From a virus, in IMG/VR virus record IMGVR_UViG_3300030331_004026, positions 1-35,366 of that record: a stretch of DNA of 35,366 bases. One strand, 5' to 3'. Position numbers and translations under genes: made by a program. Shown here one piece after another: positions 1 to 35,366 of this stretch. Under the pieces are notes generated by a model, which ran no database searches, had not been told where the DNA came from, and saw nothing but the letters and a program-made list of their open reading frames with translations. Numbering within the stretch: the first letter of the stretch is position 1; the number at the start of each line of letters is the position of its first letter.

Positions 1-1828
1 CTGCATTTTGGGCCCTGATCACTATACCACCGTCAGGAGAAATCTCCGCTGTCTGACCCGAAACATCATACGAATGTAGTCCCAAGTGTGGACCAAACAT
101 GATTCCGCCAGAATTAGATCCACCAGAAGCTCCGGTTATAAATCTACCATCAGCCGATCCCCCAGAGAATCCAAAATTGTACCACAAATGCGGGGGTAGT
201 CCTGTTGGATGTAGAAGAGATCTTGTATCTAATCCTACGTTTCTCACGACGGGAACACCAAGATAACATGTAGGCGTAAATGGATCTGGAACAGCGTCAC
301 CAATACTTTCGTTATATGGTGCGAGTTCAAACCCATTCAACCCAAACATATCAGTTCTATGAGTCTGCGAGGATGCGTCAGTGTGTGTGAAGAGAACATC
401 ATCAGAGTGCGAACCGGAAAAATAAGCGTCTGCGGTTCCGATTGGGTCAATATTTGAACCAACACTAAACCAAGATGCTGGAATAAATTCTGTCATGATG
501 TAATACCAACCGGGATCAATGGTGAATCCACCAGACAATCCATTTGGTCCAGCAGCACTGGAGAAAAGTCCTATCGGTCCGGTTCTTCCGGCTGTAACTT
601 CTCTGATGAAATCACCTGTATAAGAGGCTTCGATGTGAGTACTGTCGTCGGTATTAAAGTCTCCGTCACTCTTAGTCAAAGCTAAAGTGACTCCTGATGT
701 GGCAGCGGTTCCATCGTCCGGTCTAAAGTAAAATGCACAAGTTGATCCTTGAACAAATCCATTCCTATCCAAAGAAGTCAATGTGGATTCGGGTGTACCT
801 GATGGGAAGGAGTTGATCGGCAACATACCAAAGAATCCGTATGTGCCTCTTCTCTTTTTCTGATTTTCTACGGTATTAGCAGTGGCTCCAGTGCCATAAC
901 CAGCAATGTACATGACATACTGATCGATGACTGAGTGGTTCGTGAAGTATATTGGTTGCAATTTCATGGTCGGGAAGTACTTCATTCGATTCCAGTAGAA
1001 ACCGGGAGGTGCATCCAATAGTCTACCCTGACAGACAGCTTCTTCTCCAGTAACGGCACTGGGACCAGTTGAAGCATAGAAATATGTGTTACCTTCAAAT
1101 CTCTTTAGAGATTCGAAGAAGTTCAAGACCTTTATACCAGCTGTTACACCGTCATCATATCCAGAGCTATTTCCAAGGTATCCGGCCACATTATAAAATC
1201 CAGTAGAACCTCTTAAGGCTATTCCTCTTCCAGTATGAATTTCTGATAAGTAAATATTTGGAGACCACCGTGGGAATCTATTTCTTCCCGATGTCAGAGG
1301 CCCTTCGCCAACAATATTCTCTACTTTCTTTGTCTCCCAACCACCTACATGTCCAGAACTGGCTTTAACTTGAAGTTGTAGATCTTTCCACTCAGTATCC
1401 CTATCCTGATTTGTTCTCTTTACTAGAGCGTAACCAACTAAACCACCAGTGGGAACACCTGCACCGGCTTCTCCTGTACTACCAGTGCTTCCAGTCGAAC
1501 CGATCGGACCTTGAGATCCGGTAGAACCTTGCGGACCCCGAACATTGCCGACATCAAATGTAGAACCGTTTTGTAGAGTGATGATTAAATTATCACCACT
1601 TAAACCACCAGAGGCAATACCGACACCTTGAGGACCAATAACAGACCCCGCGTCAACTGTGGAACCGTCAATTAGTGTAATGATAAGATTATCACCACTG
1701 ATCCCCGCGCCGGAAATACCATTACCAACTTGAGAGTTCAATTCATTTATGATTTCGTTAGTTTTTGTAAACCAACCATAAAAGGTTTCTGTTATAGCTA
1801 AATTTTCTAGAGTAGATCCACCTGGCAT
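1..1828 (-). CDS. Virion structural protein with collagen-like repeat (partial, C-terminus outside window)
   Basis: The reading frame is open from an ATG at 1828 to the window edge (609 codons seen, no stop). GAGGAA lies 8-9 bases upstream of the ATG. Residues 43-68 and 76-101 form a tandem 33-residue duplication (consensus SGDNLIITL..GST.D.G...GPQG). It runs into a short collagen-like Gly-X-Y tract at about residues 98-122 (GPQGSTGSQGPIG...). The remaining ~480 residues are Gly/Ser/Thr rich with no motif I recognise. The gene starts 1 base after the stop of the 72-residue gene and is last in the visible late operon, downstream of the giant tail protein. Collagen-like tracts are frequent in phage fibre proteins, so a fibre or baseplate-periphery role is likely but inferred. 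Expected location: distal tail of the virion. Confidence 0.75.
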   Translation of the reverse strand, partial: MPGGSTLENLAITETFYGWFTKTNEIINELNSQVGNGISGAGISGDNLIITLIDGSTVDAGSVIGPQGVGIASGGLSGDNLIITLQNGSTFDVGNVRGPQGSTGSQGPIGSTGSTGSTGEAGAGVPTGGLVGYALVKRTNQDRDTEWKDLQLQVKASSGHVGGWETKKVENIVGEGPLTSGRNRFPRWSPNIYLSEIHTGRGIALRGSTGFYNVAGYLGNSSGYDDGVTAGIKVLNFFESLKRFEGNTYFYASTGPSAVTGEEAVCQGRLLDAPPGFYWNRMKYFPTMKLQPIYFTNHSVIDQYVMYIAGYGTGATANTVENQKKRRGTYGFFGMLPINSFPSGTPESTLTSLDRNGFVQGSTCAFYFRPDDGTAATSGVTLALTKSDGDFNTDDSTHIEASYTGDFIREVTAGRTGPIGLFSSAAGPNGLSGGFTIDPGWYYIMTEFIPASWFSVGSNIDPIGTADAYFSGSHSDDVLFTHTDASSQTHRTDMFGLNGFELAPYNESIGDAVPDPFTPTCYLGVPVVRNVGLDTRSLLHPTGLPPHLWYNFGFSGGSADGRFITGASGGSNSGGIMFGPHLGLHSYDVSGQTAEISPDGGIVIRAQNA

Positions 1829-1829
1829 T

Positions 1830-2048
1830 TTAGTTTCCTCTGTTTATTAAGATAGTAAGCATCTGCTTCATTTCACTTAATTCATTTTCAATTGCATTTG
1901 TTTTTTCTTCTAATATTTTTATTCTAGTTTGATCTTCACTTTTTCTTTTGTACTCAGATAAAGATTTCATATCGGTGGAAAGAACAGCACCAGAACCTCT
2001 GTCTCTGACTACATCTTTTCTACCTTTTATATTTATTATATTTTTCAT
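1830..2048 (-). CDS. Small coiled-coil protein, 72 residues, unknown function
   Basis: Starts with an ATG that overlaps the TGA of the giant tail protein by 4 bases (ATGA at 2045-2048), a typical translational-coupling junction, and stops 1 base before the next gene. The N-terminal 20 residues are basic. Residues ~28-68 are rich in Glu, Lys, Leu and Ile with heptad-like spacing (IKILEEKTNAIENELSEMKQ), indicating a coiled coil, perhaps trimeric. No homologue recognised. Its place between two large tail proteins suggests a linker, trimerisation peptide or fibre chaperone, which is inference from context only. An AATAAATA late-promoter-like motif lies inside its first codons (2030-2037) but may be fortuitous. 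Confidence 0.65.
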   Translation of the reverse strand: MKNIINIKGRKDVVRDRGSGAVLSTDMKSLSEYKRKSEDQTRIKILEEKTNAIENELSEMKQMLTILINRGN

Positions 2049-5000
2049 GCTAGGGCAATGCCTCTCAGATCTTTAACTATTGGATATTTGGTGGTGTCAT
2101 TTGGAGCTAGATCTGAATATAGGCAGATCTTTATACTAAATTTACCCATTGGTTCTGTTAGATCTTCATCTAAAGAGTATTCAACCTCTTGGAATGACTC
2201 AGATGTAGCAGTTGTGTTTGGAGTCAACTGAATGTATGGTTGATTCTCAAACGGAGCGTCTTCACCCGATGGTTGTTGTTTAATAAACACTTGAATATCG
2301 GTATTTTGTCGTTTATACTGAGTGAGTAGAACCTTAATGTTTCTAGCTTCAAATCCTGAGGCTAGATTAACCTGTCTGGTTATATACCTAGCTCTTCTAG
2401 TTTCTCCCGGAGCCACTGGTGTAGCGATTGGATCTAACTCTCCGTTATACGCTTCACCAGTTTTATCCAAGTCTTTATTGCCCTCAATCTTATTCTCTAC
2501 GGATATTAGAGACAATCTTGACAAGTCTAAGACTGGTGAAACATCTGGATCTAAACCGTCAACCGTGGCGTTTAGTACAAAGGTATTTTCTTCACCGTTC
2601 ATATCGATTCTTCTACTAGAGTCTAGTTCGAAGTTTTCATTAGCAACGATCGCAAACTCTTCATCTGTTGCTCTAACATTACTGGGGTTATTTGGTGTCA
2701 TCCTGACACTTAAGTTAAACTTACTCGTTGGCCAGTTTATGTTTGAAGCATTGAGTTGGAAGAGGTCAAGTTTAATAGAGTCTTCACTGCCTGTCTTTCT
2801 CTCCTTGAAAGAAACAGTATTGATACCAGCAGTCTTAAACTTACATTTGTTAATGACAAACATCAAATCAGAGTTTTGATCAGGCGTCCAAGTACTGGCA
2901 TTCTGAGACTTGAATAGAGAACCTAAGTGGGGTTGTTCCACCACAGGGTTTTCCGTTCCGATTTGATTTTCGCCCATAGTAGCAATGAATACCTCATAGT
3001 CATCACTGTTCGAGAGAATGACCATAGAATACTCTTGTGGTAGTAGATAGATTGGTGAACTAAACTTAAATCTGGTTCTTGTTCCGGGACTGTCCGCATC
3101 GGGGGTTTCACTTATGTTGACTTCTTCTGGTGTAAGAACAACTTCTGCGAGGGGTAATACGGCTGCAGAGTGTGGGAAACCGTTTCTGGTTGGTCTAATC
3201 TGCATGGTTACCGGTAGAGTATCTGACTTCTTCTTAAAGAATACGTCAATACTGTCCACGAACACTCCATTGGCATGTTCAGATGGACTGACCAAGAAGG
3301 TCTGTGCAACGGGGTCTCTATTCTGAGGAATAGTCTGCCAGGAAATGTTGGTGTCGGTGATAATTCTCTCTTCGGTGACGCTATTTCTTTGTAGTCTGGG
3401 TAGACGAGTGGAGATCGAAACGTCCTCTTGAGTTTGCAGAATGCCTTGTGCGGGATATGTGGTCTCCGCAGAAGTTTGTGCGTTCTTTACATCGTTAGAT
3501 GGTTCGTCCGTAAGTCGGAACAATCTTTCGCCGGTTCTAAACTGCCCGCCTGGGATTACAAAAGTTAGAGATCTTTCAGAAGTTATGGCACCGTTTTCGT
3601 CAGTGATTAGTTCTGATTCTGTGAGTCTCTTTCTTGCACCCGAAGCGTCTAAGAATGTGCAGTGTTCGTCTACGTTGATATTATCAAAGAAGGCATGAAC
3701 TGGAGTGTTTGGTCTCATGTTTGTTGCAGTCACAGCAATCTTTCTGGTTCTGATGAACGGAACAACACTAACATCAACCACTCTGTTACCAATATTCCTT
3801 TCGATACGTTCAGGCACAATTCTGTTTTCAACACCAGTTCTCGTACCAGATCCAATTCTGGAGGTCACGGTTCCGATTTGGTTTCCTTGTCTGAACTGAG
3901 CTTCTGTGAACGATCCGGTCCAGTTAACTTCCCAGTCGTTCCATTGAGTTCCGAACGCAACACTTCCGAGTTCTTCCCATGCGTCATTCTCACCCTCAAG
4001 GTTAACCAAAACATCTGGTCTCTGTTCGGTGTCCACCCAGTTGTCTGAGGCTGGATCCATCTTAACTTCGCCCAACCAGTTGGTGACGCTGAATGGATTG
4101 ACGTTGATACTGGTGGTTGCGAGTGGTTGTCTTATGAAAATATCCTCATCGAATGGTAGTGTTATAAAACCGTCTACAGTCTGATTCATACCATTGAGAG
4201 TTGCAATATCAAAATCTACGTTTTCGGACACAAACGGAGGCCTTAACTCCTGATTTTGGAAATCTATAGAAACGTTGTAATCTCTGTTTCTAACATTTCC
4301 GACACCATGTCCTGAGAACTGATCTACTATTATACCATTCTTAAATCTATTGTTACCGTTCGCATCTTTGATGAACAATGATTCGGTTTCTCTTTCGAGG
4401 AGAGAAAGAGTTGTATAGTACTCTAATTGTTCAACCCTTCTCTTGATCTTACCAATGTCATTCATTGTGAATCTTTGGTTTTTAATAGACTTGGAGACGA
4501 TATCCGAGGTCTTGAATGTATAAGCGGGAATATCGAACCTATAGATTTCCATTGCATCTGCTACATCATCTGGAGACACTGGGAACAGAGAAGGCACTCC
4601 CTGAACCACCTTGAATCTTCTGTCTCTTGTGATTGCAAGTTTATCAATTCTTGGTAGGTAGAACGAATAAGAGACGTTGAACGACTGACCAGAGTATGGT
4701 ATGAATACTTTACTGAAAGTTCCATCCGGTGATTTGATGGGTCTGAAATCAACTACTGATTGTAGTTTTGTGACCTCTCCGGTGTCCGTAGAAACATATT
4801 CAGGAATATCATCGTACGTAACTTTTAGTTCACCCGAATCTGGCGGAGGTGTCTCATTTAGATATGAGGAGACTACGATGGGCCCATCGCCCTTGTGTTC
4901 AAAATATCTGTATGATACCACTAGGGGACCGACAAGATTTGCTGTTTTATTAACTGTGGAAAGGACATCTGTTGTCGTTCCAAAAGTGGAAAGTCCATTA

Positions 5001-8000
5001 TTCACCACAAAAATCTTTCCAGTGTCATAGAAATTGTCTCTTTGACCAGTGTCTATGGTAAACTTGTTAGTTACATCAGCAGTAGCGCTAATTCCCGTAT
5101 CGATTATACTGGTAACATTTAGAATGTCAGCTTTAGATAGATTGAAGAAACTATTTCCAGTTTGGTCAACAAGAACATCAGCTGTTCCCAGATTATCAGC
5201 AGTTCCAAGTAATACCTTAGTTCTTATCACACTAGAAGTTATATCCGATCCGGGGTTAACATCCAGCATGGCGATTAATCTATATTCGCTTGTAACTGGG
5301 AATGTTCCGGTTCCACCGCCGGTGTTCTTGACCAGAGTCAACGATCCCTCGCCGCCAAAATCAGCATTGTTGGTAAACATCTGGAATGCACCAGAATATA
5401 TGTCCATTATTTTACCATCGTTGTCTAATAGAATGTAGTTGTTGATGTCAGCGCCTTCTATCACTCCGCCACTTGAACCTCCACCCACAAATCTTATCAG
5501 TGAAGATCCACTTTTAATCGTGGATGAATTGGTGCCTGGATCTAAGACTATTGGAAATTCCTTCTGAATTCTATAGTCCATAGAATTTATTGTTTTTACA
5601 ATATCGCCTTGGGGAACTTTAAAGAATAATTTGTTATCTTGAATGTTGAAAACTTTACCGATGTTGGATGGATGTATGTTTGCGATTTTACCAGCGTTAG
5701 TTCTCACACTCCCGGCTAAGTTTTCGGAGGTTGCTAGTCCATAGAAAATAGATCTAGCTTCTGATAGGAAGAATTTGACACCCGGTCGTTTGTTGAACAT
5801 TTCAATATCAAACAGTGATACCTGATGAGCATCATCTGATTGTTCTCTGATTTGTTTAATTCTAGCAGTTCCCATCGTAACTGGAACCTGTTTGGTATAT
5901 TGATCGGCAGAAGATCCACCAGACCCTAAAGATCCACTAAAGAATGCACCGTTCAATCCATAGTTATTGGTTTGTGTTATTCTTCCTGTGGTGCTTTGCA
6001 CGAACGTACCAGAACTATTTACAGTGCCCTCGACAATTGGTTTAGCGTTAACTCCAACCTCAAACGTTCCGCCTGTGATAGAATCTGATTCGATCAACAA
6101 TACGGTGTCAGAAGTGTCAGCAGAGTTCCCTGAATTTCTAGCGGTAAACTCAACTACAGTTCCGGTAGCAAATCCGGACGGGTTGTTTCCGGGAATTCTC
6201 TGTGCGACTCTTTCTCCGACCGTATAGAATTTGCCTGGGATGAAGTTACTCTTTGATTCCAAGAGTTGTTCGGCAGTTTCTCCTTCGATGAACTCTCCGA
6301 ACCCTGTGAAGTTAGCAGTGCTAATATTAAATGGATCGTTGAATTTTACGATAACGGATTCTCTTTGATTGACGGCACTGGTGGACTCGATGCCATCACC
6401 ACCGTAAGCACAGAAGGCATGGTTACACACACTATTGTACAATCCATAAATGTAACCTAGATCTCTCTGGAATCCTTGGAAGTTGTCACAGATTTGACTT
6501 AGTAGTCTCTTCTGGTTTCTATCCCAACTAATTACCGTAGCTTTATTGACAAAGTTAGGATCATTAGTCCATTTGGTAAAGTCAAACGAAGACTGTCCTA
6601 GATTGTTGTTGGTGATCTGATATACTTCTTGTCCGTGCTTATAGTCTCTACCGACGATTCCTTCAGACAACAGAGTTTCAACATCTGTTCCTGCTGCCTC
6701 CTCCGAGTTACTAAAGTTACTAGCACGGAATCCACCAACACTATTCATCATTTCTAGATAATTACTGTCTAGAATACCACCATCGTCACCCTTAAATCTT
6801 ACCTCTTGTACAGAAATTTCACTAGTGGCACCATCGGTAATACCATAACTGATTCCACCCGGATCGGCAACGGTATCCAGTAGACCCGCAAATACTAATC
6901 CACCCGCACCAGCACCACCTACGGAACCATCCCCACAACTATTTAAGAAGTCGGTTTGAATTACGGAACCACCACCGAAACCTCCGGTGTTGCTGGTAAA
7001 CCCACAAGTGTTCTGGAAGGTATTACCGGCTAAGGCTTCGACGTATAGAACTGGACCATTTGTGGTATTTACCCAAGCAACAACTTCTCCGAAAGCTGTG
7101 CGAGCTGTGCTGGGATCTGCAAACGATCCACCCGGAAGTATGAACGAACCACTAAGTCCGGAAGTGGATGTGCTTCCTGTATATTGTTTCTGTCTAATTA
7201 TATCCCCAACAGCATAGTTTTGATCAGAAACATATCCATTGACACCCTCGAACTCTCCGTGTTTTACGAAGATTTCTAAAATTTGCTTATTAATGATTGA
7301 AGATATACTACTTCCATAGTTAACTGGGGAACAGTTTGCGGTCGCTCCAGATATACCGGCAAAACCTTGCTGAACTACTCCACCATCCGGGTGAATCCCG
7401 GAGGTTCCACCACTCTGTATGAATAGTGCGCTGTTCTTTCTGAAGTTTGTGGACTCGGCTGGAACCCAGGCTCTCGCTACGCCCAAGTCGCGGACGTATA
7501 TTCTTTCCTTTGATGTCTCGCCAACATTACCCACAAAGACCTGTCTGACGTAGGAACAAGTAACACCCTTAGATCCAATAGTGGTCGCCATGTCAGCAAA
7601 ATTACCTATTGAATTTGGTTGCACCCCATTACCAATTTCATAGTTAGCACCCGATCTATAATCTTCAGAGAAAATAATCTTCTGAATGTTCTTATCTACT
7701 TTAGTTCCCGGAGCAAATTGTACAGAACTAGTAAACCCACCCTGATTGTCTATCGTAGTTGGTAGGTAATACGCTGAAGAATCGTTACCCACCAATAGAG
7801 ATGTTGAGGAAGCTTCAACGGTCGCTCCACTAAAGTTATCAATTACACCAACACTGTCAAATTGATCTTCGTGTTCCGTAGCGAACAATGGAGCAAATAG
7901 ACGCATATTAACATTGCCTTTAGCATCAGCCTGGAAAGGTATGTTAACTTGAACAAATTTACCCTTAACATCAATCTTAGGCAAAGTCTCTAAACTGAAT

Positions 8001-9619
8001 GGACCGCTAGTCCCCTCTGGAGTGCTACCGAAGTTGTAAGATAAAAATCTATTGTTAGAATATTTTATAGCAGGGTCGTCTAGTGGTAGATCTGGAGTTT
8101 CGACAACTATATGATTTCCAACATTAGCTGTAAGGTTAACCCCAATCAGACTGTTGGTGGTTCTTGCTTTGTCTGTTTCCACTATGGTGGTTGACTGGTT
8201 CTCGAATTCATAACCATAAACGTAAGCTTTACCCGGACTAACAGATAGAGCTAATTTGTCGGTTGTTCCGCCTCTTTCGGCTTCAAATACACCAGAAGGA
8301 TCGGGAATGAATGTAACGTTAGTTATAGTACCGGATGCTAGGTCACCACTACCTTGTTCGGATAGGGTTTCGGTCTCCGCGTATCGACCAACATTCATAT
8401 CCACGGTTATTCTTTGAGCTGTGGCTCCAAAGAATAAAGTTCTGTCTGTGATGTCCAATACCTCTGCTGTAGGACCACTGACACCGCCCGTTGAAGATTG
8501 AACTATATCACCAACACTAAACACCGCCGACGAAGAAGTTAAATCAACATCAAGTTGATACTTATCACGCTTAAAGTGTTCGAGTGCTGTAACAGTAAAT
8601 GGCCTTACAGTGTAGTTACCAGATTCATCAAAAGTTCTTCTTGCTAATGTTTCTTCCAGTTTCGAGTACTCTGTCCTGTCGTATCGTTTGGTTATTACTC
8701 CATCTTCAACTCTCAGGGTATCTAAGAAGTCTTCGTCCACAAAATTAGAAGGAGTACTAGATGTAACTATGAACGGTTTAAAGTTTAGAACCGGATCTAC
8801 TTGATAACGGTCTGCTCCCGGAGCTGAAAAGTTAAACGATCCATTTGATGGGTCTAGTAATGTTGGGTCGTCGATATGATCAACAACTTTCTTGTTGATA
8901 CTTAAACCAATTCTACTGGTTGGTAGGTTATAAAGTCTAACTCCCTCTGGAGCTGAGGCGTTAAAACCAACATCATTTATGTCAGATCTTTCGATATCTC
9001 CGGTAGCGGATAATCTACTCGGGACAGTTGTCTGCGGGGTGACATGAACAAAGAAACCATCTACAAAATAAACGCCAGTATCTATTGAAAATGCCTTTGC
9101 GTCACCGGTAACAGCCACAAAATCAGCAGTGGAACTCTTAAGCGTTACAGATATATCTTGGGTGGTGCTAAAAATCTCCTCGCCGAGACCGAATGAATTT
9201 GATCCGGTTCCACCACCACTTAAATACTGTAAGAATATAACTGGGAAGTTATCACTTGTGGTCGATCCTCTGGATTGATCTACATCCACAACTCTAGCTC
9301 TTAGAGCTGAGTGTTCGCCTGTACCCGTGACTATATCTCCAGATAATAACGTAACGACAGATGGTTCCACGTTAGAGTTAAGTCGTGCAAAAGAAACCGT
9401 TTTCTCTGTCATGTAAGAACCAAGAACGGGAGTGCCGTTCTTGAAGACATGGTTACCAAACCTCTCAATTTGTGATTGCAGAGCGGTTTGTAATTGGGTC
9501 AGTTCTCTAGCCTGTACGGCAAAACCAGGCTTGAATAAAATCTTCAAATAATTCTTCGACTCGTCGAAGTCGTCGTAATATGGTTCGCCGGATGTTAGTT
9601 CAGGGTCATACGATGGCAT
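2045..9619 (-). CDS. Giant baseplate/tail structural protein, DUF4815-type N-terminus, 2524 residues
   Basis: The N-terminus (YDPELTSGEPYYDDFDESKN, then LFKPGFAVQARELTQLQ at ~residues 28-45) matches the start typical of DUF4815-type structural proteins of marine T4-like phages. A VDFRP motif at about residue 1620 and a late block with DPVAQTFLVS...GVFVDSIDVFF also fit that type. Much of the middle is built from beta-rich modules of the form VG[ED].[IV].Q...A.G.VV.[WF]...L.[VI]...GG.F, also seen in the two upstream baseplate genes. Its position directly after gp8 is where T4 has gp9/gp10, so it probably forms the outer baseplate or fibre attachment; this is inference. GGGAG lies 8-12 bases before the ATG. 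Unusually long for a single T4-like baseplate polypeptide (T4 gp10 is about 600 residues). Confidence 0.85.
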   Translation of the reverse strand: MPSYDPELTSGEPYYDDFDESKNYLKILFKPGFAVQARELTQLQTALQSQIERFGNHVFKNGTPVLGSYMTEKTVSFARLNSNVEPSVVTLLSGDIVTGTGEHSALRARVVDVDQSRGSTTSDNFPVIFLQYLSGGGTGSNSFGLGEEIFSTTQDISVTLKSSTADFVAVTGDAKAFSIDTGVYFVDGFFVHVTPQTTVPSRLSATGDIERSDINDVGFNASAPEGVRLYNLPTSRIGLSINKKVVDHIDDPTLLDPSNGSFNFSAPGADRYQVDPVLNFKPFIVTSSTPSNFVDEDFLDTLRVEDGVITKRYDRTEYSKLEETLARRTFDESGNYTVRPFTVTALEHFKRDKYQLDVDLTSSSAVFSVGDIVQSSTGGVSGPTAEVLDITDRTLFFGATAQRITVDMNVGRYAETETLSEQGSGDLASGTITNVTFIPDPSGVFEAERGGTTDKLALSVSPGKAYVYGYEFENQSTTIVETDKARTTNSLIGVNLTANVGNHIVVETPDLPLDDPAIKYSNNRFLSYNFGSTPEGTSGPFSLETLPKIDVKGKFVQVNIPFQADAKGNVNMRLFAPLFATEHEDQFDSVGVIDNFSGATVEASSTSLLVGNDSSAYYLPTTIDNQGGFTSSVQFAPGTKVDKNIQKIIFSEDYRSGANYEIGNGVQPNSIGNFADMATTIGSKGVTCSYVRQVFVGNVGETSKERIYVRDLGVARAWVPAESTNFRKNSALFIQSGGTSGIHPDGGVVQQGFAGISGATANCSPVNYGSSISSIINKQILEIFVKHGEFEGVNGYVSDQNYAVGDIIRQKQYTGSTSTSGLSGSFILPGGSFADPSTARTAFGEVVAWVNTTNGPVLYVEALAGNTFQNTCGFTSNTGGFGGGSVIQTDFLNSCGDGSVGGAGAGGLVFAGLLDTVADPGGISYGITDGATSEISVQEVRFKGDDGGILDSNYLEMMNSVGGFRASNFSNSEEAAGTDVETLLSEGIVGRDYKHGQEVYQITNNNLGQSSFDFTKWTNDPNFVNKATVISWDRNQKRLLSQICDNFQGFQRDLGYIYGLYNSVCNHAFCAYGGDGIESTSAVNQRESVIVKFNDPFNISTANFTGFGEFIEGETAEQLLESKSNFIPGKFYTVGERVAQRIPGNNPSGFATGTVVEFTARNSGNSADTSDTVLLIESDSITGGTFEVGVNAKPIVEGTVNSSGTFVQSTTGRITQTNNYGLNGAFFSGSLGSGGSSADQYTKQVPVTMGTARIKQIREQSDDAHQVSLFDIEMFNKRPGVKFFLSEARSIFYGLATSENLAGSVRTNAGKIANIHPSNIGKVFNIQDNKLFFKVPQGDIVKTINSMDYRIQKEFPIVLDPGTNSSTIKSGSSLIRFVGGGSSGGVIEGADINNYILLDNDGKIMDIYSGAFQMFTNNADFGGEGSLTLVKNTGGGTGTFPVTSEYRLIAMLDVNPGSDITSSVIRTKVLLGTADNLGTADVLVDQTGNSFFNLSKADILNVTSIIDTGISATADVTNKFTIDTGQRDNFYDTGKIFVVNNGLSTFGTTTDVLSTVNKTANLVGPLVVSYRYFEHKGDGPIVVSSYLNETPPPDSGELKVTYDDIPEYVSTDTGEVTKLQSVVDFRPIKSPDGTFSKVFIPYSGQSFNVSYSFYLPRIDKLAITRDRRFKVVQGVPSLFPVSPDDVADAMEIYRFDIPAYTFKTSDIVSKSIKNQRFTMNDIGKIKRRVEQLEYYTTLSLLERETESLFIKDANGNNRFKNGIIVDQFSGHGVGNVRNRDYNVSIDFQNQELRPPFVSENVDFDIATLNGMNQTVDGFITLPFDEDIFIRQPLATTSINVNPFSVTNWLGEVKMDPASDNWVDTEQRPDVLVNLEGENDAWEELGSVAFGTQWNDWEVNWTGSFTEAQFRQGNQIGTVTSRIGSGTRTGVENRIVPERIERNIGNRVVDVSVVPFIRTRKIAVTATNMRPNTPVHAFFDNINVDEHCTFLDASGARKRLTESELITDENGAITSERSLTFVIPGGQFRTGERLFRLTDEPSNDVKNAQTSAETTYPAQGILQTQEDVSISTRLPRLQRNSVTEERIITDTNISWQTIPQNRDPVAQTFLVSPSEHANGVFVDSIDVFFKKKSDTLPVTMQIRPTRNGFPHSAAVLPLAEVVLTPEEVNISETPDADSPGTRTRFKFSSPIYLLPQEYSMVILSNSDDYEVFIATMGENQIGTENPVVEQPHLGSLFKSQNASTWTPDQNSDLMFVINKCKFKTAGINTVSFKERKTGSEDSIKLDLFQLNASNINWPTSKFNLSVRMTPNNPSNVRATDEEFAIVANENFELDSSRRIDMNGEENTFVLNATVDGLDPDVSPVLDLSRLSLISVENKIEGNKDLDKTGEAYNGELDPIATPVAPGETRRARYITRQVNLASGFEARNIKVLLTQYKRQNTDIQVFIKQQPSGEDAPFENQPYIQLTPNTTATSESFQEVEYSLDEDLTEPMGKFSIKICLYSDLAPNDTTKYPIVKDLRGIALA

Positions 9620-9633
9620 TCTATTTCTTCTCC

Positions 9634-12105
9634 CTAGAAGTCAATTACTAGTTTGATCTCTTCCTCTTGATCAGCGCTTCTTTGCACAGGCCTTACATTC
9701 TCTATGTATAACACTTCTCCTGTGTATGGTAAAAACTCTGATGGTTCTTTTTCTCGAATCGTGCCGGTGAATCCTCCGAAGTTTATTTGTTCACCCGTTC
9801 GGAATGATTTCATTACTTTGGTTACAAATATATCAACTGTGGATCCGTCGGCGCCTCCACCCGTAGTCCCGGTAGCATATTTACCGTTAACCACAATCGC
9901 ACTTGCTCCTGAAGTCGATCCAGTGATGGCGTTGTCTAATTCTGATCCCGTGATAATAAAGTCAGCGCCGCTGAAAAAAGTTCTTATTTTATCGGTTAGT
10001 CTATGTGTTTCGTCTTCGACATATGGTATATCACTAATCTTTGAGATTGTTCCAACACCGTCTGCTGAAGTTATTACAGTTCCGTTTGCATTTGAAATAT
10101 CTCTAAGTCTGAAAATTTTCTCTCCGTCCACCAAAGTCCCTAGTGAAACTTTAGGAGAAATGAAATCTCCCACGACACCCTGTACTGTAACCTTAGCAGT
10201 TTCGCCGAAAGAATCTGTCAAATATCCAGTGACTTTACCAGTTGATCTAGAATCTAACCCCACAACTAAATCGTTAAGTTTAAACGACTGTGCGTTGAAA
10301 GAGTTTGATGTCGTTACCGTTCCGATATGACCAGCTGATCCTCCGGTATAAACAACTCCCGTAGTTTCGCCTTTGGTAATTTTTCCAGAGGTTACTCCTA
10401 TCGGTTCTTCTCCGACAGCAGTGGATTTGAAGGTTCCGTTTTTAACATCGATTGACAATCTACCCAAGGCAAAAGATCCAGTCCATCCAACAACCACGCC
10501 TCTTGGTTGATTGGTATTAAATGTGCCCTGACAGACATTTTCTCCGATAGTAAAATCGGAAGATCCAAAGGTGACACCATCCGTCCCATCAGTGTTACTA
10601 AAGTTGACCGTTGCAATATTATTTGGGTTTTTTATTTCAATTAATTTTCTCTGGTCGTCCAATGATCCTGCTCTAGTTCCTACGGGAATGCCTGCCGAAA
10701 ATCCTGAGAATTGCGGGTTTTTCAATATAGAAAAAATTCTGTAATCGTTGACAACATCAAATGCTCCGCCTTCATTCCCCTTCAACAACATTCTAATCAT
10801 CACCTTATTCGCACCAAGTTCTCTCGGTGCATTAGACCCATGACCACTCATCGGAGAAACAATTGCAGAAGCACTGAAACCAGCACCAGAGGCAGAGTTT
10901 CCGGGTGGTGGGAATATATTAACAGTTGGGTTGAAAACTCCTCTTCCGGGGTCCGTTATTTTCAGAGAAGTTATGATTTGAGTATCTGCGGAAAGTCCAT
11001 TCAGGTCCGTGCCTTCTTCCAAGGATCCGAATACTGGTTCGACAACCACCGTACCTGATTCACCAGCTGGTCCGGTGTCACCGTCAACACTTACATAAGG
11101 AACAATTTCTACTGCGGTGGTTAGGAGGTCAGCAGTATCACCTAAGTCTTTTACGGTAAAGGTAACAATAGAATTATTATTTTTATACTCTAAAATTGGT
11201 TCATAAAAAGATTTAAACGGCTTACTGATGTCAACGGTTTGTTTGCCTCTTAAAGCCCAACCTTTATAATAATCATCAGTAGCTTGTCTAATGGTCGGAT
11301 TTAGGATCGAGTCCCCGATTTTTATGACTGTTGTCTCGATCTCGGCCGATGATCCGTCCGGCCGGACTAGAGTATCGGGAAAAGCGGGGTCGGGAAAAGT
11401 GCTCCCGAAGACATTATTTACATCATGTGAAAAAAAGAAAGACTCGTTGACATCTCTATCATATAACCATGCGTCATACCAAGGAGCTCCGCCCTGATTT
11501 AATTCGATGTGGGAGATTCCGCCCGGTCTAGCATTTTCTTGAGCCTCTCTTTGCAGATACTCAATTGTACCTATTTTTTCAGTGCTTCCCGCTACCGAGA
11601 CTGGCATGAAATCGTCAGTGAGGAAATCAAAATCCTCCTCTGACAATTGATACATAAATTGCCATACATATCCGTCTGCGTTCGGTGTCTGGAGATGAGT
11701 ATTTGTGTGAGAGGGTTCGACAGTAGAACCAGCTGGTCCAGCAGCAATACACTTGTAGACTCTGAAATCTGAAGTTAAAACGTAAAATGGATTAGTGGTA
11801 TACGTGCTGGACTTGAAAATTTCCTCAGTATCATCATACCTAGAGTAAACTTGACCGTTGGTCCAGTCGCATCTTTTGACGACAAGTCTGATATTTTTGC
11901 TTGTCATTTTTTTAGCAGCTATTGATTCTGTCCACGCCAACACTTTGTCCTTTGTGTTATCGCAAGCTAGTGGTGGTGTGTTTTCGTTGGGCCACTCTGA
12001 AGGTTTTGAAATCATGAGATAGTATGAATTTTTCGAACTAGAAAAATCATCAATGAACGCTTTCGCTGCACTTATATTAAAATTAGTTTGAATAGATGTT
12101 GACAT
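9634..12105 (-). CDS. 8: Baseplate wedge protein gp8 (expanded)
   Basis: Both ends resemble T4 gp8. The region around residues 115-150 carries VYKCIA followed by PNADGYVWQFMYQL (T4: VYRCL ... DGYVWEYLFEI). The C-terminus reads GEVLYIENVRPVQRSADQ then EEIKLVIDF (T4: GEMIYMENRPPIIMAMDQ then EEINILFTF). In T4, gp8 dimers are part of each baseplate wedge and contact gp7, gp10 and gp6. This protein is 823 residues against about 334 in T4. The extra ~450 residues (roughly 330-790) are Gly/Thr-rich beta modules such as TIGENVCQGT...RGVVVGW, shared with gp7 and the giant protein. Located between gp7 and the giant protein, as in T4 order. GGAG lies 12 bases upstream of the ATG. Confidence 0.9.
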   Translation of the reverse strand: MSTSIQTNFNISAAKAFIDDFSSSKNSYYLMISKPSEWPNENTPPLACDNTKDKVLAWTESIAAKKMTSKNIRLVVKRCDWTNGQVYSRYDDTEEIFKSSTYTTNPFYVLTSDFRVYKCIAAGPAGSTVEPSHTNTHLQTPNADGYVWQFMYQLSEEDFDFLTDDFMPVSVAGSTEKIGTIEYLQREAQENARPGGISHIELNQGGAPWYDAWLYDRDVNESFFFSHDVNNVFGSTFPDPAFPDTLVRPDGSSAEIETTVIKIGDSILNPTIRQATDDYYKGWALRGKQTVDISKPFKSFYEPILEYKNNNSIVTFTVKDLGDTADLLTTAVEIVPYVSVDGDTGPAGESGTVVVEPVFGSLEEGTDLNGLSADTQIITSLKITDPGRGVFNPTVNIFPPPGNSASGAGFSASAIVSPMSGHGSNAPRELGANKVMIRMLLKGNEGGAFDVVNDYRIFSILKNPQFSGFSAGIPVGTRAGSLDDQRKLIEIKNPNNIATVNFSNTDGTDGVTFGSSDFTIGENVCQGTFNTNQPRGVVVGWTGSFALGRLSIDVKNGTFKSTAVGEEPIGVTSGKITKGETTGVVYTGGSAGHIGTVTTSNSFNAQSFKLNDLVVGLDSRSTGKVTGYLTDSFGETAKVTVQGVVGDFISPKVSLGTLVDGEKIFRLRDISNANGTVITSADGVGTISKISDIPYVEDETHRLTDKIRTFFSGADFIITGSELDNAITGSTSGASAIVVNGKYATGTTGGGADGSTVDIFVTKVMKSFRTGEQINFGGFTGTIREKEPSEFLPYTGEVLYIENVRPVQRSADQEEEIKLVIDF

Positions 12106-12123
12106 CTTCTACTATCTCCGGTT

Positions 12124-12131
12124 TATTTATG
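12124..12131 (-). promoter_or_regulatory. Late promoter motif CATAAATA before gp8
   Basis: Minus-strand CATAAATA, one base from the T4 late consensus TATAAATA. It overlaps the TAA stop of gp7 and lies 18 bases before the gp8 ATG. Initiation about 6 bases downstream would give a leader of only ~12-14 bases containing the Shine-Dalgarno. Motif seen directly; activity inferred. Confidence 0.5.
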
Positions 12132-15123
12132 ATCCATAACCGCCAGGTATATCGGTATTGTTAATTTGATTTATGCTTCCGTTAACTGAACCGGAAGCTC
12201 CGTATTCGGGTGGTGAAGTTAATTTGAATGGTGTTCTGATGAATGACTGTAGTGGAATATCCCCCCAACTAATCCCGGCGGTGATATTACCATGCCATGT
12301 ATTTGGGTGCGGGTGAACTATCCAAAAATCAGTTCCCCCGGAGGGCCATCCCGGTAAGGTAGCTCCTGTATATGACCCGACTTCTATTAAAGTTGTAACA
12401 CTCTCGACTACACCACCAAACTGATCCTCTAAAATTTCGCCGGTTGTTTCTAGGAAAGACCCGAACGGAGTATAAGAATCACAACTTTGGGTCAAGACCG
12501 GTCCTTTGTTAAAAGTTTCAACAAAAAAGTTTGGCGTCACGGCCTCGGTGGCTGATAGGGAGGTACACGTTGAGATGGTGAACGAATCGGGGCCTGTACC
12601 TCCAGTGTAAACTTCACCACCATTGGTAGAACCTATAAATTGACTTAGAACAGGAGCACCGTGGCCACTACCCTTTACTCTAAAAATTCTATTGAAACAC
12701 TCAGAGGTGTCCGCCAAGTCAGGCATATGAGAGAGTGATGACCCATTTAAGAAATTATCAGTGCTGGTTATGTCTAAGACGGATAAAACAGGTGGAACCC
12801 AAGCTACGACGAAGCCTTGTGCTTGTGTGGTTCCCGCTGTACCCTGATAAATGTGATCACCCGTCTTAAAGAAGTTTTCATCGTGAGTAGATCCCTGACC
12901 ATCGAAAAAAGTTATTGTGGTTAAGAAGCTTTCGGTACTGGTTGAATAAGTATCACCCCCCGAAGTTGAACCTGTGGTCGATGACAAAGACTGTCCATCG
13001 TCATGACCAGACCCCTTTACCCTATAGACCCTACCACCTACACAATCGGAAGATATACCGGCAGTAAAAGATGTGCCATAAAGATCTATGTTATCATTAT
13101 CTGTTAAAATTTTAACACTCAAACTTAATTCATTACTCGTTGAGTCAAATGATTTTCCGGTTACGAGTCCTTGAGCTTGAGTTATACCGCCGGTTCCTTG
13201 GTATATGTGATCTCCAACCTTGAAGAAATTCTCAATGGCTCCGACATCACCGAAAAATTTTAATTCTTGTTTAAAATCAGAACCACCAGTATACACCGAA
13301 CCCTTGGTTACATTTTGCACCTTGTGAAGAGATGATGATGTTTGAAAAGCAATTTCTTGTTCACTTGGTGATGCGGCTCTGAAATTTCTATTCGATGTGT
13401 TAGATATTAATACTTTAAATCGACCAAAGTTTTGACTCCAACTGTTCTCATAAACGACACCAAAAAGTCGATTGTTTCCGTTCTCATCAAGTTGCGTTAC
13501 AATGTCACCCCGTTCAAAGGGAGCTAGTTCATGTTGATCTCTGTTTTGAGCAGACAACCTATTAAAATATTGTACCTCTTGAACTTTTCTAGGCCACTTT
13601 CCCAGCCTCGCAAAAAATTCTTGAGTTGCACCAATGCCGCCAAATTTATTTAGATCTTGATTATCAGAACCCAGTGATAACCCAGTTCCGAATGATGTTC
13701 TTGGGGTCAGATTATCCTCTTGATTTGACGGGAATTCTAGAGTATAACCCGTAGCTCCATCATATCCATATGGAAAATAATCATAATATAAATCGGGATA
13801 ACTGCCGGAACCTATGAATCCAGAACACACTCCCCTTAGATCAATGCTAGAGTCTAGAACACCAAATTGTCCATTGTTACTGGCATTAAATGCCCCGTCT
13901 GATACTGTGGCTATGGTGTAAGGTAAATAATTTGCGAAGAATGGGGAGGCTAACTCCTCACTTCTAAATCCAACAAAATCTGCCGAAGGTCCAAACCCCG
14001 TCCTGTAGACAAAATAGTCACCTAACACTTTTTTACCGGCTGGGTGTACTAAGTCCTTGAGAACATCTTTATATTCTGATAAAGAAGCTTCTGTTCTAAT
14101 CACATACGAGTGCATTTGATATCTGAAACTATCCTGTAAAAATTCCGTGGAGGATAATTTACCATCGTTGTTTAGAAAAACTCCAGGCTTAGTGAAAATA
14201 TATCCGTAAGTTATATCTGGTAAAGAGGCACCCGTGCCGGTATCGGTAGTCACCGAAGCAGTGTGTTGACCAGATGAAAGATAGTTTATTCCGGGTTGGT
14301 CAATTCTAACTTTTCTGATAGCTCCAGATTTATTTACAGCTTCTACACTACCTTTGAACTGGGATCCACCAACACCCGTTATGGTAACTGGATCGTCCAC
14401 AGTGTAGAAAGATCCGGTTGGGTTCGTTATTGGTACATCGATCACCATACTGAAAAGTGATTCACTACCATTTGGCAATTTAATTATAGACTTATCGGTT
14501 AATGTTAAGTTTGAAATTTCTACAAGTTCTAATTCTAAAACAGATTGTCCTGACATTACAAACTGATGAATTTCATCAACAACTGCTGTGCCTATGGATT
14601 TACCGCTCTCTAAAAATTCTACTCTCTGTCCTCGTATTTTTGCGTTTTCTATTGGATTTGAGTCTGTGCATCTGACAACTGTGGGAGCGTACCAAAATCC
14701 ACCTGATGTTTTAAAAATATCTTCGGCCGGTCTATATGTTTCAACGTAAACATCAAACAGAAGTCTAATTAAAAATTCTATGGAACTTTCGGTTCCCTTT
14801 GCTAGATAAAAAGACCTTATCCTTTTAAGAATCTTTTTTATGTCTAGCTCATCGCCCTTGACAGACTTGAAGTTCTCTGGGAACTTGCTCATGGTGTGTG
14901 TTTTAAAATACTTGACAAACTCATCAGATGTTTTGTCTATGTCAACAACACCATTCAAACTAAGGGGAGCAAAAAAAGAATTTTCCTTTGACTCCAAGAA
15001 TTCATAGTAGGTTTCTACAAATTTAACAAAGGTTGGGTGATCCTGCCGCACAAAATCTGGTAAGGTTTCACTTACCGTTGTTGATATTATGTTTCTTTCT
15101 TGTCGATTTTGTGGTAGAGCCAT
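12127..15123 (-). CDS. 7: Baseplate wedge protein gp7-like, rearranged domains
   Basis: 998 residues, close to T4 gp7 (~1030), and placed between gp6 and gp8 as in T4. Residues ~20-380 resemble the C-terminal part of T4 gp7: LPDFVRQDHPTFVKFVETYY, then YLAKGTESSIEFLIRLLF (T4: YSTKGIEASYKFLFKVLY), then DLVHPAGKKVLGDY (T4: RFVHPVGFGF). So the conserved domain is N-terminal here. The remaining ~600 residues are beta-rich and contain an internal duplication of ~117 residues: ENFFKVGDHIYQGT near residue 640 and ENFFKTGDHIYQGT near 758, each followed ~65 residues later by RVKGSGH. Expected role: the wedge arm linking inner baseplate to periphery. Start ATG has GTGAG upstream and lies 8 bases after gp6. 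Confidence 0.8.
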   Translation of the reverse strand: MALPQNRQERNIISTTVSETLPDFVRQDHPTFVKFVETYYEFLESKENSFFAPLSLNGVVDIDKTSDEFVKYFKTHTMSKFPENFKSVKGDELDIKKILKRIRSFYLAKGTESSIEFLIRLLFDVYVETYRPAEDIFKTSGGFWYAPTVVRCTDSNPIENAKIRGQRVEFLESGKSIGTAVVDEIHQFVMSGQSVLELELVEISNLTLTDKSIIKLPNGSESLFSMVIDVPITNPTGSFYTVDDPVTITGVGGSQFKGSVEAVNKSGAIRKVRIDQPGINYLSSGQHTASVTTDTGTGASLPDITYGYIFTKPGVFLNNDGKLSSTEFLQDSFRYQMHSYVIRTEASLSEYKDVLKDLVHPAGKKVLGDYFVYRTGFGPSADFVGFRSEELASPFFANYLPYTIATVSDGAFNASNNGQFGVLDSSIDLRGVCSGFIGSGSYPDLYYDYFPYGYDGATGYTLEFPSNQEDNLTPRTSFGTGLSLGSDNQDLNKFGGIGATQEFFARLGKWPRKVQEVQYFNRLSAQNRDQHELAPFERGDIVTQLDENGNNRLFGVVYENSWSQNFGRFKVLISNTSNRNFRAASPSEQEIAFQTSSSLHKVQNVTKGSVYTGGSDFKQELKFFGDVGAIENFFKVGDHIYQGTGGITQAQGLVTGKSFDSTSNELSLSVKILTDNDNIDLYGTSFTAGISSDCVGGRVYRVKGSGHDDGQSLSSTTGSTSGGDTYSTSTESFLTTITFFDGQGSTHDENFFKTGDHIYQGTAGTTQAQGFVVAWVPPVLSVLDITSTDNFLNGSSLSHMPDLADTSECFNRIFRVKGSGHGAPVLSQFIGSTNGGEVYTGGTGPDSFTISTCTSLSATEAVTPNFFVETFNKGPVLTQSCDSYTPFGSFLETTGEILEDQFGGVVESVTTLIEVGSYTGATLPGWPSGGTDFWIVHPHPNTWHGNITAGISWGDIPLQSFIRTPFKLTSPPEYGASGSVNGSINQINNTDIPGGYGS

Positions 15124-15131
15124 TTTTTATC

Positions 15132-16991
15132 TCACTGCTTAATTGGTTCGTCACTCGAAAGACTCATATTTATCTTAACAGAGTCGGTGGTGTTTTCATC
15201 TATTAGGAGTATTTGATTTCTTTCAACCTCAACGTCATTAGTTCTTGGACACGCATACAGTCTAAGTTGAATGTCGTTTACAATTGAAGTTATGTTCAGT
15301 TGTTTTATGACAACAAGACCAGTGTCGTAATTTACGGTTCCCGTGTTTGACTTCGATATGATTTTCTTACCGGCCTCATCTATGTGATAAATTCTAAGAG
15401 TGCCATTCCCATCGTCTTCGATGTAGGACTCTTTTGTTTGATAAATGAATTTATTACTGTAAACACTTTCAGAATCCTTCTTCAAAATCGGGTCGGCGAA
15501 TAGAGTGGTGTAGTCCTTGGGAATACCTAAACTCTCTCTTACCTCTATTCTTTTTTCCATAAGTAAAGATAGAAAAGCAGAGACAATAGAGCCTTCGCAC
15601 TCAACAACATCTCTAATGACAGTCGATCCCCTAAAATTGGATCCGAACTCTTCGAGTTGTAAGTCTGTGTAGTCTTGTATTTTCTGTCTGACTACTTGTT
15701 TTACGTCGTCCGTGCTTCTTATAGTAAAGGCTTGATTGTGAAGAACATCGAGGACAATATTTAGATACGTGTAGTCCACATTCACAAATTCTGGAATTAT
15801 ACTTACTATATTTTTCTTTTTGATTATATCTTTTATTATAGAATTTTTAGATGAGTTGGATAATGGAATAGAGTTTTTTGTATTTGCAACAATGAACACT
15901 TTACCAAACTGAGGGGGATTTTCATCTTCCCCACCGTAAACCAATACAGACTTAAGTAAAGGAAATCTTTTTAGGATTTCTGTTTTGTAATCTTCGGCTG
16001 TGACTAGTCTATTTTGAGCTTGAAAATTTCTAGGTCCATGCTTTTTAGAAAATTCAACGGTCTCTTTTTCCGCGCCGCCGAATGATTTTGTCTTAACTAC
16101 AACTTCATATTTTTCTGAATTGACAGGTCCACTAATTGAGAATGATCTATTTCCGCTTGCATCAGATACACCAATATTGTTAGAATTTTTCCCGGCAGAT
16201 TTTACATATTCTACAGTTATAACATCCCCGACGTTAGGCTTTTTACCTATTACGTCATCACCAAACTCAATTTCAAATCTTCCCCCAATTCCTCTTTGAA
16301 CAAAGAAAACTTCACTGTTTCCGTCTATATTTAAAATACTATCTGATCTTTTCCATTCGTTTGTTATGGTGTTATTCTCTGTTTCGGAGTCTTTAACGTA
16401 AACTCTTAAAAATCTTATATCAATATTATCTTCTGGGATTTGAAACCGAGTTGTGTCCAAATTATCAAAGACAAAATCGGTTTCGTTAAACTCTCCCTCA
16501 AATATTGAAAGGTCACTGATTTTCCATTCCGTAACTAAACCGTTGTCATTAAATTTACAAGGAACAAATTCGTTAGCGTCTCGATTAAAGAAAACAAATG
16601 TCGAACCATCTATAGTGGCACTAAATGATCTCTGTTCAGAAAGAATTCCATTGTCATCTGGTGAAGAACCATCATTGTCTCTGTAGAAAATATCAACTAC
16701 AGCCTCCGATGAAATTCTAGTCTCAGGAATGTAATTGAGGAGTTTAAGAATTGAGTAAATTGAGTCCTCTTTTACCGCACTGTCAATAAATGACTCGCTT
16801 ATAACCATGTTGTTATAGAACGCTTGGTAATGTGTGTTGTAGGATAGAACATCAAGGAGAATGTTCAGACCAGAACCCTCAAAATTATATTCGCTGAAAG
16901 TGTCCTGTGACTGTAGATAATTTCTTAGATTCGTTTTAATGTCATCGAAGTCTAAACTATTAATTGGTAGTGATGTGTTTTTACTTGTCAT
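15132..16991 (-). CDS. 6: Baseplate wedge protein gp6 (Baseplate_J family)
   Basis: The N-terminal motif YNFEGSGLNILLDVLSYNTHY (residues 35-55) is the signature of T4 gp6 (T4: YDFEGSRLNVLCDLLAYNT). The middle carries QNRLVTAEDYKTEILKRFP at ~330-350, typical of the Baseplate_J fold. gp6 dimers form the continuous inner ring that connects wedges in the assembled baseplate. 619 residues against ~660 in T4. The ATG overlaps the gp25 stop by one base (TAATG), so translation is probably coupled. gp7 follows 8 bases downstream. Confidence 0.94.
   Translation of the reverse strand: MTSKNTSLPINSLDFDDIKTNLRNYLQSQDTFSEYNFEGSGLNILLDVLSYNTHYQAFYNNMVISESFIDSAVKEDSIYSILKLLNYIPETRISSEAVVDIFYRDNDGSSPDDNGILSEQRSFSATIDGSTFVFFNRDANEFVPCKFNDNGLVTEWKISDLSIFEGEFNETDFVFDNLDTTRFQIPEDNIDIRFLRVYVKDSETENNTITNEWKRSDSILNIDGNSEVFFVQRGIGGRFEIEFGDDVIGKKPNVGDVITVEYVKSAGKNSNNIGVSDASGNRSFSISGPVNSEKYEVVVKTKSFGGAEKETVEFSKKHGPRNFQAQNRLVTAEDYKTEILKRFPLLKSVLVYGGEDENPPQFGKVFIVANTKNSIPLSNSSKNSIIKDIIKKKNIVSIIPEFVNVDYTYLNIVLDVLHNQAFTIRSTDDVKQVVRQKIQDYTDLQLEEFGSNFRGSTVIRDVVECEGSIVSAFLSLLMEKRIEVRESLGIPKDYTTLFADPILKKDSESVYSNKFIYQTKESYIEDDGNGTLRIYHIDEAGKKIISKSNTGTVNYDTGLVVIKQLNITSIVNDIQLRLYACPRTNDVEVERNQILLIDENTTDSVKINMSLSSDEPIKQ
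15167..15174 (-). promoter_or_regulatory. Late promoter motif GATAAATA before gp7
   Basis: Minus-strand GATAAATA within the last codons of gp6, 43 bases before the gp7 ATG. It matches seven of eight positions of the T4 late consensus. Position and strand fit a promoter for gp7 and downstream genes. Motif only; activity inferred. Confidence 0.4.
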
Positions 16992-17386
16992 TATCTCAAT
17001 CTCTTAATTGTTACGGGTATTGTTTCTATTGGCCCGGTTGTATTGTTAACAAAACCAATTTTAACAAGAATGTTTATTTCATTTTTATCGAAGTATGATT
17101 CTGCTTTTACCTCTTTAACAAAAACTCTTGGTTCATACCTTTCTACAGTCTTTTTAATTCTTTCCTCTAGGTCAGAACTAGTGAAGATTGTAAAATTTTC
17201 AAAAAGTTGATCTTTTGTATCTGTACTTATTTCCGGATGAAATGGTTTATCACCATCGTTTAGGAGTATTAGATTCCTGACAGATCTTTTTAAAGCTTCA
17301 ATTCCTGTTTTTTTGGAGACATCTCCGGTTACCGGATGTCTTGAAAAGTTTAAATCTAAATCAACTGCGTCTTTTATTTTTGTCAT
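16991..17386 (-). CDS. 25: Baseplate wedge protein gp25 (GPW/gp25, lysozyme-like family)
   Basis: 131 residues, essentially the T4 gp25 length (132). The order of features fits the family: N-terminal DLDLNFSRHPVTGDVSKKTG, then IEALKRSVRNLILLNDGDKPFHPEIS (Arg-rich helix followed by the conserved PFxPxxG-like turn), then a C-terminal beta strand ending in TIPVTIKRLR. gp25 joins gp6 and gp53 in the inner wedge core and contacts the sheath. Directly upstream of gp6 with one-base overlap. A perfect TATAAATA lies 15 bases before its ATG. Confidence 0.95.
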   Translation of the reverse strand: MTKIKDAVDLDLNFSRHPVTGDVSKKTGIEALKRSVRNLILLNDGDKPFHPEISTDTKDQLFENFTIFTSSDLEERIKKTVERYEPRVFVKEVKAESYFDKNEINILVKIGFVNNTTGPIETIPVTIKRLR

Positions 17387-17401
17387 TTATCTACCCCGTC
17401 C

Positions 17402-17409
17402 TATTTATA
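17402..17409 (-). promoter_or_regulatory. Consensus late promoter TATAAATA before gp25
   Basis: A perfect minus-strand match to the T4 late promoter core, immediately after the TAG stop of the upstream gene (17410-17412) and 15 bases before the gp25 ATG. It would start a gp25-6-7-8 transcript with a leader of about 10 bases. The best late promoter in the window. Confidence 0.7.
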
Positions 17410-18471
17410 CTAATCTAAGAGACCACCGAAGGTTGGAAACTCTGGTAAAGTTGCAGGATTAGCAATAGCAGCTACAAGTTTACATGGGTCACACAGAGCC
17501 AATACATCCTGAATGAATTTGAATATCTCTGAGATTGCTCCAGTTATCACTGCCTGAATAGCGGCGATCATCGAAACTACTTTTGCGATACCGGATGTCA
17601 CGGTAGCGGTAGCAATCGTTATTTGCTCTCTAGCTCTTGCCATGTGTATTTCCAAACCAGTAGTCAAATCGATGTCGCCGACAACTTTACCCAAACAGTT
17701 TAGAATTCTCATAATGCAATTTCCAAGAAATCCTTGAACCAAACCAGCTAAGTCGAAAAACCCATACGCAAATGCGCCCAGTTGTGTGAAAAACATAGAG
17801 AAAGCACCCAGTAGTTGCCTAGCGGCCGCTAGTGGGTCTATGAAATCGAAACCACATATCTCAGACTTTGGTAGAGTGAAACCGCAAACCGGAATTCCGG
17901 GGAATGGTGGGATGTTTATGTCACCGGGAAAATCACAAAAGGAGCAACCAATATTAATCCTACAGAATGGATCAGTCACAAGACCCGAAGCAGCTATTGG
18001 GTTTACCCAATCAATACCGAAGGGGGGTATTATATCAAGTATGGGTCCACACTGATCTCCATCTCTTTCTGGTTCTGGTTGACCTGGCAATCTGATACCA
18101 CTTGGAACTTTCGCCTTTTCTCTGACTTTGCTGTCTAACTCTTCTTTCCTTTTGGTTATTTCGTTTGAAACTTTTACTAGATTTTCTTCCAACTCATCGA
18201 AAGCAAAACCAATATTGGTATTCAACTCATCAGCTGCTTGCTCTGGGAAAAATATACCAGGCTGAACTTTACCAAATCTTCGACTAACATCTTTAACCAC
18301 ATTTGAAATGTTTCTTACGGCGTCAGTTGGGCTTACAATTGCGGTGGTAGTTGATGGACCAACCAAAGCTTGTTCATCAGTGATCGTAGATATGGCCTCT
18401 ACACCACATCCCAAGTCGATCGATTTGTCTGGTCTTTCTAGTTTTTCAGAATTACATTTGTTACAAGACAT
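17410..18471 (-). CDS. Cys-rich, hydrophobic hub-region protein, unknown
   Basis: 353 residues, no family recognised. It has 13 cysteines, including CxxC pairs at residues 3-6 (CNKC), mid-protein (CSFC) and near the C-terminus (CDPC). The centre is Pro/Gly rich (NIPPFPGIPVCGF). From about residue 210 there are long hydrophobic stretches (LLGAFSMFFTQLGAFAYGFF; later IAKVVSMIAAIQAVITGAI) that look membrane-active. An acidic/basic helical segment lies near 85-120. It sits between the gp5 spike gene and gp25, where T4 carries the spike-tip gene 5.4, so a spike-tip, hub-plug or membrane-penetrating role is possible; this is inference. GGAG lies 8 bases upstream of the ATG, 12 bases after gp5. Confidence 0.8.
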   Translation of the reverse strand: MSCNKCNSEKLERPDKSIDLGCGVEAISTITDEQALVGPSTTTAIVSPTDAVRNISNVVKDVSRRFGKVQPGIFFPEQAADELNTNIGFAFDELEENLVKVSNEITKRKEELDSKVREKAKVPSGIRLPGQPEPERDGDQCGPILDIIPPFGIDWVNPIAASGLVTDPFCRINIGCSFCDFPGDINIPPFPGIPVCGFTLPKSEICGFDFIDPLAAARQLLGAFSMFFTQLGAFAYGFFDLAGLVQGFLGNCIMRILNCLGKVVGDIDLTTGLEIHMARAREQITIATATVTSGIAKVVSMIAAIQAVITGAISEIFKFIQDVLALCDPCKLVAAIANPATLPEFPTFGGLLD

Positions 18472-18483
18472 AAATTTCTCCGA

Positions 18484-20118
18484 TCAATTTAATTTGATCA
18501 TTCCCCGGTACTCTTGGTTTGGTGCTTTCATCGAAAAACTACTACCGAGGGTGCAGTTCATTGAACCACCTTGCATGATAGAGTCTGTATAAGTTATGTT
18601 TAATCCGGTTCCAGATAAGGTTGCGTTGGTGTATGACACGGCGAGTTTTTCACCTCGCATGAGAGTACTCGGTGAAAAAAGTTTAAATCCGGTGTCTGCA
18701 AGTAAGAAGTAGTTTTTAGCTTTCATACCTAACAGACCGTTGGTGCCGAGATGCAAGAGTGCATTTGCGAGAATGGTCGTAGTATGTGAGTTGACTAGGA
18801 AAGGCGCTCCGGGACCGCACGCGATCCTACACCCCCTAGTTGCGGCGACACTAAAACCACCAAGTCCCGTCTTTATATCCACACTTCCTTTAGATGAGTC
18901 TATTCCTATCTTGGTTCCTGCGGTTTGCTGAATAAATCCTGTCGAGTTTATATTTACATTTCCACTCTTACTTCCGGGGACACCGATATTACCCAATGCG
19001 TGTCCGTGTGCATCGATTGAAATGTTACCACCACTTGTTCTGAGTGTAATTGACTTATTCGAGGATATCTGATATTCGCCGTCCAAGTTTTGCCAACACT
19101 TACCCTTGGTGTGGTCGATTCTATTGTACTGTTCTGTAGTGCTATCCCCGGCACATTTTTCCGCTTTACTTCCTTCCGTGGTTATGGTTCTATCGCCATT
19201 CACATGGGTGTGGTAGTTACCACCTATGACCTCACGGACAGACCCGTTGATCTGTCTTTCAACATTACCGTTTACCTTCTCAAACACATCACCTTCGATG
19301 TTTATGAATAGGTTACCACTGTCAAAAGTCCCACCCTCTGGTTTAGTTTTTTTGATGTTTATGTACTTATCACCCAAAACAAATTCATAATTATCTCTGA
19401 CTACCTTTGTAACCTTAGTCCCGAAAGGATAAATTTCTTCAAACGTACCGGACGAGTGGTATGTATGCAACCTCTCTGACTGAGGGGTGTCATCAACTTC
19501 AAAAATGTGGCCAGACTCAGATACTTTGACATGATTAAAAGGATATTTGGAATTAAATTTAGTGGGTGGTTCTGAATAATGACCATGATCATTCGCTACT
19601 GCAACGTTCAAAACTCTTTCGTCTAGTTTTTTCTGGACCACCGTATCTTTTACGCACTCTTCACAAACACCTTCTCCTGAAACTAAACCGTCTTCTCCTT
19701 CTATCGGATACCTATAACGAGCAAGTCTCGAAGTATCCGACTCGTTTAAACCATGTCTATCAGTATCTTTCGGATAGTTCTCCAGTGGAGATTGTAACCC
19801 TGCGTTTGCGGGGTTAGAAGTATCAGGTGCATCCTCCGGGATGCCTGGAAGAGTCCCGATCATGATTGGTTGTTGTTTATTTTCACCATCTCTCCAGAAA
19901 CCAACAACATGAGTTCCCTCAACCGGACCAACCGGAGATTCCCCCACACCACTAATCGAAGCAGATGTCAAAGGCATAATTGGGGTAGCCCAAGGTAAAT
20001 CGTTTGTAGGAATTTCTTGGTTGTTTTTGGTGTGTATACCAAAAACACGGACTCTACACCTACCCATCATCAGCGGATCCTGTCTATCCTCAACTACTCC
20101 TGTCCACATATCCATCAT
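18484..20118 (-). CDS. 5: Baseplate hub spike gp5, without lysozyme domain
   Basis: Residues 5-95 are the gp5 OB-fold: WTGVVEDRQDPLMMGRCRVR, then GIHTKNNQEIPTNDLPWATP and GTLPGIPED, nearly the T4 wording. From about residue 268 to 520 the sequence is a run of short beta repeats (INIEGDVFEKVNGNVERQING...) expected to form the trimeric needle helix. The T4 muramidase domain that should lie between them is absent; residues ~100-265 hold a different linker with C152 and C155 (CEEC). Role: central puncturing spike below the hub, probably without cell-wall hydrolysis. Its ATG overlaps the upstream hub gene by 4 bases (ATGA), which suits the 1:1 gp5-gp27 complex. Confidence 0.93.
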   Translation of the reverse strand: MMDMWTGVVEDRQDPLMMGRCRVRVFGIHTKNNQEIPTNDLPWATPIMPLTSASISGVGESPVGPVEGTHVVGFWRDGENKQQPIMIGTLPGIPEDAPDTSNPANAGLQSPLENYPKDTDRHGLNESDTSRLARYRYPIEGEDGLVSGEGVCEECVKDTVVQKKLDERVLNVAVANDHGHYSEPPTKFNSKYPFNHVKVSESGHIFEVDDTPQSERLHTYHSSGTFEEIYPFGTKVTKVVRDNYEFVLGDKYINIKKTKPEGGTFDSGNLFINIEGDVFEKVNGNVERQINGSVREVIGGNYHTHVNGDRTITTEGSKAEKCAGDSTTEQYNRIDHTKGKCWQNLDGEYQISSNKSITLRTSGGNISIDAHGHALGNIGVPGSKSGNVNINSTGFIQQTAGTKIGIDSSKGSVDIKTGLGGFSVAATRGCRIACGPGAPFLVNSHTTTILANALLHLGTNGLLGMKAKNYFLLADTGFKLFSPSTLMRGEKLAVSYTNATLSGTGLNITYTDSIMQGGSMNCTLGSSFSMKAPNQEYRGMIKLN

Positions 20119-21533
20119 GATTGTAATCCATCCTTTACCAAAGTCATAGTAGTGGTGTTTCTTGCCGGGTTAGATCCATCTTCATCCGATATGTTAAACT
20201 TATGAACAAGTTTGGTTATGAGATATTTACCACCCAAATCCTGACCCATCTCATCTATCACTAAAGCGGCGTCATCTTTTTCATAAGCTCCATACGTTGT
20301 AAACATAACAGTTTCGCCAACATTTCTGGACGTATCTCCATATAGTGTTATGTCCATTTTTATATAATCTTTAGTGTTTGATTGAGACAGTTTATCTTGA
20401 AACCATGTCTCAGTTTTATTTACACCCAAGTTGGTCTCAGATTTTCTAAAAAGATTTTTATGATCACTGTTCATTTTTACAAAAGACTCTCCGGACTTTA
20501 GAAAAAGGGTGTCAAAATTTTCTTGAGCTTTATTATCTTCAATCATAAGGCCCACATTTATTTTTTCATTTGCCACGGTTTCGTTGTCATACTCGAATGT
20601 GTGTTCTGTAAATTTTTTCCTAACAACATCATGCGACAAAAGTTTGGACGAAAAGGTTCCTTTTGAAATTTGTTCAAGTCCTGATACACCCCTTACGACA
20701 CACCTCAGTGGAACTCTTCTGGATAGAGCTCTTTTAGAGAACTCGTCTGTGTTTACATCGTAAGGCATAATAGCATAACCAGATTTTAGATTATCTTTAA
20801 ATCCTATGGTTGGATTTTTTCTCAACATGGTTCTAAACGATGTATAGTTTAATTTTCTATTAAGGTCTTCGTCGAAAGTTTGAAAGAAATAGAAACACTT
20901 AGAGTCTTGATTTTCAGCGGAAACCGAACCTCCCCTTAACCAAGATATAGCTTTGATTGGACTCCATCTAGGAATCACGCACTGAAAACTATCCTTTGTA
21001 TCTTCGAACGTCCCAATTTGATTAGTATTTTGAACACTGTCTTTTAGTAAAAAATCTTCAGTAATTAATTTTACAATTTCTGACCTAGTTTTATTCTTAT
21101 ATGATTTTGATATCTTCTTCGTAAACTCATTAAGAACCTCAGTAGAGGCAAATGAAACTTTGTATGTATCTACCTTGGGGTCTGTAATCTCTTTTTTGAT
21201 CATGTCTGTGATATAAAATAAACCGCCTATCATTCTAGGTTCAGATATTGATGTTTTGTCGCCTAAAGTCTGTATACTTTCGACGGACGATACTCCCACC
21301 AACAAGAAATCTTGCATGGTGAAATTAACACCTTGTGCGACCAATTCGCCCTTTAAAACAGAAAATTCCAATGAACCTGTAAGAAATGGAGAGTCTAAAC
21401 TTTCGACCAACTCTAGATTAGTAAAGTATGGCACAAGATTGAATCTACTTTCCTTTGCAGACGCACTTATAAAATCTAAACTATCTATTTGATACTCATC
21501 TATTGGCAAGCTTAGATCGGGTTCCCAAGTCAT
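20115..21533 (-). CDS. 27: Baseplate hub protein, gp27-like
   Basis: 472 residues, rich in beta-strand and charged segments, no signal peptide or membrane segment. The N-terminal half has the FTNLELVESLDSPFLTGSLE pattern and SFASTEVLNEFTKKISKSY seen in tail hub proteins of contractile phages (gp27/gpD/VgrG-like fold), followed by SFQCVIPRWSPIKAISWL. T4 gp27 is 391 residues and forms the trimeric hub that holds gp5. Identification rests on these patterns and on the 4-base coding overlap with gp5. GAGGG precedes the ATG. Alternative: another hub protein specific to marine T4-like phages. Confidence 0.7.
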   Translation of the reverse strand: MTWEPDLSLPIDEYQIDSLDFISASAKESRFNLVPYFTNLELVESLDSPFLTGSLEFSVLKGELVAQGVNFTMQDFLLVGVSSVESIQTLGDKTSISEPRMIGGLFYITDMIKKEITDPKVDTYKVSFASTEVLNEFTKKISKSYKNKTRSEIVKLITEDFLLKDSVQNTNQIGTFEDTKDSFQCVIPRWSPIKAISWLRGGSVSAENQDSKCFYFFQTFDEDLNRKLNYTSFRTMLRKNPTIGFKDNLKSGYAIMPYDVNTDEFSKRALSRRVPLRCVVRGVSGLEQISKGTFSSKLLSHDVVRKKFTEHTFEYDNETVANEKINVGLMIEDNKAQENFDTLFLKSGESFVKMNSDHKNLFRKSETNLGVNKTETWFQDKLSQSNTKDYIKMDITLYGDTSRNVGETVMFTTYGAYEKDDAALVIDEMGQDLGGKYLITKLVHKFNISDEDGSNPARNTTTMTLVKDGLQS

Positions 21534-21535
21534 AA

Positions 21536-22414
21536 TTAATCCCTCAACGTAAATTTAAGTTCGGATGTGAGTTGTCCTAATAATTCAGGTCTTAATATTT
21601 TTACATAACGATTTCTGTCATTGAGTTCTTCTTCTGATTCCTCTACGGTTACAACCCTGATACCTTGATTTAGTATCTCAGCGCCAGATGAGAGTTGACC
21701 GTTTGCATCCAAAGATGTATTTGTGTCGGTATATTTCTGTATCAAAGTTGAGTTACCACTAAAACGATATAGTGGACTATATTCTCTACCCGTAACGGTG
21801 TCTTTAAATTTAGATAATGAAAAACTTACATCTTGTATTTTCCTTCTCAGAAAACCTGTTTTTGTTGAGTCGGTGGTGCTTCTCACAATAAAGTCACTGT
21901 CCGTAGAATATGAATCGGTGACATTATCTCCAATTATGTCTTTTATTTTCATGTGACCGGATGTTAGATCATAATCATAGATTGTCCCGGAATACTGAAA
22001 AATAACTTCTCCACTAGCACTGACGACTTCGATGGTGTCCCCCACCTTAAAATTAACTGATTCCGATTTTGTGTTCATTCCATCATTGACAGAACTCACA
22101 AAGAGAGAGACTCCCGGATAATCTTTAGCAATCCTATCTCTTAGTTGTTGATACTCTAGTGGCCATTCGTAAAACGGGTTATGAATTTTAGCAGAAAGTA
22201 AAACAACCCAATAGTATTTGGGACTTCCGTATGCTAACTCTGCAATTTTCTCTGGGGTTTGTCCGTCAGTCACAAAAATACTTTGAACATTCCTATCGTT
22301 GTTTATGAGTGTTTCTGACAGACCGACTCTACGAAGAATATCAACTGCTTTTTTAGTTTCAGTCTTAGATATTTTGTATTGTATCTCGGGAAAATAAGAA
22401 AAGTAATTTTTCAT
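21536..22414 (-). CDS. 53: Baseplate wedge protein gp53
   Basis: Residues ~46-86 carry the gp53 signature (LysM-like): FVTDGQTPEKIAELAYGS, then YYWVVLLSAKIHNPFYEWPL (T4: RPEELANAIYGNPQLYWVLLMCNDNYDPYYGW). gp53 clamps gp25 and gp6 in the inner ring of the wedge. 292 residues against 196 in T4; the extra C-terminal half is beta-rich and of unknown role. The gene begins 4 bases after gp48 with AAGGA upstream, and 2 bases separate its end from the hub gene, so the block is one operon. Confidence 0.92.
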   Translation of the reverse strand: MKNYFSYFPEIQYKISKTETKKAVDILRRVGLSETLINNDRNVQSIFVTDGQTPEKIAELAYGSPKYYWVVLLSAKIHNPFYEWPLEYQQLRDRIAKDYPGVSLFVSSVNDGMNTKSESVNFKVGDTIEVVSASGEVIFQYSGTIYDYDLTSGHMKIKDIIGDNVTDSYSTDSDFIVRSTTDSTKTGFLRRKIQDVSFSLSKFKDTVTGREYSPLYRFSGNSTLIQKYTDTNTSLDANGQLSSGAEILNQGIRVVTVEESEEELNDRNRYVKILRPELLGQLTSELKFTLRD

Positions 22415-22418
22415 TAGA

Positions 22419-23375
22419 TCAAGATCCTTCCGATTCGTCGTCTACTATGTTTAAAAGTTCCAGAAGCTCCATTCCGGCTAAGTTGTCTGTTGGTCCTGCA
22501 TTTTTTGCTATATCAGAAGAATTCAATCCTTCAATGTCTCTTAAGGACTCCCTGTTGAGCGGGAATATTTCCGACATGCTTAAATCGATGGACATCATGG
22601 TTGGTTGACCATCAGTAAGATATGAAGGTGCTCCAGCTCTATGGTAATTTACGTTTAGAGCTGTTATGAAACAGGGTGCCGTTTTAAATATTTTATTAGA
22701 TTCGACCCCACGAAAGTTAAAATCAACGGTAAATTTCATTGGGTTACGATAAAGAGGTCTAAAGAGAAGATCATCACTGAATCCCGAGGATGATTGAGTT
22801 CTAGCTCCCCTTGTGGCCGCAAGACTAACATCTGTGGTCGGTTGCATCCCCAGTTTAAATAGATTTACAATGTTGTTAATGGAAGCTGATTCCTCTTTGT
22901 TGCTTGGTGCAAGATCGAAACTGAAGTTGAATGATCGGTTTCCGGGTCTACTGATAACCATTTCACTGAATTTGTTAAATGAGAAACCAAATTTTCTTTT
23001 AGCTGGAGTAAGGAGTCCAACCGAGTCCGCGAGTCTACCCCCAGCCGTAAGAACTGAATCACTTAGAGATGTAAATGCTTCACCTATACCTTGATCTGCA
23101 CTCAACTTACCAGCAGCTTCTGATAGACCAGCCAATATCGTACCAAAAATACCAACCTCTAGATTATCAAAATTAATGTTGTAGGAATTATTTAATGCCA
23201 CTGGAACCGGTAAAAATACCTCATAGAGTGCTGGATCATTTTTATAATTAGCGTCAGGTTTAAAGGCCTTGATTCGAATAACCACAGGTATATCAAGACC
23301 AGATGGCGTTGCACCTCCGGATTCTACTATAGATTTTAAAGTACTTGGGAAGTAAATTGATTGAGCTCTAGGCAT
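22419..23375 (-). CDS. 48: Tail tube cap / baseplate protein gp48
   Basis: 318 residues. The middle FNFSFDLAPSNKEESASINNIVNLFK matches the gp48 pattern (T4: FTWDLTPRSTEDLMAIINIYQYF). The C-terminal MSIDLSMSEIFPLNRESLRD matches T4 FTLEITMREIITLNRASL. gp48 sits on the hub and starts tail-tube polymerisation with gp54. It is the first gene of the minus-strand late operon and is divergent from gp4; the 45-base gap to gp4 holds both Shine-Dalgarno sequences (GGAG on each strand). Promoter not obvious. Confidence 0.88.
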   Translation of the reverse strand: MPRAQSIYFPSTLKSIVESGGATPSGLDIPVVIRIKAFKPDANYKNDPALYEVFLPVPVALNNSYNINFDNLEVGIFGTILAGLSEAAGKLSADQGIGEAFTSLSDSVLTAGGRLADSVGLLTPAKRKFGFSFNKFSEMVISRPGNRSFNFSFDLAPSNKEESASINNIVNLFKLGMQPTTDVSLAATRGARTQSSSGFSDDLLFRPLYRNPMKFTVDFNFRGVESNKIFKTAPCFITALNVNYHRAGAPSYLTDGQPTMMSIDLSMSEIFPLNRESLRDIEGLNSSDIAKNAGPTDNLAGMELLELLNIVDDESEGS

Positions 23376-23420
23376 TGTTGTCTCCGTCTTCTACGGTTCA
23401 TAGATATATAGGAGAGAAAT

Positions 23421-23870
23421 ATGTCCTACAAAGGCAAGTACCAACCGATAAATCCCGAAAAATACATTGGGAATCCTACCAAGTGTATTTATCGATCTCT
23501 GTGGGAACGAAAATTTATGAGTTGGTGTGATAAATCAAAATCTGTCATACGATGGGGGTCCGAAGAAGTTATTGTTCCCTATGTTTCACCCGTTGACCGA
23601 AGGCGACATAGGTACTACCCAGATTTTATTATTGAAACTCTCGACAGAAATGGTAAGATCACTACCAGTTTGATTGAGATCAAACCAAAGAAACAGTGTT
23701 CGGCACCTAAAAGGCCGGCGAGAAAAACAAAATCATATATTTACGAGTCTCGAATGTGGGCCGTAAACCAAGCAAAGTGGTCTTCTGCTAAAGAATACGC
23801 CAGGACGAGAGGTTGGGACTTTAGGGTCATAACTGAAAAAGATCTGTACGGGAGAGACTCTGATGACTAA
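23421..23870 (+). CDS. 4: Head completion protein gp4 (nuclease-fold)
   Basis: 149 residues against 150 in T4 gp4. MSYKGKYQPINPEKYIGNPT, then YRSLWERKFMSWCD, then RRHRYYPDFI and LIEIKPKKQ are the family blocks. E29, D68 and E86-I-K88 line up as a PD-(D/E)xK-type (TnsA-like) site. In T4, gp4 is needed to finish heads and allow head-tail joining. AGGAG lies 8 bases before the ATG. First gene of the plus-strand operon; its last 8 bases overlap the next gene. Confidence 0.95.
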   Translation: MSYKGKYQPINPEKYIGNPTKCIYRSLWERKFMSWCDKSKSVIRWGSEEVIVPYVSPVDRRRHRYYPDFIIETLDRNGKITTSLIEIKPKKQCSAPKRPARKTKSYIYESRMWAVNQAKWSSAKEYARTRGWDFRVITEKDLYGRDSDD

Positions 23871-24513
23871 TGCGATGGAGTATTATGAAAAATTTAAACA
23901 GGAAAATAAACTAAAAACGAACTCCTATACTACTCTTGTATCTCTTAAAAATGAATACTTAAAAAAGTATAGAACTAAACGTGCGACGGTACAGTCATAC
24001 AAAAATTACTCGTCGGAAATATTTAAAAGAAATGCAGTCAAACCCACCTTTTTATCACATGGTAGATTGTGGTCGTTCAACTACTACCCCATCGGAATAT
24101 CTACTCTTCCGAACTTCGATGCTAGTCCCTTAATTCTGACTTTAGATGTTCCCAACAAAGAATCTTTCATGGGAATAAACCTGCACCTGTTACCACCAAC
24201 TCTAAGAATTTACGCTTTCTACTCCTTATTTCCTCTATTGAATAATAGAAACTTTAAAGACAAAAATACCAGATTTAGATTGTTTTATGAACAACTAAGG
24301 GGACAAGAAAGATATGTTAGATTTTTGCCTTGTATAAGAGAGTACAAAACTATTAGGATTCGATCTGATATTCATCAAATAGACCCTAAATATTGGGACG
24401 CAGCTTTATTCAATCCAACATCAAGATTTTTCAGAACGAATATTGTTAACGTTTGGGCACAAACAGTTCAAGAGATTCGAAAGAAAATATCTGAACGAAA
24501 CGAGACACTATAA
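23863..24513 (+). CDS. Conserved-looking myovirus protein with GINLHLLPP motif, unknown
   Basis: 216 residues, basic, no membrane segment. The N-terminal third is Lys/Tyr-rich and helical (LKNEYLKKYRTKRATVQSYKN). Residues ~68-112 carry GRLWSFNYYPIGISTLPNFDASPLIL then MGINLHLLPPTLRIYAFYSL. This resembles a pattern (FxYxPKxxxxLPxYDxxPLV...GLNLHYLPPxxR) that I recall from uncharacterised proteins of many T4-like phages; no function is known to me. It overlaps gp4 by 8 bases and shares TAATG with the next gene, so it is co-translated with head-completion and tail genes and is presumably a virion or assembly protein. Confidence 0.8.
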   Translation: MTNAMEYYEKFKQENKLKTNSYTTLVSLKNEYLKKYRTKRATVQSYKNYSSEIFKRNAVKPTFLSHGRLWSFNYYPIGISTLPNFDASPLILTLDVPNKESFMGINLHLLPPTLRIYAFYSLFPLLNNRNFKDKNTRFRLFYEQLRGQERYVRFLPCIREYKTIRIRSDIHQIDPKYWDAALFNPTSRFFRTNIVNVWAQTVQEIRKKISERNETL

Positions 24514-25214
24514 TGCAAACAAATGAACAAGTAAACGAGACAGGATTTGGAAATCCGTCGATAGATTCAATTAAAAGCAGGATCTCGCAAGGTGAGGGTT
24601 TACTCAAACCATACAACTATATGGTAAATATTCCACACCTCTCTCCCGAGGGCAATCGAGAGTTGAACGATATAATTCAAGAAACTACGTTACCATCGAA
24701 GACACACGCAACACAACCCGTATATTATGGTGGACCTCTCAAGCAAATTCCATACATCACCACATATCCAGGCACTATAACTATGACCTTAATATGCACA
24801 TCCAAATCAAAGGTGAGAGACGAACTTTATAAGTGGTTGGATAGTGTAGTTTTGGCAAAAGAGGGACTAGTTAATTATGAAGATAACTACATCGACGAAC
24901 AGATGACAATGGAAATTACAAAGCCAGAGTCAAGTGGCACCTCAGAAGCTATAAAATATACTTTATTTAAAGTGTTTCCAGACTCGATCAATGAAATAAC
25001 ATTATCCCAGAATTCTCAAAATGATTATGTCAGAATCACAGTCGTATTTGTTTATAGGAAGTGGATAAAAGGCAAAGGTATTGATCAGGTATTAGAGGAA
25101 CAGAGACAAAGACTAAACACAACAGGACCAAGGAACGCCGACGAAGCCAGTTTAGATGATAACCCAGTAACGGTGGGCAGATCATCTGGTCTCAATGCTT
25201 TTCCGGGGTTTTAA
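24513..25214 (+). CDS. Tail-tube-fold baseplate protein (gp54-like candidate)
   Basis: 233 residues. Residues ~38-180 have the layout of the tail tube/tube initiator fold: an N-terminal NYMVNIPHLS strand, a TTLPSKTHATQPVYYGGPLKQIPY loop, TITMTLICTSKSKVRDELYKWLD, and a C-terminal KVFPDSINEITLSQNSQNDYV followed by the terminal strand TVVFVYRKW. Tube proteins of T4-like phages (gp19, gp54) show the same WLD and YRxW features. The C-terminal 50 residues are polar and probably flexible. gp54 starts the tube on top of gp48; proximity to gp26 and gp4 supports a baseplate protein rather than the main tube, but gp19 is not excluded. Confidence 0.7.
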   Translation: MQTNEQVNETGFGNPSIDSIKSRISQGEGLLKPYNYMVNIPHLSPEGNRELNDIIQETTLPSKTHATQPVYYGGPLKQIPYITTYPGTITMTLICTSKSKVRDELYKWLDSVVLAKEGLVNYEDNYIDEQMTMEITKPESSGTSEAIKYTLFKVFPDSINEITLSQNSQNDYVRITVVFVYRKWIKGKGIDQVLEEQRQRLNTTGPRNADEASLDDNPVTVGRSSGLNAFPGF

Positions 25215-25234
25215 TTGATTAAAATGGAGATATC

Positions 25235-25954
25235 ATGAGTTTACCAAAGATCGCAGTTAAAAACTTTACTATAACCCTTCCAATTTCTAAGAAGCGAGTC
25301 ACATACAGACCCTTCTTAGTCAAGGAACAAAAGATTCTACTTTCGGCAATTGAAGAGTCGAAGTTGATGAACAGGAATGAAGGAGAATCGCATCTCCTAT
25401 CCAACTTTAAAAATGTCATATCGAATTGTATTGTGTCCAGTAAGTTCAATCTCGACGACTTGAGCCTGGTAGACTTCAACTACCTATTCCTTCAAGTCCG
25501 AATCGCTTCCTCTGGTGAATCGATCGATCTTCTCTACACATGTTCTTGTGGAACACCAAAGGAGGTCAAAGTAAATCTAGACGATATAAAGGTGAAGACT
25601 AAAGGTGACCTTGAGAAGAAGATAGAAATTGGATCTGACATCGGTGTCATCATGGGACTCCCCAAACTCCGTGTTTCCAGTTACATGTTCGAAGGCACTA
25701 CAGATGTAGACAAAATCCTCAAGGTTGTGGCCAGTTCCATCAAGCAAATTTACGATTCGCAGGATGTCTACGACGCTGACTCACACACCGTCGATGAGAT
25801 CATGGAGTTTGTTGAGAACATGCCAACCGAATCACTCGAACAGATAAAAGAGTTCTTTGAGGATCTACCACACATCGAATACAAGAAAGACATCGACTGT
25901 CCAAATGGAAACGAAGAACTTTATGTACGGGAGATAGAAGATTTTTTTCAATGA
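25235..25954 (+). CDS. 26: Baseplate hub protein gp26 (T4_baseplate family)
   Basis: 239 residues. Residues 20-40 (KRVTYRPFLVKEQKILLSAI) are the T4_baseplate family signature. A CxC at 103-105 (YTCSCG) begins what is usually a zinc-ribbon-like pair; the second half near 222 reads CPNGNEE, so the usual second Cys is missing. In T4, gp26 is a hub-assembly protein. AUG preceded by TGGAG. Its last codons, GAT TTT TTT CAA TGA, contain an in-frame slippery heptamer, and the next gene lies in the -1 frame, so part of the product is probably a 300-residue fusion with the 61-residue protein. That would make it the counterpart of the short form of a tail assembly chaperone. Confidence 0.9.
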   Translation: MSLPKIAVKNFTITLPISKKRVTYRPFLVKEQKILLSAIEESKLMNRNEGESHLLSNFKNVISNCIVSSKFNLDDLSLVDFNYLFLQVRIASSGESIDLLYTCSCGTPKEVKVNLDDIKVKTKGDLEKKIEIGSDIGVIMGLPKLRVSSYMFEGTTDVDKILKVVASSIKQIYDSQDVYDADSHTVDEIMEFVENMPTESLEQIKEFFEDLPHIEYKKDIDCPNGNEELYVREIEDFFQ

Positions 25955-25979
25955 TGCTCTGTAATGAGTCGTTACAGAG
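25942..25979 (+). promoter_or_regulatory. Candidate programmed -1 ribosomal frameshift signal
   Basis: Slippery heptamer T_TTT_TTT (25942-25948) is in the correct phase of the gp26 frame. An 8-base spacer (25949-25956) is followed by a perfect 8-bp stem: CTCTGTAA (25957-25964) and TTACAGAG (25972-25979). The 7-base loop can close further by a U-G and a G-C pair. A -1 slip gives ...EDFFS then the 61-residue frame with no intervening stop. All parts are seen in the sequence; function is inferred from the standard geometry of such signals. Confidence 0.75.
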
Positions 25980-26136
25980 TTACTACCAGAACAATTTTGG
26001 ATTGATGAAACATCACAATTGGAGTTTGACTGACTTAGAAGAGATGTTACCTTGGGAAAGAGATATATACTTATTGTTAACTGAGCAATGGGTAGAGAAA
26101 GAAAATGAAAGAATAGAACAACAGAACCGGAGTTAA
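25951..26136 (+). CDS. Tail assembly chaperone extension / gp51-like small protein (-1 frame of gp26)
   Basis: 61 codons starting with ATGATG over the gp26 stop (ATGA overlap). Residues 21-43 (HHNWSLTDLEEMLPWERDIYL) match a motif I recall from short proteins following gp26-type genes in many myoviruses; the C-terminus is a charged helix (EKENERIEQQN). There is no convincing Shine-Dalgarno in front of the ATG, since the upstream sequence is the T-run and spacer. It can be made by -1 frameshifting as the C-terminal part of a 300-residue gp26 fusion, or by reinitiation at the overlap. The following gene begins 2 bases downstream and looks like a tape measure, which supports a tape-measure chaperone role. 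Confidence 0.75.
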   Translation: MMLCNESLQSYYQNNFGLMKHHNWSLTDLEEMLPWERDIYLLLTEQWVEKENERIEQQNRS

Positions 26137-26138
26137 AC

Positions 26139-27728
26139 ATGGCAGACAGGCCACTGGGTGAAGTAATAGAAGAACTCACCGAAACAATCAAACGACTAGA
26201 GTCGAAACAAGCGAAAGCAAAGCCAGGTAAAACTTTCGGTGATGTCATGTCCGGTGTCAATGTTGAAACATTTTTCCCATCAATTCTATCCCCAATCGGC
26301 CGAGGTGGTCAGAATGTCGCAAATCTTATACAAGGAACCATCAATCAATTCAGAGGACGAAGACTGTCATCTGCGAGGTCGCAACTGGAAGAACTACAGT
26401 CTCAGATGGGTTCCGAGGAGTCTGAATCGGAATCAGCATCCGAACCCGTTTCACCAACATCCCAGTCTAGTTCCTTTGAACCCATCTCACCAATCTTAGA
26501 AAATATAGAACACATTGTTCATGATTCTTACAATTGTCTCCTAGACATCAAAAAGATTCTAGGTGATGGGTTGAAACTCGACACGAAGGAAAACAAAGAA
26601 AATAAGGTAAAAGAACGAGCAGACGAAAGGAAAGATTCAAAAGAATCAAGAATTAAACTCGAAAAGAGTCGTGAAGCTTCACGCGGAGGATTTGCATCTT
26701 CTATGAAAAATATGGGAATTGCGAGTTTGGGTGCAGCTGCGGAAGTCACCGGTGGAGGTGGTATGGGCGGTATGGTTACGAGTATACTTGGAACTCTGTC
26801 GATGTCTGCTATACTCCCCATCATCACTACGATTGGTGGAGCTATTTTGACAGCATTGGGGGCGATTATATCCACAGTGGGATTACCTGTTATTCTCGGT
26901 ATACTGGGTATCGCCGGGTTGATTACCGCAATAATTGTTTTCAAAGATGAAATCCTCGGCGTCCTCAAGTACATCGGCGATATAGCGAGACAAATCTTTG
27001 GATGGTTGATCAAAGATGAAGAAGCACCTCCAGTAGTTAAATCACTCCAACAATTTGTACAAGACACTGCTGAGGCCGGGGGAAGGGCAATGATGCTCGG
27101 CCTCGATCAGGGAATCTTCGGCCCAGTCAACGCCGAATCCCTTATCACTGGACCCCGAGGTTCCCGACGAGAACAGTTGGTAATGGATGAGTCCTCTCGC
27201 CTTGAACGTGCATCTGGTGGCGCACCAAATGAAATTCAGAACGCATCAAGCGAACAAGAAAAATTCAGAATATTGTTGAATCAGTTCGAGAAGGCGATGC
27301 CGATCGTCGGCGGTCGGGGAACTGCAATCGATGAAATCAAGGATTTACCCCTTCCCGAACGCCGGGAAGCTTTCCGTTTAATGCGAGAGGAAGACTTCCG
27401 AACATTTAGGAACATAGCAATTGAAGACGAGACTTTAAGACCACTTCTGTCACAGGTTGGGTCACTTAGAGAATTAGAACAGAAAGCTGGCAAAACCAAG
27501 ACTTCGCCCAGTGACTCCAACGTATCTCCTCCGGCTAAACCCACCAACCGTCCTCCCGCAACCATCGAACCTCCAGCTGGTAATAACTCACCGGCCGGCG
27601 GAAGCGATAACACTGCAAACTCCGATGTAGCTTCTGCTAGTGGTAAACCGAATATATTTCAGACTATAAACAATATAGAAAATATATTCCAGTCGAGTCC
27701 GTTACTACAGGGCACACAATTAGTATAA
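26139..27728 (+). CDS. Tape-measure/hub-like protein (gp29-like candidate)
   Basis: 529 residues (T4 gp29: 590). N-terminal helical segment (EELTETIKRLESKQAKAKPG), a Ser/Glu-rich low-complexity stretch at ~91-118, a charged coiled region at ~145-182, then a strongly hydrophobic Gly/Ile/Leu block at 211-268 (SAILPIITTIGGAILTALGAI...), and a Pro/Ser-rich C-terminal tail (~470-510). Hydrophobic blocks inside long helical proteins are typical of tape measures, which fix tail length and enter the host membrane. Its place right after the gp26/-1-frame pair is the position of the tape measure in other tailed phages. Identity with gp29 is inferred, not shown by residue matches. A different structural protein remains possible. 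Confidence 0.65.
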   Translation: MADRPLGEVIEELTETIKRLESKQAKAKPGKTFGDVMSGVNVETFFPSILSPIGRGGQNVANLIQGTINQFRGRRLSSARSQLEELQSQMGSEESESESASEPVSPTSQSSSFEPISPILENIEHIVHDSYNCLLDIKKILGDGLKLDTKENKENKVKERADERKDSKESRIKLEKSREASRGGFASSMKNMGIASLGAAAEVTGGGGMGGMVTSILGTLSMSAILPIITTIGGAILTALGAIISTVGLPVILGILGIAGLITAIIVFKDEILGVLKYIGDIARQIFGWLIKDEEAPPVVKSLQQFVQDTAEAGGRAMMLGLDQGIFGPVNAESLITGPRGSRREQLVMDESSRLERASGGAPNEIQNASSEQEKFRILLNQFEKAMPIVGGRGTAIDEIKDLPLPERREAFRLMREEDFRTFRNIAIEDETLRPLLSQVGSLRELEQKAGKTKTSPSDSNVSPPAKPTNRPPATIEPPAGNNSPAGGSDNTANSDVASASGKPNIFQTINNIENIFQSSPLLQGTQLV

Positions 27729-27751
27729 AAAAACCGGGTCCGAAGACCCGG
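27727..27751 (-). terminator. Intrinsic terminator after gp32
   Basis: On the minus strand: CCGGGTC, TTCG loop, GACCCGG (7 bp, C(UUCG)G tetraloop) followed by seven T. It lies 28 bases after the gp32 stop. The convergent plus-strand operon ends at 27728 inside the same element, where the T-run is lacking, so stopping is probably less efficient in that direction. Confidence 0.9.
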
Positions 27752-27779
27752 CTTCCCACTTCTCAAACGAAGATCGTCA

Positions 27780-28664
27780 TCATTCGTCGTTCGCTAGTTT
27801 CTGGAAGTAGGACATGGCGTCGTCCTCTTCATCAGGCTGAACAGTTGAAGCAGTAGTATCCTCCGCCTTCTCATAGTTATCAGAAGACGTTTCGATCTTG
27901 GTGGACTCCGCAGTGTTGTACGGAGTAGAACCACTAAGAACGGTATCTAGACGAGACTTGAGTTCATCGTAGGTCTTGAAGTTCGAAGCATCAGTAAACT
28001 CGGTGAGCTTGTGCTGCGAGTTCCAAAGAGCTTCAAGTCGTTCATCGTCACCATCGTGCATAGCAGACGGATGTTCAAATTCTGACTTGTCGTAGTTGGT
28101 ATAACCATCTACCTTACGAATCTTGATACGGAAGTTCGCACCATTCCAAAGATCGAATGGGTTGACAGCTTCCTCATCCTGAAACTCAGGATTCATCGCT
28201 TCATTAATCTTGTCGAAGATCTTCTTTCCATACTTGTAGAGGAAAACCTTGCCTTCATTCTCTGGGTTGGAGGGATCACTAACCACAAAGATGTTGGAGA
28301 TGTATTGAAGCTTTCGCTTGCGTTCGCGAGCGATATCCTTGTCCGATTCGACACCACTATTCCAGAGACGACTATTCATCTCTGAGACTGGATCTTTCTC
28401 CCCGAGGGTGGTACGAGAGTTCTCGATAAACCAACCACCCGGGCCCTGAAAGGCATGAGAGAAGAGACGCGCCCAAGGCACATCTTCGCCATCAGACGGA
28501 GGAAGGAAACGGATGACTGCGTAACCGTTGCCCGACTTGTCGGTCGCAGGTCGCCAAAAACGGTCATCCTTGTAAGAGTCCTTATTGCCGTTCATCTTCT
28601 CAAGTTCACTTGAGAGTCGTTCCATACTTGAACGGGACTTGTTTTTCATATCACTAAATGCCAT
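27780..28664 (-). CDS. 32: Single-stranded DNA-binding protein gp32
   Basis: Order of T4 gp32 features is kept. Residues 7-13 KNKSRSS form the LAST-type basic motif for cooperative binding. The core contains YAVIRFLPP, then NIFVVSDPSNPENEGKVFLY and YGKKIFDKINEAM, then DGYTNYDKSEF. The C-terminus is acidic (PDEEDDAMSYFQKLANDE), used for contacts with replication proteins. H70 matches the T4 zinc His, but the three T4 zinc cysteines are replaced (segment 82-95, NSRTTLGEKDPVSE) and there is no Cys anywhere in the protein. Shine-Dalgarno AAGGAG lies 7 bases before the ATG. Driven by a consensus sigma-70-like promoter 45 bases upstream and closed by its own terminator, so it can be transcribed alone. 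Confidence 0.97.
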   Translation of the reverse strand: MAFSDMKNKSRSSMERLSSELEKMNGNKDSYKDDRFWRPATDKSGNGYAVIRFLPPSDGEDVPWARLFSHAFQGPGGWFIENSRTTLGEKDPVSEMNSRLWNSGVESDKDIARERKRKLQYISNIFVVSDPSNPENEGKVFLYKYGKKIFDKINEAMNPEFQDEEAVNPFDLWNGANFRIKIRKVDGYTNYDKSEFEHPSAMHDGDDERLEALWNSQHKLTEFTDASNFKTYDELKSRLDTVLSGSTPYNTAESTKIETSSDNYEKAEDTTASTVQPDEEDDAMSYFQKLANDE

Positions 28665-28708
28665 GTGTATTCTCCTTGTTTCGTGTAAGGTGTTTCGTGT
28701 GAGTAAGT

Positions 28709-28737
28709 ATTATACTATGTATTCGTTGTGTTGTCAA
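28709..28737 (-). promoter_or_regulatory. Sigma-70-like promoter for gp32
   Basis: Minus strand TTGACA (28737-28732), 17-base spacer, TATAAT (28714-28709): full consensus on both boxes with ideal spacing. The -35 box lies 13 bases beyond the gp33 stop. The predicted transcript starts near 28702 and has a leader of ~38 bases ending in AAGGAGAATACAC. Confidence 0.85.
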
Positions 28738-28750
28738 GTGAAAAAACAGA

Positions 28751-28972
28751 TTAAATTGGAAGACTGGTCTTCTTGGGTAACATGTTCTGATTCATCGCTT
28801 CAACTTCTAACTTCTCTACAATGGGCTTTGAAACAAACTTACTGATTGCTTCTGGTTCGAGTTGGAGTTCTTCGCAAACATCCAGAACGGCCATCATATA
28901 GTCTTGCCCGTTCTTCTTTGCTTTGTCCTCGACCATCTTCGAGAAACTGTTTTGGTTTAATTCAAAAATCAA
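28751..28972 (-). CDS. 33: Late transcription coactivator gp33
   Basis: 73 residues matching the short gp33 of marine T4-like phages: NSFSKMVEDKAKKNG, then YMMAVLDVCEELQLEPEAISKF, then the C-terminal KLEVEAMNQNMLPKKTSLPI. gp33 binds the RNA polymerase beta-flap and, with gp55 and the gp45 clamp, activates late promoters. The N-terminal motif requires starting at a TTG (28972) that overlaps the deaminase stop as TTGA; the first ATG would remove 12 residues of the motif. AAGG lies ~9 bases upstream. Located next to gp32, as in T4 (32-59-33), though gene 59 is not between them. Confidence 0.8.
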   Translation of the reverse strand: MIFELNQNSFSKMVEDKAKKNGQDYMMAVLDVCEELQLEPEAISKFVSKPIVEKLEVEAMNQNMLPKKTSLPI

Positions 28973-29334
28973 TATTCTAACCTTTCGATTCCTTCGGGGG
29001 TTGTAAAATAAATCTTGTCAAACATCATTTTACACCAAGGCATACACAGTCGGCAAGGTCTAGCGATCCTCATATCACCAAATCGATTGAACCTCACATT
29101 GACGAGTGTGAGTCCTCCTCGTTGTTTACAACGAAGAAGGGCATCGAGTTCTGAATGAACCTCATCATATCTGTACCCAATTTCCTTTGCTTTTGGGTGC
29201 GTCTTGAAGTGGTTCGTGCCAACTGAAATCACGTTGTTCTTATGTATAATGAGCGAACAGTGTTTCTTTTTTCTATCTATACCCATCGAGATGGGTTTTG
29301 CGATATCTATAAATTTTTCTATGCGGGTAATCAT
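28969..29334 (-). CDS. Zinc-dependent cytidine/dCMP deaminase-like protein
   Basis: 121 residues. H60-S61-E62 (YRYDEVHSELDALL) and P93-C94-x-x-C97 (RPCRLCMPWC) are the zinc and catalytic motifs (H/C)xE and PCxxC of the deaminase superfamily. The N-terminal strand pair (HCSLIIHKNNVISVGTNHFK) precedes them in the usual order. Shorter than T4 dCMP deaminase (~190 residues) and without its second zinc-site insert. The substrate is not determinable: free nucleotides, a nucleic-acid base or a tRNA are all possible. It overlaps gp33 by 4 bases and follows the structured leader at 29354-29447, so it would be co-transcribed with gp33. Confidence 0.85.
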   Translation of the reverse strand: MITRIEKFIDIAKPISMGIDRKKKHCSLIIHKNNVISVGTNHFKTHPKAKEIGYRYDEVHSELDALLRCKQRGGLTLVNVRFNRFGDMRIARPCRLCMPWCKMMFDKIYFTTPEGIERLEY

Positions 29335-29353
29335 AATTTACTTCATAATTTAA

Positions 29354-29447
29354 AGAGCCCACCGAGTAGTTTCTGCGTGAGGGCGCAGAGAAGGTCGTGG
29401 GAATGTTATCAAAAACACATGACGACTCACTACTCGGTGGGTACTCT
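29354..29447 (-). ncRNA. Three-way-junction structured RNA / 5' leader
   Basis: Closing helix: 13 perfect pairs between CCCACCGAGTAGT (29358-29370) and its complement at 29429-29441, extended by four pairs (29354-29357 with 29444-29447) across a 2-base bulge. Inside are two hairpins: TCTGCG/CGCAGA (29372-29377 with 29384-29389) and GTCGT/ACGAC (29394-29398 with 29422-29426), the latter prolonged by ATGT/ACAT. It lies between the ParB-like gene and the deaminase gene. A late promoter motif ends at 29447, so transcription should begin at the base of the closing helix. It may be a stable small RNA, an mRNA-stabilising leader or a control element; strand assigned from the promoter and neighbours. 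No ORF of note inside. Confidence 0.6.
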
Positions 29448-29454
29448 ATTTATC
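29447..29454 (-). promoter_or_regulatory. Late promoter motif GATAAATA
   Basis: Minus-strand GATAAATA directly after the TAG stop (29455-29457) of the ParB-like gene. Predicted start about 6 bases on, at 29441, the first base of the 13-bp closing helix of the structured RNA. It would also transcribe the deaminase and gp33. Confidence 0.6.
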
Positions 29455-30642
29455 CTAGACTAACGAGAAACTATATGAACTGTTCTTCTGCCATGCCACC
29501 TGTTTCTTCATGTCGAATCTTACAAGATCATTTCTATCTTGAAGTTTTCGAAGACCCGGAAGCATACCGTAAAACACAATTAGTTTATCGAATTCTTTTT
29601 TCGACATACCAGTGAAGGTACATACAGCATTTCGCCATTCCATGAACTCTTTATAAATCTTTCTCGCTGCATCCTGAAAACCTTTTTCCTTATCAGCAGC
29701 AGTGTTAAGAGGAAGATACGCAACAAGTCGCTGCTCCCTCGGGAGGTCATTGTCGTCTTCGGGAATTGCTCTTTTGATGGCGTTGTTGAAATTTTTATCC
29801 CATGTGGTCGTGGGCAAAATCCTATATTCGCCCGCAGACTTCGACTCGGGAAAAACGTCTGGGCCCCAGGCCTTGTAATCCCAGTTTTCCAGTAATTCAT
29901 GCGGTTTGGCACCTGCCCGAGTCGGACCATATGCAAGCGCACAACTTGTACCAATATCAGAACGAACAGATTCGATCGCCTTTACGAGAGTTTCGTTTTT
30001 AAATCTAGCTGTTTGATTGATACGCACAGCTCGGTTCATCATTTCGACATCATCTGTTGGGTCAACCACATAAGTCTGTGGATATGATTCTTCATCACAC
30101 TGTTGTCTTAGTGCAAACTCCAAGTCTTCTCTCTTACAAGATTCATGAAGTTGGGGTGGTTGTTGGAAAATTTGACCAGCCTCGATTGCTGCAACCTTCT
30201 GATCTTTGATTGAGATGCCATCTGCAAATTTAAATCGTGCGACAATGATATTTGTTATCTTCAGTGAATTTATAATTTGAAGTCGAGTGTTTCCAGTTTC
30301 CACTGAAGATAAACCTTCATACGTCGAGATGCACGGGGGGAAGTGAAACACCTTCCATCCGTTTCTTCGAATTTCACTACGCAGTGCATCATAGTTCTCA
30401 CTGACACCGGACACCCGATGCTTCTGATGAACGACATTTGCGTTCATTAGATCGGAAACCTCCACAAGTTCGAACTTATCAAATTCCATAAGTCCGTCCT
30501 TGGTGAGCGCGTTATCGAAATACTGCGGTTCCGCTTGCTTCCAAAAATCGATGTTGTTGTTGTAGTGCTCGAGAATCGATTCATCGAACCGGTTATTTGG
30601 TAGGTCTTCTAACTTAATAACCATTTCTGTTGAGTTTGTCAT
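29455..30642 (-). CDS. ParB/sulfiredoxin-fold-like protein, 395 residues
   Basis: Residues ~57-140 have the ParB-like layout: FELVEVSDLMNANVVHQKHR, then YDALRSEIRRNGWKVFHFPP, then the ETGNTRLQIINSL loop (residues 115-127; the G-N/H-x-R turn) and a final strand NIIVARFKF. The remaining ~250 residues are helical and charged, with NQTARFKNETLVKAIESV and FYGMLPGLRKLQDRNDLVRF, unrecognised. ParB-like domains in phages act as nucleases, CTP-binding DNA-sliding proteins or DNA-modification partners; which applies here cannot be said. AAAGGAG lies 8 bases before the ATG. It is preceded by a hairpin leader and late-type motif and followed directly by another late promoter. Confidence 0.75.
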   Translation of the reverse strand: MTNSTEMVIKLEDLPNNRFDESILEHYNNNIDFWKQAEPQYFDNALTKDGLMEFDKFELVEVSDLMNANVVHQKHRVSGVSENYDALRSEIRRNGWKVFHFPPCISTYEGLSSVETGNTRLQIINSLKITNIIVARFKFADGISIKDQKVAAIEAGQIFQQPPQLHESCKREDLEFALRQQCDEESYPQTYVVDPTDDVEMMNRAVRINQTARFKNETLVKAIESVRSDIGTSCALAYGPTRAGAKPHELLENWDYKAWGPDVFPESKSAGEYRILPTTTWDKNFNNAIKRAIPEDDNDLPREQRLVAYLPLNTAADKEKGFQDAARKIYKEFMEWRNAVCTFTGMSKKEFDKLIVFYGMLPGLRKLQDRNDLVRFDMKKQVAWQKNSSYSFSLV

Positions 30643-30680
30643 TATACAAACTCCTTTCTGGGTTTTACCCCGTTTGAGTA

Positions 30681-30705
30681 ACGTGAGAAGTATTAGTCCT
30701 CACAT
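30681..30705 (-). other. 5' leader hairpin of the ParB-like gene
   Basis: On the minus-strand RNA, AUGUGAGGA (30705-30697) pairs with UUCUCACGU (30689-30681): 9 bp with two G-U pairs that exist only in this orientation, loop of 7. It lies a few bases after the AATAAATA motif, so it would be at the 5' end of the transcript. Confidence 0.5.
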
Positions 30706-30713
30706 GATTAAAT

Positions 30714-30721
30714 TATTTATT
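30714..30721 (-). promoter_or_regulatory. Late promoter-like motif AATAAATA
   Basis: Minus-strand AATAAATA, 71 bases before the ParB-like gene and 8 bases before the leader hairpin, downstream of the tRNA-Asn gene. One mismatch to TATAAATA. Activity inferred. Confidence 0.45.
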
Positions 30722-30756
30722 AGAAAAACACTATAAAACAAGTGGTTTTCGGTAAA

Positions 30757-30829
30757 CTCCCCGAGCTGGACTCGAACCAGCAACCTAGCGGTTAACAGCC
30801 GCTCGCTCTACCAATTGAGCTATCAGGGA
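30757..30829 (-). tRNA. tRNA-Asn (anticodon GTT)
   Basis: 73 bases. Acceptor TCCCTGA pairs with TCGGGGA (one U-G); D-arm GCTC...GAGC; anticodon stem AGCGG/CCGCT around loop CTGTTAA; T-arm CTGG-TTCGAGT-CCAG. Discriminator G; the CCA end is not encoded. It lies 22 bases after tRNA-Arg on the same strand. Confidence 0.95.
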
Positions 30830-30851
30830 AAAGCACTACCCTCCGAAGGAA

Positions 30852-30925
<74 letters not shown>

Positions 30926-30946
30926 AGAAAATGTTGATAGTAAACG

Positions 30947-31084
30947 CTACCGGATCTTGCGACCACTACCCGAACGTGCAGTACGGGAAGGAGCGTTACC
31001 CTTCTTCTTCTTTGACTTGCGTGGACTTCCCACCTTCATCATGTTGTTAACGTGCTTCGACTGTGCTGAGGTTTTTGCTGCCAT
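30947..31084 (-). CDS. Small highly basic protein, 45 residues
   Basis: ATG at 31084 with AAGGA 9-10 bases upstream, stop TAG at 30947, 21 bases before tRNA-Arg. The product begins MAAKTSAQSKHVNNMMKVGS and continues with PRKSKKKKGN and a C-terminal RTARSGSGRKIR: about one third of residues are Lys or Arg and only two are acidic or none by my reading. It has its own sigma-70-like promoter, so it is probably made early and abundantly. No homologue recognised; nucleic-acid binding or interaction with a host acidic target is a reasonable inference. Codon usage is orderly (GC-biased third positions such as AAG, CGC), supporting a real gene. Confidence 0.7.
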   Translation of the reverse strand: MAAKTSAQSKHVNNMMKVGSPRKSKKKKGNAPSRTARSGSGRKIR

Positions 31085-31106
31085 GTGTATAATCCTTTCG
31101 TGTTAT

Positions 31107-31134
31107 ATTATACATCACACTACGAATAAGTCAA
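31107..31134 (-). promoter_or_regulatory. Sigma-70-like promoter for the 45-residue gene and tRNA-Arg/Asn
   Basis: Minus strand TTGACT (31134-31129), 16-base spacer, TATAAT (31112-31107). Predicted start near 31100, about 16 bases before the ATG. No terminator is seen between it and the two tRNA genes, so they are probably one unit. Confidence 0.75.
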
Positions 31135-31143
31135 GCTCCAATG

Positions 31144-31171
31144 AAAAACTCCCCGGAAAAGTCCGGGGAGT
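31144..31171 (-). terminator. Intrinsic terminator after the 652-residue structural gene
   Basis: Perfect 10-bp stem ACTCCCCGGA / TCCGGGGAGT with a 4-base loop (31148-31171), followed on the minus strand by TTTT. It lies 22 bases after the structural gene stop and just upstream of the next promoter. Confidence 0.9.
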
Positions 31172-31193
31172 CTTTCGTGAACTGTGTTTATAT

Positions 31194-33152
31194 TCAACCT
31201 CCACCACCGGGGACACCGGAAGGCGCAAATCCAAAGATTGGTCTGGGTTTGTTAGGATCAATCGTTCCAGTTGCACCCTGATCTGCTGCTTCGTAATCAG
31301 CAACGAATCGGATATCACTTGGTAGTCTAACGAATCCACCCTCAGTAATTACCTTAAGGCCTTGTGCTTCGGTTGGGTGCGAAACGCCTGGTCCAACCTT
31401 TGCATTCTTAAAGTTACTTCCGTCGCCTCGAACACCAAGATCGAGAGAAGACTTGGTATAGATACTTCCCTTATTGAAAGTGACTCTGTTGGTGTCGGTA
31501 AGACTAGTTCTGTAAGATTCATCACCGAAGGCTCGATGAGTTGAGGACTCGCCTAGATCACCCCGTCCATCCATATAGATGAGGTAATCTCCGAGTGCCA
31601 CTTTACCCGCTTCTAATTGAAGGTTTTCACAAGTAAATCCGCCGGTTTCACCCAACCCGTCGATTAAGAACAAGTTGTTCGATCCAACCACATCATATCC
31701 CTCGTAAGTTCTGCCTTCCGATGGACTGTTTATTGGGTCAAAGGAGAAGAAGGATTCATTTGCGTTGATCACAGCCCTATATGTGTTACCATCGGGATCT
31801 TCGCGGAGGAATAAGTTGGTGATCGAGTAAAGTTGTGTATTCGTATCACCTGAAATTCCCCCTAACCCGAATGTAATGGGTCTATGATTACCGTAAGCCT
31901 GACCAGCATTTGCTGGGAAACCTCCCAGCGATTGACTACGATTAAATTCATTTCTCTGTGGGTAAAGATAGAAATTAGTGTAAATACCACTTATCTTTGT
32001 TCGTCCCGGTCTATACTCAGAGTTGATGATTACATTCGGAACAGTCCCTTTGGGATGAAGTACAAGTCTAGAGATATAGTATTTTCCGATGATCGAGTCG
32101 GCCACCCGAGGTTCATAGTTTGTCCGGGTGAAGTCACCAAGTGAAAGGGTATCCGTAATCGTAAAATCCTTGTCGGTGCCGAAGTGTCCGTCGTAACCGA
32201 GGTCGTCAGATAAAGCTTCAAAGGTGAGTATGGACTTGTTAGCCTCAGCTTGACGATCATCGTTGACGTTCACAAACCTGAACGGAAGATCTCGGACTCC
32301 AGATACAACCTGTTCGTATGTTCCACCCTGCAACTGAACAGAAAGTCGGGTTCCTCTTAATGAACAAAAATCAACTTGACTATCGATGAGGTTGATCGAG
32401 AATGGAGCATTGGGGTTTGCAATTACTGTTTCAGCGAGAATTCTCAAACCACTAGCAGTGTTCCCAATACCAAAGGTAACTCCATCGGTGCCCGGTCCGA
32501 CTCGTCCCTGACTGTCGATCCAACCATTGTTATTCTGTCCCGATAGTAAGTATCTAAAACCATCGTACATTCCAATGAATCCCGCTTGGTGATCGGTTCT
32601 AAAGAAATCACCATCATCGTTGGAGCAATTGTTACCTCCAAGGGAGTTACCACCCTGTCCCATCTCGACGATTCCCGCTAGGAATGTGCCTGAGGCGTGG
32701 AATTGAGTGTGATCAGCACCAGAACAGTTACCAAAAGAGTAACCATAGTTCCGGTCTACGACTAAAGACTTAAGTTTGTCGGAAGTGTTACCGGCACCGA
32801 TCCATCCCTTTCCGTCGTTTTCTCCCCAAAAACCACCGAATAGACATGGTGTTAGAGGAAGCGAATATGTAATTCCATTTGTGTTGTTGATACATTCAAA
32901 TCTTACATGATCGCCGCCACCGGGAGGTCTTGATGCCGGTGCGAGGTGAAAGTCTCCGGTGCTACCACCATCCCAGTCACCAGACCCACCAGAACCACCA
33001 TCAGCGAAAGTAATTCCTTCTCTTCTAACTAACCAGTTTTCTTTTCTATTCCAAACGTAAGCAAGACGATCCCGTTCTGGAGTGTTTGTATTTATGTTAT
33101 TAGCTTGATTTCCGGAAATATAATTTCCTCGCCAAAAATATGAGTCTGCCAT
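31194..33152 (-). CDS. Predicted virion structural protein, beta-rich, 652 residues
   Basis: No signal peptide or membrane segment; very rich in Gly, Asn, Ser, Asp and aromatic residues. It starts MADSYFWRGNYISGNQANNI and has GSGGSGDWDGGSTGDF at ~54-69, then many short beta segments with NGWIDSQGRVG-like turns, suggesting a right-handed beta-helix or fibre/decoration protein. The tail ends in a Pro/Gly tract (GFAPSGVPGGGG). AGAGGG lies 9 bases before the ATG. It is flanked on both sides by terminators, so it forms a single-gene unit inserted between tRNA/small-gene cassettes. Composition resembles the late tail genes rather than its small neighbours. Role in the virion is inferred. Confidence 0.75.
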   Translation of the reverse strand: MADSYFWRGNYISGNQANNINTNTPERDRLAYVWNRKENWLVRREGITFADGGSGGSGDWDGGSTGDFHLAPASRPPGGGDHVRFECINNTNGITYSLPLTPCLFGGFWGENDGKGWIGAGNTSDKLKSLVVDRNYGYSFGNCSGADHTQFHASGTFLAGIVEMGQGGNSLGGNNCSNDDGDFFRTDHQAGFIGMYDGFRYLLSGQNNNGWIDSQGRVGPGTDGVTFGIGNTASGLRILAETVIANPNAPFSINLIDSQVDFCSLRGTRLSVQLQGGTYEQVVSGVRDLPFRFVNVNDDRQAEANKSILTFEALSDDLGYDGHFGTDKDFTITDTLSLGDFTRTNYEPRVADSIIGKYYISRLVLHPKGTVPNVIINSEYRPGRTKISGIYTNFYLYPQRNEFNRSQSLGGFPANAGQAYGNHRPITFGLGGISGDTNTQLYSITNLFLREDPDGNTYRAVINANESFFSFDPINSPSEGRTYEGYDVVGSNNLFLIDGLGETGGFTCENLQLEAGKVALGDYLIYMDGRGDLGESSTHRAFGDESYRTSLTDTNRVTFNKGSIYTKSSLDLGVRGDGSNFKNAKVGPGVSHPTEAQGLKVITEGGFVRLPSDIRFVADYEAADQGATGTIDPNKPRPIFGFAPSGVPGGGG

Positions 33153-33213
33153 TGTTTTTTCCCTCTTGTGATTTGACTTTTAAGTGAACAACTACTTCAG
33201 TCCAATCTATATA

Positions 33214-33240
33214 TAAAAAAAGAGTCCTTTTTAGGACTCT
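33214..33240 (-). terminator. Intrinsic terminator after the 44-residue gene
   Basis: Stem AGAGTCCT / AGGACTCT (8 bp, 4-base loop, 33221-33240) followed on the minus strand by seven T. The TAA stop of the 44-residue gene (33231-33233) lies inside the hairpin, so coding and termination overlap. Confidence 0.9.
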
Positions 33241-33365
33241 TTCTTCTTCTTAGAAGAGGGCTTCTTCTTTTTTTTACCGAAAATTTTCTCGTAGTTTTCT
33301 CGGTACTTTTCCATGTCTACCGGTCGATATTTGTCACCTTTACCGGCACCATGTTGTCCACTCAT
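33231..33365 (-). CDS. Small basic protein, 44 residues, GKGDxYRPxxxxKYxxNYExIFG motif
   Basis: ATG at 33365 overlaps the stop of the upstream membrane gene by 4 bases (ATGA). The product starts MSGQHGAGKGDKYRPVDMEK, continues YRENYEKIFGKKKKK and ends in a second Lys cluster. The pattern G-K-G-D-x-x-R-P...Y...W/Y-x-x-I-F-G recalls very small conserved phage proteins of unknown function. It is strongly positively charged at the C-terminus, so a nucleic-acid contact is possible. It is the last gene of the tRNA-Gly / membrane-protein cassette. Confidence 0.75.
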   Translation of the reverse strand: MSGQHGAGKGDKYRPVDMEKYRENYEKIFGKKKKKPSSKKKKES

Positions 33366-33535
33366 TCCTTGTCAATCCAAGGACAACTGGGGCCGAGAAG
33401 AAGCAGAGTCGGAACCCAGAGACCGATGAAGATACCAAGAATCTGATCGGTCTGGTAGACGTAAACAGAGTAGAAAATGGAAAGAATTGCCAGGACATAA
33501 AAGATCTTCGAGATCATACCAAAAAAGTTACTCAT
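33362..33535 (-). CDS. Small membrane protein, 57 residues, two membrane segments
   Basis: Starts MSNFFGMISK; membrane segments at about residues 9-27 (SKIFYVLAILSIFYSVYVY) and 32-50 (ILGIFIGLWVPTLLLLG); ends CPWIDKE. The ATG at 33535 has GGAG 11 bases upstream; a GTG one codon earlier is an alternative. A longer frame reaches into tRNA-Gly but would put the start inside the tRNA. No family recognised; size and topology would allow a holin-like or superinfection-exclusion role, but nothing shows this. Confidence 0.7.
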   Translation of the reverse strand: MSNFFGMISKIFYVLAILSIFYSVYVYQTDQILGIFIGLWVPTLLLLGPSCPWIDKE

Positions 33536-33565
33536 CACATTGTTCTCCAAAATCGAGTAAGAAAA

Positions 33566-33636
33566 AGCGGGCGGAGAGATTCGAACTCCCATTTCAAGGT
33601 TGGACACCTTGAGTAATGCCGTTATACGACACCCGC
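33566..33636 (-). tRNA. tRNA-Gly (anticodon TCC)
   Basis: 71 bases. Acceptor GCGGGTG pairs with CGCCCGC (one U-G); short D-arm GTA...TAC; anticodon stem CAAGG/CCTTG around TGTCCAA; T-arm GGGAG-TTCGAAT-CTCTC (its stem has one U-G pair). CCA not encoded. A strong hairpin begins 4 bases upstream of its 5' end. Confidence 0.93.
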
Positions 33637-33640
33637 GAAA

Positions 33641-33693
33641 GGCGGGAGTGGGTTATTGCTCAAACACCTACATCGGTGACCCACACTCCTGCC
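33641..33693 (-). other. Hairpin preceding tRNA-Gly
   Basis: GGCGGGAG (33641-33648) pairs with CTCCTGCC (33686-33693) with one irregular position; then a 2-base bulge and TGGGT/ACCCA (33649-33653 with 33679-33683), and an apical CACC/GGTG hairpin. A late-type motif ends at 33699, so on the minus strand this would be the 5' end of the tRNA-Gly transcript, removable by RNase P. Confidence 0.6.
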
Positions 33694-33698
33694 AGAGT

Positions 33699-33706
33699 TA
33701 TTTATT
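33699..33706 (-). promoter_or_regulatory. Late promoter-like motif AATAAATA before tRNA-Gly
   Basis: Minus-strand AATAAATA; predicted start at about 33693, exactly the base of the hairpin 33641-33693. It would give a late transcript of tRNA-Gly and the two small genes. Confidence 0.45.
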
Positions 33707-34055
33707 CGTTCGCAAGGCTAGATTCCCCACCTAGCACCTCTGACTCAACCATAATGTAGAAGACACTTGGAGTCAGACCGTCACGCAACCATCTCGGTAT
33801 AGTTCTTCGAGATCGAGCGAACGAGTGGTTCAATGGGACTCAGGATTCATGTATACCTGAACCTTTCGAGTGACTGTACATGATGCGTAGTACTCTACTC
33901 AGACCATCCTGCCCACCCCGCTAAGGGTCATCCATACAAGCATTTCTGCATCATACAGATAGGTCGCTAAACCATTCAGGAGTTGCACTATCCCCAGTCA
34001 GGAGGATTATTATGCGAGTCCCGAAGAGAGGTAATTAGTCTCTCTTCATTTTTTA
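33704..34055. ncRNA. Candidate large structured non-coding RNA
   Basis: A gene-free ~350-base stretch with dense complementary segments. Domain 1 is closed by TCGTTCGC (33706-33713) with GCGAACGA (33817-33824). It encloses GCTAG/CTAGC (33717-33721, 33731-33735), TCTGACTC/GAGTCAGA (33739-33746, 33770-33777) and ATCTCG/CGAGAT (33791-33796, 33808-33813): a compact four-way junction. Domain 2 has GGGACTC (33835-33841) with GAGTCCC (34016-34022). Inside it are CTGT+ATGATGC (33874-33886) with GCATCAT+ACAG (33948-33958), and GATAG/CTATC (33958-33962, 33988-33992; the last helix shares G33958 with the previous one). GGTTCA/TGAACC (33827-33832, 33858-33863) would make a pseudoknot with the long-range helix. 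Strand is unresolved: a terminator lies at its right end on plus, a consensus promoter points into it on minus. Location beside tRNA-Gly recalls T4 RNA C/D and the GOLLD/ROOL RNAs of phages. Confidence 0.6.
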
Positions 34056-34057
34056 TT
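34023..34057 (+). terminator. Intrinsic terminator (plus orientation) at the edge of the structured RNA
   Basis: GAAGAGAG (34023-34030) pairs with CTCTCTTC (34040-34047), loop 9, followed by ATTTTTTATT. The only well-formed plus-strand terminator in this minus-strand region. If transcription is from the minus promoter at 34074-34101, the same stem would instead be a 5'-terminal hairpin. Confidence 0.6.
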
Positions 34058-34073
34058 CACTTGTCATACGAGT

Positions 34074-34101
34074 ATTATACTCGTTTCTTGACGTTTGTCA
34101 A
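34074..34101 (-). promoter_or_regulatory. Sigma-70-like promoter into the structured-RNA / tRNA-Gly region
   Basis: Minus strand TTGACA (34101-34096), 16-base spacer, TATAAT (34079-34074). CTTGAC and GTCAAG (34088-34093, 34098-34103) form a 6-bp inverted repeat across the -35 region, which could be an operator. Predicted start near 34067. Confidence 0.75.
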
Positions 34102-34102
34102 G

Positions 34103-34190
34103 CCCTAAGATCAATTATTTAGGGAAGAAAAACTGAGGAGGGCCCTGCGGCCCCCCGCAGTCAAAAGGGGAGCTGAATCAAGATTCAGCT
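34103..34190 (-). terminator. Three tandem hairpins after the HTH gene
   Basis: H1: AGCTGAATC/GATTCAGCT (34171-34190), overlapping the HTH stop codon. H2: GGAGGGCC with GGCCCCCC (34137-34144, 34149-34156; one G-U on minus), followed by ...CAGTTTTTC on minus. H3: CCCTAA/TTAGGG (34103-34108, 34119-34124). H2 is the terminator proper; together they insulate the next promoter. Confidence 0.7.
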
Positions 34191-34436
34191 GTCGGTGTTG
34201 CTGGTGCAAACCGGGGAGGTGAGCATGACCCGCTTCATGAAGTAGCGAGTGCGACCATTGTTGGTCTGCTCGGTGACGATGCGGTAGTTACCGTATCGCT
34301 CCACCTGATGGCGGATGGCGGTCATGACCGCACGGAGGTTGACGACGCCAAAACGGCTCTTGGCCTCGGCGGAGGTGATGCCACGCCCGGTGGCCATGTA
34401 GTTGAGGACGCGCCTCTTCTGACTAAGAGTCTTCAT
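34185..34436 (-). CDS. Small helix-turn-helix DNA-binding protein
   Basis: 83 residues from the ATG at 34436, which has GGAG 7 bases upstream; an ATG six codons earlier lacks such spacing. The order is a basic N-terminus MKTLSQKRRVLNYMATGRG, then ITSAEAKSRFGVVNLRAVMTAI (helix-turn-helix) and a wing-like YGNYRIVTEQ...GRTRYFMKR. The pattern (ISxxEAxxRFGVxNLRAxIxxLR) is that of small phage winged-HTH proteins seen near tRNA genes. It may regulate neighbouring promoters; target unknown. By eye the gene is clearly more GC-rich than its surroundings, with G or C at most third positions, suggesting separate origin. Followed by three hairpins. Confidence 0.8.
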   Translation of the reverse strand: MKTLSQKRRVLNYMATGRGITSAEAKSRFGVVNLRAVMTAIRHQVERYGNYRIVTEQTNNGRTRYFMKRVMLTSPVCTSNTDS

Positions 34437-34518
34437 ATGAGATCTCCAATCCAAATGCTCGTTCTTAAAATTATGATACTACTGATCCGAGCAAACCAGA
34501 AATATCGACCAAGTTAAT

Positions 34519-34797
34519 TCAGGAAATTCGGTTATCTACTGCGTCGATGTCGGAACGAAGTTCTTCCTTCGTACTGTTAATCTCACGGTAGATATCATCG
34601 AGTCGATCATCCTGCCAACGTTCGCTCAATTCGTCCTTGAAGGACTCTGCACGAAAATACTGGGAGAGTGCGATTACACCAAGAGTGATCATCCCGATGG
34701 TTTCCGTGTTCGGATCGCCGGTATTGAAACTGTAACCGGTGTACAGAGCGAGAATACCAGATGCTCCGAGTGAAATTTTTTCTTTACCATTCATCAT
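34519..34797 (-). CDS. Small membrane protein with C-terminal coiled coil
   Basis: 92 residues, or 91 from the second ATG at 34794. Hydrophobic stretches at about 8-22 (ISLGASGILALYTGY) and 34-47 (IGMITLGVIALSQYF) suggest one or two membrane segments. Residues 50-92 are charged and heptad-like (ERWQDDRLDDIYREINSTKEELRSDIDAVDNRI). AAGGAAA lies 10 bases upstream. It lies between tRNA-Lys and the HTH gene on the same strand with no terminator seen between, so it is probably in the unit driven by the promoter at 35108-35135. No family recognised. Confidence 0.75.
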   Translation of the reverse strand: MMNGKEKISLGASGILALYTGYSFNTGDPNTETIGMITLGVIALSQYFRAESFKDELSERWQDDRLDDIYREINSTKEELRSDIDAVDNRIS

Positions 34798-34828
34798 TGT
34801 CGTTTGTTTCCTTAACGAATTCTTTAAA

Positions 34829-34901
34829 TGCCTTCAGCAGGGCTCGAACCTGCGACCAGCGGATTAAAAGTCCGATGCTCTACCAACTGAGCTATGAAGG
34901 C
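34829..34901 (-). tRNA. tRNA-Lys (anticodon TTT)
   Basis: 73 bases. Acceptor GCCTTCA pairs fully with TGAAGGC; D-arm GCTC...GAGC; anticodon stem CGGA/TCCG around CTTTTAA; T-arm GCAGG-TTCGAGC-CCTGC. Discriminator A; CCA not encoded. Confidence 0.96.
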
Positions 34902-34964
34902 CAGATGGTGAGGTTGTGGTAGTGACGCGAGAGATACCTCAAAACTTCGTCATCACCGAACCCT

Positions 34965-35060
34965 TCAGAGTCGGGATCGGAACTCAACCAGTTTAAGTGA
35001 ACGGTCACACTCTTTAATAATATACTTAACATCATAAATTAGGTGTTTAATGTATTCCAT
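34965..35060 (-). CDS. Very small protein, 31 residues
   Basis: ATG at 35060, TGA at 34965. AAGGA lies 9 bases upstream, and the leader (AAGGATACACCAATG) resembles those of the 45-residue gene and gp32. Product: MEYIKHLIYDVKYIIKECDR and a short basic end (LKLVEFRSRL), predicted amphipathic helix. It is the first frame after a good promoter and precedes tRNA-Lys. No homologue recognised; it could be a leader peptide rather than a functional protein. Confidence 0.5.
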   Translation of the reverse strand: MEYIKHLIYDVKYIIKECDRSLKLVEFRSRL

Positions 35061-35107
35061 TGGTGTATCCTTTCAAGTGGGTGTCGTTCCGTTTCGGACA
35101 TGCGTAT

Positions 35108-35135
35108 ATTGTAACACATAATTCTTCCCTGTCAA
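35108..35135 (-). promoter_or_regulatory. Sigma-70-like promoter for the tRNA-Lys / membrane protein / HTH unit
   Basis: Minus strand TTGACA (35135-35130), 16-base spacer, TACAAT (35113-35108). Predicted start near 35101, about 40 bases before the 31-codon gene. Confidence 0.7.
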
Positions 35136-35198
35136 GCCCTTGGAATGATTTTATAGTTATTTTCTTTTGTATAGATAATAATGGAGGATTTTTATCTT

Positions 35199-35366
35199 AT
35201 GTCGAGAGAAAACCAAGGCAAAGATTTTGGCAATTTGCCATTTCCCGGACTAACCGGCGACAATGAAGAAGGCAACTTCTATGGTGAGGTTGTTTGCGGG
35301 ATTACAGGGCCCGGATCTTTTGGTGAGATTGAATCCAGATTCCAGTCAGACTTTAGTCTCTCGTCC
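35199..35366 (+). CDS. N-terminal fragment of a plus-strand gene, unknown
   Basis: Open to the window edge (56 codons seen). The ATG at 35199 is chosen because GGAGG lies 10 bases upstream; an in-frame ATG at 35181 overlaps that sequence and is less likely. The product starts MSRENQGKDFGNLPFPGLTG and continues EGNFYGEVVCGITGPGSFGE; soluble, Gly- and aromatic-rich, resembling the virion proteins in this window, but not recognised. It diverges from the tRNA-Lys unit; the upstream AT-rich stretch (35145-35180) may hold its promoter, but I see no clear match. Confidence 0.6.
   Translation, partial: MSRENQGKDFGNLPFPGLTGDNEEGNFYGEVVCGITGPGSFGEIESRFQSDFSLSS

Follow-up and report, generated by a model that had tools for sequence, protein, structure and literature searches.

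The gp26 homologue and the short gp51-like frame that follows it in the window almost certainly constitute one tail assembly chaperone (TAC) gene with a -1 programmed ribosomal frameshift. The window, i.e., the whole stretch of DNA analysed (35,366 nt; IMG/VR record IMGVR_UViG_3300030331_004026, positions 1 to 35,366), is a T4-like baseplate and tail region according to open reading frame (ORF) and profile annotation (Table 1). The PF12322 match of gp26 scores 164.2 bits against a gathering cut-off of 24.5. The best gp26 identity to named phages is 37% among the matches listed, and by its sequence the phage represents an uncultivated lineage of its own among T4-like phages. The record is itself a genome fragment, and within these 35 kb there is a single gp26 match; given an intact frameshift arrangement, a second gp26-like gene would be unnecessary.

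Table 1. Predicted features of the chaperone locus and neighboring genes
Feature	Position	Strand	Remarks
Head closure gp4-like gene	23421	+	
DNA end protector gp2-like gene	23863	+	
Tube-like protein gene	24513	+	
gp26 homologue, most likely TAC-N (short form)	25235..25954	+	239 aa, stop TGA; database label 'baseplate hub'; PF12322 E 4.8e-48, phrog_150 E 4.6e-49
Internal Shine-Dalgarno-like GGGAG	25929..25933	+	8 nt between GGGAG and heptamer; probable frameshift stimulator
Slippery heptamer T_TTT_TTT, predicted -1 shift site	25942..25948	+	X_XXY_YYZ phase; conserved in relatives
Frame-0 stop TGA of gp26	25952..25954	+	would be bypassed upon shift
11-bp hairpin	25956..25980 (25956-25966 with 25970-25980, loop 25967-25969)	+	putative stimulator
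-1 frame, predicted TAC-C (gp51-like domain)	25948..26136	+	62 codons past the slip, then stop; complete TAC-NC of 300 aa
ATG of annotated-style gp51 ORF	25951..25953	+	overlaps stop (ATGATG); optional reinitiation start
61-codon ORF	25951..26136	+	
Probable tape measure protein, expected chaperone client	26139..27728	+	529 aa; phrog_58 E 3.7e-6, gene position

An initial annotation, made from the sequence alone, had proposed that gp26 and the gp51-like frame are a chaperone pair produced by -1 frameshifting. Its proposal is upheld by the conservation and phase of the site, the missing starts in relatives, the TAC fold and the homology of the -1 frame to the C-terminal part of T4 gp51. The 239-aa gp26 ORF and the 61-codon frame lie where it had placed them, and the T_TTT_TTT that it recognized close to the gp26 stop is in the correct phase: the 3' end of gp26 reads GAA GAT TTT TTT CAA TGA in frame 0. 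The next frame is exactly -1 and open, as it had also noted, and a slip would join EDFF to SMMLCNE and give a product of 238 + 62 = 300 aa. Runs of seven T's are not rare in the AT-rich window (10 observed vs approximately 22 expected), so the evidence from this one sequence is modest, and relatives were collected for comparison for that reason.

Every examined relative with an intact gene end contains an in-phase T_TTT_TT[TCAG] located 7-13 nt 5' of the stop, together with an open -1 frame. The in-phase site was found in 79/79 intact loci in a first scan, of viral contigs (gp26 identities approximately 28-64%, site 7-10 nt 5' of the stop; one further locus was truncated and is hence outside the 79), and in 78/78 intact loci in a second scan, of metagenomic loci, the two sets of loci being partly overlapping. 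In-phase T_TTT_TTN is also present in all 12 isolates checked, which come from widely separated groups (phages of Stenotrophomonas, Caulobacter, Pelagibacter, Pseudomonas, Citrobacter, Sinorhizobium [two phages], Aeromonas, Vibrio [two phages], Rhizobium and Methylophilales). In 52/52 non-redundant loci (<85% identical at the DNA level), the first Phe is encoded by TTT and is preceded by a codon with T in third position. Phe uses TTT in 71% of cases, and C-ending alternatives exist for GAT, AAT and AGT; synonymous codon usage gives P ~10^-18 for the 52/52 pattern if the loci are independent, and their independence is not full. Within the clade of the window (4 members, approximately 60% protein identity), conservation over the approximately 900-nt locus peaks in the 31-nt stretch at the slippery site, with 28 of the 31 columns invariant vs 49% overall. 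A chance poly-T was considered, and is ruled out by the conservation together with the synonymous-codon test. We regard the comparative evidence for the predicted slippery site as decisive, and it confirms that the observation is real and far beyond chance.

Conservation of the -1 translation begins with the residues directly past the slip (RI.L.HE.L.NYY.TNF.LMQHHKYSLTELENM.PWER.IY). It matches phrog_634, 'baseplate hub assembly catalyst' (E 6.5e-25), and the C-terminal part of phrog_150, and its profile matches T4 gp51 205-245 and not T4 gp26. Mean column identity is 58% in the C domain vs 46% in the N domain. Part of this stretch could be read as a gene of its own, with gp26 and the 61-aa frame translationally coupled: ribosomes would stop at the TGA and restart at the overlapping ATGATG. 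Such coupling would account for the presence of ATGATG at the stop in the window and its three closest relatives, and for the ATGA/TAATG-type overlaps in Vibrio, Rhizobium, Caulobacter and Aeromonas phages, in which two separate genes are annotated. However, we consider it very improbable, in that most relatives have no start before the conserved domain. The first ATG of the -1 frame is 63 nt past the start of the heptamer, inside the conserved block, in 43/92 loci, an ATG at or before +9 is found in only 8/92, and invariant residues stand 5' of the first ATG in the relatives. A separate gene would therefore miss part of the conserved domain in most of them, and because most have no usable start for the downstream frame, an independent gp51 gene is highly improbable in them. 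In addition, the ATG in the window has a poor Shine-Dalgarno (SD) sequence (anti-SD energy upstream, -1.0 kcal/mol), and an ATG at that place is absent from most relatives. The SD-like sequence that does exist (see below) is misplaced for a start, with a -1-frame start within its reach in 1/92 loci. Lastly, coupling leaves the invariant T_TTT_TT run and its phase unexplained. We conclude from these alignments that in most relatives translation of the conserved C-terminal domain, which lies in the -1 frame, has to begin in the N frame. In the clade of the window, which has the ATG at the stop, reinitiation by coupling might yield a free 61-aa domain besides the products of the frameshifted gene.

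GenBank records treat the TAC-C stretch in different ways. It is left unannotated in Synechococcus phages ACG-2014d and S-H9-1, and the record of Bellamy contains a shortened gp51 that starts from an internal ATG.

The locus also contains an internal SD-like sequence, GGGAG, which the initial annotation overlooked and which is a probable stimulator of the frameshift. Its anti-SD duplex has an energy of -7.4 kcal/mol vs -6.4 at the gp26 start, values that assume the E. coli anti-SD. The position of this sequence is conserved across 92 loci: 8-mers starting 15-17 nt 5' of the heptamer have a mean 16S-tail pairing energy of approximately -6.7 kcal/mol, and controls range from -2.2 to +2.4. It is encoded by Glu-Gly codons, among which GAG and purine-ending Gly codons are preferred. 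The observed mean SD energy is -6.76 kcal/mol vs a synonymous null of -5.0 (z -10.6 and -11.7), and control positions in the same genes have zero or opposite codon bias. We also considered that the sequence is purely a consequence of the conserved Glu-Gly codons, which is partly true (the null itself is -5.0 kcal/mol), yet the observed -6.8 is well beyond it. A role as the ribosome binding site of the downstream frame was rejected, the spacing being wrong and the starts missing. T4 gp26, which lacks a slippery site, retains an SD match of -5.8 kcal/mol at the corresponding position, and thus the motif also occurs outside frameshifting genes.

A hairpin 3' of the heptamer may be a second stimulator. 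The stem described initially is present in the window, where the perfect 8-bp core (25957-25964 with 25972-25979) extends to 11 pairs with a 3-nt loop, and in this form begins 7 nt 3' of the heptamer. A 62-nt stretch containing it folds at -16.4 kcal/mol (z = -2.9 vs dinucleotide shuffles), and an Rfam search gave no match. The initial annotation expected an alignment of relatives to retain the T-run, its phase and the stem, the last with compensatory changes. The T-run and phase are indeed retained, but the expectation for the stem is weakly borne out: of the 4 members of the clade of the window, 3 retain the hairpin, with a U-G/U-A change on one side only, and in the other the pairing is disrupted. 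Downstream hairpins with E <= -9 kcal/mol occur in 15/52 loci vs 0-7/52 at twelve control offsets. Stable hairpins in only 15 of 52 loci indicate that these structures are lineage-specific. A universal hairpin was rejected, many relatives having no stable structure 3' of the heptamer even though stable ones are enriched.

-1 shifts are stimulated by an SD at a spacing of 9-14 nt, as in dnaX and many IS elements (PMC5009743). As in E. coli dnaX, an internal SD, a slippery heptamer and a downstream hairpin are combined in the window, with GGGAG ending 9 nt before the first base of the heptamer. In contrast to dnaX, the gene is a different one, the heptamer is T-rich rather than A-rich, and the hairpin is found only in part of the family. 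GGGAG, heptamer and hairpin would thus resemble the three-part dnaX signal, with presumed stimulatory roles for the first and last. Transcriptional slippage, in which the polymerase would insert or skip a base within the T run and the altered mRNA would be translated normally, is a known route at T-runs (PMC5009743) and would suit the seven T's of the window, but we consider it extremely improbable: in most relatives the run is only six T's long and the next base is C, A or G (TTTTTTC in 33/52; 67/78 in the second scan), which is short for RNA polymerase, the site is always in tandem-slippage phase, and an SD-like stimulator works on ribosomes and not on RNA polymerase.

We think it likely that the frameshifting T4-like phages share a conserved internal SD 8-10 nt 5' of the slippery site, maintained by codon-level selection, that a stimulated -1 shift of the dnaX/IS type sets the ratio of short to long form throughout the group, and that loss of the signal in the T4 group accompanied replacement by two paralogous genes. 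The internal SD makes control of the chaperone ratio directly testable. Our literature search found no report of an internal SD in T4-like TAC genes, which is weak evidence because most subscription journals were outside its scope.

The predicted structure of gp26 is consistent with a chaperone. The top PDB match of an AlphaFold2 model (pLDDT 89.6) is the HK97 tail assembly chaperone (2ob9; Foldseek prob 0.93, Z 8.0, rmsd 4.1, 89/107 residues). The second is YqbN (3klu; Z 6.7), which we take to be a phage-type chaperone, and the following match has Z 4.1. A PDB sequence search with the gp26 profile found no relative. The fold match spans gp26 residues 1-95 only, and the HK97 match at Z 8, over residues 1-93, would be borderline alone. 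The model indicates that residues 1-95 of gp26 carry the TAC fold, and together with the sequence comparisons it makes TAC-N and TAC-NC of the lambda G/GT type the most likely identities of gp26 and gp26-gp51.

In lambda, G and GT are a short form and a -1 frameshifted long form, and the gene is directly 5' of the tape measure gene (PMC5009743). The window resembles this system in having a short form and a frameshifted long form next to a probable tape measure gene, the frameshift here being predicted from sequence. It differs in its slippery heptamer, in its dnaX-like internal SD, and in that no sequence similarity to G/GT was detected in searches. The initial suggestion that the next gene encodes a tape measure is plausible. 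This 529-aa gene occupies the position of annotated tape measure genes in Cr30 and HTVC008M, and its product has a hydrophobic central stretch; however, the match to the phrog_58 profile is weak, and tblastn of phage records with the protein gave no match. By position and this weak profile match, it is probably the tape measure gene. An extra small ORF (approximately 80-150 aa) lies between TAC-C and the tape measure in several groups (L087, L088, L089, L092, L096 and L097) and is absent from the window.

We postulate that most ribosomes terminate at the TGA of gp26 to give the 239-aa TAC-N, and that a minority would slip -1 on T_TTT_TTT, probably stimulated by the SD-like sequence and perhaps by the hairpin, to give the 300-aa TAC-NC. 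If the analogy to lambda gpG/gpGT holds, the N domain would cover the neighboring tape measure protein, the C domain would bring in tail tube subunits, and both would then leave. Chaperone action on the tape measure is inferred from this analogy.

T4 genes 26 and 51 both encode PF12322/phrog_150 proteins, as does gp26 of the window, and T4 gp51 consists of a gp26-like domain and the C domain of the window's -1 frame, joined in one frame. Whereas the window and most other groups have one frameshifting gene, T4 has two divergently oriented paralogous genes, one short and one long, and no slippery site. T4 gp26 ends in EFFELL, with GAG TTC TTT at the corresponding position, and stops just past the corresponding Phe-Phe. 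The gp26 and gp51 copies of T-even phages fall into two separate groups in a tree that, being unrooted, gives no date for the duplication. T4 gp51 is needed for hub assembly and is absent from the virion (PMC3004832). The C domain that it shares with the predicted long chaperone offers a sequence-level reason for its role. Shewanella phage Thanatos-2, like T4, has gp26 and gp51 as divergent paralogues, with the C domain in the gp51 frame.

Frameshifting in this family is known. The abstract of Vladimirov, Gautam and Davidson reportedly names T4 genes 26 and 51 and describes frameshifting as conserved in several T4-like groups. According to two papers that cite this work (PMC10885494 and PMC12846349, citing Virology 2022;566:9-15), it identified the TAC genes of T4-like phages, which are frameshifted in some groups and two genes in others. 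One of these papers states that a short and a fused long TAC gene replace frameshifting in some T4-like phages (PMC10885494), and the other that poly-T slippery sequences are known in their TAC-N genes (PMC12846349). From these citing papers, the genes appear to be of the same gp26/gp51 family and the slippery sequences of the same poly-T kind as ours. The initial annotation knew of no frameshift for gp26 of T4-like phages, and this claim to novelty falls, frameshifted TAC genes having been proposed in 2022 as the same two papers report (PMC10885494, PMC12846349). Judged on its sequence, the locus is a clear further example of the known T4-like TAC frameshift. Where frameshifting operates, the annotation as 'baseplate hub gp26' and 'hub assembly catalyst gp51' would be corrected to one gene for a tape measure chaperone of two lengths. 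This correction reaches a large number of T4-like phages, marine ones included, in which the C domain is often unannotated or shortened.

Several other features of the window lie on the - strand. A 2524-aa protein (2045-9619) matches phrog_358 and DUF4815, neither with an assigned function. ORFs of 395 and 652 aa (29455-30642 and 31194-33152) that have no family match adjoin a gp32-like gene. Four tRNA genes, for Asn (gtt), Arg (tct), Gly (tcc) and Lys (ttt), are located at 30756-30926, 33566-33636 and 34829-34901.

Follow-up and report, generated by a model that had tools for sequence, protein, structure and literature searches.

The viral contig analysed here (35,366 bases; the window) appears to carry a free-standing gene for a trans-acting noncoding RNA of a marine T4-like phage, in which a divergent relative of the manA RNA (RF01745) is joined to a second domain (domain II) and placed before tRNA-Gly. 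On the basis of sequence comparison, we give this reading a probability of about 0.7. The analysis establishes the homology and structure of the RNA, the architecture of its promoters and terminators and its tRNA/tmRNA neighbourhood. The window belongs to a T4-like myovirus, with baseplate genes gp5, gp6, gp8, gp25 and gp53 and with neck, tail tube and gp32 genes; the nearest cultured relatives of its gp6 are found in marine and other T4-like phages, at about 30% identity. All four tRNA genes of the window are located on the minus strand. The features of the RNA and its transcription unit are listed in the direction of transcription:

34137..34156, minus strand: intrinsic terminator of the upstream operon, GGGGGGCCGCAGGGCCCTCC then TCAGTTTTTC
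34074..34101, minus strand: sigma-70 promoter TTGACA-N16-TATAAT, 12/12 positions; the same promoter is found upstream of many relatives
34053..34067, minus strand: predicted transcript start (~34067, from promoter spacing) and conserved leader AUGACAAGUGAAUAA
33835..34051, minus strand: manA-2 RNA (RF01745 match, held-out model R1, covariation)
34047-34040/34030-34023, minus strand: P1 hairpin of manA-2
34022-34016/33841-33835, minus strand: P2 closing helix of manA-2
33705..33828, minus strand: domain II, an 8-bp closing stem around several helices, with a conserved UGGGGAA loop (model R2, covarying pairs)
33640..33693, minus strand: long hairpin at the position of the relatives' intrinsic terminator, T-tract largely lost (folding and comparison with L143, L146, L167 and L169)
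33566..33636, minus strand: tRNA-Gly (anticodon UCC), directly downstream
33362..33535, minus strand: small membrane-like ORF, 57 aa, MSNFFGMISK..., next in the unit
33231..33365, minus strand: Lys-rich ORF, 44 aa, MSGQHGAGKGDKYRPVD..., which recurs near manA-2 in several phages
33219..33242, minus strand: bidirectional hairpin with T-tract, AAAGAGTCCTAAAAAGGACTCTTTTTTTAT on the minus strand (read directly from the sequence)

A divergent clade of manA RNAs

In a relaxed Rfam search of 4227 families (E up to 10), the minus strand at 34046-33830 matched manA with 43.6 bits and an E-value of 7e-10, covering model positions 1-192 of 192. Apart from manA and tRNA, no family matched meaningfully, even with E-values as high as 10. 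The match includes the closing long-range helix and the internal hairpins, and the window also contains the 3´ hairpin GGUAUACA...AAUCC, in the form GGUAUACAUGAAUCCUGAGUCCC, with the closing strand after it. The score lies below the curated manA cut-off of 55.2 bits, and instead of the metabolic gene expected after a 5´ UTR element (Rfam type Cis-reg), the RNA is followed by domain II and tRNA-Gly. By the curated threshold and by the cis-regulatory criterion, the window RNA thus falls outside RF01745. Homology to manA is nevertheless most likely, and the RNA apparently represents a divergent, free-standing variant with an added domain.

Short-pattern scans of viral contigs identified this divergent clade, here termed manA-2, in 35 marine viral contigs besides the window; one contig that the scans had listed as classical manA (L081) in fact carries manA-2. 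Ten other manA-2 loci were checked against manA: seven match with 42.7–52.5 bits and E-values between 1e-7 and 1e-10, but all ten stay below the cut-off, so that the manA-2 clade at present escapes annotation by Rfam. When 26 manA-2 sequences, with the window held out, were used to build a covariance model (R1), this model found the window with 219.5 bits (E 2.6e-54). The manA-2 model did not find classical manA in the 20 classical loci searched, showing that the two clades are far apart. No manA-2 was found in cultured phages by blastn. Seven pattern matches in bacterial genomes all lacked flanking manA-2 sequence, consistent with chance, and searches with flanking proteins for further relatives found nothing.

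Structure, covariation and strand

The initial annotation had proposed that a large, structured noncoding RNA lies next to tRNA-Gly, in a region without a plausible gene. Our results support a real structured RNA, and the ORF check of 33637-34067 revealed no convincing ORF. The region folds better than dinucleotide-shuffled controls on both strands, with a z-score of -2.65 on the minus strand (1 of 100 shuffles as good) and -3.91 on the plus strand (0 of 100), and folding alone therefore leaves the strand unsettled. The RNA is located on the minus strand, since conserved U-G pairs are possible only there; one pair is U-G in 27 of 27 manA-2 sequences, and both invariant and variable U-G pairs fix this strand. 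The promoter and the covariance-model matches agree. A plus-strand RNA ending at a supposed intrinsic terminator (34023-34047) was rejected for this reason, the hairpin being P1 of the minus-strand RNA, followed by its A-rich leader.

Other elements described earlier could be assigned to the RNA. The long-range closure is P2, with GGGACUC (34022-34016) pairing with GAGUCCC (33841-33835), and the suspected four-way junction corresponds to a real multi-helix junction domain at 33705-33828, a separate conserved domain (domain II). The consensus promoter on the minus strand (34101-34074) is genuine. Three TCAGGA repeats are, on comparison with the relatives, a coincidence: they lie in three unrelated places (P9, P4 and the P3 loop) and are not kept. 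The idea that GGU...GAAUCC hairpins mimic the T-arm of tRNAs was dropped, since these are not conserved in manA-2.

Covariation is present in homologues, both in the helices of manA-2 and in the junction domain. In the named structure of manA-2, 94.6% of the cells pair, compared to 40–51% with slid partners, and two-sided changes were seen in 65 cells versus 21 in shuffles; RNAalifold reported two-sided changes in 15 of 50 pairs. In model R1, helix 1 is off register in many rows (58% paired), and P1 was therefore read directly: its sequence is almost wholly different between manA-2 loci, yet it pairs in every sequence. P2 (GGGACUC/GAGUCCC) is invariant in manA-2, whereas classical manA has GGGAG/CUCCC instead.

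A second domain before tRNA-Gly

Besides the window, five contigs (L154, L156, L158, L168 and L174) have domain II after manA-2, and the domain was not found without manA-2. In all six cases it precedes tRNA-Gly(UCC), from which it is separated by a few bases in those five and, in the window, by an additional hairpin. A covariance model of domain II with the window held out (R2) found the window domain with 71 bits (E 3e-16). Four pairs are changed on both sides, compared to none in slid controls, and one stem that encloses the constant loop UGGGGAA is GCUAG/CUAGC or GUCGG/CCGAC. Since the counted alignment comprises just four distinct sequences including the window, this covariation is supportive, not overwhelming. 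The earlier proposal of a new RNA class is partly right: this 3´ domain has no match in Rfam, and the 5´ part is a divergent manA-type RNA scoring below the manA cut-off.

Promoters, terminators and neighbours of manA-2

The terminator at 34137..34156 would isolate the transcription unit of the window RNA from the upstream operon. The -10 box lies inside a conserved dyad, CGAGTATAATACTCG (34069-34083), also present in relatives; in the L154 group, a promoter lying 539 bases upstream has another dyad, AAAGTATAATACTTT, around its -10 box. The leader AUGACAANUGAAUAA (34053-34067 in the window) recurs in relatives, including several loci without a promoter. It reads as a four-codon ORF, the variable base of which is the second position of codon 3, making coding unlikely. 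Since the T-tract of the 33640..33693 hairpin is largely lost, read-through into tRNA-Gly is expected. An ORF similar to the 57-aa membrane-like ORF also follows the RNA in L143 and L167, and the hairpin at 33219..33242 is the probable end of the unit.

Of the 28 distinct sequences upstream of manA-2, 16 contain a promoter with at least 11 of 12 matching positions, compared to 0.4% of shuffles that attain 10/12. The -10 box is located some 53 nt ahead of P2. About two fifths of the loci have no promoter nearby and would depend on upstream transcription. Intrinsic terminators (E <= -10) were present at 20 of 29 distinct loci, versus 8% in shuffles, and 19 of these 20 start 7–11 nt past the RNA; where a terminator is absent, the RNA is mostly followed by tRNAs, by hairpins with a weaker T-tract or by more distant terminators. 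An own promoter and a 3´ end signal around the RNA are thus present, as expected for a stand-alone RNA gene; in the window, the 3´ end is predicted to arise by tRNA processing.

Downstream of manA-2, different loci have tRNA-Gly, tRNA-Glu, tRNA-Gln, small ORFs or a long ORF. For many manA-2 loci, tRNAs are found no further than 1.5 kb away, and a tmRNA precedes several of the loci. A permuted phage tmRNA lies a few hundred bases upstream of manA-2 in L081 (1837-2219), L141 (175-557), L157 and L162, with the tag DNSYSLAA in L081 and L141; L164 carries a standard tmRNA at the corresponding place. The tmRNAs suggest alphaproteobacterial hosts for some manA-2 phages.

Classical manA in viral contigs and cultured phages

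Short-pattern scans of viral contigs found classical manA in at least 119 contigs, a number that includes L081, later placed in manA-2; the 20 loci checked score 169–196 bits. Among the matches listed, 83 of 85 distinct upstream regions contain a promoter with at least 10 of 12 positions (3.6% in shuffles). Its -10 box lies a median of 21 nt before P2, thus transcription should start at P1. The -35 box is located inside an upstream terminator hairpin (stem >=5) in 37 of 83 classical loci among the matches listed, compared to 16% in shuffles, and such a fused terminator-promoter would insulate the RNA gene. In L074, L043 and L007, for example, an intrinsic terminator, GAGGGTGCTTGACACCCTCTTTTTTT, has the -35 box TTGACA in its loop. 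A terminator close downstream (-8 kcal/mol) is present in 30 of 94 loci among the matches listed (5% in shuffles). A same-strand ORF often starts within 100 nt downstream, and cis-regulation may operate at some classical loci, fitting these ORFs. Classical manA supports the reading as a free-standing gene in part.

Cultured phages have one manA copy each, in varying surroundings: it precedes gp32, rubrerythrin, a carbamoyltransferase or a convergent gene, follows gp23, lies close to talC or is part of a tRNA array. The manA of Synechococcus phage S-CREM1 scores 100.6 bits (PMC9964418). It abuts tRNA-Leu and tRNA-Asn (OP535465), wedged between both genes, and a similar arrangement is found in L017 and L028. 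Unannotated manA-type RNAs are present in the Pelagibacter phages Mosig (MT647606.1 108164-108371, upstream of rubrerythrin, 64 bits) and HTVC008M (NC_020484.1 5037-5223, upstream of gp32, 25.9 bits, E 7e-6). Short "hypothetical proteins" annotated across manA RNAs in the records of P-HM1, P-HM2, S-SSM5, P-SSM4 and HTVC008M are probably spurious genes.

Proposed mode of action and alternative explanations

We propose that the host sigma-70 RNA polymerase would start at about 34067, probably early, and produce one transcript carrying manA-2, domain II, the hairpin and tRNA-Gly. Cleavage by RNase P at the 5´ end of tRNA-Gly would then yield a folded, stable RNA about 430 nt long. In the majority of relatives, the 3´ end would instead be generated by the intrinsic terminator right after manA-2. 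The RNA would act in trans, probably through a host or phage protein to which it binds, and would be part of the early RNA and translation toolkit of the phage, together with tRNAs and tmRNA.

The RNA might also be a cis-acting leader, a riboswitch or attenuator that controls whether transcription continues into the tRNA or small ORFs downstream. This is in line with the Rfam label Cis-reg and with the work of Weinberg et al. 2010, who found manA in potential 5´ UTRs and proposed cis-regulation on that ground (PMC2864571). A promoter directly upstream and a terminator directly after the RNA, as in many relatives, are arranged as in an attenuator, classical manA is commonly located before ORFs, and the window unit runs on into tRNA-Gly and two ORFs. 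However, the manA-2 terminators, which begin beyond the RNA, differ by locus and comprise several unrelated sequences, and their complementarity to their own RNA shows no excess over swapped terminators (mean rank 0.50); thus, no shared attenuator is visible. The genes downstream vary and include convergent genes and tRNAs, and manA can sit in tRNA arrays without spacer or promoter. Own promoters, terminators or tRNAs, the embedding in tRNA arrays and the varied neighbours argue against the label "cis-regulatory", at least for manA-2, and we consider a cis-acting leader unlikely.

A convergent or accidental match to manA, with manA-2 being an unrelated RNA class of similar layout, would be compatible with the window score below the cut-off and with the failure of the manA-2 model to find classical manA in 20 loci. 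It is improbable, since the match with E 7e-10 against 4227 families extends over the full length and is repeated in independent manA-2 sequences, the GGUAUACA...CC terminal hairpin and the closing helix are common to both, and the Mosig manA, which scores 64 bits, has a P1 loop (AUUAAUUAC) resembling that of manA-2. GOLLD and ROOL occur near phage tRNAs, and T4 RNA C and RNA D are stable RNAs of unknown function encoded in the tRNA cluster of T4-type phages; the location in a phage tRNA region had led the initial annotation to consider these types. Given that neither GOLLD nor ROOL nor any other Rfam class besides manA matched even at E 10, and that the window RNA totals ~430 nt, an RNA of the GOLLD, ROOL or T4 RNA C/D type is extremely improbable.

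Implications

The preferred reading of the window RNA as a free-standing gene can be extended to manA overall, for which we see roughly even chances: manA would be a widespread, insulated RNA gene of marine T4-like phages and not a 5´-UTR riboswitch, manA-2 would have spread into tRNA/tmRNA regions, and one lineage would have gained a second domain before tRNA-Gly, acting in trans during host takeover. Since 2010, manA has been listed as a probable riboswitch without ligand; if the phage forms are autonomous RNA genes, the search for a ligand is misdirected. A common marine phage RNA would then become directly testable, for example in the cultured phages HTVC008M and Mosig.

Comparison with known systems

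GOLLD and ROOL are large structured ornate RNAs (PMC12286853). The window RNA is likewise large and structured, but without a match to their Rfam models. With T4 RNA C and RNA D it shares the location in a tRNA region, a comparison made by description. The S-CREM1 manA resembles the window RNA in its position in a tRNA array, whereas it is a classical manA without domain II. The closest likeness is to manA itself, with the same helix order, long-range closing helix and terminal hairpin (GGUAUACA-GAAUCC), the occurrence in marine T4-like phages and a sigma-70 promoter upstream. In contrast, most helix and loop sequences of the window RNA are unlike those of manA, manA-2 has its own terminator or a tRNA downstream and no regulated gene, and the window RNA adds a 3´ domain.
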